Assembly: GCF_022815605.1 (NCBI RefSeq)
Contig: NZ_JALGRP010000003.1
Span: forward strand, 310,001 to 374,000
DNA length: 64,000 nucleotides
DNA from: Microbacterium sp. VKM Ac-2923
GTDB lineage: Bacteria > Actinomycetota > Actinomycetes > Actinomycetales > Microbacteriaceae
Direction of reading: 5' to 3'
The translations under genes and the position numbers were made by a program. Positions 1 through 64,000 of this stretch are shown in pieces. Under the pieces are notes generated by a model that saw nothing but the letters and a program-made list of their open reading frames with translations, had not been told where the DNA came from and searched no databases. The first letter of the stretch is position 1. Each line of letters opens with the position of its first letter.

Positions 1-557
1 GCATCCTTCTCGGCATGGGCGGCGGACTCATCCGCGACCTGCTCCTGGGGTTGACCCCGGCCACCCTGCAGAGCAACTGGTACCTCATCACCGCGACGCT
101 CGCCTCGATCGTGGGGATGCTCCTCTCGGGGATCTTCCAGCGCCTCAACCGCGCGATCGTCATGCTCGATGCCGTCGTGATCGGGCTGTTCGGCGCGTTC
201 GGCACGTCGAAGGCCCTCGCTCTCGGCATGCCGGCGGTCCCCGCGATCTTCGTCGGCGTGCTGGCGGCGGTGGGCGGCAGCGTGCTCCGCGACGTGCTGA
301 TGGGCCTGCCCGTCGCGATCATGCACGTCGGCTCGCTGTACGCGGTGGCCGCGGGCGGGGGCTGCGCGGTGCTCGCGACGACGGCGGCGTTCGGTGTGCC
401 CCTGCCGATCGCCGCGGTCATCGGCGTCGCGATCACCACCATCATCCGCGTCCTCGCGGTGCTGTTCGACCTGTCGCTGCCGGAGCAGCGCAAGCTCTAC
501 CGCCGCAAGGTCGCGGTCGAGACCACCGGCATTCCGATCATCCGCGCGGAGTCCTGA
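1..557 (+). CDS. TRIC-family (UPF0126) membrane protein, 5' truncated by window edge
   Basis: The reading frame is already open at base 3, so the start lies outside the window; 184 residues are visible. They show several hydrophobic segments and two copies of a glycine/arginine-aspartate motif (GGGLIRD near the visible N-terminus and GGSVLRD about 90 residues later). This is the duplicated three-helix signature of the UPF0126 family, whose bacterial members form trimeric intracellular-cation-type channels in the cytoplasmic membrane. The short C-terminal tail is basic and cytoplasmic in appearance. It converges with the MOSC gene, and a large palindrome lies between their ends. The family call is firm; the transported ion is not known from sequence. 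Confidence 0.85.
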   Translation, partial: ILLGMGGGLIRDLLLGLTPATLQSNWYLITATLASIVGMLLSGIFQRLNRAIVMLDAVVIGLFGAFGTSKALALGMPAVPAIFVGVLAAVGGSVLRDVLMGLPVAIMHVGSLYAVAAGGGCAVLATTAAFGVPLPIAAVIGVAITTIIRVLAVLFDLSLPEQRKLYRRKVAVETTGIPIIRAES

Positions 558-581
558 CCCCTCGCCCGCCCCTCCGCGAGC

Positions 582-637
582 GAGTCGCCAGATTCTGTCG
601 CTCGGGTCTGGTCTGAAGCGACGTTTCTTGGCGACTC
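582..637. terminator. Two-step palindrome between convergent genes
   Basis: GAGTCGCCA (582-590) pairs with TGGCGACTC (629-637). Inside it GTCGCT (597-602) pairs with AGCGAC (617-622), with matched 6-nt internal loops between the two stems. It sits between the convergent TRIC and MOSC genes and touches the MOSC stop codon. A bidirectional terminator is the simplest reading, although neither side has a long T-run. Confidence 0.5.
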
Positions 638-1418
638 ACGCGTCGAGGACGACCTCGTCGCCCTCGCGGACCGTGCCGCCGCCGTCCACGGGGAGGAGCA
701 GGATGCCGAGGGTCGGCTCGTCCTGGGCGAACTCGGTCGTGAGCACGCGGAGGAGCCGTGCGTCGCGTACGCCGGTGTCGGGGTTGGCGGTGATCGCGGC
801 GCACCGCTCGATGGGCTTCTGAACGTCGAACAGCACCTCGCCGATGCGAAGCCGACCGGTCCAGTCCAGTTCCGCCCACGCGTCGGCACCGGAGATCACG
901 ATGTTGGAGCGGAAACGGCGATCGTCCACGGGCGCGGGTACCGCGGCATCCAGGTCGGCGACCGAGGCGGAGCCGTGCAGCGAGATGAAGCCCCGCGGCC
1001 GGTCCTGGAAGCGCGCGGTCGCACCGTCGCCGAGGAGGCCCAGGGGCAGGACGCCGTCGGCGTCGAGCAGCTTCGCGTCACTGGTCGTGCGCAGGTACGC
1101 CGTGACCGCTTCGCTGAGACGCGCACGACCCTCGTCGCTGAGGTCGGCGGTGACGTCGAGGTCGTCGACCTGGAGACGCAGAGTGTGCGCCGTGTCGTCG
1201 AAACTCAGGCGCACACGCGCGAGGGTCGGGAAGGTCATGAGCGCCAGCCCGCGACTCTTGGGGAAGGTGGCGTCCGCTGGCTCGAGCGCGTCGGCGAAGC
1301 GGAACACCAGAGCACGATCGCCCTGCACGCGGCCGTCGTCCTGGATGACGAGGCTGTCCCGTCGCTCGGGCGAGAAGCCCTTGACGGGGTAGCGGTAGAG
1401 GGCGTCGACGCGGATCAC
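636..1418 (-). CDS. MOSC domain-containing protein
   Basis: The product is 260 aa. The N-terminal part (residues 1-110, beginning IRVDALYRYPVKG) is the MOSC N-terminal beta-barrel. The C-terminal MOSC domain carries RFRSNIVI, IGEVLFDV, a conserved Cys in IERCAAITANPDTG, and FAQDEPTLGILL. MOSC proteins are related to molybdenum cofactor sulfurase C-termini and to mARC/YiiM-type Moco enzymes; the substrate cannot be told here. GTG at 1418 is chosen because it gives the conserved N-terminus. An open frame continues upstream but has no family similarity. The gene lies downstream of leuA on the same strand, behind leuA's terminator-like hairpin. Confidence 0.85.
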   Translation of the reverse strand: MIRVDALYRYPVKGFSPERRDSLVIQDDGRVQGDRALVFRFADALEPADATFPKSRGLALMTFPTLARVRLSFDDTAHTLRLQVDDLDVTADLSDEGRARLSEAVTAYLRTTSDAKLLDADGVLPLGLLGDGATARFQDRPRGFISLHGSASVADLDAAVPAPVDDRRFRSNIVISGADAWAELDWTGRLRIGEVLFDVQKPIERCAAITANPDTGVRDARLLRVLTTEFAQDEPTLGILLLPVDGGGTVREGDEVVLDA

Positions 1419-1520
1419 GGATTCATCCTCGCATCCGCACGACGGCGGCGAGGGCGCGGCGTCGACACCTGGGCGGTGCGACGCCCGACGGATGCCGTCG
1501 GGGCGTTGCCTCCCGCACGC

Positions 1521-1558
1521 CGAAGCGCCGCCACCCGGGAAAGGATGGCGGCGCTTCG
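1521..1558 (-). terminator. Hairpin downstream of leuA
   Basis: A 13-bp perfect inverted repeat, CGAAGCGCCGCCA (1521-1533) with its complement at 1546-1558, has a 12-nt loop and begins 10 nt after the leuA stop. There is no U-tract, which is common for terminators in high-GC actinobacteria. Confidence 0.65.
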
Positions 1559-1567
1559 AGACGACGA

Positions 1568-3478
<1,911 letters not shown>

Positions 3479-3481
<3 letters not shown>

Positions 3482-4066
3482 CGACGTCGGCGCCCATTCG
3501 CGCGCGAGGAGGGCGTACCGCAGCTCGTCGCTCCAGCGTCCCTTGAACCATTCGTTCTCGGTGAAGTGCGCCTCGCGGCGCATACCGACCCGCTCGGCCA
3601 GAGCCACCGAGCGGACGTTCTCGGAATCGATCCGAGCCGTCAGGCGGCGCAGACCGTACACCCGGAAGGCGGTGTCGATGAGCGCGCGGACCGCCTCGGT
3701 TGCGAGTCCTCGACCGGATGCCGCGGGACTCACCACCCACCCGATCTCGGCCGACCCCGCCTCCGCGTCGAGGTGGAAGAGCACGAGGTCGCCGATCACC
3801 TCCCCGTCACTCACCCGTTCGATCACGAGGACGACGCCGTCGCGCTCGCCCTCGAGGCTCGTGCACCCGAACAGGTGGCCGATGCGACCGCGGATGTCGT
3901 CGGCCGACTGCGGCTCGAAAGGCAGGAAGCGGCACACCTCGGCATCGCCGCGGTAGGCGGCCATGGCGTCGAGGTCGGCCTCGACGAAGGGCCGCAACCG
4001 CACGCGATCGGTCCGCACGTCGAGGATCCGGGGCGCCGGAGGCAGCACGAACGGCGACGCGCTCAC
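3479..4066 (-). CDS. GNAT family N-acetyltransferase (RimJ/RimL-like)
   Basis: The product is 195 aa. It shows the GNAT fold used by ribosomal-protein and small-molecule acetyltransferases: TDRVRLRPFVEADLDAM at the N-terminus, an acetyl-CoA binding turn at VSPAASGRGLATEA (motif A), then RIDSENVRSVALAERVGMRRE (motif B), which is typical of the RimJ/RimL/COG1670 group. The acceptor is not predictable. GTG at 4066 is chosen because it overlaps the stop of the preceding oxidoreductase gene by 4 nt (GTGA), implying translational coupling. The gene ends where the leu promoter begins. Confidence 0.85.
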
Positions 4067-5010
4067 GGCAGCAGCGCCACCTTGCCGCCCGGGTGACCGG
4101 TCATGACGAACCGTACGGCCTCGATCGCCTCGGCCAGAGGATAGGTGCGGGCGACGGGCACCTCGAGGGCACCGGATGCCGCCAGCTCGAGCACGCGGGC
4201 ACGTGCGATGTCGCGGAACCGTGCGCTCTCGGGCCGCGAGCCCGCGATCCAAAAGAACCCGTCGGCCTTCGCCCGGTCGGGACTCACAATGGTGACGATG
4301 CGGTCGCGTTCGGCGACGAGCTCGAGCGAGACGTCGATGGCCTCGTCTGTGCCCACGGCGTCCCAGGCAGCGGCGATCGACGCGCCGTCGGCCGCTTCCT
4401 CGACGCGCTCGCGAAGCCCCTCCCCGTAGGCCACCGGGATACCGCCGAAGCGTCGTACGCGCTCGGCGGAGTCCTCGGCATCCGGTCCGACCGTTCCGAT
4501 CACGCGGACGCCGAGCTCACGGGCCTGCTGCAGCAGGCTCACCCCGACGGCACCGGATGCCGCGTGAAGCAGAACGGTCTCTCCCTCGACGACGCGGGTG
4601 ACCTGGATCATCTCGGCCGCGGTCGTGCCGGCCAGCAGCAGGTTGGCCGCTTCCGGGTGCGACAGGGGCGCGGGCTTGGCGAACACGTCTCGTGCCGGCA
4701 GCGTCAGCTCGGTGGCGTAGGCACCCTGCACGCGGAACGCGACGACCTCGTCGCCGACCCGCAGCTCACCCGACCCGCCGAGGGCCTCCGCTCCCACCGC
4801 GGTGATCTCGCCCGAGAGCTCGTACCCGATCGGCACCGGGAACTGCGCGCCGGGGCGCGCCTGGGCCACGTGCTTGGCATCCGCGGGATTGACGCCGGCC
4901 GCGTGGATGCGCACCGTCGCCTCACCGTGACCGGGCGGGGAGATCTCGACCTCGTCGAAGGTCCAGGTCTCGATCGGGCCCGGAGCGGGGGCCGTCCACC
5001 TCATCGCCAT
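4063..5010 (-). CDS. NADP-dependent zinc-free alcohol dehydrogenase/quinone oxidoreductase family
   Basis: The product is 315 aa of the medium-chain dehydrogenase superfamily. The N-terminal GroES-like fold (VRIHAAGVNPADAK, PVPIGYELSGEITAVG, VGDEVVAF) lacks the catalytic-zinc cysteines, which is characteristic of quinone reductase/zeta-crystallin-type members. The Rossmann part has VLLHAASGAVGVSLLQQARELGVRVIGTVG, a nucleotide-binding AxxGxVG-type turn. The C-terminal VPVARTYPLAEAIEAVRFVMTGHPGGKVAL is also family-typical. It is transcribed away from era and is coupled to the acetyltransferase. The substrate is unknown. Confidence 0.88.
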   Translation of the reverse strand: MAMRWTAPAPGPIETWTFDEVEISPPGHGEATVRIHAAGVNPADAKHVAQARPGAQFPVPIGYELSGEITAVGAEALGGSGELRVGDEVVAFRVQGAYATELTLPARDVFAKPAPLSHPEAANLLLAGTTAAEMIQVTRVVEGETVLLHAASGAVGVSLLQQARELGVRVIGTVGPDAEDSAERVRRFGGIPVAYGEGLRERVEEAADGASIAAAWDAVGTDEAIDVSLELVAERDRIVTIVSPDRAKADGFFWIAGSRPESARFRDIARARVLELAASGALEVPVARTYPLAEAIEAVRFVMTGHPGGKVALLP

Positions 5011-5051
5011 GGTCGTGCCTTTCGTCAGGGGTCGTCGCGGGCGAGCGGAGG

Positions 5052-5075
5052 CCCGCCCCGAAACGGTCGGGCGGG
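5052..5075 (-). terminator. Hairpin downstream of era
   Basis: CCCGCCC (5052-5058) pairs with GGGCGGG (69-75 of the same kilobase, 5069-5075) across a 10-nt loop, right after the era stop codon. There is no U-tract. Confidence 0.45.
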
Positions 5076-5079
5076 GTGG

Positions 5080-5973
5080 TCAGAAGCCGAGTCGGCCCAG
5101 CTGCTTGGGGTCGCGCTGCCATTCCTTGGCGACGCGAACGTGCAGCGACAGATAGACGCGACCGCCCACGAGCGGCTCGATGCCCGCGCGGGCGCGGGCG
5201 CCCACATCAGCCAGTCGCGAGCCCTTGCGGCCGATGATGATCGCCTTCTGGCTGTCGCGCTCGACCACGATGTTGGCCCAGACGTCGGTCAGGTCGCTGT
5301 CTTCGCGCGCGGCGACGTCATCGATGGTCACGGCGATCGAGTGCGGAAGCTCGTCGCGCACTCCCTGCAGAGCCGCCTCGCGGATGATCTCGGCGATACG
5401 GTCCTCGAGCGTCTCGTCGGTGACGACGTCGTCGGCGTACAGCGGCGGACCGACGGGCATGAGCGCCAGCAGTTCGTCGCTCAACACGTCGAGTTGATCG
5501 TTGGTCACCGCCGACAGCGGGATGACGGCGGCCCAGTCCTCGCGCAGCGCGTCGACCTCGACGAGACGCTCGGTGATCTGGTCGCGCGTCGCGGCGTCGG
5601 TCTTGGTCACCAGCGCGACCTTCTTCGCCCGGGGGTAGCCCGAGAGCGATTCCGCGATGCGTCGATCGCCGGGGCCGACCTTCTCGGTCGCCGGCGCGCA
5701 GAATGCGATCACGTCGACATCGCCCAGGACCTGCTCGACGAGGTCGTTCAGACGCTGACCGAGCAGCGTCCGGGGGCGGTGGATGCCGGGCGTGTCGACG
5801 ACCACCAGCTGACCGTCGGGACGGTTCACGATGCCGCGGATCGCGCGACGCGTCGTCTGCGGCTTCTCGCTGGTGATGGCGACCTTCTCGCCGACCAGCG
5901 CATTTGTCAGCGTGGACTTGCCGACGTTCGGCCGGCCCACGAAGGTCACGAAACCGGATCGGGGGTCGCTCAT
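5080..5973 (-). CDS. era: GTPase Era, 30S ribosome assembly factor
   Basis: The product is 297 aa and binds the 3' end of 16S rRNA during small-subunit maturation. G1 is GRPNVGKST (residues 13-21), the switch region is KPQTTRR, and G3 is DTPG. G4 reads TKTD instead of the canonical NKxD, a variant I associate with actinobacterial Era. The C-terminal KH RNA-binding domain contains IIIGRKGSRLADVG. ATG at 5973 overlaps the stop of the CorC-like gene by 4 nt (ATGA). It is the last gene of the phoH-ybeY-corC-era run, a widely conserved bacterial order linked to rRNA processing. Confidence 0.97.
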   Translation of the reverse strand: MSDPRSGFVTFVGRPNVGKSTLTNALVGEKVAITSEKPQTTRRAIRGIVNRPDGQLVVVDTPGIHRPRTLLGQRLNDLVEQVLGDVDVIAFCAPATEKVGPGDRRIAESLSGYPRAKKVALVTKTDAATRDQITERLVEVDALREDWAAVIPLSAVTNDQLDVLSDELLALMPVGPPLYADDVVTDETLEDRIAEIIREAALQGVRDELPHSIAVTIDDVAAREDSDLTDVWANIVVERDSQKAIIIGRKGSRLADVGARARAGIEPLVGGRVYLSLHVRVAKEWQRDPKQLGRLGF

Positions 5974-7280
5974 CTGTCGTTCCTCTCGCGCACGGAGGCG
6001 TCGGCCTCGGCGTCTTCGTCGGTGGAGATCTCGGAGCGTTCCACGATGACCGTGGCGATGCCGCGGTTGCGGCCGCGGGACGCGCCTCCGGTGAGTACGA
6101 GACCGGAGTACTCGGCCGTCGCTCCGGGTTGCGGGATGCGCCCCAGGGCCTTGCCCAGGAGCCCGCCGACGGAGTCGACGTCGTCGTCGTCGAGCTCGAG
6201 GCCGAACAGGTCGCCCACCTCGTCGAGCCCGAGCCGGGCGTTGACCCGGTAGCGTCCGTCGCCGAGCTCGACCACCTCGGTGGAGGGGGCGTCGTACTCG
6301 TCGACGATCTCGCCCACGAGCTCCTCGATCAGATCCTCCATGGTGACCAGGCCCGCGACCCCGCCGTACTCGTCGACGACGAGGCACACGTGGACGGCGT
6401 CCTTCTTCATCTGCTGCAGCAGGGTCTCGGCCTTCATTGACTCGGGCACGAAGACCGCCGGCCGGGCGATGCGGCGGATGGGCGCGTCGCGCCAGCCGGC
6501 CTCGTCGCGGAAGCCGTATTGCACCAGGTCTTTCAGGTAGAGCATGCCGACGATGTCATCGGCCTCGTCGTCGGCCAGGGGCACGCGCGAGACGCCCTTC
6601 TCGAGGAAGAGCGACAAAGCTTCGCGTGAGGTCGCCGCGGCATCCACGCTCACCATGTCGGTGCGCGGCACCATGACCTCGCGCACGTAGCGGTCGGTGA
6701 AATCGAAGACCGAGTGGATGAGCTCGCGGTCGTCTTCTTCGATGAGTTCGTTCTCCGCGGCCTCGTCGATGATGCTGAGCAGCTGCTCCTCCGACGCGAA
6801 CGACGTCGAGCGCGGCACACCGGGGGTCACGCGGTTGCCGACCGCGACGAGCCCGTGCGCGAGCGGGCCGAGAAGGATCCGCATCCCCCGCACGATGGGA
6901 GCACCGCCGGTCAGCAAGCCGCGCGCGTGCTGGCGACCCACCGAACGGGGGCTGGCCCCGACGGCGACGAACGAGATACCCGTCATCAGCAGGGCGGCGG
7001 CGATCACAGCGAGCAGGATGTTGTCGAACATCAGCATGAACGCCGCGGCGACGAGCACAGCGGCGGTCGTCTCGGCGAGGACGCGGATGAACGACACTGC
7101 CGTGACGTGCGCGCCGGTGTCGTCGGCGATGCGGCGCAGAGCCCGCCCGTTGCGCCCGGAGACGCCGAGTTCGAGCAGGTCCGCGCGCGAATTTACACCC
7201 AGGGCCGCCTCGAACGCCGCCATCAGGCCGCCGAAGGCGACGAGGACGAATGCAGCGACGAGGAGCAGCGCCTCGGTCAT
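5970..7280 (-). CDS. HlyC/CorC family CNNM-CBS membrane protein
   Basis: The product is 436 aa. The N-terminal DUF21/CNNM transmembrane domain (residues 1-170; MTEALLLVAAFVLVAFGG is the first helix) is followed by paired CBS domains (REVMVPRTDMVSVDA and KKDAVHVCLVVDEYGGVAGLVTMEDL). A C-terminal CorC_HlyC domain follows (YRVNARLGLDEVGDLFGLELDDDDVDSVGGLL). Family members are implicated in magnesium/cobalt efflux or homeostasis in the cytoplasmic membrane. The gene overlaps both neighbours, ybeY and era, by 4 nt. The last 25 residues are acidic and variable. Confidence 0.93.
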   Translation of the reverse strand: MTEALLLVAAFVLVAFGGLMAAFEAALGVNSRADLLELGVSGRNGRALRRIADDTGAHVTAVSFIRVLAETTAAVLVAAAFMLMFDNILLAVIAAALLMTGISFVAVGASPRSVGRQHARGLLTGGAPIVRGMRILLGPLAHGLVAVGNRVTPGVPRSTSFASEEQLLSIIDEAAENELIEEDDRELIHSVFDFTDRYVREVMVPRTDMVSVDAAATSREALSLFLEKGVSRVPLADDEADDIVGMLYLKDLVQYGFRDEAGWRDAPIRRIARPAVFVPESMKAETLLQQMKKDAVHVCLVVDEYGGVAGLVTMEDLIEELVGEIVDEYDAPSTEVVELGDGRYRVNARLGLDEVGDLFGLELDDDDVDSVGGLLGKALGRIPQPGATAEYSGLVLTGGASRGRNRGIATVIVERSEISTDEDAEADASVRERNDR

Positions 7281-7744
7281 GTGCGACGGTGGCGTTCGAC
7301 GGCCTGGAAACCGGTGATGAGTTCGCGCTGCAGACCGAACATCTCGCGCTCCTCGTCGGGTTCGGCGTGGTCGAAACCGAGCAGGTGCAGCAGTCCGTGC
7401 GTGGTGAGCAGGATCAGTTCGTCTTGCGTGGAGTGCTTGGCCGCGACCGCCTGGGTCTCGGCGACCGCGGGGCACAGCACGATATCGCCCAGCAGACCCG
7501 CGGCGGTCGGGGCGTCTTCGGACCCGGGACGCAGTTCGTCCATGGGGAAGCTGAGCACGTCGGTGGGGCCGGGCTCGTCCATCCACTGCAGGTGGAGCGA
7601 CTCCATGGCCCCCTCGTCGACGAGCACGATGGCCACGTCGGCGTCGGCGCTGACGTGCAGCTCGGCCAGGTTGTACTCCATCAGGCGCAACAGCACCTGC
7701 TCGTCGACCTGGTGGTCGGACTCGTTGTTGATCTCGATGGTCAT
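7277..7744 (-). CDS. ybeY: rRNA maturation endoribonuclease YbeY
   Basis: The product is 155 aa, the standard length. The zinc-binding signature HGLLHLLGFDH is present near residue 115, with the preceding DVLSFPMDE motif. YbeY is a single-strand-specific endoribonuclease needed for 16S rRNA 3'-end maturation and ribosome quality control. It overlaps phoH upstream and the CorC-like gene downstream by 4 nt each, so the products are likely made together with Era. Confidence 0.97.
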   Translation of the reverse strand: MTIEINNESDHQVDEQVLLRLMEYNLAELHVSADADVAIVLVDEGAMESLHLQWMDEPGPTDVLSFPMDELRPGSEDAPTAAGLLGDIVLCPAVAETQAVAAKHSTQDELILLTTHGLLHLLGFDHAEPDEEREMFGLQRELITGFQAVERHRRT

Positions 7745-8823
7745 GAGCGGTTTCGTCTCGGGAGGTGATCGCGGGGACCGGCGGCCGCTTGGCCGCGTCG
7801 CTCCGCACGGGTGGCGAACTCGGACGCTTCGTCGCGCTCACGACGTGCGGAGAGACGCTTCTCGTCGTACTCGCTGTAGGCGTCGACGATGCGGCCGACA
7901 AGCGAGTGGCGCACCACGTCGTCGCTGGTCAGGCGCGAGAAGTGGATGTCGTCGATGTCGTCGAGCACGCGCGTGACCAGGCGCAGACCCGAGGCGCCCT
8001 GAGGGAGGTCGACCTGGGTGATGTCGCCGGTGACGACCATGCGCGTGCCGAACCCGAGACGCGTGAGGAACATCTTCATCTGCTCGGGCGTGGTGTTCTG
8101 CGCTTCGTCGAGCACGACGAACGAGTCATTGAGCGTGCGTCCGCGCATGTAGGCCAGGGGGGCGACCTCGATGGTGCCCGTCGCCATGAGCTTGGGGACG
8201 ATGTCGGGGTCCATCATCTCGTTGAGCGCGTCGTACAGCGGCCGCAGGTACGGATCGATCTTGTCGGTGAGGGTTCCGGGAAGGAACCCGAGCCGCTCCC
8301 CCGCCTCGACGGCCGGGCGCGTGAGGATGATGCGGGTCACCTCTTTGCGCTGCAGCGCTTGGACGGCCTTGGCCATGGCGAGGTAGGTCTTGCCCGTACC
8401 GGCGGGACCGATACCGAACACGATCGTGTTCTCGTCGATCGCGTCGACGTACTCTTTCTGGCCGGCGGTCTTGGGCCGGATCGTCTTGCCGCGCGACGAC
8501 AGGATCGCCTCGCCCATGACCTCGGACGGGCGGGGGCCGCCGTCGGAGCGGAGCATGCGGTTCGAGCTCCTCACATCGGACGGGTCGAGACCATGGCCCG
8601 AGCGCGTCATGGCGAGCAACTCGTCGACGAGGCCCCGGGCCCCGCGCACCGCTTCGGGTGCGCCGGACAGCGTGATCTCGTTGCCGCGCACGTGGACGTC
8701 GACATCGGGATGCTCCTTCTCGACGACCCGCAGCAGGCGGTCCTGCGGTCCGAGGAGCTGCACCATGGCGACGCCGTCGACCTCGATGCGGTCGGAGACG
8801 GTTTCTTCGGACGAATCAGCCAC
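7741..8823 (-). CDS. phoH: PhoH-like ATPase
   Basis: The product is 360 aa. A short N-terminal KH-like segment (residues 20-70, VRGNEITLSG) precedes the P-loop ATPase core with Walker A GPAGTGKTYLA and Walker B VVLDEAQN. The TRPAVEAGERLGFLPG and VVTGDITQVDLP motifs are typical of PhoH. The C-terminal 40 residues are charged and low in complexity. PhoH proteins are thought to act in RNA metabolism, and the genomic link to ybeY is conserved across bacteria. The start is GTG. The gene overlaps the upstream HIT gene by 8 nt. Confidence 0.93.
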   Translation of the reverse strand: MADSSEETVSDRIEVDGVAMVQLLGPQDRLLRVVEKEHPDVDVHVRGNEITLSGAPEAVRGARGLVDELLAMTRSGHGLDPSDVRSSNRMLRSDGGPRPSEVMGEAILSSRGKTIRPKTAGQKEYVDAIDENTIVFGIGPAGTGKTYLAMAKAVQALQRKEVTRIILTRPAVEAGERLGFLPGTLTDKIDPYLRPLYDALNEMMDPDIVPKLMATGTIEVAPLAYMRGRTLNDSFVVLDEAQNTTPEQMKMFLTRLGFGTRMVVTGDITQVDLPQGASGLRLVTRVLDDIDDIHFSRLTSDDVVRHSLVGRIVDAYSEYDEKRLSARRERDEASEFATRAERRGQAAAGPRDHLPRRNRS

Positions 8824-9163
8824 CCAGGCTCTTTTCGTTCAGGCCGCCCGCGAGGACGTGGGCGTGCACATGGAAAACGGTCTGACCGGCACCCTCGCCG
8901 GTGTTGAAGATGAGACGGAAGTCGCCGTCGGAGTGCTCGGCGGCCACCGAGTTGGCCAGGCCGACGATCTCGGTGAGGAGGTCGGCGTCGCCCGCCGCGA
9001 GTTCGACGACGTTGCGGTACTGCGCCGTCTTGGGGATGACGAGCAGGTGCACCGGCGCCTGCGGCGCGATGTCGCGGATCGCGAAGGCGTTCTCGGTCTC
9101 GGCCACGATCTCGGCGGGGATCTCTCCCTGCAGGATCCGCGTGAAGATCGACGGTTCGGTCAT
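8816..9163 (-). CDS. HIT family nucleotide-binding protein
   Basis: The product is 115 aa, with the histidine-triad signature HVHAHV at its C-terminal end and the conserved N-terminal SIFTRILQGEIPAEIV. HIT proteins hydrolyse nucleoside phosphoramidates or dinucleotides; the central His of the triad is the nucleophile. ATG at 9163 is supported by a TAGACT -10 element 7 nt upstream, which implies a leaderless transcript. It starts a run of five overlapping genes ending in era. Confidence 0.93.
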   Translation of the reverse strand: MTEPSIFTRILQGEIPAEIVAETENAFAIRDIAPQAPVHLLVIPKTAQYRNVVELAAGDADLLTEIVGLANSVAAEHSDGDFRLIFNTGEGAGQTVFHVHAHVLAGGLNEKSLGG

Positions 9164-9170
9164 GGCATCC

Positions 9171-9176
9171 AGTCTA
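9171..9176 (-). promoter_or_regulatory. -10 element of HIT-phoH-ybeY-corC-era operon
   Basis: TAGACT on the minus strand is followed by 7 nt (GGATGCC) and then the ATG at 9163. No clear -35 is seen. It would produce an mRNA starting at or next to the ATG. Confidence 0.5.
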
Positions 9177-9250
9177 GTGACGGCCTCCGACACCGCGGTC
9201 GGAGGGGGAGGCAGCGGGCGGTGACTTCCCGATTCGGCGCGGACCCGGCA

Positions 9251-9279
9251 CCTTGGGGCGGCATCCCGCGCCCCAAAGG
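9251..9279 (-). terminator. GC hairpin between rsmE and HIT gene
   Basis: TTGGGGCG (9253-9260) pairs with CGCCCCAA (9269-9276) across a loop containing GGCATCC. It lies in the 221-nt gap 9164-9384, which holds no gene that I can support. Confidence 0.4.
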
Positions 9280-9384
9280 GCCGAACGCGCCCCCAACCGG
9301 CAACCACCCGGGTGAACATGCCCCGACAGACAGGAGGCCCACCCCACCAAATTTACGGGGGGGGCATACCGGCAGTGCCCGATG

Positions 9385-10119
9385 TCACCAGCGCCCGTGC
9401 GCCGCCGACAGCACCGAGATGGCCGCCGCCCCCGCGGTCGACGTGCGCAGCACCGTATCGCCAAGGCGCACGAGCCGCGCGCCGGCAGCCTCGAGGGCGG
9501 AGAGTTCTTCCGGGGCGATCCCGCCCTCCGGGCCGACCACGAGCACGACATCGCGCTCGTCCGAGGCCTCGGCGGCCACGGCGGTGAGACGAGCGGATGC
9601 CGAGGGCTCGAGCACGAGGACGAGCGCTGTGCCCGCGAGAGTCACCAGGTCGGCGGTGCGGGCCACCCCCTCCACCTCAGGGATCCACGCGCGGTGCGCC
9701 TGCTTCGCCGCCTCGCGCACGATCGTGCGCCAGCGAGCGATGCCCTTCTCGGCTTTGGCGTCCCATCGCGACACACTGCGCGCGGCCTGCCAGGGCACGA
9801 TCGCATCGACGCCGAGCTCGGTGGCGGCCTGCACCGCGAGTTCGTCGCGGTCGCCTTTCGCCAGAGCCTGGACGAGCACGAAGCGCGGCGACGGGGCGGG
9901 CTGCTCCCCGCGCGTGGTGACCCGCACGTCGACCTGCTTGGGGCCGGCGGCCGTCACGCGGCCGTCGAGCCACACGCCGCGTCCGTCGCCGAGGGTCACC
10001 GTCTCGTCGACGCGTACGCGCCGAACGCTGGCAGCGTGGTGCGCCTCGGCTCCGGTGAGAACCACGAGGTCACCCGGCTGAGCGGATGCCGCGTCGTCGG
10101 TGACGAAATGCAGCGCCAC
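9385..10119 (-). CDS. rsmE: 16S rRNA (uracil(1498)-N(3))-methyltransferase
   Basis: The product is 244 aa. An N-terminal PUA-like RNA-binding domain (residues 1-70) is followed by a SPOUT methyltransferase with LVQALAKGDRDELAVQAATELGV, the SAM-knot motif VVGPEGGIAPEELSALEAAG, and LGDTVLRTSTAGAAAI. RsmE methylates U1498 in the decoding region of the 30S subunit. It lies 2 nt downstream of dnaJ, a conserved gram-positive pairing. Confidence 0.96.
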   Translation of the reverse strand: MALHFVTDDAASAQPGDLVVLTGAEAHHAASVRRVRVDETVTLGDGRGVWLDGRVTAAGPKQVDVRVTTRGEQPAPSPRFVLVQALAKGDRDELAVQAATELGVDAIVPWQAARSVSRWDAKAEKGIARWRTIVREAAKQAHRAWIPEVEGVARTADLVTLAGTALVLVLEPSASARLTAVAAEASDERDVVLVVGPEGGIAPEELSALEAAGARLVRLGDTVLRTSTAGAAAISVLSAAHGRW

Positions 10120-10121
10120 GG

Positions 10122-11243
10122 TCAGTGCCGGAAGCGGTCGCGGAACTTGCTGAACATGCCCTGCTGGTGCTCGGCCAAACGGGGCTTGGGGGCCTTGGTG
10201 CGCTTGGCGAACTCCTCGATGAGGGCGCGCTCCTTGTGGTCGAGGCGCGTGGGCGTGAGCACCTGCACCCCGACGCGCAGATCGCCGCGCTGGGTGCCGC
10301 GCAGCGGGGTGATGCCGCGGCCCTTGATGGTGAGCACGTCACCGGACTGCACGCCCGGGCGCACCTCGAGGTCGACACCGCCGTCAAGGGATTGGATCGA
10401 TGTGGTCGCGCCGAGGATGGCATCGGACATCGATACCTCGAGGGTCGCGACGAGGTCGTCGCCGTCGCGGCTGAACGATTCGTGGGTATCGACGGTGATC
10501 TCGAGGTAGAGGTCGCCGTTGGGACCGCCCGCGGGGCCGACTTCGCCCGACCCGGGCAGCTGCAGGCGCAGACCCGACTCGACACCGGCGGGGATGTCGA
10601 CCGACACCGTGCGTCGCGCGCGCACGCGCCCCTGCCCCTGGCAGGTGCCGCACGGGTAGGGGATCGTGGTGCCGTGGCCCTGGCACACGGTGCAGGGTGC
10701 GCTGGTGACGACGTTGCCGAGCAGGCTGCGGACGGTGCGCTGCACGTGACCGGAGCCGTGGCAGATGTCGCACGTGACCTCGCTCGTCCCCGGCTGCGTG
10801 CAGGCGCCCTTGCACGTCTCGCACAGCACGGCGGTGTCGACCTCGAGGTCGCGGTGGGCGCCGAACACGACGTCGCCGAGCCCGAGGGTGACGCGCACGA
10901 GGGCGTCCTGACCCCGCTCACGGCGCGAACGCGGCCGGGGGCCGCGACCGCCGCCGCTCTGAGCGCCACCGAAGAAGGTCTCGAAGATGTCGCTGAAGCC
11001 GCCGAAACCGGCCGCTCCCCCGCCCCCGAACGGGTTCTGGTCGCCGCCCATGTCGTAGCGGCGGCGCTGCTCGGGGTCGCTCAGCACGTCGTAGGCGTGC
11101 GTGACGAGCTTGAAGCGCTCGGACGCGTCGTCGCCCGGGTTCACATCGGGGTGCAGTTGGCGCGCGAGGCGTCGGTACGCCTTCTTGATGTCCTCGGGGC
11201 TGGCGTCGCGTTCGACGCCCAGGACCTCGTAGTGGTCAGCCAC
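10122..11243 (-). CDS. dnaJ: Chaperone protein DnaJ
   Basis: The product is 373 aa. The J-domain (residues 1-65) carries the HPD tripeptide in [11 protein letters not shown] Gly/Phe-rich linker ([15 protein letters not shown]) follows. The zinc-binding region has four CxxCxGxG-type repeats: [23 protein letters not shown] and CGTCQGQG. The first repeat lacks the second glycine. The C-terminal substrate-binding domains are complete. It co-chaperones DnaK in protein folding. The start is GTG with an AGGAAGG ribosome-binding site. It is downstream of hrcA, so it is presumably repressed by HrcA at the CIRCE site. Confidence 0.97.
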
Positions 11244-11291
11244 AATCGCCTTCCTGCCCGCTCGCGCGGGGTCGTTCGGGTGGGGTGCTCG

Positions 11292-12332
11292 TCAACGTGC
11301 GCTGTCGTCGTCTTCGAGCAAACGGGTGAGATAGTGCGCGACGGCACGGACCGCCGCCAGGTTGGAGGAGTAGTCCATACGCATCGGGCCGAGAAGGCCG
11401 ACGCGGGCACCCCCGGTGGAGCCGTCGTACCGGCTGGCGAGAACGGAGGCCTCGACGAGGCCGAACGGCTCGTTCTCACGGCCGATGCTCGCCGACAGGC
11501 CCTTCTCATCGGCCACCATCTCGGTCATCAGCCGCAGGAGGGTGACCTGCTCTTCGATGGCTTCGAGCAGGGGATAGATGCTTCCGCGGAAGTCTTGCTC
11601 GCGCTTGGCCAGGGTGGCGGCCCCGGCCATGACGAGACGGTCCTGGCGGAACTCCTCGAGCTCTTCGCCGACCACGCGCAGCACGGCGTCGGCGATGGCG
11701 TCGATGACGACGCCCGGTCGGGGCGCGACGGCGGTGCTGTCGGCCACACGCTGCACGCAATCGGCGACGCTGCGGCCGACCAGCACGGCCCCCACGCGCG
11801 CGCGCAGCTGGATGACGTCGGCTTCGGTCGGCTCCGCCGGGACGAGGGCGATGCGCTGCGAGACCCGTCCGGTATCGGTGACGAGGATGACGAGCACCCG
11901 CGGTCCGCCCAGCGCGACGAGCTCGACGTGGGAGAGGTTGGCGCGCGCGAACGACGGGTACTGCACGATCGCGACCTGGCCGGTCAGCTGGGTGAGGGCG
12001 CGCACGGTGCGCGCGAGGAGGTCGTCGAGATCGCCCGCCTCGTCGAGGAAGGACGTGATGGCGCTGCGCTGGGCGACGGAGAGGGGGCGGAGTTCGGCGA
12101 GATGGTCGACGAACACCCGGTAGCCCTTGTCGGTGGGCACCCGACCCGACGAGGTGTGCGGGGCGACGATGAGGTCTTCGTCCTCCAGCAGCGCCATGTC
12201 GTTGCGGATGGTCGCCGCCGAGACACCGAACGCGTGGCGCTCGACGATCGCCTTGCTCCCCACGGGCTCTCGCGTGTCGACGTAGTCCTGCACGATCGCG
12301 CGGAGCACCTGAAGGCCGCGTTCCGACACCAT
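11292..12332 (-). CDS. hrcA: Heat-inducible transcriptional repressor HrcA
   Basis: The product is 346 aa. The N-terminal winged helix (MVSERGLQVLRAIVQDYVDTREPVGSKAI) is followed by the HrcA GAF-like dimerisation domain (ISSYL-equivalent region and FDEAGDLDD). HrcA represses class I heat-shock genes by binding CIRCE, with activity depending on GroEL. A CIRCE operator lies 17-43 nt upstream of this start, so the gene autoregulates and controls dnaJ and perhaps rsmE. Confidence 0.97.
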   Translation of the reverse strand: MVSERGLQVLRAIVQDYVDTREPVGSKAIVERHAFGVSAATIRNDMALLEDEDLIVAPHTSSGRVPTDKGYRVFVDHLAELRPLSVAQRSAITSFLDEAGDLDDLLARTVRALTQLTGQVAIVQYPSFARANLSHVELVALGGPRVLVILVTDTGRVSQRIALVPAEPTEADVIQLRARVGAVLVGRSVADCVQRVADSTAVAPRPGVVIDAIADAVLRVVGEELEEFRQDRLVMAGAATLAKREQDFRGSIYPLLEAIEEQVTLLRLMTEMVADEKGLSASIGRENEPFGLVEASVLASRYDGSTGGARVGLLGPMRMDYSSNLAAVRAVAHYLTRLLEDDDSAR

Positions 12333-12348
12333 GAGCTGCTCCTCCCGC

Positions 12349-12375
12349 TTGGCACTCGACTCGACTGAGTGCCAA
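12349..12375 (-). promoter_or_regulatory. CIRCE operator
   Basis: TTGGCACTC-N9-GAGTGCCAA is a perfect 9-9-9 inverted repeat, against the CIRCE consensus TTAGCACTC-N9-GAGTGCTAA (one symmetric change per arm). It is immediately followed upstream by the -10-like TAGAAT on the minus strand (overlapping at 12376-12381), so HrcA binding would block the promoter or the early transcript. Confidence 0.93.
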
Positions 12376-12454
12376 TTCTACGGGATGGGTACGACACCGC
12401 GTCCGGGGCTCGCGGCCGGCGCTCCTCGCCTTCCGACGAGAAGCGCCCTGCTGA

Positions 12455-12485
12455 GCGAGAAACGTCGGGACGAGGCGTTTCTCGC
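12455..12485. repeat. Intergenic palindrome
   Basis: GCGAGAAACG (12455-12464) pairs with CGTTTCTCGC (12476-12485) across an 11-nt loop, in the 237-nt gap between hemW and hrcA (both minus). It could terminate hemW transcription. The rest of the gap carries the hrcA promoter and CIRCE. Confidence 0.5.
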
Positions 12486-12569
12486 CCGCGATCGCGTTCT
12501 CGGGACCGACTGGCCACCGCGGCAGGCGAAGGACCGAATCGTGTCCCGCGGCTGCACCCGAGTGAACGT

Positions 12570-13787
12570 CTACGCCGTCAGCGCCCGCACCACGGCATCG
12601 GCCAGCAGGCGTCCGCGACGCGTGAGGACGATGCGCCCGCGCACGGCATCCGTCCCCTCGATGAGGCCGTCGGCGATGAGGGATGCCACGGCCTTGCGCC
12701 CCTCCCCCACGACCTCCGACACCGCCAGGCCCTCGCGGATACGGCTGCGCAGCAGCACCGATTCCAAGCGTCGGGCGGTCTCGTCGGGTTGCTCGCGCGC
12801 GGCCGCCGGGGACTCGCCCGCGGCCAGACGCTGGGCGTACGCGGCCGGGTGCTTGACGTTCCACCAGCGAAGTCCCGCGACATGGCTGTGGGCCCCGGGG
12901 CCGAAGCCCCACCAATCGGTGCCGCGCCAGTACGCGAGGTTGTGCCGTGAACGGTGCGGAACGCCGCGCGAGAAGTTCGACACCTCGTACCAGTCGTACC
13001 CGGCGGCGGCGAGCAGCTCGTCGGCGAGCTCGTACATGTCGGCCTGCAGGTCATCATCCGGCATGGCCACCGCGCCCGAGCGGATCTGTCGGGCGAGCTT
13101 CGTGCCGTCTTCGACGATGAGCGCGTACGCCGAGATGTGGTCGGGGGCCAGTGCCGTGGCGGCCTCGAGCGAGGCCCGCCAGTCGTCGAGGGACTCCCCT
13201 GGTGCGCCGTAGATGAGGTCGAGCGACACGTCGAGCCCGGCTCGACGGGCGGCCGCGACCGCCGTGGCCACGTTCGCGGGATCGTGCGTGCGATCGAGCG
13301 CGGCCAGCACGTGCGGCCGGGCGGACTGCATCCCGATCGACACGCGGGTGACCCCCGCCGCGGCGAGGACGTCCATCACCGCGTCGTCGACTGTGTCGGG
13401 GTTGGCCTCCACGGTGACCTCGGCGCCGTCGGCGATCCCGAACTCCTCGCGCACCGCGCCGAGCATCTTCGCGAGGTCGCCCGCCGGGAGGAGCGTGGGC
13501 GTGCCACCGCCGAAGAACACCGTGGATGCCGCGCGGCGACCGCCCGCGGCATCCATCACCCCGCCGGCCAGGCGCACCTCGGCAGCCAACGTGTCGGCGA
13601 AGTCGTCCTGGCGTGCGCCGCGCAGTTCGTTCGCCGTGTAGGTGTTGAAATCGCAGTAGCCGCATCGCACCCGGCAGAAAGGCACGTGCAGATAAACGCC
13701 GAAATCGGTGGCGGGATCTACCGCGAGGTCGCCGGGTAGGCGACCGTCGACGGGAGCGTGGTCTCCGAGGGGAAGGGGCCCGCCCAT
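12570..13787 (-). CDS. hemW: Radical SAM heme chaperone HemW (coproporphyrinogen III oxidase-like)
   Basis: The product is 405 aa. The radical-SAM cluster motif is CRVRCGYC (CxxxCxxC) near residue 36, followed by DFNTYT, FFGGGTPTLL and SIGMQS. The C-terminal HemN-like domain includes SRHNLAYWRGTDWWGFGPGAHSH. It lacks the extra HemN substrate features, as is usual for HemW, which inserts heme into proteins rather than decarboxylating coproporphyrinogen. ATG at 13787 overlaps the DUF1990 stop by 1 nt (TGATG). Its position next to lepA and hrcA-dnaJ is conserved in actinobacteria and firmicutes. Confidence 0.92.
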   Translation of the reverse strand: MGGPLPLGDHAPVDGRLPGDLAVDPATDFGVYLHVPFCRVRCGYCDFNTYTANELRGARQDDFADTLAAEVRLAGGVMDAAGGRRAASTVFFGGGTPTLLPAGDLAKMLGAVREEFGIADGAEVTVEANPDTVDDAVMDVLAAAGVTRVSIGMQSARPHVLAALDRTHDPANVATAVAAARRAGLDVSLDLIYGAPGESLDDWRASLEAATALAPDHISAYALIVEDGTKLARQIRSGAVAMPDDDLQADMYELADELLAAAGYDWYEVSNFSRGVPHRSRHNLAYWRGTDWWGFGPGAHSHVAGLRWWNVKHPAAYAQRLAAGESPAAAREQPDETARRLESVLLRSRIREGLAVSEVVGEGRKAVASLIADGLIEGTDAVRGRIVLTRRGRLLADAVVRALTA

Positions 13788-14431
13788 CAGGACGTGTACA
13801 GCGGCGAGATCGCGCGCAGGTACCGCGCGAACAGCGCCTTGCGGCGCCGACGTACGCGGCTGGTGAACAGCCGGTACGAGGGAGCCGTGGGTCGGTCGAA
13901 CGCGCGCACGGCGAACCAGACCTCGTCGTTGTCGCGCCATTCGATCGAGAACAGTTCCTCGCCGCTCACGATCGAATGGCCCACCGTGCCGAGGATGAAC
14001 CCGACGCGCCGGGGCTCCTCGAACACCGAGATCACGCGCAGCTCGGCGTCGGCGCGGTGGCCGTCGACCTTGCCGTGCAGACGGACGCCCGTGCCGGGGC
14101 TGACGAATGGGGTGCCGTCGGCGGCGAAGCGCTGCTCGGCCTCGCGACGGCTGGGGGCCACCGGCGCACCCTCGGCGTCGAAGCCGACGCCGGCGTACCC
14201 TTCTCCGGATGCCGGGCGCACGTCGGTGATGCTGAGCTCTTCGCCGCGCAACGGCGCCCACGACAACAGCAGCTCGCCCGCGGCGACGAATCGTTCCTCG
14301 CCGCTGCCGATACGCCAGGCGTCTTCGGCGGGCACGGAATGCTCCGGCGGATACTGCATCAGGTCGGGCGCCTGAGTGGCTCCGACCGCCGCGTAGTCGA
14401 CCGTGTCATCGGTGAAGTTCTGCCGGCGCAT
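13787..14431 (-). CDS. DUF1990 family protein
   Basis: The product is 214 aa with no signal peptide or membrane helix. The sequence matches the DUF1990 family as I know it: an N-terminal NFTDDTVDYAAVGATQAPDL segment, a central GHSIVSGEELFSIEW motif, and a C-terminal VWFAVRAFDRP, with a final RYLRAI helix. The function is unknown; a lipocalin/START-like beta fold is plausible. It starts 26 nt after lepA and overlaps hemW by 1 nt, so it is part of the same transcription unit. Confidence 0.85.
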   Translation of the reverse strand: MRRQNFTDDTVDYAAVGATQAPDLMQYPPEHSVPAEDAWRIGSGEERFVAAGELLLSWAPLRGEELSITDVRPASGEGYAGVGFDAEGAPVAPSRREAEQRFAADGTPFVSPGTGVRLHGKVDGHRADAELRVISVFEEPRRVGFILGTVGHSIVSGEELFSIEWRDNDEVWFAVRAFDRPTAPSYRLFTSRVRRRRKALFARYLRAISPLYTS

Positions 14432-14457
14432 GGTCCACCCCTCTCGGTTCTCGTGCG

Positions 14458-16317
14458 TTACTTCTTGGCCTCGACGTCGCCCGACAGGGCGGCGATGAAC
14501 GCCTCCTGCGGCACCTCGACCCGACCCACCATCTTCATGCGCTTCTTGCCCTCTTTCTGCTTCTCGAGGAGCTTGCGCTTGCGGGTGATGTCACCGCCGT
14601 AGCACTTGGCGAGAACGTCTTTGCGGATGGCGCGGATTGTCTCGCGCGCGATGATGCGGGCGCCGATCGCGGCCTGGATGGGCACCTCGAACTGCTGGCG
14701 CGGGATGAGCTTGCGCAAGCGCTCGGCCATGAGCGTGCCGTAGGCGTAGGCCTTCTCGCGGTGCACGATCGAGCTGAACGCGTCGACCTTGTCGCCCTGC
14801 AGCAGGATGTCGACCTTGACGAGGTCGGCGGTCTGCTGGCCGGCGGGTTCGTAATCGAGGCTCGCGTAGCCCTGGGTGCGCGACTTCAGGTGGTCGAAGA
14901 AGTCGAACACGATCTCGCCGAGCGGCATGTGGTACCGCAGCTCGACGCGATCCTCACTGAGGTAGTCCATGCCGAGAAGCGCACCACGGCGCGACTGGCA
15001 GAGTTCCATGACCGTGCCGACGTAATCCTTGGGCAGCAGGATGCCGACCTTCACGATCGGCTCCGACACCGAGGCGACGCGCCCGTCGGGGTATTCGCTG
15101 GGGTTGGTGACCGAGATGGTCTCTCCGGTATCGGTGGTCACCTCGTACGTCACCGACGGCGCGGTGGTGATGAGGTCGAGACCGAACTCGCGGGAGAGGC
15201 GCTCCGTGATGATCTCGAGGTGCAGCAGGCCGAGGAATCCCGCGCGGAAACCGAAGCCGAGCGCCACCGAGGTCTCGGGCTCGTACTGCAGCGAGGCGTC
15301 GGACAGCTTGAGCTTGTCGAGGGCTTCGCGCAGCTCTGCGTAGTCGCTACCGTCGATCGGGTAGATGCCCGAGAACACCATGGGCTTGGGATCGGTGTAA
15401 CCCGGCAGGGCGTCGGTGGCGGGCTTGCGGTGCGTCGTGATCGTGTCGCCGACCTTCGACTGGCGCACGTCTTTCACGCCCGTGATGAGGTAGCCCACCT
15501 CGCCGACGCCGAGGCCGCGAGTGGGCACCGGCTCGGGGCTCGAGACGCCGATCTCGAGCAGCTCATGGGTCGCGGTCGTCGACATCATCTGGATGCGCTC
15601 GCGCGGCTGAAGCGATCCGTCGATCATGCGGACGTAGGTGACGACGCCGCGGTAGGCGTCGTAGACGGAGTCGAAGATCATCGCGCGGGCCGGGGCGTCG
15701 GGCTTGCCGACGGGGGCGGGGATCTTCTCGACGATGAGGTCGAGCAGTTCTTCGACACCCATGCCGGTCTTGCCGCTGACGCGCAGCACGTCTTCCGGCT
15801 TGCCGCCGATCAGGCCGGCGAGCTCGGCCGCGTACTTCTCGGGGTCGGCGGCCGGCAGGTCGATCTTGTTCAGCACGGGGATGATCGTCAGATCGTTCTC
15901 GAGCGCGAGGTAGAGGTTGGCCAGCGTCTGGGCCTCGATACCTTGAGCGGCATCGACCAGCAGGATCGCTCCCTCGCACGCGGCGAGTGAACGGCTGACC
16001 TCGTAGGTGAAGTCGACGTGACCGGGCGTGTCGATCATGTTGAGGGCGAAGGTCTGTTCGGGTCCCTGAGCCTGGCGAAGGGCCCACGGCATCCGCACCG
16101 CCTGGGACTTGATCGTGATGCCGCGCTCACGCTCGATGTCCATGCGGTCGAGGTACTGCGCACGCATGTCGCGGTCGCTCACGACGCCGGTGATCTGCAG
16201 CATGCGGTCGGCCAACGTCGACTTGCCGTGGTCGATGTGAGCGATGATGCAGAAGTTGCGGATCTGCTCCGGCGGGGTGGCAGACGGCTCGAGGGGCTTG
16301 AGGGCGCGCGGTGACAT
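14458..16317 (-). CDS. lepA: Elongation factor 4 (LepA)
   Basis: The product is 619 aa. LepA is a ribosome-associated translational GTPase. G1 is AHIDHGKST, followed by DTPGHVDF and NKIDLPAAD, then domains II, III and V and the LepA-specific C-terminal domain ([37 protein letters not shown]). An insertion, [10 protein letters not shown] near residue 75, sits between [10 protein letters not shown] and [11 protein letters not shown] and is encoded by a copy of a dispersed palindromic DNA repeat (16061-16085). It falls in the loop before G3 and keeps the frame. A -10 element TAGAAT lies 9 nt before the ATG. Confidence 0.97.
16061..16085. repeat. Dispersed palindromic element inside lepA
   Basis: The 25-nt element reads GGTCCCTGAGCC at its left end and GCGAAGGGCCC at its right end. 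It differs at 3 of 25 positions from the copy at 53564-53588. It is read in-frame in lepA as LRQAQGP. Confidence 0.75.
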
Positions 16318-16326
16318 GTTCCGTCG

Positions 16327-16332
16327 ATTCTA
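16327..16332 (-). promoter_or_regulatory. -10 element of lepA
   Basis: TAGAAT on the minus strand lies 9 nt upstream of the lepA ATG at 16317, so the mRNA has almost no leader. Confidence 0.5.
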
Positions 16333-16410
16333 CGGTGGTGCGCCGACATCGCCGTCCGCGGATGCTCAGGGTCCCGGCATCCGGGCTCTCCTGGAACGGC
16401 GACGGTCGCG

Positions 16411-16466
16411 AGATCACGCGGTCGGCGCGAGACCATGCGTTCGCGTCACGTGCGAGCGCGTGATCT
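16411..16466. repeat. Intergenic palindrome between lepA and hydrolase
   Basis: AGATCACGCG (16411-16420) pairs with CGCGTGATCT (16457-16466) across a 36-nt loop, and CGCGTGATC recurs at 16476-16484. It fills the 221-nt divergent gap 16318-16538 between the two promoters. Its role is unknown; a regulator site or an element-type hairpin is possible. Confidence 0.45.
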
Positions 16467-16525
16467 CCTCGCGATCGCGTGATCCCGGCGCTCGAGCTCA
16501 CAGGTCTCGCTGCGGCGCACCCTCA

Positions 16526-16531
16526 TAAAGT
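16526..16531 (+). promoter_or_regulatory. -10 element of alpha/beta hydrolase gene
   Basis: TAAAGT is followed by GGATGCC (7 nt) and then the ATG at 16539, the leaderless arrangement seen repeatedly in this window. Confidence 0.5.
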
Positions 16532-16538
16532 GGATGCC

Positions 16539-17261
16539 ATGACGGTCCAGGTCGTGTTCGTGCACGGCATCCGCACGTCGTCCACCATGTGGCGGGCGCA
16601 GGTCGAGCACCTGCGGGAGCGCGGCAATCCGGTCACCGCCGTCGACCTTCCGGGCCACGGCACGCGCCGCGGCGAGCCGTTCACCCTCGACGAAGCGTCC
16701 GCCACGATCGACCGGGCGGTTCGGGATGCCGCTGAGCGCGGTCCCGTCGTGCTGGTCGGGCACTCGACGGGCGGGCTGCTGTCGATCGACTACCTCGGGC
16801 GGGAGGATCCGCCGCCCGTCGCCGCTCTGGTCGCCGCGTCGTGCACCTCGCTCCCCCGCGGTCCGGCGCTCGCGACGTACCGCTATCTGATCCGCCGCGC
16901 CGACAGGCTCCCCGACCGCGGGATGGGGTTCACCGATCGGGTGCTCGATCTCACGCTGCCGCCCGAGACGCGTCCTGATTTCGGCGCCGGGGGGTACGCC
17001 CTCGACACACAGCACATCGCCCTGGCCTCGCTCTCCGACCTCGACCTGCTGGCATCCCTCCGGCGGATCGCGGTGCCGCTGTGGTTCGTGAACGGACAAT
17101 GGGATCAGCTGCGCATCAACGAGAAGCTGTTCACCGCCGTGGCCCCGCACGCCGAGCTCGTCATCGTGCCGCGCACGACGCACATCGTCACGGCGATGCG
17201 CCCGCGGGTCTTCAACGCGGTGCTGGATGTGGCGCTCACCACGATCGAAGCGTCCAGCTGA
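16539..17261 (+). CDS. Alpha/beta hydrolase
   Basis: The product is 240 aa. The fold markers are [14 protein letters not shown] (oxyanion strand), VDLPGHGTR, the nucleophile elbow GHSTGG (Ser near residue 85) and a C-terminal catalytic His in [11 protein letters not shown]. The acid is probably the Asp in NGQWDQLRI. The size and motifs fit carboxylesterase or lipase-like soluble enzymes; the substrate is unknown. The start is set by the conserved N-terminus and by the -10 element 7 nt upstream. The rpsT -10 element begins one base after the stop codon. Confidence 0.88.
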
Positions 17262-17267
17262 TAGACT
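17262..17267 (+). promoter_or_regulatory. -10 element of rpsT
   Basis: TAGACT lies directly after the hydrolase stop and about 110 nt before the rpsT GTG. It would give a leader of about 105 nt (17274-17379). I see no convincing -35. The leader contains a T-run (GGGGTTTTTCCC) but no other assignable structure. Confidence 0.4.
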
Positions 17268-17379
17268 CGGTCCTTGGCTTGCGTGTGGGGTTTTTCCCGA
17301 CCTCCACGACCGCCGGTGCAGCGCCCCTCTACCGCTCGCCCGGCACTTCCAACACTCACTCAAACGAAAGACCGTCGAC

Positions 17380-17640
17380 GTGGCGAATATCAAGTCGCAG
17401 ATCAAGCGCAACAAGACCAACGAGAAGGCGCGCGAGCGCAACAAGGCCGTCAAGAGCGAGCTGCGCACGCACGTGCGTCGCACGAAGGAGGCCGTCGTGG
17501 CCGGTGACAAGGAAGCTGCCCTCAAGGCGCTCGCCACCGCGACCAAGAAGCTCGACAAGGCCGTGAGCAAGGGTGTCATCCACTCCAACCAGGCCGCGAA
17601 CCGCAAGTCGGCCATCGCGAAGTCGGTCGCCGCTCTCTGA
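17380..17640 (+). CDS. rpsT: 30S ribosomal protein bS20
   Basis: The product is 86 aa and highly basic. It begins [20 protein letters not shown] and ends [20 protein letters not shown], the conserved bS20 signature. It binds 16S rRNA helices 6, 9 and 44 in the small subunit. The start is GTG. It is followed 20 nt later by a strong intrinsic terminator. Confidence 0.98.
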
Positions 17641-17659
17641 GCTGCAGTTCTTCTTCGAC

Positions 17660-17694
17660 AGCCCGTCCCGCTCTGCGGGGCGGGCTTCGTCGTT
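17660..17694 (+). terminator. rpsT terminator
   Basis: AGCCCGTCCCGC pairs with GCGGGGCGGGCT (12 bp with one G-T wobble) across a 3-nt loop, followed by TCGTCGTTT. Confidence 0.85.
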
Positions 17695-17731
17695 TCCGGC
17701 CTGCGTCGCTCGTCGCTGCGGCTGAGCGGGG

Positions 17732-17948
17732 GCCTCTCGGCCTGCGAAGCGGAGGAAATGCGACGAGCGGAGGACGCACGAGGCCGAATCGGCCCTCCCC
17801 TCCCCGCATCTCCTCCCCTCGTCCCCGCGGCCCGCGCGGGCACCAGCTCCCGCGGCCCTCTTCGGCCTACGGAACGGAGGAAATGCGACGAGCGGAGGCC
17901 GCACGAGGCCGAATCGGTCCTCCCCTCCCCGCATCTCCTCCCCTCGTC
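17732..17948. repeat. Direct repeat pair (about 93 bp units)
   Basis: Copies at 17751-17823 and 17876-17948 agree at 71 of 73 positions (offset 125). The similarity extends weaker for about 20 bp upstream of each (GGCCTCTCGGCCT-like). The units start with a GGAGGAAATGCGACGAGCGG purine block and end in a pyrimidine block (CCTCCCCTCCCCGCATCTCC). No ORF with a ribosome-binding site uses them. The gap 17695-18083 otherwise shows nothing. Confidence 0.8.
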
Positions 17949-18083
17949 ACTCGACGGAATACTGCCGGTCAGCCCTCCCGGCCCCAGCGGACCGCGACAG
18001 TCCGCGCCGCGCGGAACCGACGGTGCATCGCGCGTCGTGCGAACTCATCCCCTCGGAGGATGCGGGCCGCGGGTGCTCCTTCG

Positions 18084-18089
18084 TAGCGT
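18084..18089 (+). promoter_or_regulatory. -10 element of small ORF
   Basis: TAGCGT is located 19 nt before the ATG at 18109, with an AGGAGG ribosome-binding site between (18098-18103 region). Confidence 0.4.
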
Positions 18090-18108
18090 GGACGCCAGGA
18101 GGTGCGAC

Positions 18109-18354
18109 ATGCACAGTGAGCGGGCGGCGAAATCCTTCGGTGACCGGGAGGATCCCCGTCGACGACTCGTGGAGTTGTTCGGCGGCACGATGCCCGAGGG
18201 CGGACAGCCGCCCGAGCCGGCTCTGCAGTGGGCAGCCGTCGTGTCGTCTCCCGATCATGATGAGGTCGCGGTCGTCCGCGATCTGCGTCGCGCGGAGCCT
18301 CGCCTCACCCTGATGGCGGCGACGTTCCTCGCTCGACACTTCGTGCGACGCTGA
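18109..18354 (+). CDS. Hypothetical protein, 81 aa
   Basis: This is a small soluble protein I do not recognise. An AGGAGG Shine-Dalgarno sequence 6-11 nt before the ATG and a TAGCGT -10 support expression. Features are a charged N-terminus, a central GGTMPEGGQPPEPALQWAAV segment, and a basic tail ending LARHFVRR. There are no cysteines, no membrane segment and no signal. It follows the repeat pair at 17.7-17.9 kb and converges with holA 29 nt away. Confidence 0.55.
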   Translation: MHSERAAKSFGDREDPRRRLVELFGGTMPEGGQPPEPALQWAAVVSSPDHDEVAVVRDLRRAEPRLTLMAATFLARHFVRR

Positions 18355-18383
18355 GCTGACCACGCGCCTCGTGCGGCGGAGGC

Positions 18384-19421
18384 TCAGTCGCCGTAGGGCG
18401 CGCGCGTGGCGATGATCGTGATCATCCGCTCGAGGGCGAACACCGCGTCGCGGCTGGCGCCCTTGACCTCGGCATCCGCTCGGGCGGTCGCGTGGATCGC
18501 CATACCGAGGGTGTTGCCGGTCCAGCCGACGAGGTCGCGGCGGGCGCGGTCGACCTGCCAGTCCTTCATGCCGAGTCGTTGAGCGAGCATCGACGACGAT
18601 TCGCGGGTTCCGGCGACGCGCGCCATCGTGCGGAGCTTCATGGCGACGGCGGCGACGAGAGGCACGGGGTCGGCCCCGGATGCCAGGGCGTGCCGCAGGG
18701 CGAGAAGAGCGGGGCCGTACTGGCCGGCGATGGCGGTGTCGGCGACGGTGAACGCCGACGTCTCGACACGACCGCCGTAGTACCGCTCGACGGTTCGCTC
18801 GTCGATGTCGCCGGGGACGTCGGCGATCAACTGCTGGCACGCGGCGGCGAGCTCGGTGAGGTCGTCAGCGAACGCGGAGACGAGCGAGCGCAGGGCGACG
18901 GGGGCGATGCGCTTGTGCGCCGCCTTGAACTCGCCGACGGCGAAGTCGAAGCGGTCGGAGTCGCGCTTGACGGCGGGGCACGCGATCTCGATGCCGCCGC
19001 CCTGGCCGGCACGGATGCCGTCGAGCAGCTTCTTTCCGCGCACGCTCGCTCCGGTGTGTCGGAGCACGACGGTCGCCCCGTCTTGCGGATGGGCGAGGTA
19101 CGACACCGCTTCGGTGAGGAACGTGTCGCTGCACTTTTCGACACCGCTCACGCGGACGAGCCGGGGCTCCCCGAACAGCGACGGCGACGTCACGCCGAGC
19201 AGGGTTCCGGCGGCGTAATCGTCGGCGCGGATGTCGGTGACCTCGAGGCTCGGGTCTTCACTCTTGAGCATGGCCCGGATGCCGGCGGTCGCCCGCTCGG
19301 CGCAGACCTCTTCGGGGCCGGAGATGAGGACGATGGGCGCCGGTTGCGGGGTTCGCCACGACACCTGGGGAATGGCCGACTTCGCCTTCGCGGGCGAGGA
19401 TCGTCGGGGTGCCGGGGTCAC
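18384..19421 (-). CDS. holA: DNA polymerase III subunit delta
   Basis: The product is 345 aa. The delta subunit is the clamp-loader wrench that opens the beta clamp. Recognisable features are the N-terminal ISGPEEVCAERATAGI strand/helix with a degenerate P-loop (no GKT, as expected for delta), RADDYAAGTLLGVTSPSLFGEPRLVRV, and the C-terminal collar domain with LLALRHALASGADPVPLVAAVA and ending ALERMITIIA. The start is GTG, overlapping the comEC stop by 4 nt (GTGA). The holA-comE arrangement is standard in gram-positive bacteria. Confidence 0.94.
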   Translation of the reverse strand: MTPAPRRSSPAKAKSAIPQVSWRTPQPAPIVLISGPEEVCAERATAGIRAMLKSEDPSLEVTDIRADDYAAGTLLGVTSPSLFGEPRLVRVSGVEKCSDTFLTEAVSYLAHPQDGATVVLRHTGASVRGKKLLDGIRAGQGGGIEIACPAVKRDSDRFDFAVGEFKAAHKRIAPVALRSLVSAFADDLTELAAACQQLIADVPGDIDERTVERYYGGRVETSAFTVADTAIAGQYGPALLALRHALASGADPVPLVAAVAMKLRTMARVAGTRESSSMLAQRLGMKDWQVDRARRDLVGWTGNTLGMAIHATARADAEVKGASRDAVFALERMITIIATRAPYGD

Positions 19422-21997
19422 TCCCCCAGCCTACCGACCGGCTCCGACACCGCGTCTCGGATGGACCGACCCCGGGTCGCGGCACCTGCCGATCCCACGA
19501 CTCCGCACGCTCCACCCCTGTCGGAGCGGGTGTCGGTTCGACGACTCGGAACGGGTGCGCCGCCCACGCCGTCTGCGGGTCGCCGCGCTGTGCGTGTCGG
19601 GGATCGAGTCCGGCTCGTGGAGGCCCCGCGTCGGCCGGTGGACATCGCCGTCGTCGCGCTCACGGGTGACGGCTCCCCCGGGTCCGCCGGTGTCTCCGGG
19701 CGCTCCCGCCAGAGCATCAACCCACCGTCGTCATTCAGCCAGACGGCCAGCGCGCCGTCTCGATCCGTGCGTCCGATCGCGGTGCCGAGGGCTCTCAGCA
19801 TGGTCAAGAGCTTGTCCGTCGGGTGGCCGTATCGGTTGTCCGCGCCCACTCCGATCAACCCGACCCTCGCGTGCAGATCCCGATAGAGGTCGGCATCCTG
19901 ATCCGCGCTCCCGTGGTGCGAGACCTTCACGACCTGCACCCTGGGCACATCCACGCGCCGCCGCAATGCCGCTTGCGAGTCCTCGCCGAGGTCGCCGAGC
20001 ATGACGGTGCGGGGGAAGTCGGCCCCGGCGACGTCGACTGCGACGCTCGCGTCATTCCCCGGCTCGGTGCGCGGTGCAGGACCGAGCGCCTGCCATCGTG
20101 TCGACCCCAGCGTGCCCGTGGTCCCGGTGGTCGCCTGCTGGAGCCGTGCGCCCCCGGATGCGAAGCGATCGAGCAGCCGCTGGTCGGCGTCACCGTCGAC
20201 GGGTCCGTGCACGACGAGTCCGACCCGACCGAGCACGGCCGGTGACCCTCCCACGTGGTCGAGATCGAAATGCGTCAGAACGAGGAGATCGAGTCTCTCT
20301 ATTCCGAACTGCGTCAGGCAGCGTGTGAGCGCCCCTGGTTCGGGACCGGTGTCGACCAGCGCCGTCGCACTCGCGGATCGCCACAGAGTCGCGTCTCCCT
20401 GGCCGACGTCGCACATCGCCAGCTGCCAGGCCGATGGAACGGTGAGCGGCCCCGCGACCGTCCGCACCGCGGCGGTTCCGAGGGTGAGGCCGACCACGAT
20501 CGCCACCGCGATCGAAGCGAGGGCGGTGACACGGCGCAGTCGTCGCGGCCGCACGATCGCGAGACAGACAGCCCCGGCGACGAGAGCGAGAAGTGCCGCT
20601 CCTCCGGGGCCGTCGGGCCAGGGAAGGTTCTGTGCGCTGACCGCGGCGGTCGTGTGGGCCACGGCAGCGATCCACGCGGCGGGAACCCACGCAAGGGCGG
20701 TCAGACCGTCGCGCAGCCAGGGAAGCGGCGCGATGCAGGCCAATGCACCCGCGATCGTGGCGGGTGCCGCCGCGGGGTCTGCCACGAGATTCGCCGCGAT
20801 GCCCAGCAGCGGAACGTGCGGATCGATGAGCACGATGAGCGGTCCGCAGACCAGCTGGGCTGACGTCGGCACGGCAACCGCGAGGGCGAGGGCCCGCGGC
20901 ATCCATCGTTCGAGGCCACCGGCCAGCGGACGCGCGAGCACGAGCAGGGCCCCGGTCGCTGCGGTGGAGAGCGCGAAGCCCAGGGAATGCGCCAGCCAGG
21001 GATCGATCACGAGGAGCACGGTGACCCCGAGCGAGAGCACCGCGACCCCGATGGCAGGGCGTCCCAGCGCCAACGCCGCCATGGCCACGGATGCCATCGC
21101 CGCCGCTCGTACCACGCTCGGCTCCGGCGTGACGAGGGCGACGAACGCCGCCAGGACGACGAATGCTCCGCCGACACGCAGACCGCGTGGAGCGCCGCAC
21201 AGCGCGAGAAGGGCGAACGCGGCGCCGACCACGATCGCGCAGTTGGCACCCGAGACAGCGGTCAGGTGCGAGAGCGACGACGCTGTCATGGCGGTCTCGG
21301 TCGCGGGATCGAGGCTCGACGTATCGCCGACCGCCAGCCCCGGAACCAGACCGGCTCCGGGCTGCGGCAGCCCGCGCGTCGAATCGACGAGCCGGTCCCG
21401 GAGCCCTTCGAACCACGCCCACATCCCCTCCGGCTCGGAGGCCGCGGTCACCTCCCCGGCGCGAACGACGAGCGCCGCCCTCTCCCCGCCCTCGACGGGA
21501 ATGGCCCGCCCCGACAGCTCCACCGTGCTGCCCATGCTCGCGTGCGACAAAGCGGCTCGCCCGTCCACGTCGACGAGCACCCGGGCGGGGATCGCGCCGA
21601 CGACGACTGCATCCCCGGCGCGCACCTCGGACGCGACGGCGTCGAACCAGGCGCCTCCGTCCGCCGACCCATCGATGCGCCCGGTGACCGTCACGGTGAG
21701 CTCGAGGTGACGACCCCCCTCCGCCTGAAGGGCGGCCACCTGCCCGCGCCCGGGTGCGAACGAGGCCACCGTGCCCGCCGTCGCGGCGGCGCAAGCCAGC
21801 GCCACGGCCATCACGGCGATTGCCGTGTGCCGCCGCCACACGAAGACGCCCGTCGCGATACCAGCGAGGATGCCGAGCACGACGGCGAGCAGGATCGCAT
21901 CCGGGAAGGACGTCGCCAGGCCGGCTGAGGCCCAGGTCGTGACCGCGACCGACACCGGGCGCAGCGCTCGGCGACGGATCGCCTTCTGCCCGCTCAC
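19418..21997 (-). CDS. comEC: ComEC/Rec2 family DNA-uptake channel protein
   Basis: The product is 859 aa and a polytopic membrane protein. The order is an N-terminal DUF4131-like region with OB fold (about 80-220), a Competence domain of about 10 helices (HLTAVSGANCAIVVGAAFALLAL is its signature), and a C-terminal metallo-beta-lactamase-like domain. That domain retains LTHFDLDHVGG and KVSHHGSADQD, so the nuclease-type metal site looks intact. ComEC conducts single-stranded DNA across the membrane. GTG at 21997 overlaps the comEA stop (GTGA). No pilus or comG genes are visible here, so natural transformation cannot be concluded. Confidence 0.92.
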   Translation of the reverse strand: MSGQKAIRRRALRPVSVAVTTWASAGLATSFPDAILLAVVLGILAGIATGVFVWRRHTAIAVMAVALACAAATAGTVASFAPGRGQVAALQAEGGRHLELTVTVTGRIDGSADGGAWFDAVASEVRAGDAVVVGAIPARVLVDVDGRAALSHASMGSTVELSGRAIPVEGGERAALVVRAGEVTAASEPEGMWAWFEGLRDRLVDSTRGLPQPGAGLVPGLAVGDTSSLDPATETAMTASSLSHLTAVSGANCAIVVGAAFALLALCGAPRGLRVGGAFVVLAAFVALVTPEPSVVRAAAMASVAMAALALGRPAIGVAVLSLGVTVLLVIDPWLAHSLGFALSTAATGALLVLARPLAGGLERWMPRALALAVAVPTSAQLVCGPLIVLIDPHVPLLGIAANLVADPAAAPATIAGALACIAPLPWLRDGLTALAWVPAAWIAAVAHTTAAVSAQNLPWPDGPGGAALLALVAGAVCLAIVRPRRLRRVTALASIAVAIVVGLTLGTAAVRTVAGPLTVPSAWQLAMCDVGQGDATLWRSASATALVDTGPEPGALTRCLTQFGIERLDLLVLTHFDLDHVGGSPAVLGRVGLVVHGPVDGDADQRLLDRFASGGARLQQATTGTTGTLGSTRWQALGPAPRTEPGNDASVAVDVAGADFPRTVMLGDLGEDSQAALRRRVDVPRVQVVKVSHHGSADQDADLYRDLHARVGLIGVGADNRYGHPTDKLLTMLRALGTAIGRTDRDGALAVWLNDDGGLMLWRERPETPADPGEPSPVSATTAMSTGRRGASTSRTRSPTRTARRPADGVGGAPVPSRRTDTRSDRGGACGVVGSAGAATRGRSIRDAVSEPVGRLGE

Positions 21998-22629
21998 ACC
22001 CGCACCAGATCGCGGAGAGCGGCGATCATCTTGTCGCCGATACCCGGAACGGACTGCAGGTCGTCGACGCTCGTGAACCGACCGTTCGTTTCGCGCCACT
22101 CGATGATGCGGTCAGCCATGGCGGGTCCCACGCGCGGAAGGGTGTCCAATTGCTCGCGCGTGGCGGTGTTGAGATCGATGAGGTCGCCGGAGGCCGTACC
22201 CGCGCCTCCGACGCCCCCGGTGGGTGCCTGGGCCTCGGCCCCGACGGCCGATACGACGATCTGCTCGCCGTCGGCGACCGGCCTCGCGAGGTTGACCGTG
22301 TCGCGCGCCGCGTCGTCGGCGAAGCCGCCCGCCCGAGCAATGGCATCGGCCACCCGGTCACCCGCGTCGAGTCGGTACAGTCCCGCCTCGCGCACCGCGC
22401 CGGCGACATGCACGTAGAGACCGGCCGCGGCGGGCAGCTGCGGGGCCGACGACGCCGTCGAGACGGGCTCGACGACCTCGGCACCCGTCGCGCCGCGCAG
22501 CATTCCGATCCCGATCGTCGCCGCGAACGCCAGCAGCACGAGCACGATCACCGCGCCGACACCGAGACGCGTGCGCGGCGGAAGCCGGTCGCTCACGGCG
22601 GCGGAGGCTTCCAGGGGCATCTCGGTCAC
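21994..22629 (-). CDS. comEA: ComEA family helix-hairpin-helix DNA receptor
   Basis: The product is 211 aa. One membrane anchor (residues 22-45, LGVGAVIVLVLLAFAATIGIGML) is followed by a SLBB-like domain (LYVHVAGAVREAGLYRLDAGDRVADAI). The C-terminal double helix-hairpin-helix domain has IDLNTATREQLDTLPRVGPAMADRII and LQSVPGIGDKMIAAL. It binds extracellular double-stranded DNA and passes it to ComEC, with which it is translationally coupled. The start is GTG at 22629, with TAGCCT 6 nt upstream. Confidence 0.93.
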   Translation of the reverse strand: MTEMPLEASAAVSDRLPPRTRLGVGAVIVLVLLAFAATIGIGMLRGATGAEVVEPVSTASSAPQLPAAAGLYVHVAGAVREAGLYRLDAGDRVADAIARAGGFADDAARDTVNLARPVADGEQIVVSAVGAEAQAPTGGVGGAGTASGDLIDLNTATREQLDTLPRVGPAMADRIIEWRETNGRFTSVDDLQSVPGIGDKMIAALRDLVRV

Positions 22630-22635
22630 GGCGTG

Positions 22636-22641
22636 AGGCTA
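22636..22641 (-). promoter_or_regulatory. -10 element of comEA-comEC-holA
   Basis: TAGCCT on the minus strand ends 6 nt before the GTG start at 22629, so the competence/holA transcript is predicted to be leaderless. Confidence 0.5.
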
Positions 22642-22725
22642 GGAAGATCCCGACGGCGCCCGCCGCAGCCGAGACCCCATTCGTGCACAACCGAGCGAGA
22701 TCCTCCCACGGGGAGGAGCCGCACT

Positions 22726-22731
22726 TACCCT
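22726..22731 (+). promoter_or_regulatory. -10 element of DUF2087 gene
   Basis: TACCCT is followed by 6 nt and the ATG at 22738. Confidence 0.45.
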
Positions 22732-22737
22732 GGACGG

Positions 22738-23229
22738 ATGTCCGAGAACTCCTGGCGCGCCCTCGTCGCAGCCCTCGCCGACGACCGTGCGCGCGAGGTC
22801 TACGCGCTGATCGTGCTCGATCACTCCGTGGAGGAGCGTCTCGCACACCTGTCACCCGGGAAGCGTCGCCGCGTTCTCGACAGGCTGCGGTCGGCCGGGC
22901 TCATCGCCCCCGTGGAGGGAGGGTGGAAAGCAGACCCCGAGGTCTTCCGAGCCGCGCTCACCGCGACCCCCGCCGCGCCCCGTCCGAGCGGAGTGGAGCG
23001 CTTCTTCACAGAGGGTCGCCTCTCGACATATCCCTCGCGCGAGGCTGATCGCCAGGCGGTCCTCGCCCAAGTCGCCTCTCACCTGCTCACCCCGGGCGAG
23101 AGCGTCACCGAGGCCGAGATCACCGAGCGGCTCCACGGGATCACCGACGACCCGGCGCTCCTGAGGCGCAACCTGGTCGACGCCGGGCTCCTTTCGCGGA
23201 ACCCCGACGGCTCCGCCTACCGGCGCTGA
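22738..23229 (+). CDS. DUF2087 domain-containing protein
   Basis: The product is 163 aa. The N-terminal half is helical, LVAALADDRAREVYALIVLD then LSPGKRRRVLDRLRSAGLI, resembling a winged-helix DNA-binding fold. The C-terminal half is DUF2087: RFFTEGRLSTYPSREADRQA, EITERLHG, LRRNLVDAGLLSRNPDGSAYRR. DUF2087 is usually found in small transcriptional-regulator-like proteins in actinobacteria and firmicutes; the regulated genes are unknown. It is divergent from comEA and convergent with leuS. Confidence 0.82.
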   Translation: MSENSWRALVAALADDRAREVYALIVLDHSVEERLAHLSPGKRRRVLDRLRSAGLIAPVEGGWKADPEVFRAALTATPAAPRPSGVERFFTEGRLSTYPSREADRQAVLAQVASHLLTPGESVTEAEITERLHGITDDPALLRRNLVDAGLLSRNPDGSAYRR

Positions 23230-23234
23230 GAACG

Positions 23235-23286
23235 CCGGATGCCACGCCCCGACCGCTCCGCAGAGCGCCGGGGACGTGGCATCCGG
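23235..23286. terminator. Bidirectional terminator between DUF2087 gene and leuS
   Basis: CCGGATGCCACG (23235-23246) pairs with CGTGGCATCCGG (23275-23286), a 12-bp perfect stem, with an inner CGCTC/GAGCG hairpin. It lies between convergent stop codons. The stem carries the over-represented word GGATGCC on both strands. Confidence 0.85.
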
Positions 23287-23295
23287 AACGTCGAC

Positions 23296-25869
23296 CTACT
23301 TCGTCGAGAAGCTGACCACCTTCGGCGGACGCACCACCGCGCGCACGATCTCCCGGTCGCCCAAGGCACGGCGCACCCGCTCGTCGCCGCGGGCGAGGGC
23401 CTCGAGCTGGTCGCCGCCGATCTTGGCCGAGACCTCGAGGGTCGCGCGTACCTTGCCGTCGATCTGCACGACGGCCACGACGTTGTCTTCCACCAGCAGG
23501 GTCGGGTCAGGCTGACGCCAGGTCGCGAGCCCCACGAAGCCCGTGTAGCCGAGCGTCTGCCACATCTCCTCCGCGGTGTGCGGCGCGAACAGGTCGAGGG
23601 TCATCGCAATGACCTCGGCGGCCTCGCGGACGGCGGGGTCGCTCGCTCCGGCGGAACCGTCGATGGCCTTACGGGTGACGTTGACGAGCTCCATGAGCCG
23701 GGCCACGACGACGTTGAACTTCGTCTGCTCGATGAGGTTCGGTGCCTCCGCCAGCAGGCGGTGCGTGACGCGGCGGAGGGCCTTGTCGCCCTCGGCCCAC
23801 ACCACGTCGGTTTCGCTGTCGACGTCGTGCGCGATGCGCAACGCGCGGGCGAGGAACTTCGCCGCGCCGGTTGTCGAGACGTCGTTCCAATCCTTGTCGT
23901 CTTCCACCGGGCCGGCGAAGGCGAGCGCCACGCGAAGCGCGTCGGCGCCGTGCGCGTCGAGCTCCTCCTGGAACAGCACCAGGTTGCCCTTGCTCTTCGA
24001 CATCTTCGCGCCGTCGAGGATCACCATGCCCTGGTTGATGAGGCTCGAGAAGGGCTCGGTGAACTCCACCAGGCCCATGTCGAACAGCGCCTTGGTGATG
24101 AAGCGCGCGTACAGCAGGTGCAGGATCGCGTGCTCGACACCGCCGATGTAGAAGTCGACCGGACCCCACTTCGACGCCTCGCGGCCCGAGAACGCCTCTG
24201 TCTCGCTGTTCGGCGAGAGGAAGCGCAGGTAGTACCAGGAGCTGTCGACGAAGGTGTCCATCGTGTCGGGGTCGCGCCGCAGCGTCTGGCCCGCCTCGGG
24301 GTCGGCGACCTCCACCCACTCGGTGGCCGCACCCAGGGGTGAGGTGCCCTTGGGCTTGAGGTCGAGGCCCTCGACCGAGGGCAGGACGACCGGCAGCTGA
24401 TCGGCCGGCACGGGCGTGATCGAGCCGTCCTCGCCGTGCAGCATCGGGATCGGCGTGCCCCAGTAGCGCTGGCGCGAGATCAGCCAGTCGCGGAGGCGAT
24501 AGGTCTTCGCCGCCCGTCCCACACCCTTCGCCTCGAGTTCCTCGATCATGCGCGCGATCGCGTGACGCTTGGACAGGCCGTTCAGCGAACCGGAGTTCAT
24601 CATGCGGCCGTCGCCGGTCAGCGCGACGCCGGTCTTGGCGGGATCGACGTCGTCGATGTCGCCCAGCGGGTCGATCGGCACCCCGTCTTGGTCGAGCTCG
24701 ATCACGGGGATCGCACCCGTGATGGGGGCGTTGGTGTCGACGACCACCTTGACGGGCAGGTCGAAGGCGCGGGCGAAGTCGAGGTCGCGCTGGTCGTGGG
24801 CGGGCACGGCCATGACGGCGCCGTGACCGTAGTCGGCCAGCACGTAGTCGGCGGCCCAGATCGGCAGCTTCTCGCCGTTGACCGGGTTGATCGCGTAGTG
24901 GCCGAGGAACACGCCCGTCTTGGGTCGGTCGGTCGCCTGGCGCTCGATGTCCGTCGCGCGTTGAACCTGCGCCAGGTAGGCCTCGAACGTCTCGCGCACC
25001 CCCTGATCCGCGGATGCCGACAGCTCGGCCGCCAGGTCGGACTCGGGCGCCACGACGAAGAACGTCGCCCCGTGCAGCGTGTCGGGGCGGGTGGAGAAGA
25101 CCGTGATCTTTTCGTCGCGGCCCTCGATCTCGAACTCGATGTCAGCGCCGACGGAGCGACCGATCCAGTTGCGCTGCATCTGGATGACCTTGCTCGGCCA
25201 GAAGCCCTCGAGCTGGTTCAGGTCGTCGAGCAGGCGGTCGGCGTAATCGGTGATGCGCAGGAACCACTGCGTCAGCTTCTTCTTGACCACCACGGCGCCG
25301 CTGCGCTCGCTCGTGCCGTCGGGCAGCACCTGCTCGTTGGCGAGCACGGTCTGATCCACCGGGTCCCAGTTGACGAGGGCGTCCTTGCGGTAGGCCAGGC
25401 CCTTGTCGTACAGCTTCTGGAACAGCCACTGGTTCCAGCGGTAGTACTCGGGGTCGCTGGTGTGCAGCACCCGGCTCCAGTCGAACGAGACGCCGTAGTC
25501 CTTCAGGCTCGCCTTCTGCTGAGCGATGTTGGCGTAGGTCCACTCGACCGGGTCGGCGCCGCGCTTGATGGCGGCGTTCTCGGCGGGCAGGCCGAACGAG
25601 TCCCACCCGATCGGGTTGAGCACGTTGTACCCGCGGTGACGCCAGAAACGCGCGACGATGTCGGAGTAGAGATAGTTCTCGGCGTGGCCCATGTGCAGGT
25701 CGCCCGAGGGGTACGGGAACATCGCGAGCACGTACTTGCGCGGGCGCGTGTCGTCGTCGCCGCCGGCGCGGAACGGGTCCTTCTCGGCCCACGCCTGCTG
25801 CCACTTCGCCTGGATGGCGTGGGTGTCGAAGCCACCGTCGCGGGCGTCGGGTGCGGAGTTCTGAGACAC
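23296..25869 (-). CDS. leuS: Leucine--tRNA ligase
   Basis: The product is 857 aa and a class I synthetase. The HIGH-equivalent is [10 protein letters not shown] near residue 60, the KMSKS loop is [10 protein letters not shown], and the CP1 editing domain contains TTRPDTL-like [13 protein letters not shown]. The C-terminal anticodon-binding and LeuS-specific domains are complete. I chose GTG at 25869 ([14 protein letters not shown]...); an in-frame TTG 12 nt upstream (25881) is possible. I see no T-box or leader peptide upstream, unlike ileS and leuA. Confidence 0.96.
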
Positions 25870-25935
25870 GGGGAAAGCCAATCGTGTGAGTCGGGGAGGC
25901 CGCGAGGCCAGCGTCCAGGTTATCGGACCCGGACG

Positions 25936-27198
25936 TCACCACCCGGGCGGTACCTCTGCGCCGAGGGCCGCGAGCGGCGCGCGCGCCTTGATGCCGACCT
26001 CGGCCACCTCGGCGGCCGCGACCGAACGCCAGGTGATGCCGCCCCCGGCCCCGACGGAGGCGGCATCCGGGGACACGACGATGCTGCGGATGACCATGGC
26101 GAGGTCCGCGGCGCCGTCGTCGCCGATCCACCCGAAGGCACCCGCGTACAGCCCGCGCGGGGAGCCCTCCAGACCGGCGAGGATCTGCATCGCCGACTGT
26201 TTCGGCGCCCCGGTCATGCTGCCCGCGGGGAACGTGGCCTCCAGCAGCCCGCCGAGGGTGGTGCCGGGAAGTAGGCGGCCGGAGACCTCGCTGACGAGCT
26301 GGTGCACGTGCCGGTACGTCTCGACCTCCAGCAGGCGGTCGACGCCGACCGTCGACGGCTCGCAGACCCGGGAGAGATCGTTGCGCATGAGGTCGACGAT
26401 CATGACGTTCTCGGCGCGCTCCTTGGCATCCGTCCGCAGATCGTCGGCGAGGGCGGCATCCCGCTCCGGATCCGACGAACGCGGACGTGTCCCCTTGATC
26501 GGGTGCGTGTGCACGGCACCGTCGCGCACCTCGAGGAAGCGTTCGGGCGACGCGCTCACCAGCGTCGTGTCCCCGATGCGCACGAACCCGGCGTGGTGCG
26601 ACGCCGACGCTCGGCGGAGCCGTCGGAACGCCGCCAGTGCATCGACGGCACCGGGCACGGTGAAGCGCGTCGTGAGACAGAGCTGGTAGGCGTCACCCTC
26701 GCGGATGCGGTCTCGGCACGCCTCGATCAGCGCGGTGTAGCGATCGGGGGTGATGCGGGCGGATGCCGTGCCCCGGGCGGGTGCCGGAGCGGCCTCCGGG
26801 GGCGTCGGTGCGTCGGCGACGCGGGCTGCGAGGGAGGCGTCCCCCACGGCGTAGACGCGACGCGAAACGTGGTCGAACGCGAGCAGAGCGTCCACCCGCA
26901 GCCACGACGACTCGCCCTCGTAACTGCGCCACCCGACCCACCCGCCGCGGAACGCCCCGGCCGTTCCGGCGACTGACGATCCGGCCGTTCCGGCGGCGGC
27001 ACCGGGCGCCGTGACAGCCTGCTCCATCGCTCGCGAGGACGGGTCGAGCCGGCCGGTGCCCATCCAGCTCCACCCGGTACCGGCGTCGATGCCCGCATCG
27101 AGCCAGAAGGCGTCGGCGGCGTCGGCGAACAGATGCAGGAACGCCGCCTCGGGATCGACCCACTCGACCGGGGTGAAGAGCGGGGCGGAGTGCGGCAC
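25936..27198 (-). CDS. pabB: Aminodeoxychorismate synthase component I-like (chorismate-binding enzyme)
   Basis: The product is 420 aa. The chorismate-binding domain occupies the C-terminal 270 residues: YQLCLTTRF, FLEVRDGAVHTHPIKGTRPR, ENVMIVDLMRNDLSRV and ATFPAGSMTGAPKQSAM. The Lys in PIKGT marks aminodeoxychorismate synthase; anthranilate synthase normally has Ala there. It makes 4-amino-4-deoxychorismate for folate, using glutamine-derived ammonia; no glutaminase (pabA) gene is adjacent. An Ala/Gly/Ser-rich insert near residue 65 is variable-looking. GTG at 27198 has TAGCCT 6 nt upstream. Confidence 0.88.
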   Translation of the reverse strand: MPHSAPLFTPVEWVDPEAAFLHLFADAADAFWLDAGIDAGTGWSWMGTGRLDPSSRAMEQAVTAPGAAAGTAGSSVAGTAGAFRGGWVGWRSYEGESSWLRVDALLAFDHVSRRVYAVGDASLAARVADAPTPPEAAPAPARGTASARITPDRYTALIEACRDRIREGDAYQLCLTTRFTVPGAVDALAAFRRLRRASASHHAGFVRIGDTTLVSASPERFLEVRDGAVHTHPIKGTRPRSSDPERDAALADDLRTDAKERAENVMIVDLMRNDLSRVCEPSTVGVDRLLEVETYRHVHQLVSEVSGRLLPGTTLGGLLEATFPAGSMTGAPKQSAMQILAGLEGSPRGLYAGAFGWIGDDGAADLAMVIRSIVVSPDAASVGAGGGITWRSVAAAEVAEVGIKARAPLAALGAEVPPGW

Positions 27199-27204
27199 GC
27201 TCCC

Positions 27205-27233
27205 AGGCTACGGGCGGCGCGCGGCCCTAGGCT
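27205..27233. promoter_or_regulatory. Back-to-back -10 elements of pabB and dedA
   Basis: Minus-strand TAGCCT (27205-27210) lies 6 nt before the pabB GTG. Plus-strand TAGGCT (27228-27233) lies 7 nt before the dedA GTG at 27241. The whole divergent intergenic region is only 42 nt. Confidence 0.5.
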
Positions 27234-27240
27234 GACGGGG

Positions 27241-27921
27241 GTGAACGAGATCCTCACGTGGCTGCTCGACGTCGTCCAGAACGTCGACCCCGTGTTGCGC
27301 ACCGTCATCGCCGGCGTCGCGGTCATGCTCGAGACGAGTGTCCTCGTCGGCCTGATCGTTCCGGGCGACACCATGGTGATCGTGGCCGGCACCGCCGTCG
27401 GCTCCCCGCTCGAGGGTGTCGTGCTGGCGGCGGCGATCGTGGTGGGCGCGCTGCTGGGCGAGAGCCTGGGCTTCTGGCTCGGGCGGTACTTCGGCCCGCG
27501 CATCCGGGCCTCCCGCCTCGGCCAGAAGCTGGGCGAACACAACTGGGAGCGTGCCGACCGCTACCTCCGCCGCCGCGGGGGGTTGGCGATCTTCCTGTCG
27601 CGGTTCCTTCCCGTCCTGCACTCGCTGGTGCCGCTGACCGTCGGGATGAGCGGGTACAGCTACCGTCGGTTCCTCGCCTGGACGACACCCGCGTGCATCA
27701 TCTGGGCAGGGCTCTACATCTCCGTGGCCGCGACGGCGGCGGGCACCTATCGCGAACTCGCGGACCAGCTCCACTACGCCGGCTACATCTTCGTCGGCAT
27801 CCTCGTCGTCTTCCTCGTGCTCGTCTTCGTCGGCAAGAAGCTCATCGAGCGCGCCGAGCGACGTCATCTGGCCGATGACGTCACCGCCCTCGGCCACGCG
27901 GACGGTGACGTGAAAGACTGA
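27241..27921 (+). CDS. DedA family membrane protein
   Basis: The product is 226 aa with about five hydrophobic segments. The DedA/SNARE-associated signature is present: ETSVLVGLIVPGDTMVIVAG, GALLGESLGFWLGRYFG, then FLSRFLPVLHSLVPLTVGMSGYSYRRFLAW, which contains the conserved R and P residues. DedA proteins are undecaprenyl-phosphate or phospholipid flippase-type transporters in the cytoplasmic membrane. GTG at 27241 is supported by the -10 element. The App1 gene begins 5 nt after the stop, so the two are co-transcribed. Confidence 0.93.
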   Translation: MNEILTWLLDVVQNVDPVLRTVIAGVAVMLETSVLVGLIVPGDTMVIVAGTAVGSPLEGVVLAAAIVVGALLGESLGFWLGRYFGPRIRASRLGQKLGEHNWERADRYLRRRGGLAIFLSRFLPVLHSLVPLTVGMSGYSYRRFLAWTTPACIIWAGLYISVAATAAGTYRELADQLHYAGYIFVGILVVFLVLVFVGKKLIERAERRHLADDVTALGHADGDVKD

Positions 27922-27926
27922 GGCCG

Positions 27927-28967
27927 ATGCCTCGTTCTCCTCGCTCCACCCGCGCAAAGGTGCTCTGGTTCGCCCGACTCGAGCGCCGCTTCCATCGGTG
28001 GCGCGAGCGGCGGGCCCGCTCTCGCAACCTGCGCCCCGCCATCACCGGGTTCCCCGGCTACGGAACCGAGGAGTGGGTGCGCGTGCTCGGGCGCGTGCTG
28101 ATCGCCCCGCCGATCAAGCGCACCTCGACCGGGGAGTTCGCGAGCCTCCGCGGATGGCGCAGTTTCGCGGCCGTGCCGGTCGGCATGGCCAAGGTGGATG
28201 TCGTCATCGACGGCGTGACGCACTCGGTGTCCGCCGACCGCGGTGGCGTCATCGACGCGAAGCTCCCCGCGAACCTCGCGCCGGGGTGGCAGAGCATCAC
28301 GATGTCGGTCGAGGGCAGCGAGCCCGCCGAGACCCGCGTCTTCATCGTGGGTGCCGACGTGCGGTTCGGCGTCGTGAGCGACATCGACGACACGGTCATG
28401 GTGACCCTCCTCCCCCGCCCCCTGCTGGCCGCATGGAACTCGTTCGTCGTCGACGAGCACGCCCGACAGCCGGTTCCGGGCATGGCGGTCATGCTCGAGC
28501 GGCTCACCCGCGAACACCCCGGCACCCCCGTCATCTACCTCTCCACCGGAGCCTGGAACGTCGCGCCGACGCTGACGCGCTTCATGCGCCGTCATCTCTT
28601 CCCCGCGGGATCGTTCCTATTGACCGACTGGGGCCCGACCCACGACCGGTGGTTCCGCAGCGGCCGCGACCACAAGGAGCTCAACCTGCGACGCGTCGCC
28701 GCGGAGTTCCCGCAGGTGAAGTGGCTGCTCGTCGGTGACGACGGCCAGCACGACGACTCGATCTACACCGGCTTCGCGATCGAGCACCCCGAGAGCGTCG
28801 CCGCCGTCGCCATCCGCCGACTGCTGCCCGCCGAGGCCGTGCTCGCCGGTGGCCGCACCGTCGTCGACGACCACTCCGCCGCCGACGTGCCGTGGGTGAC
28901 CGGTTCGGACGGCGCCGCCCTGCTCGCTCGGCTGGAGGATGTCGGGGTCATCTCGCGCGACGGCTGA
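27927..28967 (+). CDS. App1-type phosphatidate phosphatase (DUF2183)
   Basis: The product is 346 aa. The N-terminal basic helix region is followed by a beta domain and a HAD-type catalytic domain with VVSDIDDTVMVT (DxDxT motif), YLSTGAWNVAP, LLTDWGPT, DHKELNLRRVA and LLVGDDGQHDDSIY. These match the conserved App1 domain of actin-patch phosphatidate phosphatases and their bacterial homologues. It dephosphorylates phosphatidate to diacylglycerol in the family; bacterial substrates are less certain. Its pairing with dedA suggests a lipid-related job at the membrane. Confidence 0.88.
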   Translation: MPRSPRSTRAKVLWFARLERRFHRWRERRARSRNLRPAITGFPGYGTEEWVRVLGRVLIAPPIKRTSTGEFASLRGWRSFAAVPVGMAKVDVVIDGVTHSVSADRGGVIDAKLPANLAPGWQSITMSVEGSEPAETRVFIVGADVRFGVVSDIDDTVMVTLLPRPLLAAWNSFVVDEHARQPVPGMAVMLERLTREHPGTPVIYLSTGAWNVAPTLTRFMRRHLFPAGSFLLTDWGPTHDRWFRSGRDHKELNLRRVAAEFPQVKWLLVGDDGQHDDSIYTGFAIEHPESVAAVAIRRLLPAEAVLAGGRTVVDDHSAADVPWVTGSDGAALLARLEDVGVISRDG

Positions 28968-28975
28968 GCGGCGGC

Positions 28976-29245
28976 GGATGCCGCGGTGTGCGCAGTGTCA
29001 GCGATGTGCGCGAGGTCAGTGATGTGCGCGAGGTCAGTGATGCGCGCGAGGTGAGCGGCATCCGGGGCCTTCGGGCTGAGGTCGTGCGAATCGCTGAGGT
29101 CGTGCGCGGGGATGCCGCGGTGTGCGCAATGTCAGCGGTGTGCGCAATGTCAGCGATGCGCGCGAGGTCAGTGGCAGCCAGGGCTTTCGGGCTGAGGTCG
29201 TGCGAATCGCTGAGGTCGTGCGCGGGGATGCCGCGGGGGCGACGC
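28976..29245. repeat. Tandem structured repeat, locus A
   Basis: Two tandem units (landmark TTCGGGCTG at 29070 and 29186, 116 nt apart) each contain several 18-bp subrepeats of the type TGTGCGCGAGGTCAGTGA (four in unit 1, three in unit 2), followed by GCTGAGGTCGTGCGAATC-GCTGAGGTCGTGCGCGGG. On the minus strand it reads ...CCTCAGCGATTCGCAC..., the core shared with loci B and D. It occupies nearly all of the 328-nt gap 28968-29295. Open frames across it encode repeats such as REVSDVREVSD but have no ribosome-binding site and are judged non-coding. Confidence 0.9.
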
Positions 29246-29283
29246 CGTGGCGGCGGCGACGACCCGATGTCGGAGGGGGCGCG

Positions 29284-29289
29284 TACGGT
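29284..29289 (+). promoter_or_regulatory. -10 element of SRAP gene
   Basis: TACGGT is followed by GGAGGC (6 nt) and the ATG at 29296. GGAGGC could alternatively serve as a Shine-Dalgarno sequence if transcription starts further upstream. Confidence 0.45.
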
Positions 29290-29295
29290 GGAGGC

Positions 29296-30006
29296 ATGTG
29301 CGGTCGATTCGTCGTGGCCAATGTGGCATCCGAGCTCGTGGGGGTGCTCCGCGTCGATGTCGAGACCGATGAGCTGCCTCCCCCGTCGTACAACATCGCG
29401 CCGACGTCGCGGGTCGGCATCGTGCTCGACTCGATCAAGAGCGAGCCGCCCGTCCGGCGTCTCGAAGTTGCGCGGTGGGGTCTGATCCCGGGGTGGGCGA
29501 AAGACGTGAAGATCGGCGCGCGGGCGTTCAACGCCCGTTCCGAAGAGGTCGAAGACAAGCCGATGTTCCGTAACGCCCTTATCAAGCATCGCGCCGTGAT
29601 CCCGGCATCCGGCTACTACGAATGGAAGACCACCGAAGCGGGCAAAACCCCCCACTACATCCACCCCGCCGACGGCTCGCCGCTGTTCTTCGCCGGGCTG
29701 TACGAGTGGTGGAAAGACCCCGCGCGCGCCGACGACGACCCCGCGCGGTGGGTGCTGAGCTGCACGATCCTGACGCGCGACGCCATCGGCCGCTTGGGCT
29801 CCATCCACGATCGGATGCCGCTGTTCATGGACCCCGACTTCGCCGACGCGTGGCTCGATCCGACCACCGAGAACGTCGGCGATGTTCTGGATGCCGCGAT
29901 CGACGCCGCCCCCGATGTAGCCGAGACGCTCGAGGATCACGTGGTCTCGGCCGCGGTCGGCAACGTGCGCAACGACTCGTCCGATCTCATCGCTGCCGTC
30001 GAGTGA
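29296..30006 (+). CDS. SRAP domain protein (YedK/HMCES, abasic-site processing)
   Basis: The product is 236 aa. The catalytic Cys2 (MCGRF) is exposed after Met removal. SYNIAPT, ARWGLIPGWA, ARAFNARSE, ASGYYEWK and IHDRMP carry the conserved Asn, Glu and His. SRAP proteins crosslink covalently to abasic sites in single-stranded DNA through a thiazolidine at Cys2. The predicted start exactly gives MC, supporting it. The downstream DNA glycosylase gene overlaps by 4 nt (GTGA), so a glycosylase that can create abasic sites is made together with a protein that shields them. Confidence 0.95.
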   Translation: MCGRFVVANVASELVGVLRVDVETDELPPPSYNIAPTSRVGIVLDSIKSEPPVRRLEVARWGLIPGWAKDVKIGARAFNARSEEVEDKPMFRNALIKHRAVIPASGYYEWKTTEAGKTPHYIHPADGSPLFFAGLYEWWKDPARADDDPARWVLSCTILTRDAIGRLGSIHDRMPLFMDPDFADAWLDPTTENVGDVLDAAIDAAPDVAETLEDHVVSAAVGNVRNDSSDLIAAVE

Positions 30007-30911
30007 GCACACTCGTCGACACTCCGACGCTGACCCGCGCGGAATGGACCGCCGCGGCGACGGCGCACGCCGAACGCGCTGACGCCCTGACCGCCGAGCA
30101 TCGGGCGCGCGCCAGCCGCGCCGAGAAGCATCCGGTCGAAGATTTCCTCTTCACGTACTACTCGTACAAACCGGCGATCCTGCGCCGCTGGCATCCGGGT
30201 CCCGACGTCGTGCTCGAAGCCGCGCAGGAGCGCGCCGGATGGCGCTGGTATCGCCCCGAGGGCTCGAGCACGCGGGTGGATGCCGAACGCTTCCGCACCG
30301 AACGAGGGTCGCTGTACCGCGGGGTGGTCAACCTGCTGCGCGCGACCCTGCACCGGCCGGCGCAGTTCGGCTGTTTCGGGCTGCACGAATGGGCCATGGC
30401 CTACCGGAGCCGCGACGTGCGCCACGCCGTACCGCTGCGTTTGGGGCACGACGGCACCGACGCCGTCGTCGACGCGCACGACCTGAGGTGCACGCACTTC
30501 GATGCGTTCCGCTTCTTCACACCCGACGCCGTGCCGCGCAATCGCACGCCCCTGAGCCGAGACGATCAGATCGCGCACGAGCAGCCGGGATGCCTTCACG
30601 CCGGTATGGACGTCTACAAATGGGCGGTGAAGCTCGGGCCGCTCGTGCCGGGGCCGCTGCTGCTCGACGCGTTCGACCTCGCGCGCGACATCCGCACGCT
30701 CGACATGGAGGCATCGCCCTACGATCTGAGCGCCTGGGGCTACAGTGCCGTGACGATCGAAACGGCCGAGGGCAAAGCCGAGTACGTCGCCCGCCAGCGG
30801 GCGCTGAGCGAACGCGGGCAGGTGCTCCGCGGGGCCGTGATCGACGCGGTCACCAGCGGCGACGACACGCCCGGTGGCGCCGATTTCTTGCCGTCGCGGA
30901 GTGTGTTGTAA
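30003..30911 (+). CDS. 3-methyladenine DNA glycosylase-like protein
   Basis: The product is 302 aa. It resembles the actinobacterial family commonly named 3-methyladenine DNA glycosylase (recognised from FTYYSYKPAILRRWHPG, FGLHEWAMAYR, LRCTHFDAFRFFTPDAVPRN, AGMDVYKWAVKLGPLVPGPLLLDAFDLARDIRTLDMEASPYDL). I cannot see a classical helix-hairpin-helix/Asp glycosylase motif, so the enzymatic name rests on family naming and on the operon with the SRAP gene. No signal peptide or membrane segment is present. GTG at 30003 overlaps the SRAP stop. The tRNA-Ala gene follows 40 nt later. Confidence 0.7.
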   Translation: MSTLVDTPTLTRAEWTAAATAHAERADALTAEHRARASRAEKHPVEDFLFTYYSYKPAILRRWHPGPDVVLEAAQERAGWRWYRPEGSSTRVDAERFRTERGSLYRGVVNLLRATLHRPAQFGCFGLHEWAMAYRSRDVRHAVPLRLGHDGTDAVVDAHDLRCTHFDAFRFFTPDAVPRNRTPLSRDDQIAHEQPGCLHAGMDVYKWAVKLGPLVPGPLLLDAFDLARDIRTLDMEASPYDLSAWGYSAVTIETAEGKAEYVARQRALSERGQVLRGAVIDAVTSGDDTPGGADFLPSRSVL

Positions 30912-30914
30912 GCT
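30909..30914 (+). promoter_or_regulatory. -10 element of tRNA-Ala
   Basis: TAAGCT overlaps the stop codon of the glycosylase gene. A TTGCCG -35-like hexamer lies 15 nt upstream. Transcription would start about 32 nt before the mature tRNA. Confidence 0.4.
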
Positions 30915-30951
30915 CATGGAGTTGCCTCGAAGGGGGCGGAAAACAAAAGAC

Positions 30952-31024
30952 GGGCCTGTGGCGCAGCTGGTAGCGCACCTGCATGGCATGCAGGGGGTCA
31001 GGGGTTCGAGTCCCCTCAGGTCCA
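30952..31024 (+). tRNA. tRNA-Ala(GGC)
   Basis: The gene is 73 nt and folds as a cloverleaf. The acceptor is GGGCCTG/CAGGTCC with one G-T pair, the D-arm is GCGC-AGCTGGTA-GCGC, the anticodon stem is CCTGC/GCAGG with loop ATGGCAT (anticodon GGC), and the T-arm is AGGGG-TTCGAGT-CCCCT. The discriminator is A. CCA is not encoded. Confidence 0.97.
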
Positions 31025-31033
31025 CATCAAGAC

Positions 31034-31059
31034 AAAGCCTCCGCTTCAGCGGGGGCTTT
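31034..31059 (+). terminator. tRNA-Ala terminator
   Basis: AAAGCCTCCGC pairs with GCGGGGGCTTT (11 bp, one wobble) across a TTCA loop, 9 nt after the tRNA. The following 31060-31297 has no gene; it contains the palindrome GCTCGCAGT...ACTGCGAGC at about 31169-31196. Confidence 0.8.
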
Positions 31060-31297
31060 CGTCGTTCCCGGAGCGAGTCTCTGCGGCGGAGCTCCCTGGA
31101 AGCGGGGCTCGCCGCATCCGGATCCCCCCTGCCTCCGAGGTGACGCCGCTCGCAGAAAGTCGCGCAGCTCGCAGTCCGCCTCGCGAGAACTGCGAGCAGA
31201 GCGCGCGATTGCGAAATTCGTCCACGGACGCTCAGATCTCTCCGCGCCCGTTCGGCGAGACGGACATCCGATCGCGACCGAAGCCACCCCCACACGC

Positions 31298-31339
31298 CGG
31301 CGGTGGGTGCCCTCCCGAGAGGGAAGACACCCACCGCCG
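31298..31339 (-). terminator. Terminator of MFS gene
   Basis: CGGCGGTGGGTG (31298-31309) pairs perfectly with CACCCACCGCCG (31328-31339). An inner CCCTC/GAGGG hairpin extends it. It starts 8 nt after the MFS stop. Confidence 0.8.
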
Positions 31340-31347
31340 TGTAAGCG

Positions 31348-32730
31348 TCAGCGCGAGGTGACAGGCACGCGCGTCCTCGCCGCCTGCGTCTCCCGCATGA
31401 CGAGCTCGTCGTCGAGCCAGTTGGGTGCCTTGTTGCGCAGGGCGAAGATGTACACCGCGAGGGAGGCGGCGATGATGACCGTCACGTAGACGATGAACAG
31501 CGGCACCTGCGACGTGCTCTGCGCTCCCGCGTAGAGCAGGGGGGCGGTGCCCCCGAAGAGCGAGTTGGCCAGGGCGTAGCCCAGACCGACGCCCAGGGCG
31601 CGTACGTGGGTGGGGAACAGCTGCGCCTTCACGAGGGCGTTGATGGAGGTGTAGCCGGTCAGGATGACGAACCCGCCGAGCAGGATCGCGAAGGCCGCGA
31701 ACTCGTTCGTCTGCTGCGGGAGCATCGTGATGAGGAACCACGTGTACAGCACACCGCCGATGCCGAAGAAGACCAGGAGCGACTTGCGGCCGACCTTGTC
31801 GCTCAGCCACCCGCCGAGGGGCTGCATGAGCATGAGGGCGGTCAGCGCGATGAGGTTGATCACGGTGCCGGTGACGAGATCGCCGCCGGAGAACGCGGTC
31901 TTGACGATGTTGGGACCGGTGACCGAGTAGGTGTAGAACGCGACGGTGCCGCCCGCGGTGACCGCGAAACACAGCAGCAGCGGGCGCCAGTTGTTCACGA
32001 GCAGGTCGCGCATGGAGCCCGAGTCCTTCGAACGGCCCGACTTCGTGTCGGCGATGACGCTCTTCTCGAGCGATTCGTCCATCGTGCGTCGCATCCAGAA
32101 CACCGCGACCGCGGCGACGCCGCCGATGGCGAACGCCACGCGCCAGCCCCACGACGTGATGGCCTCCTCGTCGAGGGTGAGCACCATGACGAGCAGTGTC
32201 GTCTGCGCCAGCACGTGCCCGCCGACGAGGGTGACGTAGTGGAACGACGACAGGAACCCGCGACGGCCCGGCATCGCCGCCTCCGACATGTACGTCGCGC
32301 TCGTTCCGTACTCACCGCCGGTCGCGAAGCCCTGCACGAGACGAGCGAAGACGAGGATGACGACGGCGCCGACGCCGATCATCTCGGCCGTCGGGGCGAA
32401 GGCGATGACCAGGGAGCAGAAGGCCATCAGCGAGACCGAAACGGTCAGCGACAGACGACGGCCGTGCCGGTCGGCGAAACGGCCGAAGAACCAGGATCCG
32501 ATCGGACGCATCAGGAAGGTGACGGCGAAGATCGCCCACACGTAGATCGTGGAGTTCTTGTCGTCGGAGCTGAAGAACTGCGACTCGAAGTACACTGCGA
32601 ACACCGAGTAGACATAGACGTCGTACCACTCGACGAGGTTGCCCGCCGAGCCCTTCAGGGTGTTCGAGATGGAGCGCCGAAGGCTCGTGGGGATCGTCGT
32701 CGTGGTGGCCGGTGGTGTCGTCGTTGACAT
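31348..32730 (-). CDS. MFS transporter, metabolite:H+ symporter family (alpha-ketoglutarate permease-like)
   Basis: The product is 460 aa with 12 predicted helices. Motifs of the MHS subfamily are GNLVEWYDVYVYSVFAVYF (helix 1), MRPIGSWFFGRFADRHGRR (signature loop 2-3), and ARLVQGFATGGEYGTSATYMSEAAMPGRRGFLSS, which resembles the KgtP family. It would take up a carboxylate such as alpha-ketoglutarate with protons; the exact substrate is inferred. I chose ATG at 32730 (STTTPPATTTTIP...). It is divergent from a response regulator/kinase/binding-protein operon across 188 nt that hold a direct-repeat operator, so regulation by that system is likely. Confidence 0.88.
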   Translation of the reverse strand: MSTTTPPATTTTIPTSLRRSISNTLKGSAGNLVEWYDVYVYSVFAVYFESQFFSSDDKNSTIYVWAIFAVTFLMRPIGSWFFGRFADRHGRRLSLTVSVSLMAFCSLVIAFAPTAEMIGVGAVVILVFARLVQGFATGGEYGTSATYMSEAAMPGRRGFLSSFHYVTLVGGHVLAQTTLLVMVLTLDEEAITSWGWRVAFAIGGVAAVAVFWMRRTMDESLEKSVIADTKSGRSKDSGSMRDLLVNNWRPLLLCFAVTAGGTVAFYTYSVTGPNIVKTAFSGGDLVTGTVINLIALTALMLMQPLGGWLSDKVGRKSLLVFFGIGGVLYTWFLITMLPQQTNEFAAFAILLGGFVILTGYTSINALVKAQLFPTHVRALGVGLGYALANSLFGGTAPLLYAGAQSTSQVPLFIVYVTVIIAASLAVYIFALRNKAPNWLDDELVMRETQAARTRVPVTSR

Positions 32731-32845
32731 AGGAGATCCGATCGATCGATGGACGTTCTCGTCTCGCGTGCCGTCGGAGCGTCCCGGCGACGACGACGAG
32801 GTGTATGACGACATCATCTCGGGTCGCCTCGCGCTCCCCCGGGAT

Positions 32846-32867
32846 CCTTACATGCGCCTTACATTGG
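32846..32867. promoter_or_regulatory. Putative operator: CCTTACAT direct repeats, 11-bp period
   Basis: CCTTACAT occurs at 32846-32853 and again at 32857-32864. An 11-bp repeat period on one face of the helix is the usual geometry of OmpR/PhoB-type sites. It lies 52 nt before the response regulator ATG and 116 nt before the MFS start, in the only divergent gap of this cluster. The rest of the gap (32731-32845) shows GATCGATCGAT near the MFS start and no other clear element. Confidence 0.6.
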
Positions 32868-32906
32868 GTCCCGGCCCGCCGCCCGGAAGCGGACGAGCGG
32901 GATGCC

Positions 32907-32912
32907 TACGAT
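32907..32912 (+). promoter_or_regulatory. -10 element of response regulator gene
   Basis: TACGAT is followed by GAAGTC (6 nt) and the ATG at 32919. The operator repeats lie 42-61 nt upstream of the -10, suitable for activation. Confidence 0.5.
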
Positions 32913-32918
32913 GAAGTC

Positions 32919-33575
32919 ATGCACGTACTCGTGGCCGAGGACGACGGCTCCGTCGCCGCAGCGCTGGTCTCGGCGCTGCAGCGCGCCGGGCACGCGTGCA
33001 CGCGCGTCAGCCGGGGCAGCGACGTGCTTCTGCGCCACCGGGACGCGCAGGTCGTCCTGCTCGACCTGGGCCTGGAAGACATGGACGGCCTCGACACCCT
33101 GCGGCAGTTGCGCGCGGTGAGTCCGATCCCGGTGATCGTCGTCACGGCCCGCGGCGACGAACGCTCGACGGTCCGGGCGCTGTCACTCGGAGCCGACGAC
33201 TACCTCGTCAAGCCGGTGCGCCTGCACGAGCTGCTCGCCCGCCTGCTCGCCGTCACCCGGCGGTACAGCCCACCCGACGAGCCCGCGCGCGTGCAGGTGG
33301 GGACCGTCGACATCGATGTCGACGCCCGACGCGTGATCGCGGACGGTCGACAGGTGGCCCTGACGCCGAACGAGTTCGGCATCCTGATCTCGCTCGCCCG
33401 ACGTGCGGGACAGATCGTCAGCCGCCGGCAGGTGCTCGACGAGGTCTGGGGCGATGCCTACGCGACGTCGTCGCGCTCGTTCGACGTGCACCTGGGTCAG
33501 GTGCGGCACAAGCTGCCCGAGGTGACGATCACGACGGTGCGGAGTGTCGGATACCGCCTGGAGGATGCCGGGTGA
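32919..33575 (+). CDS. OmpR-family response regulator
   Basis: The product is 218 aa. The receiver domain (1-115) has the acidic pair EDD, the phosphoacceptor Asp in VVLLDLGLEDMDGL, Thr in VVTARG and Lys in DDYLVKPV. The C-terminal winged helix (125-218) has LTPNEFGILISLARRAGQIVSRRQVLDEVWG and the terminal TTVRSVGYRLE. The receiver resembles TctD/PhoP-like regulators. Its stop overlaps the kinase GTG by 4 nt. It probably binds the 11-bp direct repeats upstream and controls itself and the MFS gene. Confidence 0.94.
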   Translation: MHVLVAEDDGSVAAALVSALQRAGHACTRVSRGSDVLLRHRDAQVVLLDLGLEDMDGLDTLRQLRAVSPIPVIVVTARGDERSTVRALSLGADDYLVKPVRLHELLARLLAVTRRYSPPDEPARVQVGTVDIDVDARRVIADGRQVALTPNEFGILISLARRAGQIVSRRQVLDEVWGDAYATSSRSFDVHLGQVRHKLPEVTITTVRSVGYRLEDAG

Positions 33576-34960
33576 GACGGCGCGTCCTGTTGCCCCTGCT
33601 GGTGTTCGGGCTCATCGCGGTGATCGCGGTGCTCATCCCCGTGGCGCAGTCGATCGCCGACTCACGGACGCAGCAGATCGCCCTGCAGCGCACCGCCGCC
33701 CTCGACCAGGTGGTCCAGCGTGCGCGCACGGCACTGGTGCAGCGCGACGCCGATGGTCTGCAGGCGTACCTGGAACGCTTCCACGCGGTCTACGCCGAGT
33801 CCGTGCTCGTGCTCGACGAGAGCGGGGATGCCGTCGCCGCGGCCGGCGACCTGACGCGCGACGCGCGCGTGGATGAGCTCGTGACCGCCGCATCCCGCGC
33901 GCTCCCCCAACTCTCGCTCCCCCGCGTCACACCGTGGGGGCCGAACACCGCGCTCGTCGCCGTCCCCGTCATCGCGGCGGGCGATCTGTCGACCGGGGTC
34001 GTGGTGCTGGCTGTCGATCTTCGCGACGCCAAGATCGATGTGTCGCGCGCCTGGGCGGTGATCGTCGTGATCGGCGTGCTGCTGCTCGGCGCCCTGATGG
34101 GTGCCTCGCTGCTGTGGACACGGTGGGTCCTCCGCCCGGTGCGAGCCCTCGACGCGGCCGTCGCCGACGTCACCGCCCATCGCGACCCGGCGCCCCTGCG
34201 TCCGTCGGGTCCACCCGAACTGCGGCACCTCAGCCGCGCCTTCTCGACCATGGCCGACGAGGTCGAAAGCAGCCTCGAACAACAACGCGGATTCGTCGCC
34301 GACGCGTCGCATCAGCTTCGAACGCCCCTCGCCGCGATCCGATTGCGCGTGGACGGACTTGCCCGAGAGGGCGAGGCTGCCGACGAGCTCGCCGCCGTCG
34401 ACGACGACCTCGACAGACTCGAGCACACGGTGGAGCGGATGCTGACCCTGGCGAACGCCGAACACCGCGCTTCGGCTCGCGCTCAGGGCCGTGACGCGGC
34501 GCGCGACGAGGGCGCCGCGAGGGAATGCACGGTCACCGCCGCGGAGCTGACCGCGCGCTACCGCGACCGGCTCGAGACGGCCGACCTCCGCCTGCGGGTC
34601 GAACCCGGCGACGCGGTGACGGTCCCGTGCGGGCGCGCCGACCTCGACGAGATGATCGACGTGTTGGTCGACAACGCCCGCAAGTACGCCGGCCGTGGCT
34701 CCGAGGTGCGCGTGAGTCTCGTGCACGAAACCGCCGGCATCCGCCTCGTCGTCGAGGACTCGGGAACGCGACTCGCCGACGACGACCTCGCCCGTATGGG
34801 CACGCGGTTCTGGCGCGCCGGGCGGGACTCCACGCAGACCGGCACGGGCCTCGGCCTCGCCATCGTCGCCCAGCTGATGCGCGCTGCCGACGGCCGGCTC
34901 GAGGTGCACCGTTCCGCGCTCGGAGGGCTTGCGGCTCGGTTGATCTGGGAGCGGTCGTGA
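33572..34960 (+). CDS. Sensor histidine kinase
   Basis: The product is 462 aa. TM1 is at about 5-27 and a roughly 130-residue extracytoplasmic sensor follows. TM2 is at about 158-180 (AWAVIVVIGVLLLGALMGASLLW), then HAMP, then the DHp helix with the phosphorylated His in ADASHQLRTPLAAIRLRVDGL. The ATPase domain has N-box MIDVLVDNARKYA and G2 GTGLGLAI. The G1 box reads EDSGTRLAD, so the second Gly of DxGxG is Arg; activity may still be retained. The architecture is TctE/BaeS-like. It is coupled on both sides by GTGA overlaps to the regulator and to the TAXI lipoprotein, which suggests the lipoprotein presents the ligand to the kinase. Confidence 0.94.
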   Translation: MRRRVLLPLLVFGLIAVIAVLIPVAQSIADSRTQQIALQRTAALDQVVQRARTALVQRDADGLQAYLERFHAVYAESVLVLDESGDAVAAAGDLTRDARVDELVTAASRALPQLSLPRVTPWGPNTALVAVPVIAAGDLSTGVVVLAVDLRDAKIDVSRAWAVIVVIGVLLLGALMGASLLWTRWVLRPVRALDAAVADVTAHRDPAPLRPSGPPELRHLSRAFSTMADEVESSLEQQRGFVADASHQLRTPLAAIRLRVDGLAREGEAADELAAVDDDLDRLEHTVERMLTLANAEHRASARAQGRDAARDEGAARECTVTAAELTARYRDRLETADLRLRVEPGDAVTVPCGRADLDEMIDVLVDNARKYAGRGSEVRVSLVHETAGIRLVVEDSGTRLADDDLARMGTRFWRAGRDSTQTGTGLGLAIVAQLMRAADGRLEVHRSALGGLAARLIWERS

Positions 34961-35892
34961 CCGGGCTCACTCGACGCCGATTCCTCTGGACCGGCCTCGG
35001 GATCGCGGCGGTCGGCCTGGCCGGTTGCGCACCGGCGCCCGCCCGCGCCCTCGTGCTCGGCTGCGGCGAGGCCGGAGGGAGCTACCTGCAGTTCGGCGAA
35101 CTGCTGAGCGCGGTGGCGCGAGAGACCGGCGGCGTCGAGATCACCGCCCTCGCCACCGAGGGCAGCGTCGACAACCTCGCGCTGCTCGACGCCGGTCGTG
35201 TCGACCTCGCGCTCTCGCTGGCCGACTCGGCGGCGGCGGCGACCACGCGCGACGGCCTGGTCGCCATCGGGCGGGTGTACCAGAACTACCTGCAGTGCAT
35301 CGTGCGCGCGGGCGACGGTCCGCGCTCGCTCGCCGACCTGCCCGGCCGCACGGTCTCGCTCGGGGCGGCCGGATCGGGCGCGGCAGCGACGGCGAGACGG
35401 GTTCTGGATGCCGCGGGCCTGACGTCGGCGACGGTGCCACCGCTTGTGGTCGAGCGGCCTTTCCGCGACGCGGCCACCGACCTCGAGAGCGGCCGGATCG
35501 ACGCGCTCTTCTGGTCGGGCGGGGTCCCCACACCGCAGATCGCAGACCTCGCCGCGCGGACACCGATCGCGGTCCTGGATACCACCCCGGTGCTGCCCGA
35601 GCTCCTCCGGCGCTACCCCGACGCCTACGCGGCCACCACGATCCCCGCGGGAGTGTACGGCGCCGAGTCCGCTGTCCCCGCCATAGGTGTCGCCAACCTC
35701 CTTCTCGCCCGAGCCAGCCTGGGCGACGACCTGGCCCGGCGTCTCGTCGACGTGCTCATCGACGACGCCGCGCGTCTCGTGCCGCCCGGATCCCTCGGCA
35801 TCCAGTTCCTGACGCCGGCGAGCCTGATCGACACGCTCCCCGTGCCGCTGCACCCGGCGGCCGAGCGACGGTACCGCGAACGGTACGGCTGA
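34957..35892 (+). CDS. TAXI-family solute-binding lipoprotein
   Basis: The product is 311 aa. A twin-arginine lipoprotein signal (LTRRRFLWTG ... VGLAGC, lipobox Cys at about residue 24) is followed by the TAXI (TRAP-associated extracytoplasmic immunogenic) fold: LGCGEAGGSYLQFGELLSAVA, ALATEGSVDNLALLDAGRVDLALSLADSA, LADLPGRTVSLGAAGSG and FWSGGVPTPQI. TAXI proteins normally feed TRAP transporters with carboxylates such as alpha-ketoglutarate or glutamate. No TRAP permease gene is present here. Being the third gene of a two-component operon, it is better read as a sensor accessory than as a transporter subunit. Confidence 0.92.
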   Translation: MTGLTRRRFLWTGLGIAAVGLAGCAPAPARALVLGCGEAGGSYLQFGELLSAVARETGGVEITALATEGSVDNLALLDAGRVDLALSLADSAAAATTRDGLVAIGRVYQNYLQCIVRAGDGPRSLADLPGRTVSLGAAGSGAAATARRVLDAAGLTSATVPPLVVERPFRDAATDLESGRIDALFWSGGVPTPQIADLAARTPIAVLDTTPVLPELLRRYPDAYAATTIPAGVYGAESAVPAIGVANLLLARASLGDDLARRLVDVLIDDAARLVPPGSLGIQFLTPASLIDTLPVPLHPAAERRYRERYG

Positions 35893-35940
35893 CCGACCGG
35901 CGTCTCGCCCGCACCCCCTCGGGTCCGCAGGATACGAAGA

Positions 35941-35967
35941 ACGCCCCCGCCGAATGGCAGAGGGCGT
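35941..35967. terminator. Terminator between TAXI gene and rsfS
   Basis: ACGCCCCC (35941-35948) pairs with GAGGGCGT (35960-35967), extended inward by GCC/GGC, between convergent genes. It is followed on the minus strand by TCTTCGTATCC. Confidence 0.7.
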
Positions 35968-35980
35968 CGTCGGGAGGTGC

Positions 35981-36361
35981 CTACTCGACGGCGTGAGCCG
36001 GCGTGGGGATCTCGAGCGGAACGACGGGGCAGTCCTTCCACAGGCGCTCCAGCCCGTAGTAGACGCGCTCCTCCTCGTGGAAGACGTGCACGACGAGGTC
36101 GCCGAAGTCGAGCAGCACCCAGCGGGACTCCTGACGCCCCTCGCGGCGCAGCCGCTTGTGGCCGGCTTCGAGCAGTTTCTCTTCGATCTCGTCGGCGATC
36201 GCGGCGACGTTGCGCTCGTTGCGACCCGTGACGAGAAGGAAGACGTCGACGAGGGGAAGCGGCTCCGACACGTCGAGGGCGACGAGATCGTCGCCGCCCT
36301 TCGCGTCGGCGGCGAGGGCGGCGATCTGCGCCATCTCTTTGCCGTTGGTGGTGGCGGTCAT
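35981..36361 (-). CDS. rsfS: Ribosomal silencing factor RsfS
   Basis: The product is 126 aa. It contains GGDDLVALDVSEPLPLVDVFLLVTGRNERNVAAIADEI and the WVLLDFGDLVVHVFHEEERVYYGLERLW signature. RsfS binds uL14 and blocks subunit joining during nutrient limitation. ATG at 36361 overlaps the stop of the upstream gene by 4 nt. The nadD-(membrane protein)-rsfS arrangement is typical of this bacterial family. Confidence 0.96.
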   Translation of the reverse strand: MTATTNGKEMAQIAALAADAKGGDDLVALDVSEPLPLVDVFLLVTGRNERNVAAIADEIEEKLLEAGHKRLRREGRQESRWVLLDFGDLVVHVFHEEERVYYGLERLWKDCPVVPLEIPTPAHAVE

Positions 36362-37371
36362 CGGAAGACTCCTGTCGTGAAGGCGAGGCCGAGGGTGGCG
36401 ACCACCGCCAGGAAGAGTGCACCCGTCGTGATGATGAGACCCACGAGGAGCTTGCTCCCCTTCTCGGGTGCCGGGGGACGGATGATCTCGCCCGGCTGCT
36501 TGACGGTGCTGATCGCAGCGCTGGCAGCGATCGGGGTGGGTGAGGAGGCGGCGGGCAGTTCGCCGTCGAGGAGGACGGCGTCGGCGTCGCGGCCGTCGGT
36601 GGTGCCCGGGGCGTGGCCGACCGAGCCGAGTCCCTCGGGAAGGTCGAACGTGCCGGTGATCATGATCTCGCCGGTCGCGGTGACCGGGCCCACGAGCGGC
36701 GCGCCCGAGGGCGTCTGCGAGAGGATGAGCGAGTTCGGCGTGGAGACGGTGCCCGTCGCCCCGGTGGTGCGAGCGAGCAGCTGGTCGAACGACGCCGGCA
36801 GGGTGACATCGGGCGTCGCGCCGTTGATGAGCTCGGAGCCCAGCGCCGGGTTGACCACCGACGGGGCGGGAGCCGGCGTCTGCGCCGGGGTCTCCGCGGC
36901 GGGTGCCGGGCGGAAGATGGCCGGCTGCGCCTCGTCGGCGGTCTTCGGTGCCGATCCGACGACCGACGGCGACGGCTCGAGATCGGGGCTGATGATGGGC
37001 ACGGATGCCGTGCGGATCTTCTCCTGTTCGCGTGCCTGCCGGCGCGTGAGACCCGAGACGCCGAACTCTGCGCCGGCCTCGGAGTACGAGTCGAATGCCG
37101 CGGGGGTCGCGGGATCCGGCGTCGCCATCGGGGCCGCCTCTTCGGCGGACTTCTCCGGCTCCGGCGTCGCCTTTTCGGCGGGCTTCTCCGGCTCCGGCGC
37201 GGGAACGGCGTCGATGACGGCGGGCGCTTCACCCCCCACCGCCGGGGCCGCAGCATCCGGGACCTCGGGCTCGTCGTTCGGCGTGATGATCGGCGTCGCG
37301 CCGGTCTGACGCAACTCGCGCAACTGACGGCGGGTCAGGGCGGGCGTCTCGGGGGTGTCGGGAGTGCTCAT
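36358..37371 (-). CDS. Hypothetical single-pass membrane protein with LTRRQ repeats
   Basis: The product is 337 aa. I do not recognise a named family. Two copies of one short motif are visible: [20 protein letters not shown] (about residue 13) and [22 protein letters not shown] (about residue 107). Long Ala/Pro/Glu-rich, presumably disordered stretches separate them, with [19 protein letters not shown]-type repeats. A C-terminal region [32 protein letters not shown] is one membrane helix with a very short outside tail. The topology would keep the LTRRQ motifs cytoplasmic. It overlaps nadD and rsfS by 4 nt each, so it is co-translated with them. A scaffold role is only a guess. Confidence 0.75.
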
Positions 37372-37964
37372 GCCTTGCTCCGGTAAAGATGGTGCTTCGC
37401 GATGTACTGCACGACGCCGTCGGGCACGAGGTACCACACGGGGTGTCCTCGGCGCACGCGGGCGCGGCAGTCTGTGGACGAGATCGACAGGGCGGGGATC
37501 TCCAGTTGGCTGACGTTCTCGGAAGGGAGCCCCTCGGTGCTCAAGACGTGACCGGGACGCGACACGGCCACGAAGTGCGCGAGATCCCAGAGCTCCTGAT
37601 GATTGCGCCAGCTGAGGATCTGCGCGACCGCGTCGGCACCGGTGATGAAGAACAGGTCCGCCCCCGGACGCTGCCGCTGCAGGTCGCGCAGGGTATCGAT
37701 CGTGTAGGTGGGACCGGCCCGATCGACATCGACGCGGCTGACGGTGAACTGCGGATTGGACGCCGTCGCGATCACCGTCATGAGATAACGGTGTTCGCTC
37801 TCGGTGACGTCGTCCTTCTGCCACGGACGACCCGTGGGGACGAACACGACCTCGTCGAGATCGAACGACTGCGCGACCTCGGACGCGGCGACCAGGTGAC
37901 CGTGATGGATGGGATCGAACGTCCCACCCATGACCCCGATGCGAGGGGCGCGCGTCACCGACAT
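37368..37964 (-). CDS. nadD: Nicotinate-nucleotide adenylyltransferase
   Basis: The product is 198 aa. The nucleotidyltransferase motif is [22 protein letters not shown] (HxGH), with [10 protein letters not shown] and the C-terminal [28 protein letters not shown]. It adenylates nicotinate mononucleotide in NAD synthesis. The start at 37964 gives the conserved [13 protein letters not shown] beginning. It overlaps the LTRRQ-protein gene by 4 nt. Confidence 0.97.
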
Positions 37965-37974
37965 ACAGTGGGCC

Positions 37975-38199
37975 TCAGTGGCCGTGCGCCTCGGGGACGG
38001 GCGCGCCATGCTTCTGCGCGTAAGCCTCGGCCTTGTGCGCGTGACGGTTCGAGACGTTGCGGTACGAGAGCGTGACCAGGCTCAGGAGCACGAAGACGAC
38101 GAACGCCACGGCACCGATCCAGAACGTCTCGGCCTGCACGTTGCCGCCGTGGTGCCCGCCTTCTTCGGCGGCATGGGCGAGAAGCGAGGCGAAAGTCAT
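37975..38199 (-). CDS. Small membrane protein, 74 aa
   Basis: There is one hydrophobic helix (residues 25-46, [21 protein letters not shown]) flanked by His-rich tails: [12 protein letters not shown] before it, and [23 protein letters not shown] after it. Ten histidines in 74 residues could bind metal, but that is speculation. GGAG 6 nt before the ATG and TAAAAT upstream support expression. It lies between proA and nadD; I know similar small proteins next to nadD in related actinobacteria but no function. Confidence 0.7.
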
Positions 38200-38238
38200 C
38201 AGTACTCCGTTCGAGTGGTCTGCGCGGCGCGCAGTGCC

Positions 38239-38244
38239 ATTTTA
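38239..38244 (-). promoter_or_regulatory. -10 element of small membrane protein-nadD-rsfS operon
   Basis: TAAAAT on the minus strand is among the best -10 matches in the window and is located 39 nt before the ATG at 38199. It lies just beyond the proA stop codon. Confidence 0.5.
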
Positions 38245-38249
38245 GGCGG

Positions 38250-42275
<4,026 letters not shown>

Positions 42276-42293
42276 CTCTGCGTCTCCTGGCTC

Positions 42294-42602
42294 TTACTTG
42301 ATGCCGGTGATCTTGACGCGCGTGAGGTCCTGGCGGTGGCCCTGGCGCTTCTTGTAGCCGGTCTTGTTCTTGAACTTCTGGATCACGATCTTCGGACCGC
42401 GCTCCTCGCCGAGCACCTCGGCCGTGACCGAGACCTTCGCGAGCTTGTCGGCGTCGGTCGTGACCGCGTCGCCGTCGACGAACAGGACGGCGGGCAGCTG
42501 GATGCTCTCGCCGATCTTCGCCTTCTGGCGGTCGAGCACGACGACCGTGCCGACCTGGACCTTCTCCTGGCGGCCGCCGGCGCGCACAACTGCGTAAACC
42601 AC
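42294..42602 (-). CDS. rplU: 50S ribosomal protein bL21
   Basis: The product is 102 aa: [17 protein letters not shown] at the N-terminus and the [24 protein letters not shown] signature at the C-terminus. It is a 23S rRNA-binding protein. The start is GTG. It has a leader of about 140 nt downstream of a good sigma-A-type promoter. Confidence 0.98.
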
Positions 42603-42747
42603 TTCACACCTGTTTCGTTCGGGAGCGCGGGGCTCCGGTTGTCTGATGACGAGGGGAGGGTCTGACGACCCAAATCTCGGTGCGATCCGGCTGACGAAGT
42701 CAGCGGCATCGCGCTCCCGTAGGGCGGACGCAACGCACCAAGGGTCA

Positions 42748-42776
42748 AGTTTAGCTCACGGGGCGGTATCCGGCAA
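42748..42776 (-). promoter_or_regulatory. Promoter of rplU-rpmA
   Basis: TTGCCG (42771-42776) and TAAACT (42748-42753) on the minus strand are separated by exactly 17 nt. Transcription would start near 42741, leaving a leader of about 140 nt (42603-42740). That leader contains the pairing GCTGACTTCGTCAGC and GGGTCGTCAGACCC-type hairpins, possible sites for ribosomal-protein feedback. Confidence 0.7.
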
Positions 42777-42801
42777 AAGCATCCGACCCGCGTGTCGATC
42801 G

Positions 42802-42807
42802 TAAGAT
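42802..42807 (+). promoter_or_regulatory. -10 element of DUF4031 gene
   Basis: TAAGAT is followed by CACGGG (6 nt) and the ATG at 42814. No ribosome-binding site is present, consistent with leaderless translation. Confidence 0.5.
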
Positions 42808-42813
42808 CACGGG

Positions 42814-43083
42814 ATGGCGATCCTGATCGACGACCCGCAGTGGCCTGCGCACGGACGGCTGTGGGCGCACCTCGTGAGCGACAGCGATCTCGACGAGCTG
42901 CACGCCTTCGCCGCCTCGGCCGGGATCCCCCGCCGCGCCTTCGACCTCGACCATTACGACGTGCCCGACGAGCGCCACGCCGCGCTGGTCGCCGCCGGCG
43001 CCGAGCACGTCGGCGGCAAGGAGCTCGTGCGACGCCTCCGCGCCTCCGGCCTGCGCATCACCGCGCGCGAGCGCCACGCCTGA
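42814..43083 (+). CDS. DUF4031 domain-containing protein
   Basis: The product is 89 aa and soluble. AILIDDPQWPAHGRLWAHLVSD, DHYDVPDERHAALVAAGAEHVGGKELVRRLRASGLR are the DUF4031 signature, a short domain of unknown function frequent in actinobacteria. It is divergent from rplU and convergent with rne. Several conserved His/Asp residues could form a metal or phosphate site, but no activity is known to me. Confidence 0.88.
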   Translation: MAILIDDPQWPAHGRLWAHLVSDSDLDELHAFAASAGIPRRAFDLDHYDVPDERHAALVAAGAEHVGGKELVRRLRASGLRITARERHA

Positions 43084-43212
43084 CCCCGCGGCATCCCGCG
43101 GAAGAGCGTCGGACCTGACGTTCACGGCGTCCCGCACGCGAGCATCGTGCCGGACGCCACGGCATCCTCCGGGCGGAGCCGAGCCCCTCGACGACGTCTG
43201 CGGGAAGCGACG

Positions 43213-43285
43213 CGCGAGGGGCCGCCTCCTGCGCACCGGGTACGGGACTCGGCGGTGGGAGGCGACCCCTCGCGAGGGGGTCGCT
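43213..43285. terminator. Overlapping terminator hairpins between DUF4031 gene and rne
   Basis: A long stem pairs 43213-43229 with 43258-43274 (16 of 17 bp). A mutually exclusive shorter one pairs GCGACCCC (43263-43270) with GGGGTCGC (43278-43285). The latter follows the rne stop at 4 nt; the former serves the plus-strand gene. Confidence 0.75.
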
Positions 43286-43289
43286 CGGT

Positions 43290-46112
43290 TCAGGACTCCG
43301 GGGTGGGCTGCGCGCTGACCGGGGTGCCGGTGAGGGCCGCCGTGGTCACGCGACGACGCGAGCGTCCCTGACCGGGTGCCTTCGGCTCCGGGAGCGCCTC
43401 GAGCACCGATTCGAGCAGCGCGTCCTTCTCCGTGCGGGGGGCACGCGGCTCGCGCTTCTTCCGCGGGCGCTTCTCGCGCGCCGGCGGCGGAACCTCCGCC
43501 TCGGCCTTGACATCGAGAACGGCCTCGACGGATGCCACGACCGCCGCTTCGACCACGGCGGGGTCATCGATCGTCGGCTTGACAGTGGATGCCGCGATCT
43601 GTGCGAGCGCGGACTTCACGCCCTCCGTGATCACGTGCGTCCCGCCGTTGACGGCCGCCGAGGCACCGCCGCCGGCGTTCTGACCGGTGTTCGCCGTAGA
43701 GGCGGACCCCGTGCTCGAGGACCCGCCGTTGCCGTTGCCGCCACCGCGACCGCGCCGGTTGGACGGGCCACCATTGCCGTTGCCGTTCGCCGGGCCCGAC
43801 GAGCGGTGCTTGACCACGGGGTCGTGGTGCACGACGACGCCGCGACCGGCACACACCTCGCACGCCTCGCTGAAGGTCTCGAGCAGCCCCAGACCCAGTT
43901 TTTTGCGGGTCATCTGCACGAGGCCGAGCGAGGTCACCTCGGCGACCTGGTGCTTCGTGCGGTCACGGCTGAGGCACTCGATGAGGCGGCGCAGGACGAG
44001 GTCGCGGTTGGACTCGAGCACCATGTCGATGAAGTCGACGACGATGATGCCGCCGATGTCGCGCAGCCGCAACTGGCGCACGATCTCCTCGGCCGCCTCG
44101 AGGTTGTTCTTGGTGACGGTCTCTTCCAGGTTGCCGCCCGAGCCGACGAACTTGCCGGTGTTGACGTCGACGACCGTCATGGCCTCGGTACGGTCGATGA
44201 CCAGCGAACCGCCGGAGGGCAGCCACACCTTGCGGTCGAGGGCCTTCTCGATCTGCTCCGTGACGCGGAACGCGTCGAACGGGTCCTGCTCGCCCTCGTA
44301 CTTCTCGACCCGCTCGAGCAGATCGGGGGCGACGCCCTGGAGGTAGCTCGAGATCGTCTGCAGCGCTTCCTCGCCCTGGATGAGCATGCGCGTGAAGTCC
44401 TCATTGAAGACATCGCGCACGATCTTGACCAGGAGGTCGGGCTCGGAGTGCAGGAGTGACGGCGCCTGGATGGTCTTCACCTGGCTCGATACGTGCTCCC
44501 ACTGGGAGGTGAGACGCTGCACATCGAGCGTCAGCTGCTCCTCGGTGGCGCCCTCGGCGGCCGTGCGCACGATGACGCCGGACGACTCGGGCAGCACCTC
44601 CTTGAGGATCTTCTTCAGGCGCGCGCGCTCGGTGTCGGGGAGCTTGCGGGAGATGCCGTTCATCGTGCCGTTCGGCACGTACACGAGGTAGCGGCCGGGC
44701 AGCGAGATCTGGCTCGTCAGGCGTGCACCCTTGTGTCCGACGGGGTCTTTGGTGACCTGCACGAGCACACGGTCGCCCGACTTGAGGGCGAGCTCGATGC
44801 GACGCGGCTGGTTGTTGGTCTCGACGCCGTCCCAGTCGACCTCGCCGGAGTAGAGCACGGCGTTGCGTCCGCGGCCGATGTCGACGAACGCCGCCTCCAT
44901 GCTGGGCAGGACGTTCTGCACGCGACCGAGGTAGACATTGCCGATCAGCGAGGCATCCTGGTTGCGGGCGACGTAGTGCTCGACGAGCACGTTGTCTTCG
45001 AGCACGGCGATCTGGATGCGACCGGCCTTCGAGCGGACGACCATCACGCGGTCGACGGCCTCGCGGCGCGCGAGGAACTCGGCCTCGGTGACGACCGGAC
45101 GACGACGGCCGGCCTCGCGACCGTCGCGGCGGCGCTGCTTCTTGGCTTCGAGGCGGGTCGAGCCCTTGATGCGCTGCGGCTCGGTGATAACCTCGACGGC
45201 CCGCTGGCGGACGGGCGCGGCGGGAGCGTCGTTCTGCTCGACGGGCAGGGTGTCGTTGCCCCCGCGGCGACGGTTGCGGCGGCGGGCGTTGGCCGAACCG
45301 CGTCCGACCGGAGCGTCGTCGTCGCGGTCGTCGTCACGGTCATCGCGGTCGTCGCGGTTGTAACGATCGTCGCGGTTGTAACGATCGTCGCGGTCGGAGA
45401 AGTCGTCGCGCACCGGAAGCGGCGGCAGAGCGGGCGCGTAGAAGTGCAGCTCGGTCGACACGGCCGACACGAAGTTCTCGGGCAGCAGACCGAGCGACAC
45501 GGCGGTCGGGCGCGCGGGCTTCTCCGGCGCGGCGGGCGTCTCCGGCTCGGTCGGGGCCGTGGGCTCGGCCGGGGCCTCGGGCTGGACGGAGGCCTCTGAC
45601 TCAGCCGGGGTGGCGGGATCAGCCGGGCCGGCGGGGTCAGTGGGAGCTGACTCGACGGGCGTCTCCGACTGCGCACCCCTTTCGGGCTCGACCGGCGTCT
45701 GCGACTCGGCAGGCGTCTCCGCGGCGAGCGGGGTCTGCTGCCCCGCTGCGGCCTGCGTGTCGACGGCGTCGCCAGCGGCCTCGTCGTCGGCGGGAGCGTC
45801 AGCGAGGGCGGCCCCGTCGGCGGGAGTGGATGCCGAGGCGTCGGACGACTCCGCAGCGGCGGTCTCGGCGGTCTCGGCCTGCACCGCGTCGGTGCTCGGC
45901 TGTGCCTCATCGACATCGAGCGCCGCGGGGGCGTCGGTGTCATCGGCCGCCGCTTCTTCGGCATCCTGAACGGCGGCCTCTTCTTCGTCGACGAGAGGCA
46001 GGTCGGGGGCCTCGCCCTCCCCCGCGCCACCGGGAGTGTCGGGTGTCTGCGTCTCGGGAGTGTCAGCCGCCGTCTCGTCGGCGGGGATCTGATCGTCTGT
46101 CGAATCGGCCAT
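43290..46112 (-). CDS. rne: Rne/Rng family ribonuclease (RNase E/G)
   Basis: The product is 940 aa. A roughly 330-residue N-terminal region is acidic and Pro/Ala/Glu-rich, ending in tandem DDRYNRDDRYNRDD repeats and a basic RRRNRRRGG block. The catalytic core follows: an S1 domain (GNVYLGRVQNVLPSMEAAFVDIGRGRNAVL), the 5'-sensor/DNase I region (LTLDVQRLTSQWEHV), DVNTGKFVG and DFIDM magnesium ligands, and the zinc-link CEVCAGRG. The C-terminal tail is Gly/Asn-rich, then RKKREPRAPRTEK. It initiates mRNA decay and rRNA/tRNA processing. Inverted placement of the disordered arm at the N-terminus is usual in actinobacteria. Confidence 0.95.
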   Translation of the reverse strand: MADSTDDQIPADETAADTPETQTPDTPGGAGEGEAPDLPLVDEEEAAVQDAEEAAADDTDAPAALDVDEAQPSTDAVQAETAETAAAESSDASASTPADGAALADAPADDEAAGDAVDTQAAAGQQTPLAAETPAESQTPVEPERGAQSETPVESAPTDPAGPADPATPAESEASVQPEAPAEPTAPTEPETPAAPEKPARPTAVSLGLLPENFVSAVSTELHFYAPALPPLPVRDDFSDRDDRYNRDDRYNRDDRDDRDDDRDDDAPVGRGSANARRRNRRRGGNDTLPVEQNDAPAAPVRQRAVEVITEPQRIKGSTRLEAKKQRRRDGREAGRRRPVVTEAEFLARREAVDRVMVVRSKAGRIQIAVLEDNVLVEHYVARNQDASLIGNVYLGRVQNVLPSMEAAFVDIGRGRNAVLYSGEVDWDGVETNNQPRRIELALKSGDRVLVQVTKDPVGHKGARLTSQISLPGRYLVYVPNGTMNGISRKLPDTERARLKKILKEVLPESSGVIVRTAAEGATEEQLTLDVQRLTSQWEHVSSQVKTIQAPSLLHSEPDLLVKIVRDVFNEDFTRMLIQGEEALQTISSYLQGVAPDLLERVEKYEGEQDPFDAFRVTEQIEKALDRKVWLPSGGSLVIDRTEAMTVVDVNTGKFVGSGGNLEETVTKNNLEAAEEIVRQLRLRDIGGIIVVDFIDMVLESNRDLVLRRLIECLSRDRTKHQVAEVTSLGLVQMTRKKLGLGLLETFSEACEVCAGRGVVVHHDPVVKHRSSGPANGNGNGGPSNRRGRGGGNGNGGSSSTGSASTANTGQNAGGGASAAVNGGTHVITEGVKSALAQIAASTVKPTIDDPAVVEAAVVASVEAVLDVKAEAEVPPPAREKRPRKKREPRAPRTEKDALLESVLEALPEPKAPGQGRSRRRVTTAALTGTPVSAQPTPES

Positions 46113-46429
46113 ATCGGGGTTCTCCCTGGCGGGCGACACCGCGCGTCGCCCGACGAAATCTCATGCAGCGCCGCACCCGGCGGGGCCGCGAACTCATTCG
46201 GTCTGCAGCAGGCCTGCGGCTCGTGCTGCGAGGGCGGTCATCGCCCGAAGTCTTCTGGGTGGTGTTCCTGCGGCGCGGCCGCGGTCACATCGACGTCCAT
46301 TATCGCACGGACCGGCGCGAGGGCCACCGGAGACTCTCCCCGACCGTCGAAAACCACCCCGGCGCACGATGTCGAATACAAGGATGGTCGCTCAGCGACC
46401 GGAAAAGTCCGTGGTGGCAGGATGACGGC
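46113..46429. other. Divergent rne / VKOR intergenic region
   Basis: This 317-nt gap has no gene I can support. Minus-strand GATAAT (46299-46304) is a weak -10 candidate for rne and would give a 5' leader of about 180 nt. GGTCGCTCAGCGACC (46386-46400) is a short perfect hairpin 30 nt before the VKOR ATG. Nothing else is clear. Confidence 0.35.
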
Positions 46430-47026
46430 ATGAGCCAAACCGTCGTCCCCCGCCGCCCGATCGTCGTCGCGATCTGGCTGATCTTCGCCGGCGTCGTCGG
46501 CTGGTGGGCGGCCTTCTCGCTGACGTTGGAGCGTTTCCATCAACTCCAGAACCCCGGGGAGGCGGCATCCTGCGACCTCAACGTCCTCGTGCAGTGCTCG
46601 GCCAACCTCCAGTCGTCGCAGGGGGCGGTGTTCGGCTTCCCCAATCCGATCATCGGACTGTCCGCCTGGATCGCCCCCCTCGTCGTGGGGGTCGCCCTCC
46701 TGGCCGGTGCACGGTTCGCGCGGTGGTTCTGGGCGCTGTTCTGGCTCGGCTTCGCCTTTGCTCTGACGTTCGTCATCTGGCTGATCGCGCAGAGCCTGTT
46801 CGTGCTGGCGACACTGTGCCCCTGGTGCATGGTGACGTGGTCGGTGGTCATCCCGTCGTTCTTCGTGGTCACGCTGCACGTGCTGCGCGAGGGGGTCATC
46901 CCCGGGGCGCGAGTGCGAGAGGTGGCCGACCGGCTGATGGTCTGGGTGCCGCTGATGACGATCATCGCCTTCGCCATCGTCGCGGTCCTCGCCCAGGTGC
47001 GGTTGAACGTGCTCGCGCAGTTCTGA
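46430..47026 (+). CDS. Vitamin K epoxide reductase family protein
   Basis: The product is 198 aa with four to five membrane helices. The VKOR redox cysteines are visible: the loop pair in CDLNVLVQC (after helix 1) and the active-site CPWC in LATLCPWCMVTW. FGFPNPIIGLSAW is the family signature. Bacterial VKORs reoxidise periplasmic DsbA-like thiol oxidases using quinone, replacing DsbB. No fused thioredoxin domain is present. The downstream neighbour is the largest repeat block in the window. Confidence 0.93.
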   Translation: MSQTVVPRRPIVVAIWLIFAGVVGWWAAFSLTLERFHQLQNPGEAASCDLNVLVQCSANLQSSQGAVFGFPNPIIGLSAWIAPLVVGVALLAGARFARWFWALFWLGFAFALTFVIWLIAQSLFVLATLCPWCMVTWSVVIPSFFVVTLHVLREGVIPGARVREVADRLMVWVPLMTIIAFAIVAVLAQVRLNVLAQF

Positions 47027-47039
47027 GCCCGCGGCGCAG

Positions 47040-47770
47040 TCCGTCGCCGTCAGCCGTGCGCAGGTATCCGGCGCATAACGCTGATCTTGCGCCGCAACCC
47101 CGCGCCCACCCCCGCGCTGTGAACAACCTCAGCGATTCGTGCAGATTCAGCCCGAAACCCGCGGATGCCACTGACCTGACGCGCATCACCGACTTTGCGC
47201 CGCATCCGCGGCGCGCATCCTCCGCGATCCGCACAATCTCAGTGACTCGCACAACCTGAGTGATGCGCACAACCTCAGCCCGAAAGCCCCGGATACCACT
47301 GACCTGACGCGAATCACGGACCTCGCACCGCACCCGCGGCGCGCATCCTCCGCGGTCCGCGCACCCTCAGCGATCCGCACAATCTCCGTGATTCGCACGA
47401 CTTCAGCCCCAGAACCCCGGATGCCGCTGACCTCGCGCAAATCATCGACCTTGCGCCGCCGTGCGCACAACCTCAGCGATTCGCACAACCTCAGCCCGAA
47501 AGCCCCGGTTTCCACTCACCTGGCGCGAATCACCGACTTTGCGACGCACCCGCGGTGCGCATCCTCCGCAGTCCGCGCAACGTCAGCGATCCACACAATC
47601 TCAGTGATTCGCACAGCCTCAGCCAAAAACCCGCGGATGCCGCTGACCTGACGCAAATCACCGATCTCGCGCCGCCGTGCGCACAATTTCAGCGATCCGC
47701 ACGACCTCAGCTCGAAACCCGCGGATGCCGCCGACCTCGCGCAAATAGCCGACCGTGCGCCTCCGCGCGG
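47040..47770. repeat. Tandem structured repeat, locus B (128/88-nt periods)
   Basis: At least six tandem, diverged units lie between the VKOR gene and the ndk terminator. The landmark CAG of the CCTCAGCCCGAAA box is at 47148, 47276, 47404, 47492, 47620 and 47708, so spacings are exactly 128, 128, 88, 128 and 88. Within each unit AGCGATTCGC...TCAGC is followed by a loop (CCGAAAGCCCCGGATGCC-like) and then GCTGACC..GCGAATCACC, an imperfect inverted repeat. Long units add about 40 nt containing CGCGCATCCTCCGC. The gap 47027-47830 holds no gene. Confidence 0.92.
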
Positions 47771-47782
47771 AACGCGGGAACG

Positions 47783-47819
47783 ACGATGGCCGCCACCCGG
47801 TGGGAGTGGCGGCCATCGT
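47783..47819 (-). terminator. ndk terminator
   Basis: ACGATGGCCGCCAC (47783-47796) pairs perfectly over 14 bp with its complement at 47806-47819 across a 9-nt loop, 12 nt after the ndk stop. Confidence 0.85.
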
Positions 47820-47830
47820 GGCATCCGGGA

Positions 47831-48247
47831 TCAGGCGAACCAGATCGCGAGCTCGCGCTCGGCGGACTCGACGCTGTCGCTGCCGTGGACGAGGTTCTGC
47901 TGCACCTTCAGGCCCCAGTCGCGGCCGAAGTCGCCGCGGATCGTGCCGGGGGCGGCAGTGGTGGGGTCGGTGGTTCCGGCCAGGGAGCGGAAGCCCTCGA
48001 TGACGCGGTTGCCGGCGAGGCGGATCGCGACGGAGGGGCCGGAGAGCATGAACTCCAGCAGCGGTTCGTAGAAGGGCTTCCCCTCGTGCTCGGCGTAGTG
48101 CTGGGCGAGGCGCTCGCGGTCGGGCTCGACGAGCCGGATGTCGACGAGGGCGTACCCCTTCGCCTCGATGCGGGCGAGGATGGCGCCGGTCAGTCCGCGG
48201 GCGACGCCGTCGGGCTTGACCAGGACGAGGGTCTCTTCGGTAGCCAT
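47831..48247 (-). CDS. ndk: Nucleoside diphosphate kinase
   Basis: The product is 138 aa. It begins with ETLVLVKPDGVARGLTGAIL; the active-site His is in NLVHGSDSVESAERE. It balances NTP pools by phosphate transfer through the phospho-His. It lies 3 nt downstream of the DUF4233 gene and terminates the ileS-folC-DUF4233-ndk run, a conserved actinobacterial order. Confidence 0.98.
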   Translation of the reverse strand: MATEETLVLVKPDGVARGLTGAILARIEAKGYALVDIRLVEPDRERLAQHYAEHEGKPFYEPLLEFMLSGPSVAIRLAGNRVIEGFRSLAGTTDPTTAAPGTIRGDFGRDWGLKVQQNLVHGSDSVESAERELAIWFA

Positions 48248-48250
48248 GGG

Positions 48251-48664
48251 TCATTCTCCAGTCGAGAGGTCGGGGTCAGCGGCACGTCGGGCGTTCTGCC
48301 GGTCCAACGCCGCTCCCTTGATGGTGGCATACGCCCACATGCCGCCGAAAATGAGGGCCACGACGGCGAGGGCGGGAACGAGCAGACCACCCAGCATCAG
48401 GATCGCCTGCAGCGCCCACCCGGCGATGATCGCGCCGCGGTGGCGCAGGAGGCCCGAGACGGCGACCATCGCGACGGCCATCACGACGCCGCCCACGATC
48501 CCCCACCAGTCCGGGATGCCGAAGGGCAGCACCTTCAACCCGTAGACGACGAGTCCGCCCAGGAACACCACGATCGACTCGAAGCCGAGCACGACCGCGC
48601 CGAGGGACTCCTGGGCGCCGCGCTGACGGCGCGGACGCGGGGAGCGAGGGGTGCGCGGGCTCAC
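48251..48664 (-). CDS. DUF4233 family membrane protein
   Basis: The product is 137 aa with four predicted membrane helices (LGAVVLGFESIVVFLGGLVVYGL is the first). The basic N-terminus ([15 protein letters not shown]) is cytoplasmic. DUF4233 proteins are nearly always found between folC and ndk in actinobacteria; the function is unknown. GTG at 48664 overlaps the folC stop by 4 nt (GTGA). Confidence 0.88.
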   Translation of the reverse strand: MSPRTPRSPRPRRQRGAQESLGAVVLGFESIVVFLGGLVVYGLKVLPFGIPDWWGIVGGVVMAVAMVAVSGLLRHRGAIIAGWALQAILMLGGLLVPALAVVALIFGGMWAYATIKGAALDRQNARRAADPDLSTGE

Positions 48665-50013
48665 GCCTGCCACCCCGACTTCCAGTCCTCGAGCTCGGAC
48701 AGCCGCAGCGCCTCGCCCGCCAGCACGACGGAGCCGGCGATGACGACAGCCCGGCGGTCGGACTCGGCCGCCCAGGCGCGCGCGGCGTCGGCCGCGTCTT
48801 CGAGGGTGGGGTGCACGGTCACCGGGAGGTCAGCGGCTTCGGCGACGTCGGCGATGGCGTCGGGATCGGCCGCACGGTTGCTGTCCGGCGCGGTGGCGAA
48901 CACTCGCGCGACGGCGGGGACGAGCGCCGACATGATGCCCACGGCATCCTTGCCCGCCAGGATGCCGACGACGGCCCCCCACTCGTCGATGTCGAACGCG
49001 TCGTCGAGAGCCGCCACCAGCGCGCGGGTACCGTGCGGGTTGTGCGCCGCGTCGACGAGCACGGTCGGGGCGGTGCCGACGAGCTGCAGGCGACCGGGAG
49101 AGGTGGCGTTGCCGAGGCCGTCGGCGACAACGTCGGCGGCCAACGGCTGGGAGCCCCCACCGATGAGGGATTCGACCGCGGCCACGGCCAGCGCCGCATT
49201 GCGGCCCTGGTGCGCGCCGTACTGCGGCAGGTAGACCTCGGAGTAGGTGCCGGCGACACCGCGCACGGTCAGCTGCTGCCCGCCCACCGCGAGGGTCTGC
49301 GCCTCGAGGGCGAAGCCGTCGCCCGCCACGGCGACCGTCGCGCCTTCTTTCTCGGCGCGGGCGCGGATGACCCGCAGGGCCTCGTCGGGCTGTTCCGCCG
49401 AGACCACCGCGGCACCGGGCTTGATGATCCCGGCCTTCACCGTCGCGATCTCCGCGATGGTCGAGCCGAGGCGATCGACGTGGTCGATATCGATCGGCGT
49501 GAACACGGCGACGTCACCGTCGGCGGTGTTCGTGGAGTCCCACTCCCCGCCCATGCCGACCTCCAGCACCAGTACGTCGATGGGGGCGTCGGCGCACGCG
49601 ACGAAGGCGAGCACCGTGAGCAGCTCGAAGAACGTCAGCAGAGCGTCTCCGGCCGTGGCGAGCTCGGCATCCACCATGCCGACGAACGGCTGGATCTCGT
49701 CCCACGCGTCGGCGATCGCGGCATCCGAAACGGGTTCGCCGTCGATCAGGATGCGCTCGGTGAACCGCTCGAGGTGGGGGCTGGTGAACAGGCCCGTCCG
49801 CAGACCCATGGCCCGCAGCAGGCTCTCGATCATGCGGCTGGTCGAGGTCTTGCCGTTGGTTCCGGTCACGTGGATGACGCGGTAGGTGCGCTGCGGGTCG
49901 GCCAGCAGCTCGAGCACGCGGCGCGTGCGCTCGACGCGCGGCTGCACCCACTGCTCGCCCTGCCGCTCGAGCAGCGCGCTGTAGACGGCGTCGGCTCTGG
50001 TGCGGTCGCTCAT
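48661..50013 (-). CDS. folC: Folylpolyglutamate synthase / dihydrofolate synthase
   Basis: The product is 450 aa. A Mur-ligase-type ATPase with P-loop [32 protein letters not shown] and a C-terminal domain with [16 protein letters not shown]. It adds glutamate to dihydropteroate and folates. The start overlaps the ileS stop by 4 nt (ATGA), so it is translated after ileS and falls under the ileS T-box. That link is from position only. Confidence 0.95.
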
Positions 50014-53000
50014 GCGGGGGCTCCGATCCGGCTCACACCGACGCGTACCGCACCCGCGTTGGCGTAGGTCCGCGCGGGGATCTCGACGGTGTGCTCGTCT
50101 TCGGAGGCGTCGGCGGATGCCAGGACGGTCGTCGCCACCGCTCTCAACGCCTCGCCCTGCGGGTCGATCACCGTGTACTCCGTCGCCAGAGTCTCCTCGG
50201 CGACACCGGCGAGGTCGAACGCCAGATCCACGGCCTTCGCGTCCTCGGCGTCCGCGAATGCAAGACGCAGGAAGATCCGGTCGCTCACGTCGAATCCGGC
50301 GGCCTTGCGCGTGTCCTGGATGCCGCGGATCATGTCGCGCGCCAGGCCTTCGGCCTCGAGCTCGGAGGTGGTCACGGTGTCGAGCAGCACGAAACCGCCG
50401 CTCGCGAGGACGGCCAGGGCCTCGCCCTCCGGGCGACCCGCCGTCTCGACGACGAGGTCGTACTCGGCGGGCTCGAGGGGGATGCCACCGACCACCACCT
50501 GTCCGTCGACCTCGCTCCAGTCTCCCTCGCGGGCGGCCTTGATGGCCTGCTGCACCTGCTTGCCGAGGCGCGGACCGGCCGCGCGGGCGTTGACCGCCAG
50601 GCGGTGGGTGATTCCGTACTCTGCGGCGGTTTCGGCTTCGAGCGTCACCTGCTCGACGCTCTTGACGTTGAGCTCCTCGCGGAGGATGTCGTCGAACTGC
50701 GCCAAGCCCGCGGCATCCGGGGTCACCACCGTCAGACGTGGGAGCGGGAGGCGCACGCGCTTGCCCTCGCGCTTGCGCAGGGCGTTGGCGACGCTCGAGA
50801 CGTCGCGGACGGTGTCCATCGCGGTGCGGATGTCTTCGGCCGCGGGGAACGCCGACGCGTCGGGCCAGTCGGTCAGATGCACGCTGCGCCCGCCGGTGAG
50901 GCCCTGCCAGACCCGCTCGGTCACGAGCGGCAGCAGCGGGGCCGCGACGCGGGTGAGCGTCTCGAGCACGGTGTAGAGCGTATCGAAGGCCTCGCGACTG
51001 GTCGGGTCGTCGGTCACCCCCACCCAGAACCGGTCGCGCGATCGGCGGATGTACCAGTTCGTCAGCACCTCGACGAAGTCGCGCAGCCGCTCGGCCGCGG
51101 TCGTGGAGTCAAGCCCCTCGAGGTCAGCGGCGACGCCCTGCACGAGATCACCGGTGAGGGCCAGGATGTACCGGTCGAGCACGTCGGTGGAGTCGGTGCG
51201 CCACTCGGCCGTGTAGCCCTCCCCCGACGCGTTGGCGTAGGTCGCGAAGAAGTACCACGCGTTCCACAGCGGCAGCAGGAACTCGCGTACGCCCGAGCGG
51301 ATGCCCTCCTCGGTCACGACGAGGTTGCCGCCGCGCAGCACCGAACTCGACATGAGGAACCACCGCATGGCATCCGAACCGTCGCGGTTGAAGACCTCGC
51401 GCACGTCGGGGTAGTTCTGCAGCGACTTCGACATCTTCTGTCCGTCGTTGCCGAGCACAATGCCGTGGCACGAGACACCGGTGTACGCCGGGCGATCGAA
51501 CAGCGCGGTCGAGAGCACGTGCATCACGTAGAACCAGCCGCGGGTCTGCCCGATGTACTCGACGATGAAGTCGGCCGGGGCGTGCTCGTCGAACCACTCG
51601 TGGTTCTCGAACGGGTAGTGCACCTGGGCGAAGGGCATGGAGCCGGAGTCGAACCAGACGTCGAGCACGTCTTCGATGCGACGCATCGTGGACCGCCCCG
51701 TCGGGTCGTCGGGGTTGGGGCGGGTGAGGTCGTCGATGTAGGGGCGGTGCAGGTCGACCTCGCCGTCGGCGTTCACCGGCAAGCGGCCGAAGTCGGCCTC
51801 CATGTCGGCGAGCGAGCCGTACACATCGACGCGCGGGTAATTCGCGTCGTCGCTCTTCCACACCGGGATCGGCGAGCCCCAGTACCGGTTGCGGCTGATC
51901 GACCAGTCGCGCGCCCCCTCGAGCCACTTGCCGAACTGGCCCTCCTTGACGTTCTCGGGCACCCAGGTGATCTGCTGGTTGTTCGCCAGCAGGTCGTCCT
52001 TGATGTCGGTCACGCGGACGAACCAGCTCGACACCGCCTTGTAGATCAGGGGGTTCCGGCAGCGCCAGCAGTGGGGGTAGGAGTGCTCGTACGAGGCTTC
52101 GCGCACGAGGCGACCGGCCTGCTTGAGCAGGCGGATGAGGGGCCGGTTGGCCTCCATCCACAGCTCCCCCGCGACGTCGGTCACGGCCGACAGGAACCGC
52201 CCGCCGTCGTCGAGCGAGATGATCGTCGGAAGCCCCGCAGCATCCGCGAGACGCTTGTCGTCCTCACCGTAGGCCGGTGCCTGGTGCACGATGCCGGTAC
52301 CGTCCGACACGGTGACGTAGTCGTCGACGAGGATCTTCCAGGCGTCGCCGGTCCCCCACGTCTCGGCGTCGGCGTAGTAGTCGAAGAGGCGGTCGTACGA
52401 CACGCCCTCGAGCTCGGAGCCCGAGATGGTCGTCTCCACGGCCGCGCGGGCGGCATCCGGGGTCGCGTAGCCGAGGTCTTTCGCGTAGTTCGGCAGCAGG
52501 TCCTCGGCCAGCAGGTAGCGGTGCGCGACGGCCTCGAACGCCTCGTCGGGGGTGCCGTCGGGGGTGGTGTGCACGTCGGCGGCACCGTTCGGGCCGCCCT
52601 CGATCACGGCGTACCGGATGCCGGGACCCACGGCGAGCGCGAGGTTCGTCGGGAGGGTCCACGGCGTCGTCGTCCAGGCCAGGGCCCGCACGCCGGTCAG
52701 GCCCAGAGCCTCGGCCTTGGCGCCGACGAGCGGGAAGGTCACCGTGACCGAGGGGTCCTGACGCATCTTGTAGACGTCGTCGTCCATCCGCAGCTCGTGC
52801 GTCGACAGGGGCGTCTCGTCGCGCCAGCAGTACGGCAGCACGCGGTAGCCCTCGTAGGCGAGCCCCTTGTCGTGCAGGGTCTTGAACGCCCAGAGAACGC
52901 TCTCCATGTAGGTCGTGTCGAGCGTCTTGTAGCCGCGGTCGAAGTCGACCCAGCGGGCCTGGCGGGTGACGTAGTCCTGCCACTCGCGCGTGTACTCGAG

Positions 53001-53492
53001 CACCGACTCGCGGGCCTTGGCGTTGAAGGTCGCGACCCCCATGCGCTCGATCTCGTCCTTCTCGGTGATCCCGAGCTGCTTCATCGCCTCGAGCTCGGCC
53101 GGCAGACCGTGCGTGTCCCAGCCGAACACGCGGTCGACCTTCTTGCCGCGCATGGTCTGGAAGCGCGGGAAGACGTCCTTGGCGTAGCCGGTGAGGAGGT
53201 GGCCGTAGTGCGGCAGGCCGTTCGCGAACGGCGGGCCGTCGTAGAACACCCACTCCTCGGCTCCGTCGCGGTTCGCGATCGAGGCACGGAAGGTGTCGTC
53301 GGCCTTCCAGAAGGCGAGCGTGTCGTCCTCGATGGCCGGGAAGCGCGGGCTCGGGACGACGGATGCCGGGGACGCGGCGTTCTGAGCGGATGTCGCGCTC
53401 TGCGCGGAGGCCGGGGTCGTGGCATCCGGGGTCGACGCGTGGGCGGCCTGGTCGGCGGCGGGGCCGAAGGATGAGGGGCGTGGGTAGGTCAT
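50010..53492 (-). CDS. ileS: Isoleucine--tRNA ligase
   Basis: The product is 1160 aa, the long eukaryote-like (type 2) bacterial form. The HIGH-equivalent is GLPHYGHLL near residue 110, KMSKS is [12 protein letters not shown], and the CP1 editing domain has [16 protein letters not shown] and [16 protein letters not shown] zinc-type CWRC is in [13 protein letters not shown] roughly 45-residue Ala/Ser/Thr-rich N-terminal extension (about residues 12-55) is probably disordered. I chose ATG at 53492 because GGAG lies 5 nt upstream; a GTG at 53516 is in frame. A T-box riboswitch precedes it. Type 2 enzymes in other bacteria are associated with low mupirocin sensitivity. Confidence 0.97.
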
Positions 53493-53563
53493 GTCACTCC
53501 GCGGGTCGAGGTTCACTCGCCGGGACGACCCTTGCGGACCGCGTTACCACCCTGCATTGCGCC

Positions 53564-53588
53564 GGGCCCTTCGACGAGCTCAGGGACC
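53564..53588. repeat. Dispersed palindromic element, copy in T-box (between stem II and T-box core)
   Basis: The 25-nt element reads GGGCCCTTCGACG at its left and AGCTCAGGGACC at its right. It is 3 mismatches from the lepA copy. Confidence 0.75.
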
Positions 53589-53643
53589 GGTGCCGCTCTC
53601 ACTGCGGCTGTGACGGGCCTGCCCCGCGCGGTTCTACTGATCC

Positions 53644-53669
53644 GGCCCCTGAGCGTGTCGAAGGGTCGG
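53644..53669. repeat. Dispersed palindromic element, copy in T-box (between stem I and stem II)
   Basis: GGCCCCTGAGCGTGTCGAAG followed by GGTCGG is the same element in opposite orientation to the 53564 copy. The two can pair with each other or fold alone. Confidence 0.7.
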
Positions 53670-53720
53670 AGGTTCTTCCGCGAGCTCCCCGGTGATGGCC
53701 GGATCGGTGCTGATGGGTCG

Positions 53721-53726
53721 AGTCTA
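53721..53726 (-). promoter_or_regulatory. -10 element of ileS T-box transcript
   Basis: TAGACT on the minus strand lies about 7 nt before the likely 5' end of stem I. No convincing -35. Confidence 0.5.
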
Positions 53727-53780
53727 CGCGCTCGCCGGTCCCGGCGCGGCGGCGCTGTGGATCGATCGGCCGGTTCTCGT

Positions 53781-53934
53781 GCTCCGGTGTCCACGACATC
53801 CGGAGTGCGGCGCGAGGCATCCGGGTGTCCTGGACACTCGAACCGGGACCGCGTCCGGCGGCGGGTCCCGTGCCCGCGCTCCGGTGTCCACGACATCCGG
53901 AGTGCGGCGCGAGGCATCCGGGTGTCCTGGACAC
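53781..53934. repeat. Identical 57-nt direct repeats, each palindromic
   Basis: 53781-53837 and 53878-53934 are identical over 57 nt (offset 97). Each begins GCTCCGGTGTCCACGACATC and ends CCGGGTGTCCTGGACAC, so GTGTCCA and TGGACAC form the ends of an inverted repeat. They fill most of the 244-nt gap between the T-box promoter and the ABC ATPase stop codon. The other bases in 53727-53970 show nothing clear. Confidence 0.9.
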
Positions 53935-53970
53935 CGAAACCGGCACACGCGCCACCGCCGGCCGGGCGGA

Positions 53971-55761
53971 TCAGTCCGCGGGCCCCCGTTCGACAGGCCT
54001 CAGCCCCGCGGCCGCCAGCAACTCCCGGGTGAACGCGTGCCCGGGGGCGGCGAACACGCGCGGCACGGGACCCGCATCGACGACCCGTCCGTCCTTCATC
54101 ACGAGGACGTCGTCGGCGACCGCCGCCACCACATCGAGATCGTGGGTGACGAAGACCATCGCCAGCTCCCGCTCCCGCTGCAGGTCGAGCAGCCGTTCGA
54201 GGATCCGCGTCCGGACGGTCGCATCGAGGGCCGACACCGGCTCGTCGAGCACGAGCAGATCGGGAGATGCGGCCAGGGCCCGGGCGATGGCGACGCGTTG
54301 CCGCTGACCGCCCGACAACTGCGCCGGCCGGCGACCCGCGAACTCCGCCGACAGCCCGACCTCCTCCAACAGAGTGGCCACGGCCGACCGCCGTTCGGCG
54401 CACGCGATGCCGGCGGCGGCGACCGCCTCGATCAGCGTTCGGCCGACGGTCCATCGCGGGTCGAGCGCGCCCCAGGGGTTCTGCTGCACGAGCTGCACGC
54501 GTCGCCGATCGGCGCCGTGAGCCGCCGCGGGGCCCCACGGTCGGCCGTCGAAGGAGAGGATCCCCGCGTCGGGGGTCGTCACCCCGACCACCATCCGTGC
54601 GAGCGTCGTCTTCCCCGAGCCCGACTCCCCCACGACCGCCAGCGTGCGGCCCCGGCGCACCTCGAACGAGACCTCGTCCACGGCCACCCGGTCGCCGAAC
54701 CGCTTCGTCACCCGGTCCGCCGTGAGGATCGGTGCATCCGAGCGCGATGCCCGCTCGAGCGGTTCGTGCGACACCGCCGCCACGAGCGCCCTCGTGGCCG
54801 GATGACGAGGGGATGCCAGAACCTCGGTCGTCACACCGGTCTCGACGACGCGCCCCTCGTGCATGACCACGACGCGATCGGCCACGCGCGCGACGGCGGC
54901 GAGGTCGTGACTGATGAAGACCACGGCCACGCCGTCGTCGGTGATCCGCCGGAGGAGGTCGAGCACGCGGGCTCGCACGGTGGAATCCAGAGCCGTTGTG
55001 GGCTCGTCGGCGACGAGCACCGCGGGCGTCGCCGAGAGGGCTGCGGCGATGAGAGCGCGCTGGCGCTGGCCACCGGAGAGCTCGTGCGGGTACTGGCGGG
55101 CGCGCGCGTCCGGCTCGGGCAGCGCGACGCGTTCGAGCATCGCGCGCACGCGCCCGGCGAGGGCGCCGCCGCGAACGGCCGGTTCGTGGATGCGGATCGA
55201 CTCGGCCACCTCGGCCCCGATGCGGCGGAGGGGGTCCAGTGAGACGAGGGCGTCCTGAGAGACGAGCGCGATGCGCCGGCCGCGGAGCGCGCGCCACTGC
55301 CGCTCGGTCAGCGACCCCGCGTCGATCCCGTCGACGGAGAGCATCTCCACCGATGACGACAGTCCGCGCGGTACGAGACCGAGCAGGGCCCGGGCGCTCA
55401 GCGACTTACCCGCGCCGGACTCCCCGACGATCGCGACGCACTCCCCCGGCGTGACATCGAGGTCGAGGCCGTGCACGAGCGAGCCGCCGGGGCCGTCGAT
55501 GCGCAAGCCGCGCAGATGAACACCCTCGGCGCCCGGCACCCCTGCGCTCGCGCGGGGCGTCTCGGCATCCCGTGCGCTCGCGCGGGGCGTCTCGGCATCC
55601 CGTGCGCTCGCGCGGGGCGTCTCGGCATCCCGTGCGCTCGCGCCCGGCGTCTCGGCATCCCGTGCGCTCGCGCGCGGGGCTCCCGCACTTCCGGCACCCG
55701 CTTCGCTCGGACCCCGCGCCCCTCGGCCCGCGCGCGGCGTCTCGGCATCCCGTCCGCTCAT
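53971..55761 (-). CDS. Dipeptide/nickel-type ABC transporter ATP-binding protein, two fused ATPase domains
   Basis: The product is 596 aa, a DppD-DppF-like fusion. Domain 1 (about 75-330) has Walker A GESGAGKS, signature LSGGQRQR and Walker B VLVADEPTTALD. Domain 2 (about 345-590) has GESGSGKT, LSGGQRQR and LLVLDEPVSALD. Both sites look intact. The first 70 residues are a low-complexity tail with tandem ARDAETPRAS decapeptides encoded by 30-bp repeats. ATG at 55761 overlaps the permease stop (ATGA). If a later GTG (55539) is used, the repeats are untranslated. It powers uptake with the two permeases and the lipoprotein downstream in coordinate order. Confidence 0.93.
   Translation of the reverse strand: MSGRDAETPRAGRGARGPSEAGAGSAGAPRASARDAETPGASARDAETPRASARDAETPRASARDAETPRASAGVPGAEGVHLRGLRIDGPGGSLVHGLDLDVTPGECVAIVGESGAGKSLSARALLGLVPRGLSSSVEMLSVDGIDAGSLTERQWRALRGRRIALVSQDALVSLDPLRRIGAEVAESIRIHEPAVRGGALAGRVRAMLERVALPEPDARARQYPHELSGGQRQRALIAAALSATPAVLVADEPTTALDSTVRARVLDLLRRITDDGVAVVFISHDLAAVARVADRVVVMHEGRVVETGVTTEVLASPRHPATRALVAAVSHEPLERASRSDAPILTADRVTKRFGDRVAVDEVSFEVRRGRTLAVVGESGSGKTTLARMVVGVTTPDAGILSFDGRPWGPAAAHGADRRRVQLVQQNPWGALDPRWTVGRTLIEAVAAAGIACAERRSAVATLLEEVGLSAEFAGRRPAQLSGGQRQRVAIARALAASPDLLVLDEPVSALDATVRTRILERLLDLQRERELAMVFVTHDLDVVAAVADDVLVMKDGRVVDAGPVPRVFAAPGHAFTRELLAAAGLRPVERGPAD
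55541..55680. repeat. 30-bp tandem repeat at start of ABC ATPase gene
   Basis: CTCGGCATCCCGTGCGCTCG plus a 10-nt tail repeats exactly every 30 bp at 55561, 55591, 55621 and 55651, with degenerate copies on both sides (a partial one at 55741). It encodes ARDAETPRAS repeats on the minus strand. Confidence 0.92.
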
Positions 55762-56597
55762 GCCCCGCGCTCCTCGGCCCGCGCGCGCAGGGTCCGGCCG
55801 ACGACGCTCACGCCGACCACCGTCGCGGTGATCGCGAGTCCCGGAAAGACGGCGACCCACGGCGCCTGCAGGAGCAGATTGCGCCCGGCAGACAGCATCA
55901 GCCCCCACTCCGGCACGGGTTCGGTGGGCCCGAGGCCGAGGAAGCTCAGCCCCGCGGCGGCGAGGATGCTCGTGCCCACGCCGATCGTCGCGAGGACGCT
56001 CACGGCACCGAGGACTCCCGGCAGCACGTGGCGCACGTGCACGACAGGTGCCGGCACTCCGCTGATACGTGCGGCCTCGACGTACTCGGCCGAAGCCAGG
56101 GCACGCGTCTGAGCCCGGGCGAGACGGATGTACACGGGAACGGCCGCGATGGTCACGGCCAGGGCGACGTTCGCCGGGCCCGGTCCCAGCACCGCCACGA
56201 CCAGGAGCGCCACGAGGAACTCCGGGAATGCCAGCAGCACGTCGACGAAGCGCATCGCGACCGTGTCGACGAGACGCGGCGCGACCGCGGTGAGGGAGCC
56301 GACCACGACGCCGATGACGAGGGCGAGACCCGTGGCCAGCAGGCCGATCCCGACCGATCGCCCCGCGCCGTACACGACGCGGGAGTAGACGTCGCGACCG
56401 CTCTGATCTGTGCCGAACCAGTGCGCGCCGCTCGGGGGCTGCAGCGCCGCCCGCACGTCGGTGAGCAGGGGGTCGTGCGTGGCGAGGAGCGCCGGCGCCA
56501 CGGTGGCGAGGGCGATGACGGCCAGCACGGCACCGGAGAGCGCCAGGGCGACGACGCGCCCGGGCCGCGCCCGCGGCCGGACGACGGTGACACTCAT
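55758..56597 (-). CDS. ABC transporter permease (DppC-like)
   Basis: The product is 279 aa. The N-terminal helix follows a short basic stretch, then HWFGTDQSGRDVYSRVVYGAGRS, which is characteristic of the DppC/OppC type. The permease core carries the coupling-helix EAA motif (EYVEAARISGVPAPVVHVRHVLPG) and five to six helices. I chose ATG at 56597 (SVTVVRPRARPG). It follows the DppB-like gene by 52 nt and overlaps the ATPase gene by 4 nt. Confidence 0.93.
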   Translation of the reverse strand: MSVTVVRPRARPGRVVALALSGAVLAVIALATVAPALLATHDPLLTDVRAALQPPSGAHWFGTDQSGRDVYSRVVYGAGRSVGIGLLATGLALVIGVVVGSLTAVAPRLVDTVAMRFVDVLLAFPEFLVALLVVAVLGPGPANVALAVTIAAVPVYIRLARAQTRALASAEYVEAARISGVPAPVVHVRHVLPGVLGAVSVLATIGVGTSILAAAGLSFLGLGPTEPVPEWGLMLSAGRNLLLQAPWVAVFPGLAITATVVGVSVVGRTLRARAEERGA

Positions 56598-56649
56598 GAC
56601 GGCATCGCTTTGCTCATCTCGCCACCACGGGCAGGGTCCACGACAGCGC

Positions 56650-57627
56650 TCATGAGGGCACCGCCGCACGGACGTTCAAGGCGGCGGTCGCCGAGCGGAG
56701 CCGGGGGTCGATGAGCGGGACGACGATGTCGACCAGGGTGTTGACCGCCACGAACACCACCGCACTCAGCAGGATGACACCGGTGATCACCGGCAGATCG
56801 CGGTCGGTGATGGCCGTCAACGTCACCCGCCCGATCCCCGGGCGCGCGAAGACCGTCTCGACCAGCACCGCGCCGCCCAGCAGCGACCCGACGAGGTAGG
56901 CCGCCAGCGTCAGGCCCCCCACGCTCGCGTGGCGCAGCGTATGGTGCACGCTCTCGCGCAGCGGGCTCGCGCCTCGGGCGCGCACGGTCAGCACGAACGG
57001 CTCGCGTTCAGCCGACTCGACGCCGTCGCGCAGCACCTGCGACAGCAGGGCGGCGACCGGGAGCGCGAGCGTCACAGCGGGGAGCACGATCGCGGGGGCA
57101 TCCCTCGCCCCCGACACCGGGAACCACCCGAGCTGGAAAGAGAACACGCTCAACAGGACCAGGCCCGTCCAGAACACCGGGGACGACAGCACGACCAGTT
57201 CGATCCCGGATGCCACGGATCGCCCGGTGCGCCCGCGCACGAGAAGAGTGGATGCCAGGGCCAGCGTCACCGCGATGACCAGCGCGAGCGCCGAGAGCTG
57301 CAGGGTCGGCCCGAGCTGTCGACCGATGACCTCACCGACCGGGAGGCGCAGCTGGTACGACTCCCCCAGGTCACCGCGCAGCAGGCGCCCGAGGAACGCG
57401 CCGTACTGCTCGAGCACCGGCCGATCCAGCCCGAGGTCGGCGCGGATCCCGTCCTTCACCGCGTCGCTCACCTGCGCCTGCGGCCCGAGCATCACGTCGA
57501 CCGGATCGCCCGGGATGATGCGGAACGCCACGAACGCCAGGGTCGCCGCCCCCCACAGCACCAGAACGACGGATGCCACGACCCCGCCGAGACGCGTCAA
57601 CAACGCGCGTGGGCGAGAGCGTGGCAT
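56650..57627 (-). CDS. ABC transporter permease (DppB-like)
   Basis: The product is 325 aa. The first helix is SVVLVLWGAATLAFVAFRIIPGDPVDVMLG, the typical DppB N-terminus. The periplasmic loop is GLDRPVLEQYGAFLGRLLRGDLGES, the coupling EAA region is EPFVLTVRARGASPLRESVHHTLRHA, and six helices are predicted. ATG at 57627 lies 13 nt after the binding-protein stop. It is the second gene of the importer operon. Confidence 0.93.
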   Translation of the reverse strand: MPRSRPRALLTRLGGVVASVVLVLWGAATLAFVAFRIIPGDPVDVMLGPQAQVSDAVKDGIRADLGLDRPVLEQYGAFLGRLLRGDLGESYQLRLPVGEVIGRQLGPTLQLSALALVIAVTLALASTLLVRGRTGRSVASGIELVVLSSPVFWTGLVLLSVFSFQLGWFPVSGARDAPAIVLPAVTLALPVAALLSQVLRDGVESAEREPFVLTVRARGASPLRESVHHTLRHASVGGLTLAAYLVGSLLGGAVLVETVFARPGIGRVTLTAITDRDLPVITGVILLSAVVFVAVNTLVDIVVPLIDPRLRSATAALNVRAAVPS

Positions 57628-57640
57628 CCGAGGGACGGAT

Positions 57641-59254
57641 TCAGCCGACGGAGGCGGTGGCGAACAGCGGACGGCCGTACAGGTCGAACGCGAGACCGGT
57701 GACGTCGGGACGCACGGCACTGATCAGCGCGGGGCTGTACAGCGGCACGATCGCGGCGTGCTCGGCGTTCCACTGCTGCACCTGCGCGTAGACCGCGTTG
57801 CGGGCGGCGGCGTCGGTCGTCGATGCGCCCTGCTCCAGCAGCGCGTCGAGGGCGGGGTCGCTCACCTGCGAGGCGTTCTGGAAGCCGTCGGTCGCGAGGT
57901 GGCTCTGCAGCAGGTCGGCGTCGACGCCCGAGAAGCCCCAGTCGGTGACGTCAAAGGTCTTCGGGCCGTACTGCTCGTTGTACGCGCCGGGCTCGAGCAC
58001 CTCGCGCTGCAGATCGAAACCGACCGCCTTCAGGTCGCTCTGCACCGCGTTCGCGAGTGCCGCACGGTCGTCGGGCACCGGGGTCCAGGCGATCCAGCGG
58101 GCGGTGAGGCGCTGACCGTCCTTGGTGCGGATGCCGTCGGCATCCCGTCCCGTCCATCCGGCCTCGTCGAGGAGGGCGCCCGCGGCCGAGGCATCGAAGG
58201 GCCACGAGTTCTCGAGGCTCGCGTCGTAACCGGGAGTGGTGGAGCCGAGGATGCTCCACGCGCGCGGGTACTGCCCGAAGAAGATCTCCTGCACGGCGGT
58301 GTCGACGTCGATCGCGCGCGTGAAGGCCTGGCGGACCTTCTCATCCGCGAAGACGCCGTTCTTCTCGTTGAGGAACAGCGAGTAGGGCAGACCCGGGTAC
58401 TCCAGCGACTCCACGGTGTCGTCGGCGGGAACCTGGCTGACGAGATTGGGCGGCAGGTTGGTCACGACGTCGGCCTGGCCGCTGGACAGCGCGCCCACGC
58501 GCACCGACGCCTCGGGCAGGATGTCGACGCGCAGCGTCTGGAAGCTCGGCGCCCCGGTGCCGTCGGGGCCCCAGGTGTAGTCGTCGTTGCGGGTGTACAC
58601 GATGTCCTGATCGGGCGTGTACTCGGTCAGCTCGAACGGGCCGGTGCCCACCGTGACGCCGGGGCCGCCCGCCTTGAGCTGGTCGGCCTTGCTCTCGAGC
58701 ACGGCCGGCGAGTAGAAGCCGAGCAGCGACGTGCTGGCGGCCTGCAGGAACGGCGCGTAGGGCTGCGAGAAGCGCACGCGCACGGTGTGGTCGTCGACCA
58801 CGTCGGTGCCGGCGTACAGGTCGCCCCCGAGCATGGATGCCGCCTGCGCCGATGCCGTCTCGGGATCGACGATGCGGTCGAAGTTCGCCTTCACGGCGGC
58901 CGCGTCGAAGGGCGTGCCGTCGTGGAACGTCACGTCGTCGCGGAGTTGGAAGACGTAGGTCGCCCCGCCGTCCTCCACCTCCCACGAGGTCGCGAGCCAC
59001 GGCGAGAACGACCCGTCGGCCTCCTGGTAAACGAGCGAGTCGAGCACGGCACGCTGGACCATAGCCGAGACGTCGAGCTGGCTCGTCTGCGGGTCCATGT
59101 GACCGGCCGAGAGGTTGGCGCCCTCGATCGCCCAGACGATCTCTCCGTCGCCGGAGGCCTCGGGGTCGGCGCCGGCGCACGACGACAGGGACAGGGCGGC
59201 GACCGCGGCGACGGCGACCGCCGTCAGAATGCGGCGGGTAGGCACAGAAGGCAT
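57641..59254 (-). CDS. ABC transporter substrate-binding lipoprotein, family 5
   Basis: The product is 537 aa. A lipoprotein signal (RRILTAVAVAAVAALSLSSC, Cys at about residue 26) is followed by the SBP_bac_5 fold: TSWEVEDGGATYVFQLRDDVTFHDGTPFDAAAVKANFDR, VGTGPFELTEYTPDQDIVYTRNDDY, and a long C-terminal lobe. The family binds di- or oligopeptides, nickel chelates or other small ligands; the ligand here cannot be told. GAGGT before the ATG is the ribosome-binding site. It is the first gene of a four-gene importer operon. Confidence 0.94.
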   Translation of the reverse strand: MPSVPTRRILTAVAVAAVAALSLSSCAGADPEASGDGEIVWAIEGANLSAGHMDPQTSQLDVSAMVQRAVLDSLVYQEADGSFSPWLATSWEVEDGGATYVFQLRDDVTFHDGTPFDAAAVKANFDRIVDPETASAQAASMLGGDLYAGTDVVDDHTVRVRFSQPYAPFLQAASTSLLGFYSPAVLESKADQLKAGGPGVTVGTGPFELTEYTPDQDIVYTRNDDYTWGPDGTGAPSFQTLRVDILPEASVRVGALSSGQADVVTNLPPNLVSQVPADDTVESLEYPGLPYSLFLNEKNGVFADEKVRQAFTRAIDVDTAVQEIFFGQYPRAWSILGSTTPGYDASLENSWPFDASAAGALLDEAGWTGRDADGIRTKDGQRLTARWIAWTPVPDDRAALANAVQSDLKAVGFDLQREVLEPGAYNEQYGPKTFDVTDWGFSGVDADLLQSHLATDGFQNASQVSDPALDALLEQGASTTDAAARNAVYAQVQQWNAEHAAIVPLYSPALISAVRPDVTGLAFDLYGRPLFATASVG

Positions 59255-59288
59255 GGAAAGACCTCGGAAACGTCGATGGGGAACCTCT

Positions 59289-59294
59289 AGCCTA
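59289..59294 (-). promoter_or_regulatory. -10 element of the ABC importer operon
   Basis: TAGGCT on the minus strand would start a transcript about 28 nt before the ATG at 59254, leaving room for the GAGGT ribosome-binding site. Confidence 0.5.
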
Positions 59295-59354
59295 CCCGCG
59301 TTCCTGGACGCAGTGCGGAAACCCCGGGTTGCGCCGAGATCCGGGCGCGCGCAC

Positions 59355-59575
59355 ACCACGTCAGCGATTCGCATCAGGTCGGTCGACTTCGGCTGTTTCG
59401 GGCTGACACCGTGTAAATCGCTGACATCGCGCGGCACCGGCGGTCGCGCCGTCGACTGCGCAGTCGCCGCCCTCCCGGATGCCGGGGCTGTGCGCACGGT
59501 CCGCGATTCGCATCAGGTCAGTCGCCTTGGGCTGTCTCGGGCTGACACCGTGCGAATCGCTGACATCGCGCGACA
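59355..59575. repeat. Structured repeat, locus C (two hairpin units)
   Basis: Two units share GCGATTCGCATCAGGTC (59364 and 59503, 139 nt apart). Unit 1 folds TCAGCGATT (59361-59369) with AATCGCTGA (59416-59424). Unit 2 folds GCGATTCGCA (59503-59512) with TGCGAATCGC (59551-59560). Loops contain GGGCTGACACCGTG. The GCGATTCGCA core is shared with loci A and B. The gap 59295-59682 between the importer operon and the DUF559 gene holds no supported gene. Confidence 0.85.
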
Positions 59576-59682
59576 GCCCCACACGCGCCGGCGACTCCCG
59601 TCTCGGACGACGCCCGCAGGATGCGGCGCGTGTCTGCTCACCCCGCGGAGTCATCGTCGACAGGGGAGCTCGCGAGAGACGT

Positions 59683-60531
59683 TCAGGGTCGATGCAGGCC
59701 CTGCGCGACAGCGCGCATGATCTGCGCCTGCACCTCCGGCCAGCGATGCACGACCTGCTCATACCCGACGCGGATGACGTGGAAACCACGCAGCATGAGC
59801 TCGACGTCATGGCGGATGTCCTCTGTGCGCTGAGCTCCGACGTGGTGGCCCCCATCGATCTGGAGTGCAAGACGTTCGCCGATGAGGAAGTCGACCCGGT
59901 ATCCGGCGATCCAGATCTGTGCACGGATCGGCAGACGCATCCACCGCAGCCGAAGAGGCACGAACGTCTCGAGTCCGGAGTCCGACCACGGAGTCACGTC
60001 CTCGACCAGACGACGCGCGGTGCCCGTCCAGCGAAGACGCCGGAGAGCGTCCAGGTCGACCAGTCGCTTGTTCAGTGCCGACTCCCAGATCGCGAGCGCC
60101 GATTCGTAGGGCTGACATCCCGCGACGGTCATGAGGATGTTCTCGATATCGTCCTCGAGCTGATCGGGATGCCGGGGAACGATCGCCCTCTGCCAGTGCA
60201 CGACCGCCGACGTCTGTTCCAGGCGCCCTCGGCCGGGGTACGCGACGTGCGGCCGCTCCGGCCGCTCGGCCACCCAGAGTCCGCGTCGCTCCGCAGCCGT
60301 GACGCAGGACAGCATCGTCCCCGTTCGCGCGGCGGCGACGAGGTGCGGATCGGCCGACGGCACGGCGATCCAGTTCAACCGCACGCGCACCACGAGACCG
60401 CGATCGACAGCGCGCGAGATGCGGTACCGAGTGTGTCCTTCGCTCACCAGGCGGGTGGCACGAACGACACCGCCCAGTTCGGCAGCGCGCGTGGCGACGG
60501 CTCGGGTGAGATCGGCATCCATGGATGTCAT
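59683..60531 (-). CDS. AbiEi-like N-terminal / DUF559 nuclease-fold protein
   Basis: The product is 282 aa. The N-terminal 90 residues (VATRAAELGGVVRATRLVSEGHTRYRISRAVDRGLVVRVRLNWI) resemble the winged-helix antitoxin domain of AbiEi-type proteins. The C-terminal 110 residues are DUF559, a Vsr/PD-(D/E)xK-like nuclease fold: SGLETFV, YRVDFLI, LALQIDGGHHVG, DIRHDVELMLRGFHVIRVGYEQVV. The usual Glu of ExDG is Gln here. I chose ATG at 60531; 60522 and 60564 are also in frame. The gene stands alone and is bracketed by repeat loci C and D. Such proteins are common, often multi-copy, in Microbacteriaceae; the role is unknown. Confidence 0.75.
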   Translation of the reverse strand: MTSMDADLTRAVATRAAELGGVVRATRLVSEGHTRYRISRAVDRGLVVRVRLNWIAVPSADPHLVAAARTGTMLSCVTAAERRGLWVAERPERPHVAYPGRGRLEQTSAVVHWQRAIVPRHPDQLEDDIENILMTVAGCQPYESALAIWESALNKRLVDLDALRRLRWTGTARRLVEDVTPWSDSGLETFVPLRLRWMRLPIRAQIWIAGYRVDFLIGERLALQIDGGHHVGAQRTEDIRHDVELMLRGFHVIRVGYEQVVHRWPEVQAQIMRAVAQGLHRP

Positions 60532-60637
60532 GCTCGTCCGTCGCGAGGCGCGGGGCTCGATCACGAGCGCGATGGTGGATGGGGAGGCCGCTGTGGAGGA
60601 GCCGCCCCAGCGTGCATCGTTCTGCGATCGTCGGTTC

Positions 60638-60830
60638 CGATCCGCACGACCTCAGCGATCCGCACGACCTCAGCCGGCATCCGCCGAGGACGACTGACAC
60701 GGCGCGAACCACCCACCTCGCGCGTACCAGCCCGCGCACGCCCACAACCTCAGCGATCCGCACGACCTCAGCCGGCATCCGCCGAATCCGACTGACACGG
60801 CGCGAATCACCCACCTCGCGCACCCGCTAC
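60638..60830. repeat. Structured repeat, locus D (two units, 98-nt period)
   Basis: A 39-nt block (starting ACCTCAGCGATCCGCACGAC and ending GGCATCCGCCGA) occurs identically at 60649-60687 and 60747-60785. Each is followed by GACTGACACGGCGCGAA-CACCCACCTCGCGC. The CCTCAGCGATYCGCAC core is the same as in loci A and B. It fills most of the 415-nt gap 60532-60946 before valS. Confidence 0.92.
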
Positions 60831-60946
60831 CCGGCCGTACGCGCCGCTGGCCACGCCACGCACGCACGGCAGCCCCGGTATCGTGGATGCCACACCCATC
60901 AGGCACGCTCACACAGTGCCGCCCATATCGTTCGAGGAGTACTTCT

Positions 60947-63514
60947 ATGGCCACGATTCCCGACAAGCCCGCCCTGGAAGGCCTCGAGCAGAAGTGGGAC
61001 GCCGCCTGGCGTGAGCGCGGCACCTATGTCTTCGACCGCCTCCGCGCCGCCGAGACCGGTCGTCAGGGCGTGTACTCCGTGGACACCCCGCCGCCGACGG
61101 CATCCGGAAGCCTGCACATCGGGCACGTCTTCTCGTTCACGCACACCGACGTGAAGGTGCGCTTCGAGCGCATGCGCGGCAAGACCGTGTTCTACCCCAT
61201 GGGCTGGGATGACAACGGCCTGCCCACCGAGCGCCGCGTGCAGAACTACTACGGCGTGCGCTGCGACCCCTCACTCCCCTACGACGCCGACTTCACCCCG
61301 CCGTTCGCGGGCGGCGACAACAAGAGCAGCAAGGCCGCCGACCAGGTGCCCATCAGCCGTCGCAACTTCATCGAGCTGTGCGAGCGCCTCACCGTCGAAG
61401 ACGAGAAGCAGTTCGAAGACCTGTTCCGCGAGCTCGGCCTCAGCGTCGACTGGACGCAGACCTACCGCACGATCTCCGACGACTCGATCCGCACGAGCCA
61501 GCTCGCGTTCCTGCGCAACATCGAGCGCGGCGAGGCCTACCAGTCGATGGCGCCGACGCTGTGGGACGTCGACTTCCGCTCCGCCATCGCCCAGGCCGAG
61601 CTCGAGGACCGCGATCAGCCCGCCGCCTACCACCGCGTGGGCTTCGCCAAGACCGACGGCTCGGGCGACGTGTTCATCGAGACGACGCGTCCCGAGCTAC
61701 TCGCCGCGTGCGTAGCCCTGGTGGCCAACCCCGACGACGAGCGCTACCAGCCCCTCTTCGGCACCACCGTGCGCACCCCGCTCTTCGACGTCGAGGTCCC
61801 GGTGCTCGCCCACCCGCTCGCGCAGAAGGACAAGGGATCGGGCATCGCCATGATCTGCACCTTCGGTGACGTGACCGACATCATCTGGTGGCGGGAGCTG
61901 GACCTCCCCAACCGCACGATCATCGGCAAGGACGGCCGTATCGTCGCCGAGGCCCCCGATGTGATCGTGACGGATGCCGCGAAGGCGGCGTACGACGAGC
62001 TCGCGGGCAAGACGGTGTTCAGCGCCAAGAAGCGCATCGTCGAGCTGCTGCAGGAGTCCGGTGCCATGGAGGGCGCCCCGAAACCCTTCACGCACCCCGT
62101 GAAGTTCTTCGAGAAGGGCGACCGGCCTCTGGAGATCGTGTCGACGCGTCAGTGGTACATCCGCAACGGTGCTCGGGATGCCGAGCTGCGCGAGCGCCTG
62201 GTGGCCCTCGGCCGCGAGATGTCGTGGCATCCGGACTTCATGCGCGTGCGCTTCGAGAACTGGACCAACGGCCTCACCGGCGACTGGCTGGTGTCGCGCC
62301 AGCGCTTCTTCGGCGTGCCGATCCCGGTCTGGTACGGCCTCGACGAGAACGGCGAGCGTGACTACGCGCGCGTGCTGACCCCCGACGTCGCGTCGCTGCC
62401 CGTCGACCCCACCGTCGATGTGCCCCCGGGCTACACCGAAGACCAGCGGGGCGTTCCCGGCGGCTTCGACCCCGAGCTCGACATCCTCGACACCTGGGCG
62501 ACCTCCTCGCTCACCCCGCAGCTGGCCGGCGGGTGGCAGCGCGACGAGGAGCTCTGGAACCTCGTCGCCCCGTTCGACCTGCGCCCGCAGGGCCAGGACA
62601 TCATCCGTACGTGGCTCTTCTCGACGATGCTGCGCAGCGCCCTCGAAGACGACCGGAGCCCCTGGTCGGATGCCGCGATCTCGGGCTTCATCGTCGACCC
62701 CGACCGCAAGAAGATGTCGAAGTCGAAGGGCAACGTGGTCACGCCCGCCGACATCCTGCAGCAGCACGGCTCGGACGCCGTGCGCTACTGGTCGGCGTCC
62801 AGCCGTCTGGGCACCGATGCGGCGTTCGATCCGCAGAACCCCACGCAGGTCAAGATCGGCCGGCGCCTGGCGATCAAGCTCCTCAACGCCGCGAAGTTCG
62901 TGCTGTCGTTCCCCGTGCCCGAGGGCGCCGAGGTCACGCACGACCTCGACGCGTCGATGCTCGCGACCCTGGATGCCGTCATCCGCGACGCGACCGCCGC
63001 CTTCGAGGCGTACGACCACGCGCGGGCGCTGGAGATCACCGAGTCGTTCTTCTGGACGTTCTGCGACGACTACCTCGAGCTCGTCAAGGAGCGCGCGTAT
63101 GACCGTACCGATGCCGGTCAGGCGTCCGCGGCCCTCGCCCTGCGCACCGCCCTGTCGACGCTCGTGCGCCTGTTCGCGCCCGTGCTGTCGTTCGCGGCCG
63201 AGGAGGTGTGGTCGTGGTTCGAGGAGGGCTCGGTGCACACCGCCGCGTGGCCCGAGCCGCTCGGCATCGAAGGCGACCCTGCTGTGCTCACGGCGGTCAG
63301 CGCCGCGCTGATCGGCATCCGCCGCGCGAAGACCGAGGCGAAGGCCTCGCAGAAGACGCCGGTCACCTCGCTTACCGTCGCCGGTCCCCACGTCGAGGCC
63401 CTGCGCCTGGCCGAGGGCGACCTTCGCGCCGTCGGCCGCATCGAGACGATCACCTTCGCCGCCGCTGAGACCACCACCGTCACCGACATCGTGTTCGCAC
63501 CCCAGGAGGACTGA
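60947..63514 (+). CDS. valS: Valine--tRNA ligase
   Basis: The product is 855 aa and a class I synthetase. The HIGH motif is GSLHIGHVFS near residue 48, KMSKS is [11 protein letters not shown], and the editing domain contains ETTRPELLAACVALVANPDD. The C-terminal anticodon-binding part (SFFWTFCDDYLELVKERAY) is complete, but the long coiled-coil tail of E. coli ValS is reduced. ATG at 60947 has GAGGAG 9 nt upstream. It ends in a 1-nt overlap (TGATG) with a small downstream gene. Confidence 0.96.
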   Translation: MATIPDKPALEGLEQKWDAAWRERGTYVFDRLRAAETGRQGVYSVDTPPPTASGSLHIGHVFSFTHTDVKVRFERMRGKTVFYPMGWDDNGLPTERRVQNYYGVRCDPSLPYDADFTPPFAGGDNKSSKAADQVPISRRNFIELCERLTVEDEKQFEDLFRELGLSVDWTQTYRTISDDSIRTSQLAFLRNIERGEAYQSMAPTLWDVDFRSAIAQAELEDRDQPAAYHRVGFAKTDGSGDVFIETTRPELLAACVALVANPDDERYQPLFGTTVRTPLFDVEVPVLAHPLAQKDKGSGIAMICTFGDVTDIIWWRELDLPNRTIIGKDGRIVAEAPDVIVTDAAKAAYDELAGKTVFSAKKRIVELLQESGAMEGAPKPFTHPVKFFEKGDRPLEIVSTRQWYIRNGARDAELRERLVALGREMSWHPDFMRVRFENWTNGLTGDWLVSRQRFFGVPIPVWYGLDENGERDYARVLTPDVASLPVDPTVDVPPGYTEDQRGVPGGFDPELDILDTWATSSLTPQLAGGWQRDEELWNLVAPFDLRPQGQDIIRTWLFSTMLRSALEDDRSPWSDAAISGFIVDPDRKKMSKSKGNVVTPADILQQHGSDAVRYWSASSRLGTDAAFDPQNPTQVKIGRRLAIKLLNAAKFVLSFPVPEGAEVTHDLDASMLATLDAVIRDATAAFEAYDHARALEITESFFWTFCDDYLELVKERAYDRTDAGQASAALALRTALSTLVRLFAPVLSFAAEEVWSWFEEGSVHTAAWPEPLGIEGDPAVLTAVSAALIGIRRAKTEAKASQKTPVTSLTVAGPHVEALRLAEGDLRAVGRIETITFAAAETTTVTDIVFAPQED

Positions 63515-63762
63515 TGCAACTCGGAACCCGTTGGACCGCCCGTGAGCAGCCGCCGAAGGCCGTTCCCGAGGCGCTGCACGCGCAGATCGCCGCCGTCGAG
63601 GCCGCGCTCAACCCGGACGGCCTCAGCGCTCCGGCGCCCCGCTGGACGCTGACCTTCCTCGAGGGGCGACCGGTCGCCGAGCTCGACACGGGGGTCATCG
63701 TGACCCAGGATGCCGCCGGCGAGGTCGTCGTGCGGTACGACGACGACGCCGAGTTCGCCTGA
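63514..63762 (+). CDS. Hypothetical protein, 82 aa, coupled to valS
   Basis: This is a small acidic soluble protein I do not recognise as a named family. It contains RWTAREQPPKAVPEALHAQI, then APAPRWTLTFLEGRPVAELD, and ends VVVRYDDDAEFA. AGGAGG lies 8 nt before the ATG, and the valS stop overlaps by 1 nt, so it is clearly translated with valS. Short proteins after valS are common in relatives; the function is unknown. Confidence 0.75.
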   Translation: MQLGTRWTAREQPPKAVPEALHAQIAAVEAALNPDGLSAPAPRWTLTFLEGRPVAELDTGVIVTQDAAGEVVVRYDDDAEFA

Positions 63763-63777
63763 CGCGTCTTCGCTGAG

Positions 63778-63815
63778 CCCGCCGACGCTTTCGTGCGTCG
63801 GCGGGTTCTGCGTTT
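63778..63815 (+). terminator. Terminator of valS operon
   Basis: CCCGCCGACGC (63778-63788) pairs with GCGTCGGCGGG (63795-63805) over 11 bp across a TTTCGT loop, followed by TTCTGCGTTTT. Confidence 0.9.
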
Positions 63816-63828
63816 TCCGTGGCAGGGA

Positions 63829-63943
63829 GGTGGCTGAGCCCGTCGAAGCCACCGAACGCGCAGGGCCCGGTCCCTTCGACTAGCACAGGGACCCCTCGCG
63901 CACGTCGCCGTCGGCCACGGGTGGCTGAGCCTGTCGAAGCCTC
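63829..63943. repeat. Three palindromic elements in tandem (right end)
   Basis: 63829-63853 (GGTGGCTGAGCC ... GAAGCCACC, palindromic), 63869-63893 (GGTCCCTTCGAC ... CAGGGACCC) and 63920-63943 (GGTGGCTGAGCC ... GAAGCC). All contain the CTGAGCC-nGTCGAAG core of the element found in lepA and the ileS leader. The remaining 63944-64000 shows no gene start that I can support. Confidence 0.75.
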
Positions 63944-64000
63944 TGGTCCGCTTGACCCGCTCACTAGGCTGGACCGATGACGGATGCCCCCAATCCCCTT

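Follow-up and report, generated by a model that had tools for sequence, protein, structure and literature searches.

Copies of a dispersed palindrome likely make up two native peripheral hairpins of an ileS T-box leader in Microbacterium

Introduction

The leader of ileS in Microbacterium sp. VKM Ac-2923 contains two copies of a dispersed palindromic repeat in opposite orientation. We consider it likely that two native peripheral hairpins of a T-box riboswitch, distal stem II above the S-turn and stem III, are now made of these copies, and that the copies are most probably neutral and simply tolerated. The leader lies in a stretch of 64,000 nucleotides (contig NZ_JALGRP010000003.1, positions 310,001 to 374,000), which is called the window here and to which all coordinates refer unless stated otherwise. 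Translational T-boxes located 5' of actinobacterial ileS genes are known (excerpts of PMC1262725). It has also been described that stem III of translational T-boxes is variable and has frequent insertions (excerpts of PMC7583486).

Results

The ileS leader and its T-box elements

The gene behind the leader was identified as ileS by a profile match to TIGR00392, isoleucine--tRNA ligase (797.7 bits against a cut-off of 621.4). Positions of the gene and of the leader elements are given in Table 1. The Rfam T-box family, which we take to be RF00230, gave no match in the window, either at the gathering score or at E values up to 1. Therefore, identification of the T-box rests on its motifs and on 167 related leaders. 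Because Rfam gave no T-box, leaders were found with a stem I motif, which occurs in 228 of the 257 genomes of the genus; they were taken from the places listed and not from all 228. We kept 168 leaders, 158 from the genus and 10 from other families, and dropped L068 and L141 (identical rows) and L201 (no T-box found). The specifier AUC is present in 167 of the 168, in a set collected with a pattern that itself contains AUC. An initial annotation had described a recognisable T-box core in the window. This description holds for stem I, the specifier AUC, the S-turn strands, the T-box sequence and the Shine-Dalgarno sequence, but the bulge of the T-box is altered, as discussed below.

Table 1. 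The ileS gene and the elements of its leader in the window
Feature	Position	Strand	Remarks
Possible promoter -10 TAGACT	53721..53726	-	just 5' of the leader; proposed from the sequence and relatives
Stem I hairpin CCGG-CCAUCA-CCGG	53689..53702	-	specifier AUC at 53694-53696, in the hexaloop
Stem II lower helix, 5' strand CGCGG	53678..53682	-	pairs with CCGCG
Stem II distal helix, repeat copy 1 (core 53648-53664)	53640..53671	-	exact core match; native hairpin site
Stem II 3' side: S-turn strand AGUAGAA (53632-53638) and lower helix CCGCG (53627-53631)	53627..53638	-	
Stem IIA/B (putative pseudoknot) region CGGGGCAGGCCCGUCACAGCC	53606..53626	-	alike in the relatives shown
Stem III, repeat copy 2 (core 53568-53584)	53559..53593	-	exact core match
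T-box sequence GGGUGGUAACGCGG	53539..53552	-	bulge UGGUAAC at 53543-53549
Shine-Dalgarno GGAG of ileS	53497..53500	-	leader sequence
ileS coding sequence	50010..53492	-	from ATG at 53492; start in the open reading frame list is an upstream GTG at 53516; TIGR00392

In the window leader, the S-turn strands GAAGAAC and AGUAGAA are flanked by pairing of CGCGG with CCGCG. This lower part of stem II was parsed in 165 leaders. Five contiguous pairs are formed in 163 of them, seven in one and a single pair in the last, so that 164 have five or more. The fourth pair varies among the 165 leaders; it is T-A in 112, G-C in 37, C-G in 11, T-G in three, G-T in one and A-A in one. Since the CGCGG/CCGCG helix flanks both S-turn strands, copy 1 of the repeat is distal stem II, not the linker between stems I and II, and copy 2 is stem III. 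Thus, the copies are not located in the linkers on either side of stem II, where they had been placed at first. The stem III site lies between a purine-rich stretch and AA, as is described for stem III in excerpts of PMC7583486. The stem IIA/B region was assigned as a pseudoknot by analogy to PMC10482949 (excerpts), not by folding.

No terminator-like site was found in the leader by a scan of 53450-53800, as is expected for a translational T-box. Judged from its sequence, the leader is probably a class III (short stem I) T-box, presumably with translational control. Shine-Dalgarno sequestration is known for T-boxes of relatives (excerpts of PMC1262725). A consensus scan of 53450-53800 gave no promoter-like site. 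TAGACT is a possible promoter -10 element of the ileS leader, and the relatives shown have TAGACT, TACAAT, TATGAT or a similar sequence at this position. Other kinds of repeats are also found near the leader. Two identical direct repeats of 57 nt, each with GGTGTCCACGACATCCGGAG, lie 97 nt apart on its 5' side (53781-53837 and 53878-53934). A tandem array at 55534-55674 has a 30-base unit in 4.7 copies, which are 95% alike; it lies near the beginning of an open reading frame whose continuation is a double ABC transporter ATPase.

The dispersed palindrome in the genome

The repeat has the consensus GGTCCCTTCGACNNGCTCAGGGACC. Both copies in the leader have the exact core CCTTCGACNNGCTCAGG, on the plus strand at 53568-53584 and on the minus strand at 53648-53664. 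The leader arms 53567-53590 and 53642-53665 are 24 nt long, 88% complementary and 51 nt apart. The whole window has 17 core matches at up to three mismatches against 4.79 expected, and none of 100 shuffles reached 17. The genome, which has 3.93 Mb in 37 contigs, gave 92 forward and 93 reverse matches to the core with two mismatches or fewer, 185 in total, whereas the reversed core used as a control gave 14 forward and 19 reverse matches, 33 in total. These numbers, together with exact cores on both strands, confirm the initial annotation in that the two leader sequences are copies of one dispersed element in opposite orientation. At least 53 exact copies are present among the genome matches listed, and 30 of them, including both T-box copies, were read with their flanks and compared with Rfam. 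The 30 copies point to a unit of about 25 bp that approximates ccGGTCCCTTCGACNNGCTCAGGGACCtc, with the outer stem GGTCCCT/AGGGACC. Near this unit, several of the 30 have a second variant, GGCTTCGACAGGCTCAGCC, in opposite orientation. The REP-associated transposase PF01797 had no match in the window's genome, in a search that was positive in five of 14 control genomes. At 63833-63940, on the 3' side of a terminator-like hairpin, three units of the ileS-leader repeat family were observed in alternating orientation with one or two mismatches.

One further copy in the window's genome lies inside the RNase P RNA gene (RF00010, 282.5 bits; L027:1461-1843, minus strand), which is outside the window and about 97 kb from the ileS leader. 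It occupies a peripheral stretch just before ACAGAACCCGGC, and L202, L203 and L205 have the repeat at the same place and in the same orientation. RNase P RNA with UGAGC..GUCGAA was found in four of 257 genomes, and the reverse in none of the 257; all four RNase P RNAs are supported by Rfam.

Both hairpins are native to the T-box

All 158 genus leaders have a hairpin with at least three pairs at the distal stem II site, and all 158 have one at the stem III site. When the stability of the hairpins was compared with that of letter shuffles, the mean z was -2.2 at both sites, and p 0.05 was reached singly in 92 and 101 of the 158 leaders, respectively. In the 10 leaders from ten other families, distal stem II has a hairpin of 5-15 pairs throughout, and stem III has 9-23 pairs in the seven of 10 that were parsed. 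The arms covary. All four outer pairs of distal stem II are formed in 132 of the 158 genus leaders, against a mean of 45.5 and a largest value of 60 after arms were swapped between genus leaders. For stem III, all five outer pairs are formed in 103 of the 158, against a mean of 18.6 and a largest value of 26. Small register shifts were allowed in this test for own and swapped arms. The sequences themselves are diverse, with 146 different distal stem II regions and 144 different stem III regions among the 158 leaders. As far as sampled, distal stem II and stem III are native covarying helices, in which the helix is conserved and the letters are not. Because hairpins are present at both sites in all genus leaders and their arms covary, the repeats fill existing helices and add none. 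The initial annotation had named native helices with covariation as the finding that would speak against insertions, and both helix positions show this as far as sampled. Its view that the elements bring extra helices to the riboswitch is therefore not supported.

Occupancy by the repeat is patchy among relatives

At up to one mismatch, the repeat occupies distal stem II in 10 of the 158 genus leaders and stem III in 10 of the 158, where shuffles give an expectation of at most 0.04. Rows with two mismatches were kept outside these counts because shuffles alone would yield 0.14-0.6 such matches for each site and orientation. Such rows are L133, L135, L196 and L197 at distal stem II, and L106, L144 and L175 in the usual orientation and L157 in the opposite orientation at stem III. 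Parsimony requires at least eight changes at each site (up to one mismatch), also after forks under 80 were collapsed, on a tree of the leader core and the start of ileS that is weak, with 72 of 155 inner branches open. With the two-mismatch rows, the counts become 11 changes at distal stem II and 10 at stem III, and in all of these counts a gain is not told from a loss. The distal stem II copies of the GCTTCGAC type all fall in one part of the tree with 44 rows, and they could represent one old arrival followed by many losses. Sister leaders can differ: distal stem II is the repeat in L066 and a plain hairpin in L057. Likewise, both hairpins are plain in L159, although its row is 96% identical to that of the window over 280 columns of the tree alignment.

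A search of public genomes with the stem III pattern, on one strand only, gave 28 stretches. Thirteen of them have T-box context, and the other 15 were dropped since they lack it. The public stem III carriers include M. enclense, M. trichothecenolyticum, M. hydrothermale, M. testaceum, Agromyces, Cryobacterium and Salinibacterium; this set overlaps the genus rows, as some genomes are the same (L217 and L180; L218 and L177). Among 289 genomes of the family from 85 genera, the exact pattern was found in stem III of three, including the window, and in distal stem II of the window only, where 289 counts all genomes scanned and not those known to have the ileS T-box. The repeat is uncommon at these sites outside the genus. 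The alignment for presence and absence that the initial annotation had proposed thus gives a patchy picture, with copies absent from the same sites in most relatives. This bears out the part of its claim that concerns the copy sequences, which are secondary.

Other palindromes occupy the same hairpins

The repeat of the window is not alone in these hairpins. Units of the CGGATGCC..GGCATCCG type form stem III in eight of the 158 leaders. Their genome matches number 18-85 in those eight genomes, 104 in G176, four in G172 and 35 in the window's genome; the control gave one match in G172 and none in the other ten genomes. Units of the GTTGAGCGAG type form stem III in three of the 158 leaders and, at one mismatch, distal stem II of L174. 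They have 68 matches in G115, 42 in G266 and 103 in G152, which are the carriers, and 190 in G193, with none in G136 and G000 and a control of zero in all six. Several dispersed palindromic families therefore occupy the distal stem II and stem III hairpins. In addition, a further palindrome that is common in Actinobacteria, GGTCTCGA..TCGACC, is similar to distal stem II of L099 and to stem III of L157; neither resemblance was counted.

One orientation of the repeat per site in the genus sample

At up to one mismatch, all 10 genus leaders with a copy in distal stem II have UUCGAC..GCUCA there, and all 10 with a copy in stem III have UGAGC..GUCGAA. In the 289 family genomes, three have the usual strand in stem III, namely the window and two relatives, and no true T-box has the opposite strand there. 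The opposite pattern gave two matches in the stem III scan (L234 and L235), which were rejected as exceptions as they are without T-box context; L234 lies in an apparent coding sequence and L235 in a repeat cluster. At distal stem II, the opposite pattern was found in none of the 289 genomes, a scan that has no power because the usual strand is present in the window only.

Neutrality by itself does not account for a constant orientation at each site. The copies might be favoured rather than just tolerated, if distal stem II works better with one strand of the repeat and stem III with the other. As a conjecture, tandem G-A pairs in the stem III loop could matter, for example, or the avoidance of an anti-Shine-Dalgarno-like GCUC near the start codon. 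The single orientation at both T-box sites and in RNase P RNA, and the lack of a true family T-box with the opposite strand in stem III, speak for such selection. However, a count by eye suggests few independent arrivals: perhaps six at stem III in the sets that could reveal either strand, possibly no more than two at distal stem II, and one in RNase P RNA. Ancestry could therefore explain much of the orientation rule. The family scan is powerless at distal stem II, and the public genome scan, which covered one strand, is uninformative on orientation. Furthermore, stem III of L157 has the opposite strand at two mismatches, perhaps as part of another repeat, and the two orientations are predicted to lie about 1 kcal/mol apart. 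We regard selection in favour of the copies as rather unlikely.

The altered T-box bulge

The bulge UGGUAAC is found in the window only among the 168 leaders; 166 have UGGUACC and L092 has UGGUAUC. In class III translational T-boxes, this bulge consists of UGGN plus ACC. The ACC part of the T-box bulge is said to stabilise the discriminator (excerpts of PMC7583486). The window riboswitch may be weakened by this alteration, and the deviating base may also be a sequencing error. The unique bulge would fit a T-box that is decaying in this species, so that repeats accumulate in a leader no longer under selection. However, relatives that have two copies, namely L089, M. enclense L210, M. sp. SORGH_AS_1204 L212 and M. 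hydrothermale L227, have UGGUACC, and the other copy-bearing leaders among the 168 also have UGGUACC. Thus, presence of the copies is not linked to an altered core. The window leader also keeps stem I, the specifier, the S-turn and lower stem II. This makes decay an improbable account of the copies.

Pairing between the two copies

The initial annotation suggested that the inverted copies can also pair with each other and enclose stem II, which would add a long helix to the switch. Such a helix is stable in prediction. It has 22.6 predicted pairs in the window leader and 23.9 in L089, its ensemble lies at -13.8 kcal/mol (window) and -8.2 kcal/mol (L089) relative to folds without inter-copy pairs, and it is present in the unconstrained minimum fold of the window leader. 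This minimum is -105.5, compared with -82.9 when the native helices are enforced, and the pseudoknot and the tRNA are uncounted in both values. However, copy 1 is the tip of stem II, and on geometric grounds end-to-end pairing with copy 2 would part the stem II strands and the S-turn. The S-turn stabilises the codon-anticodon duplex (excerpts of PMC7583486). Moreover, L197, which has a stem III copy and a two-mismatch distal stem II copy, gave 0 predicted inter-copy pairs.

Comparison of the leaders does not favour pairing either. We compared the leaders with two copies at up to one mismatch, L056, L089, L210, L212 and L227, of which L210 and L089 have identical hairpins. When duplexes made with the stem III copies of other rows are ranked together with the duplex inside the leader, the latter takes places 11-14 of 25; with distal stem II copies from other rows, it takes places 4-9 of 13. 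Some genomes are included twice in these sets, as a genus row and as a public entry. The middle two bases, AC and GA, do not match in any of the five two-copy leaders. The orientation is unchanged in leaders that have only one copy, so the orientation rule needs no pairing. Both copies co-occur in two of the 158 leaders (Fisher p 0.12). In summary, nothing points to selection that would make the copies pair with each other, and a helix between them is very unlikely to be part of the switch. Thermodynamic folding of repeat-bearing leaders can thus suggest a misleading long helix.

Finally, chance or convergence, by which GC-rich hairpins merely resemble the repeat, has next to no probability: both sites are hypervariable GC-rich hairpins and some two-mismatch rows (L106, L157) may indeed be chance, but the 10 copies per site stand far above the shuffled hairpins and two exact matches of 15 defined bases occur in one leader of 221 nt.

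Discussion

We consider that neutral occupation of native hairpins by dispersed palindromes explains the window leader best. Both hairpins would be kept as helices but be free in sequence and length. A self-complementary repeat of 20-35 nt could then insert into such a hairpin or replace it while the architecture is kept. Copies would erode into ordinary-looking hairpins, and new copies would arrive. Each copy most likely folds alone and co-transcriptionally; copy 1 is transcribed first and can fold by itself. Stem I, the S-turn, stem IIA/B and the discriminator would be left to work as usual. Here we infer neutrality, local folding, translational control and turnover by insertion and erosion.

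The leader of the window can be compared with known systems. It shares with the class III translational ileS T-boxes of Nocardia farcinica and Mycobacterium tuberculosis a short stem I, AUC in a hexaloop, stem II with an S-turn, stem IIA/B, stem III, an antisequestrator and location at an actinobacterial ileS gene (PMC10482949, PMC7583486 and PMC1262725, excerpts of each). It differs from them in that distal stem II and stem III are dispersed palindromes and that the bulge is UGGUAAC. Insertions in stem III of translational T-boxes are described in PMC7583486, and the excerpts of that paper used here do not mention repeats. Rickettsia palindromic elements (RPE) are likewise dispersed palindromes that form hairpins, and they occur inside tmRNA and RNase P RNA (excerpts of PMC2229807, citing Ogata et al. 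2002). RPE are 105-146 bp long (excerpts of PMC2229807), whereas the Microbacterium unit has about 25 bp. Unlike RPE, the Microbacterium unit is also found in a riboswitch, in several lineages and at two fixed hairpins. REP elements and BIMEs are likewise short imperfect palindromes, which number from tens to hundreds per genome and often have a second, inverted unit nearby. REP elements are described as extragenic. The repeat described here differs from REP and BIME in that its copies lie inside functional RNAs and the window's genome has no PF01797 transposase.

A search of the openly licensed literature gave no description of dispersed palindromes inside T-boxes or other riboswitches, nothing on palindromic repeats in T-box leaders or in Microbacterium, and no match to six written forms of the ileS-leader repeat. 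Palindromes in RNA genes are already known from Rickettsia, and this search gave no report of palindromes that fill riboswitch hairpins.

The origin of new sequence in the variable helices of T-boxes is seldom asked. Here, the source can be read directly, and it is genome-wide palindromic repeats. Distal stem II was also shown to vary freely, as is known for stem III. A broader and still tentative idea is that dispersed palindromes may continually supply essential RNAs of these bacteria with new peripheral helices. Several unrelated families would then rebuild distal stem II and stem III of the ileS T-box, and also a peripheral helix of RNase P RNA, again and again, and the site would determine the orientation. 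If true, this would explain the hypervariability of such helices between close species, and the strand would be chosen either by a strand-specific insertion process or by selection on the RNA. Among the close relatives there is a natural set of riboswitches whose hairpins are native, freshly filled or perhaps eroded, and this set can be used to measure tolerance, orientation and the effect on tRNA sensing.
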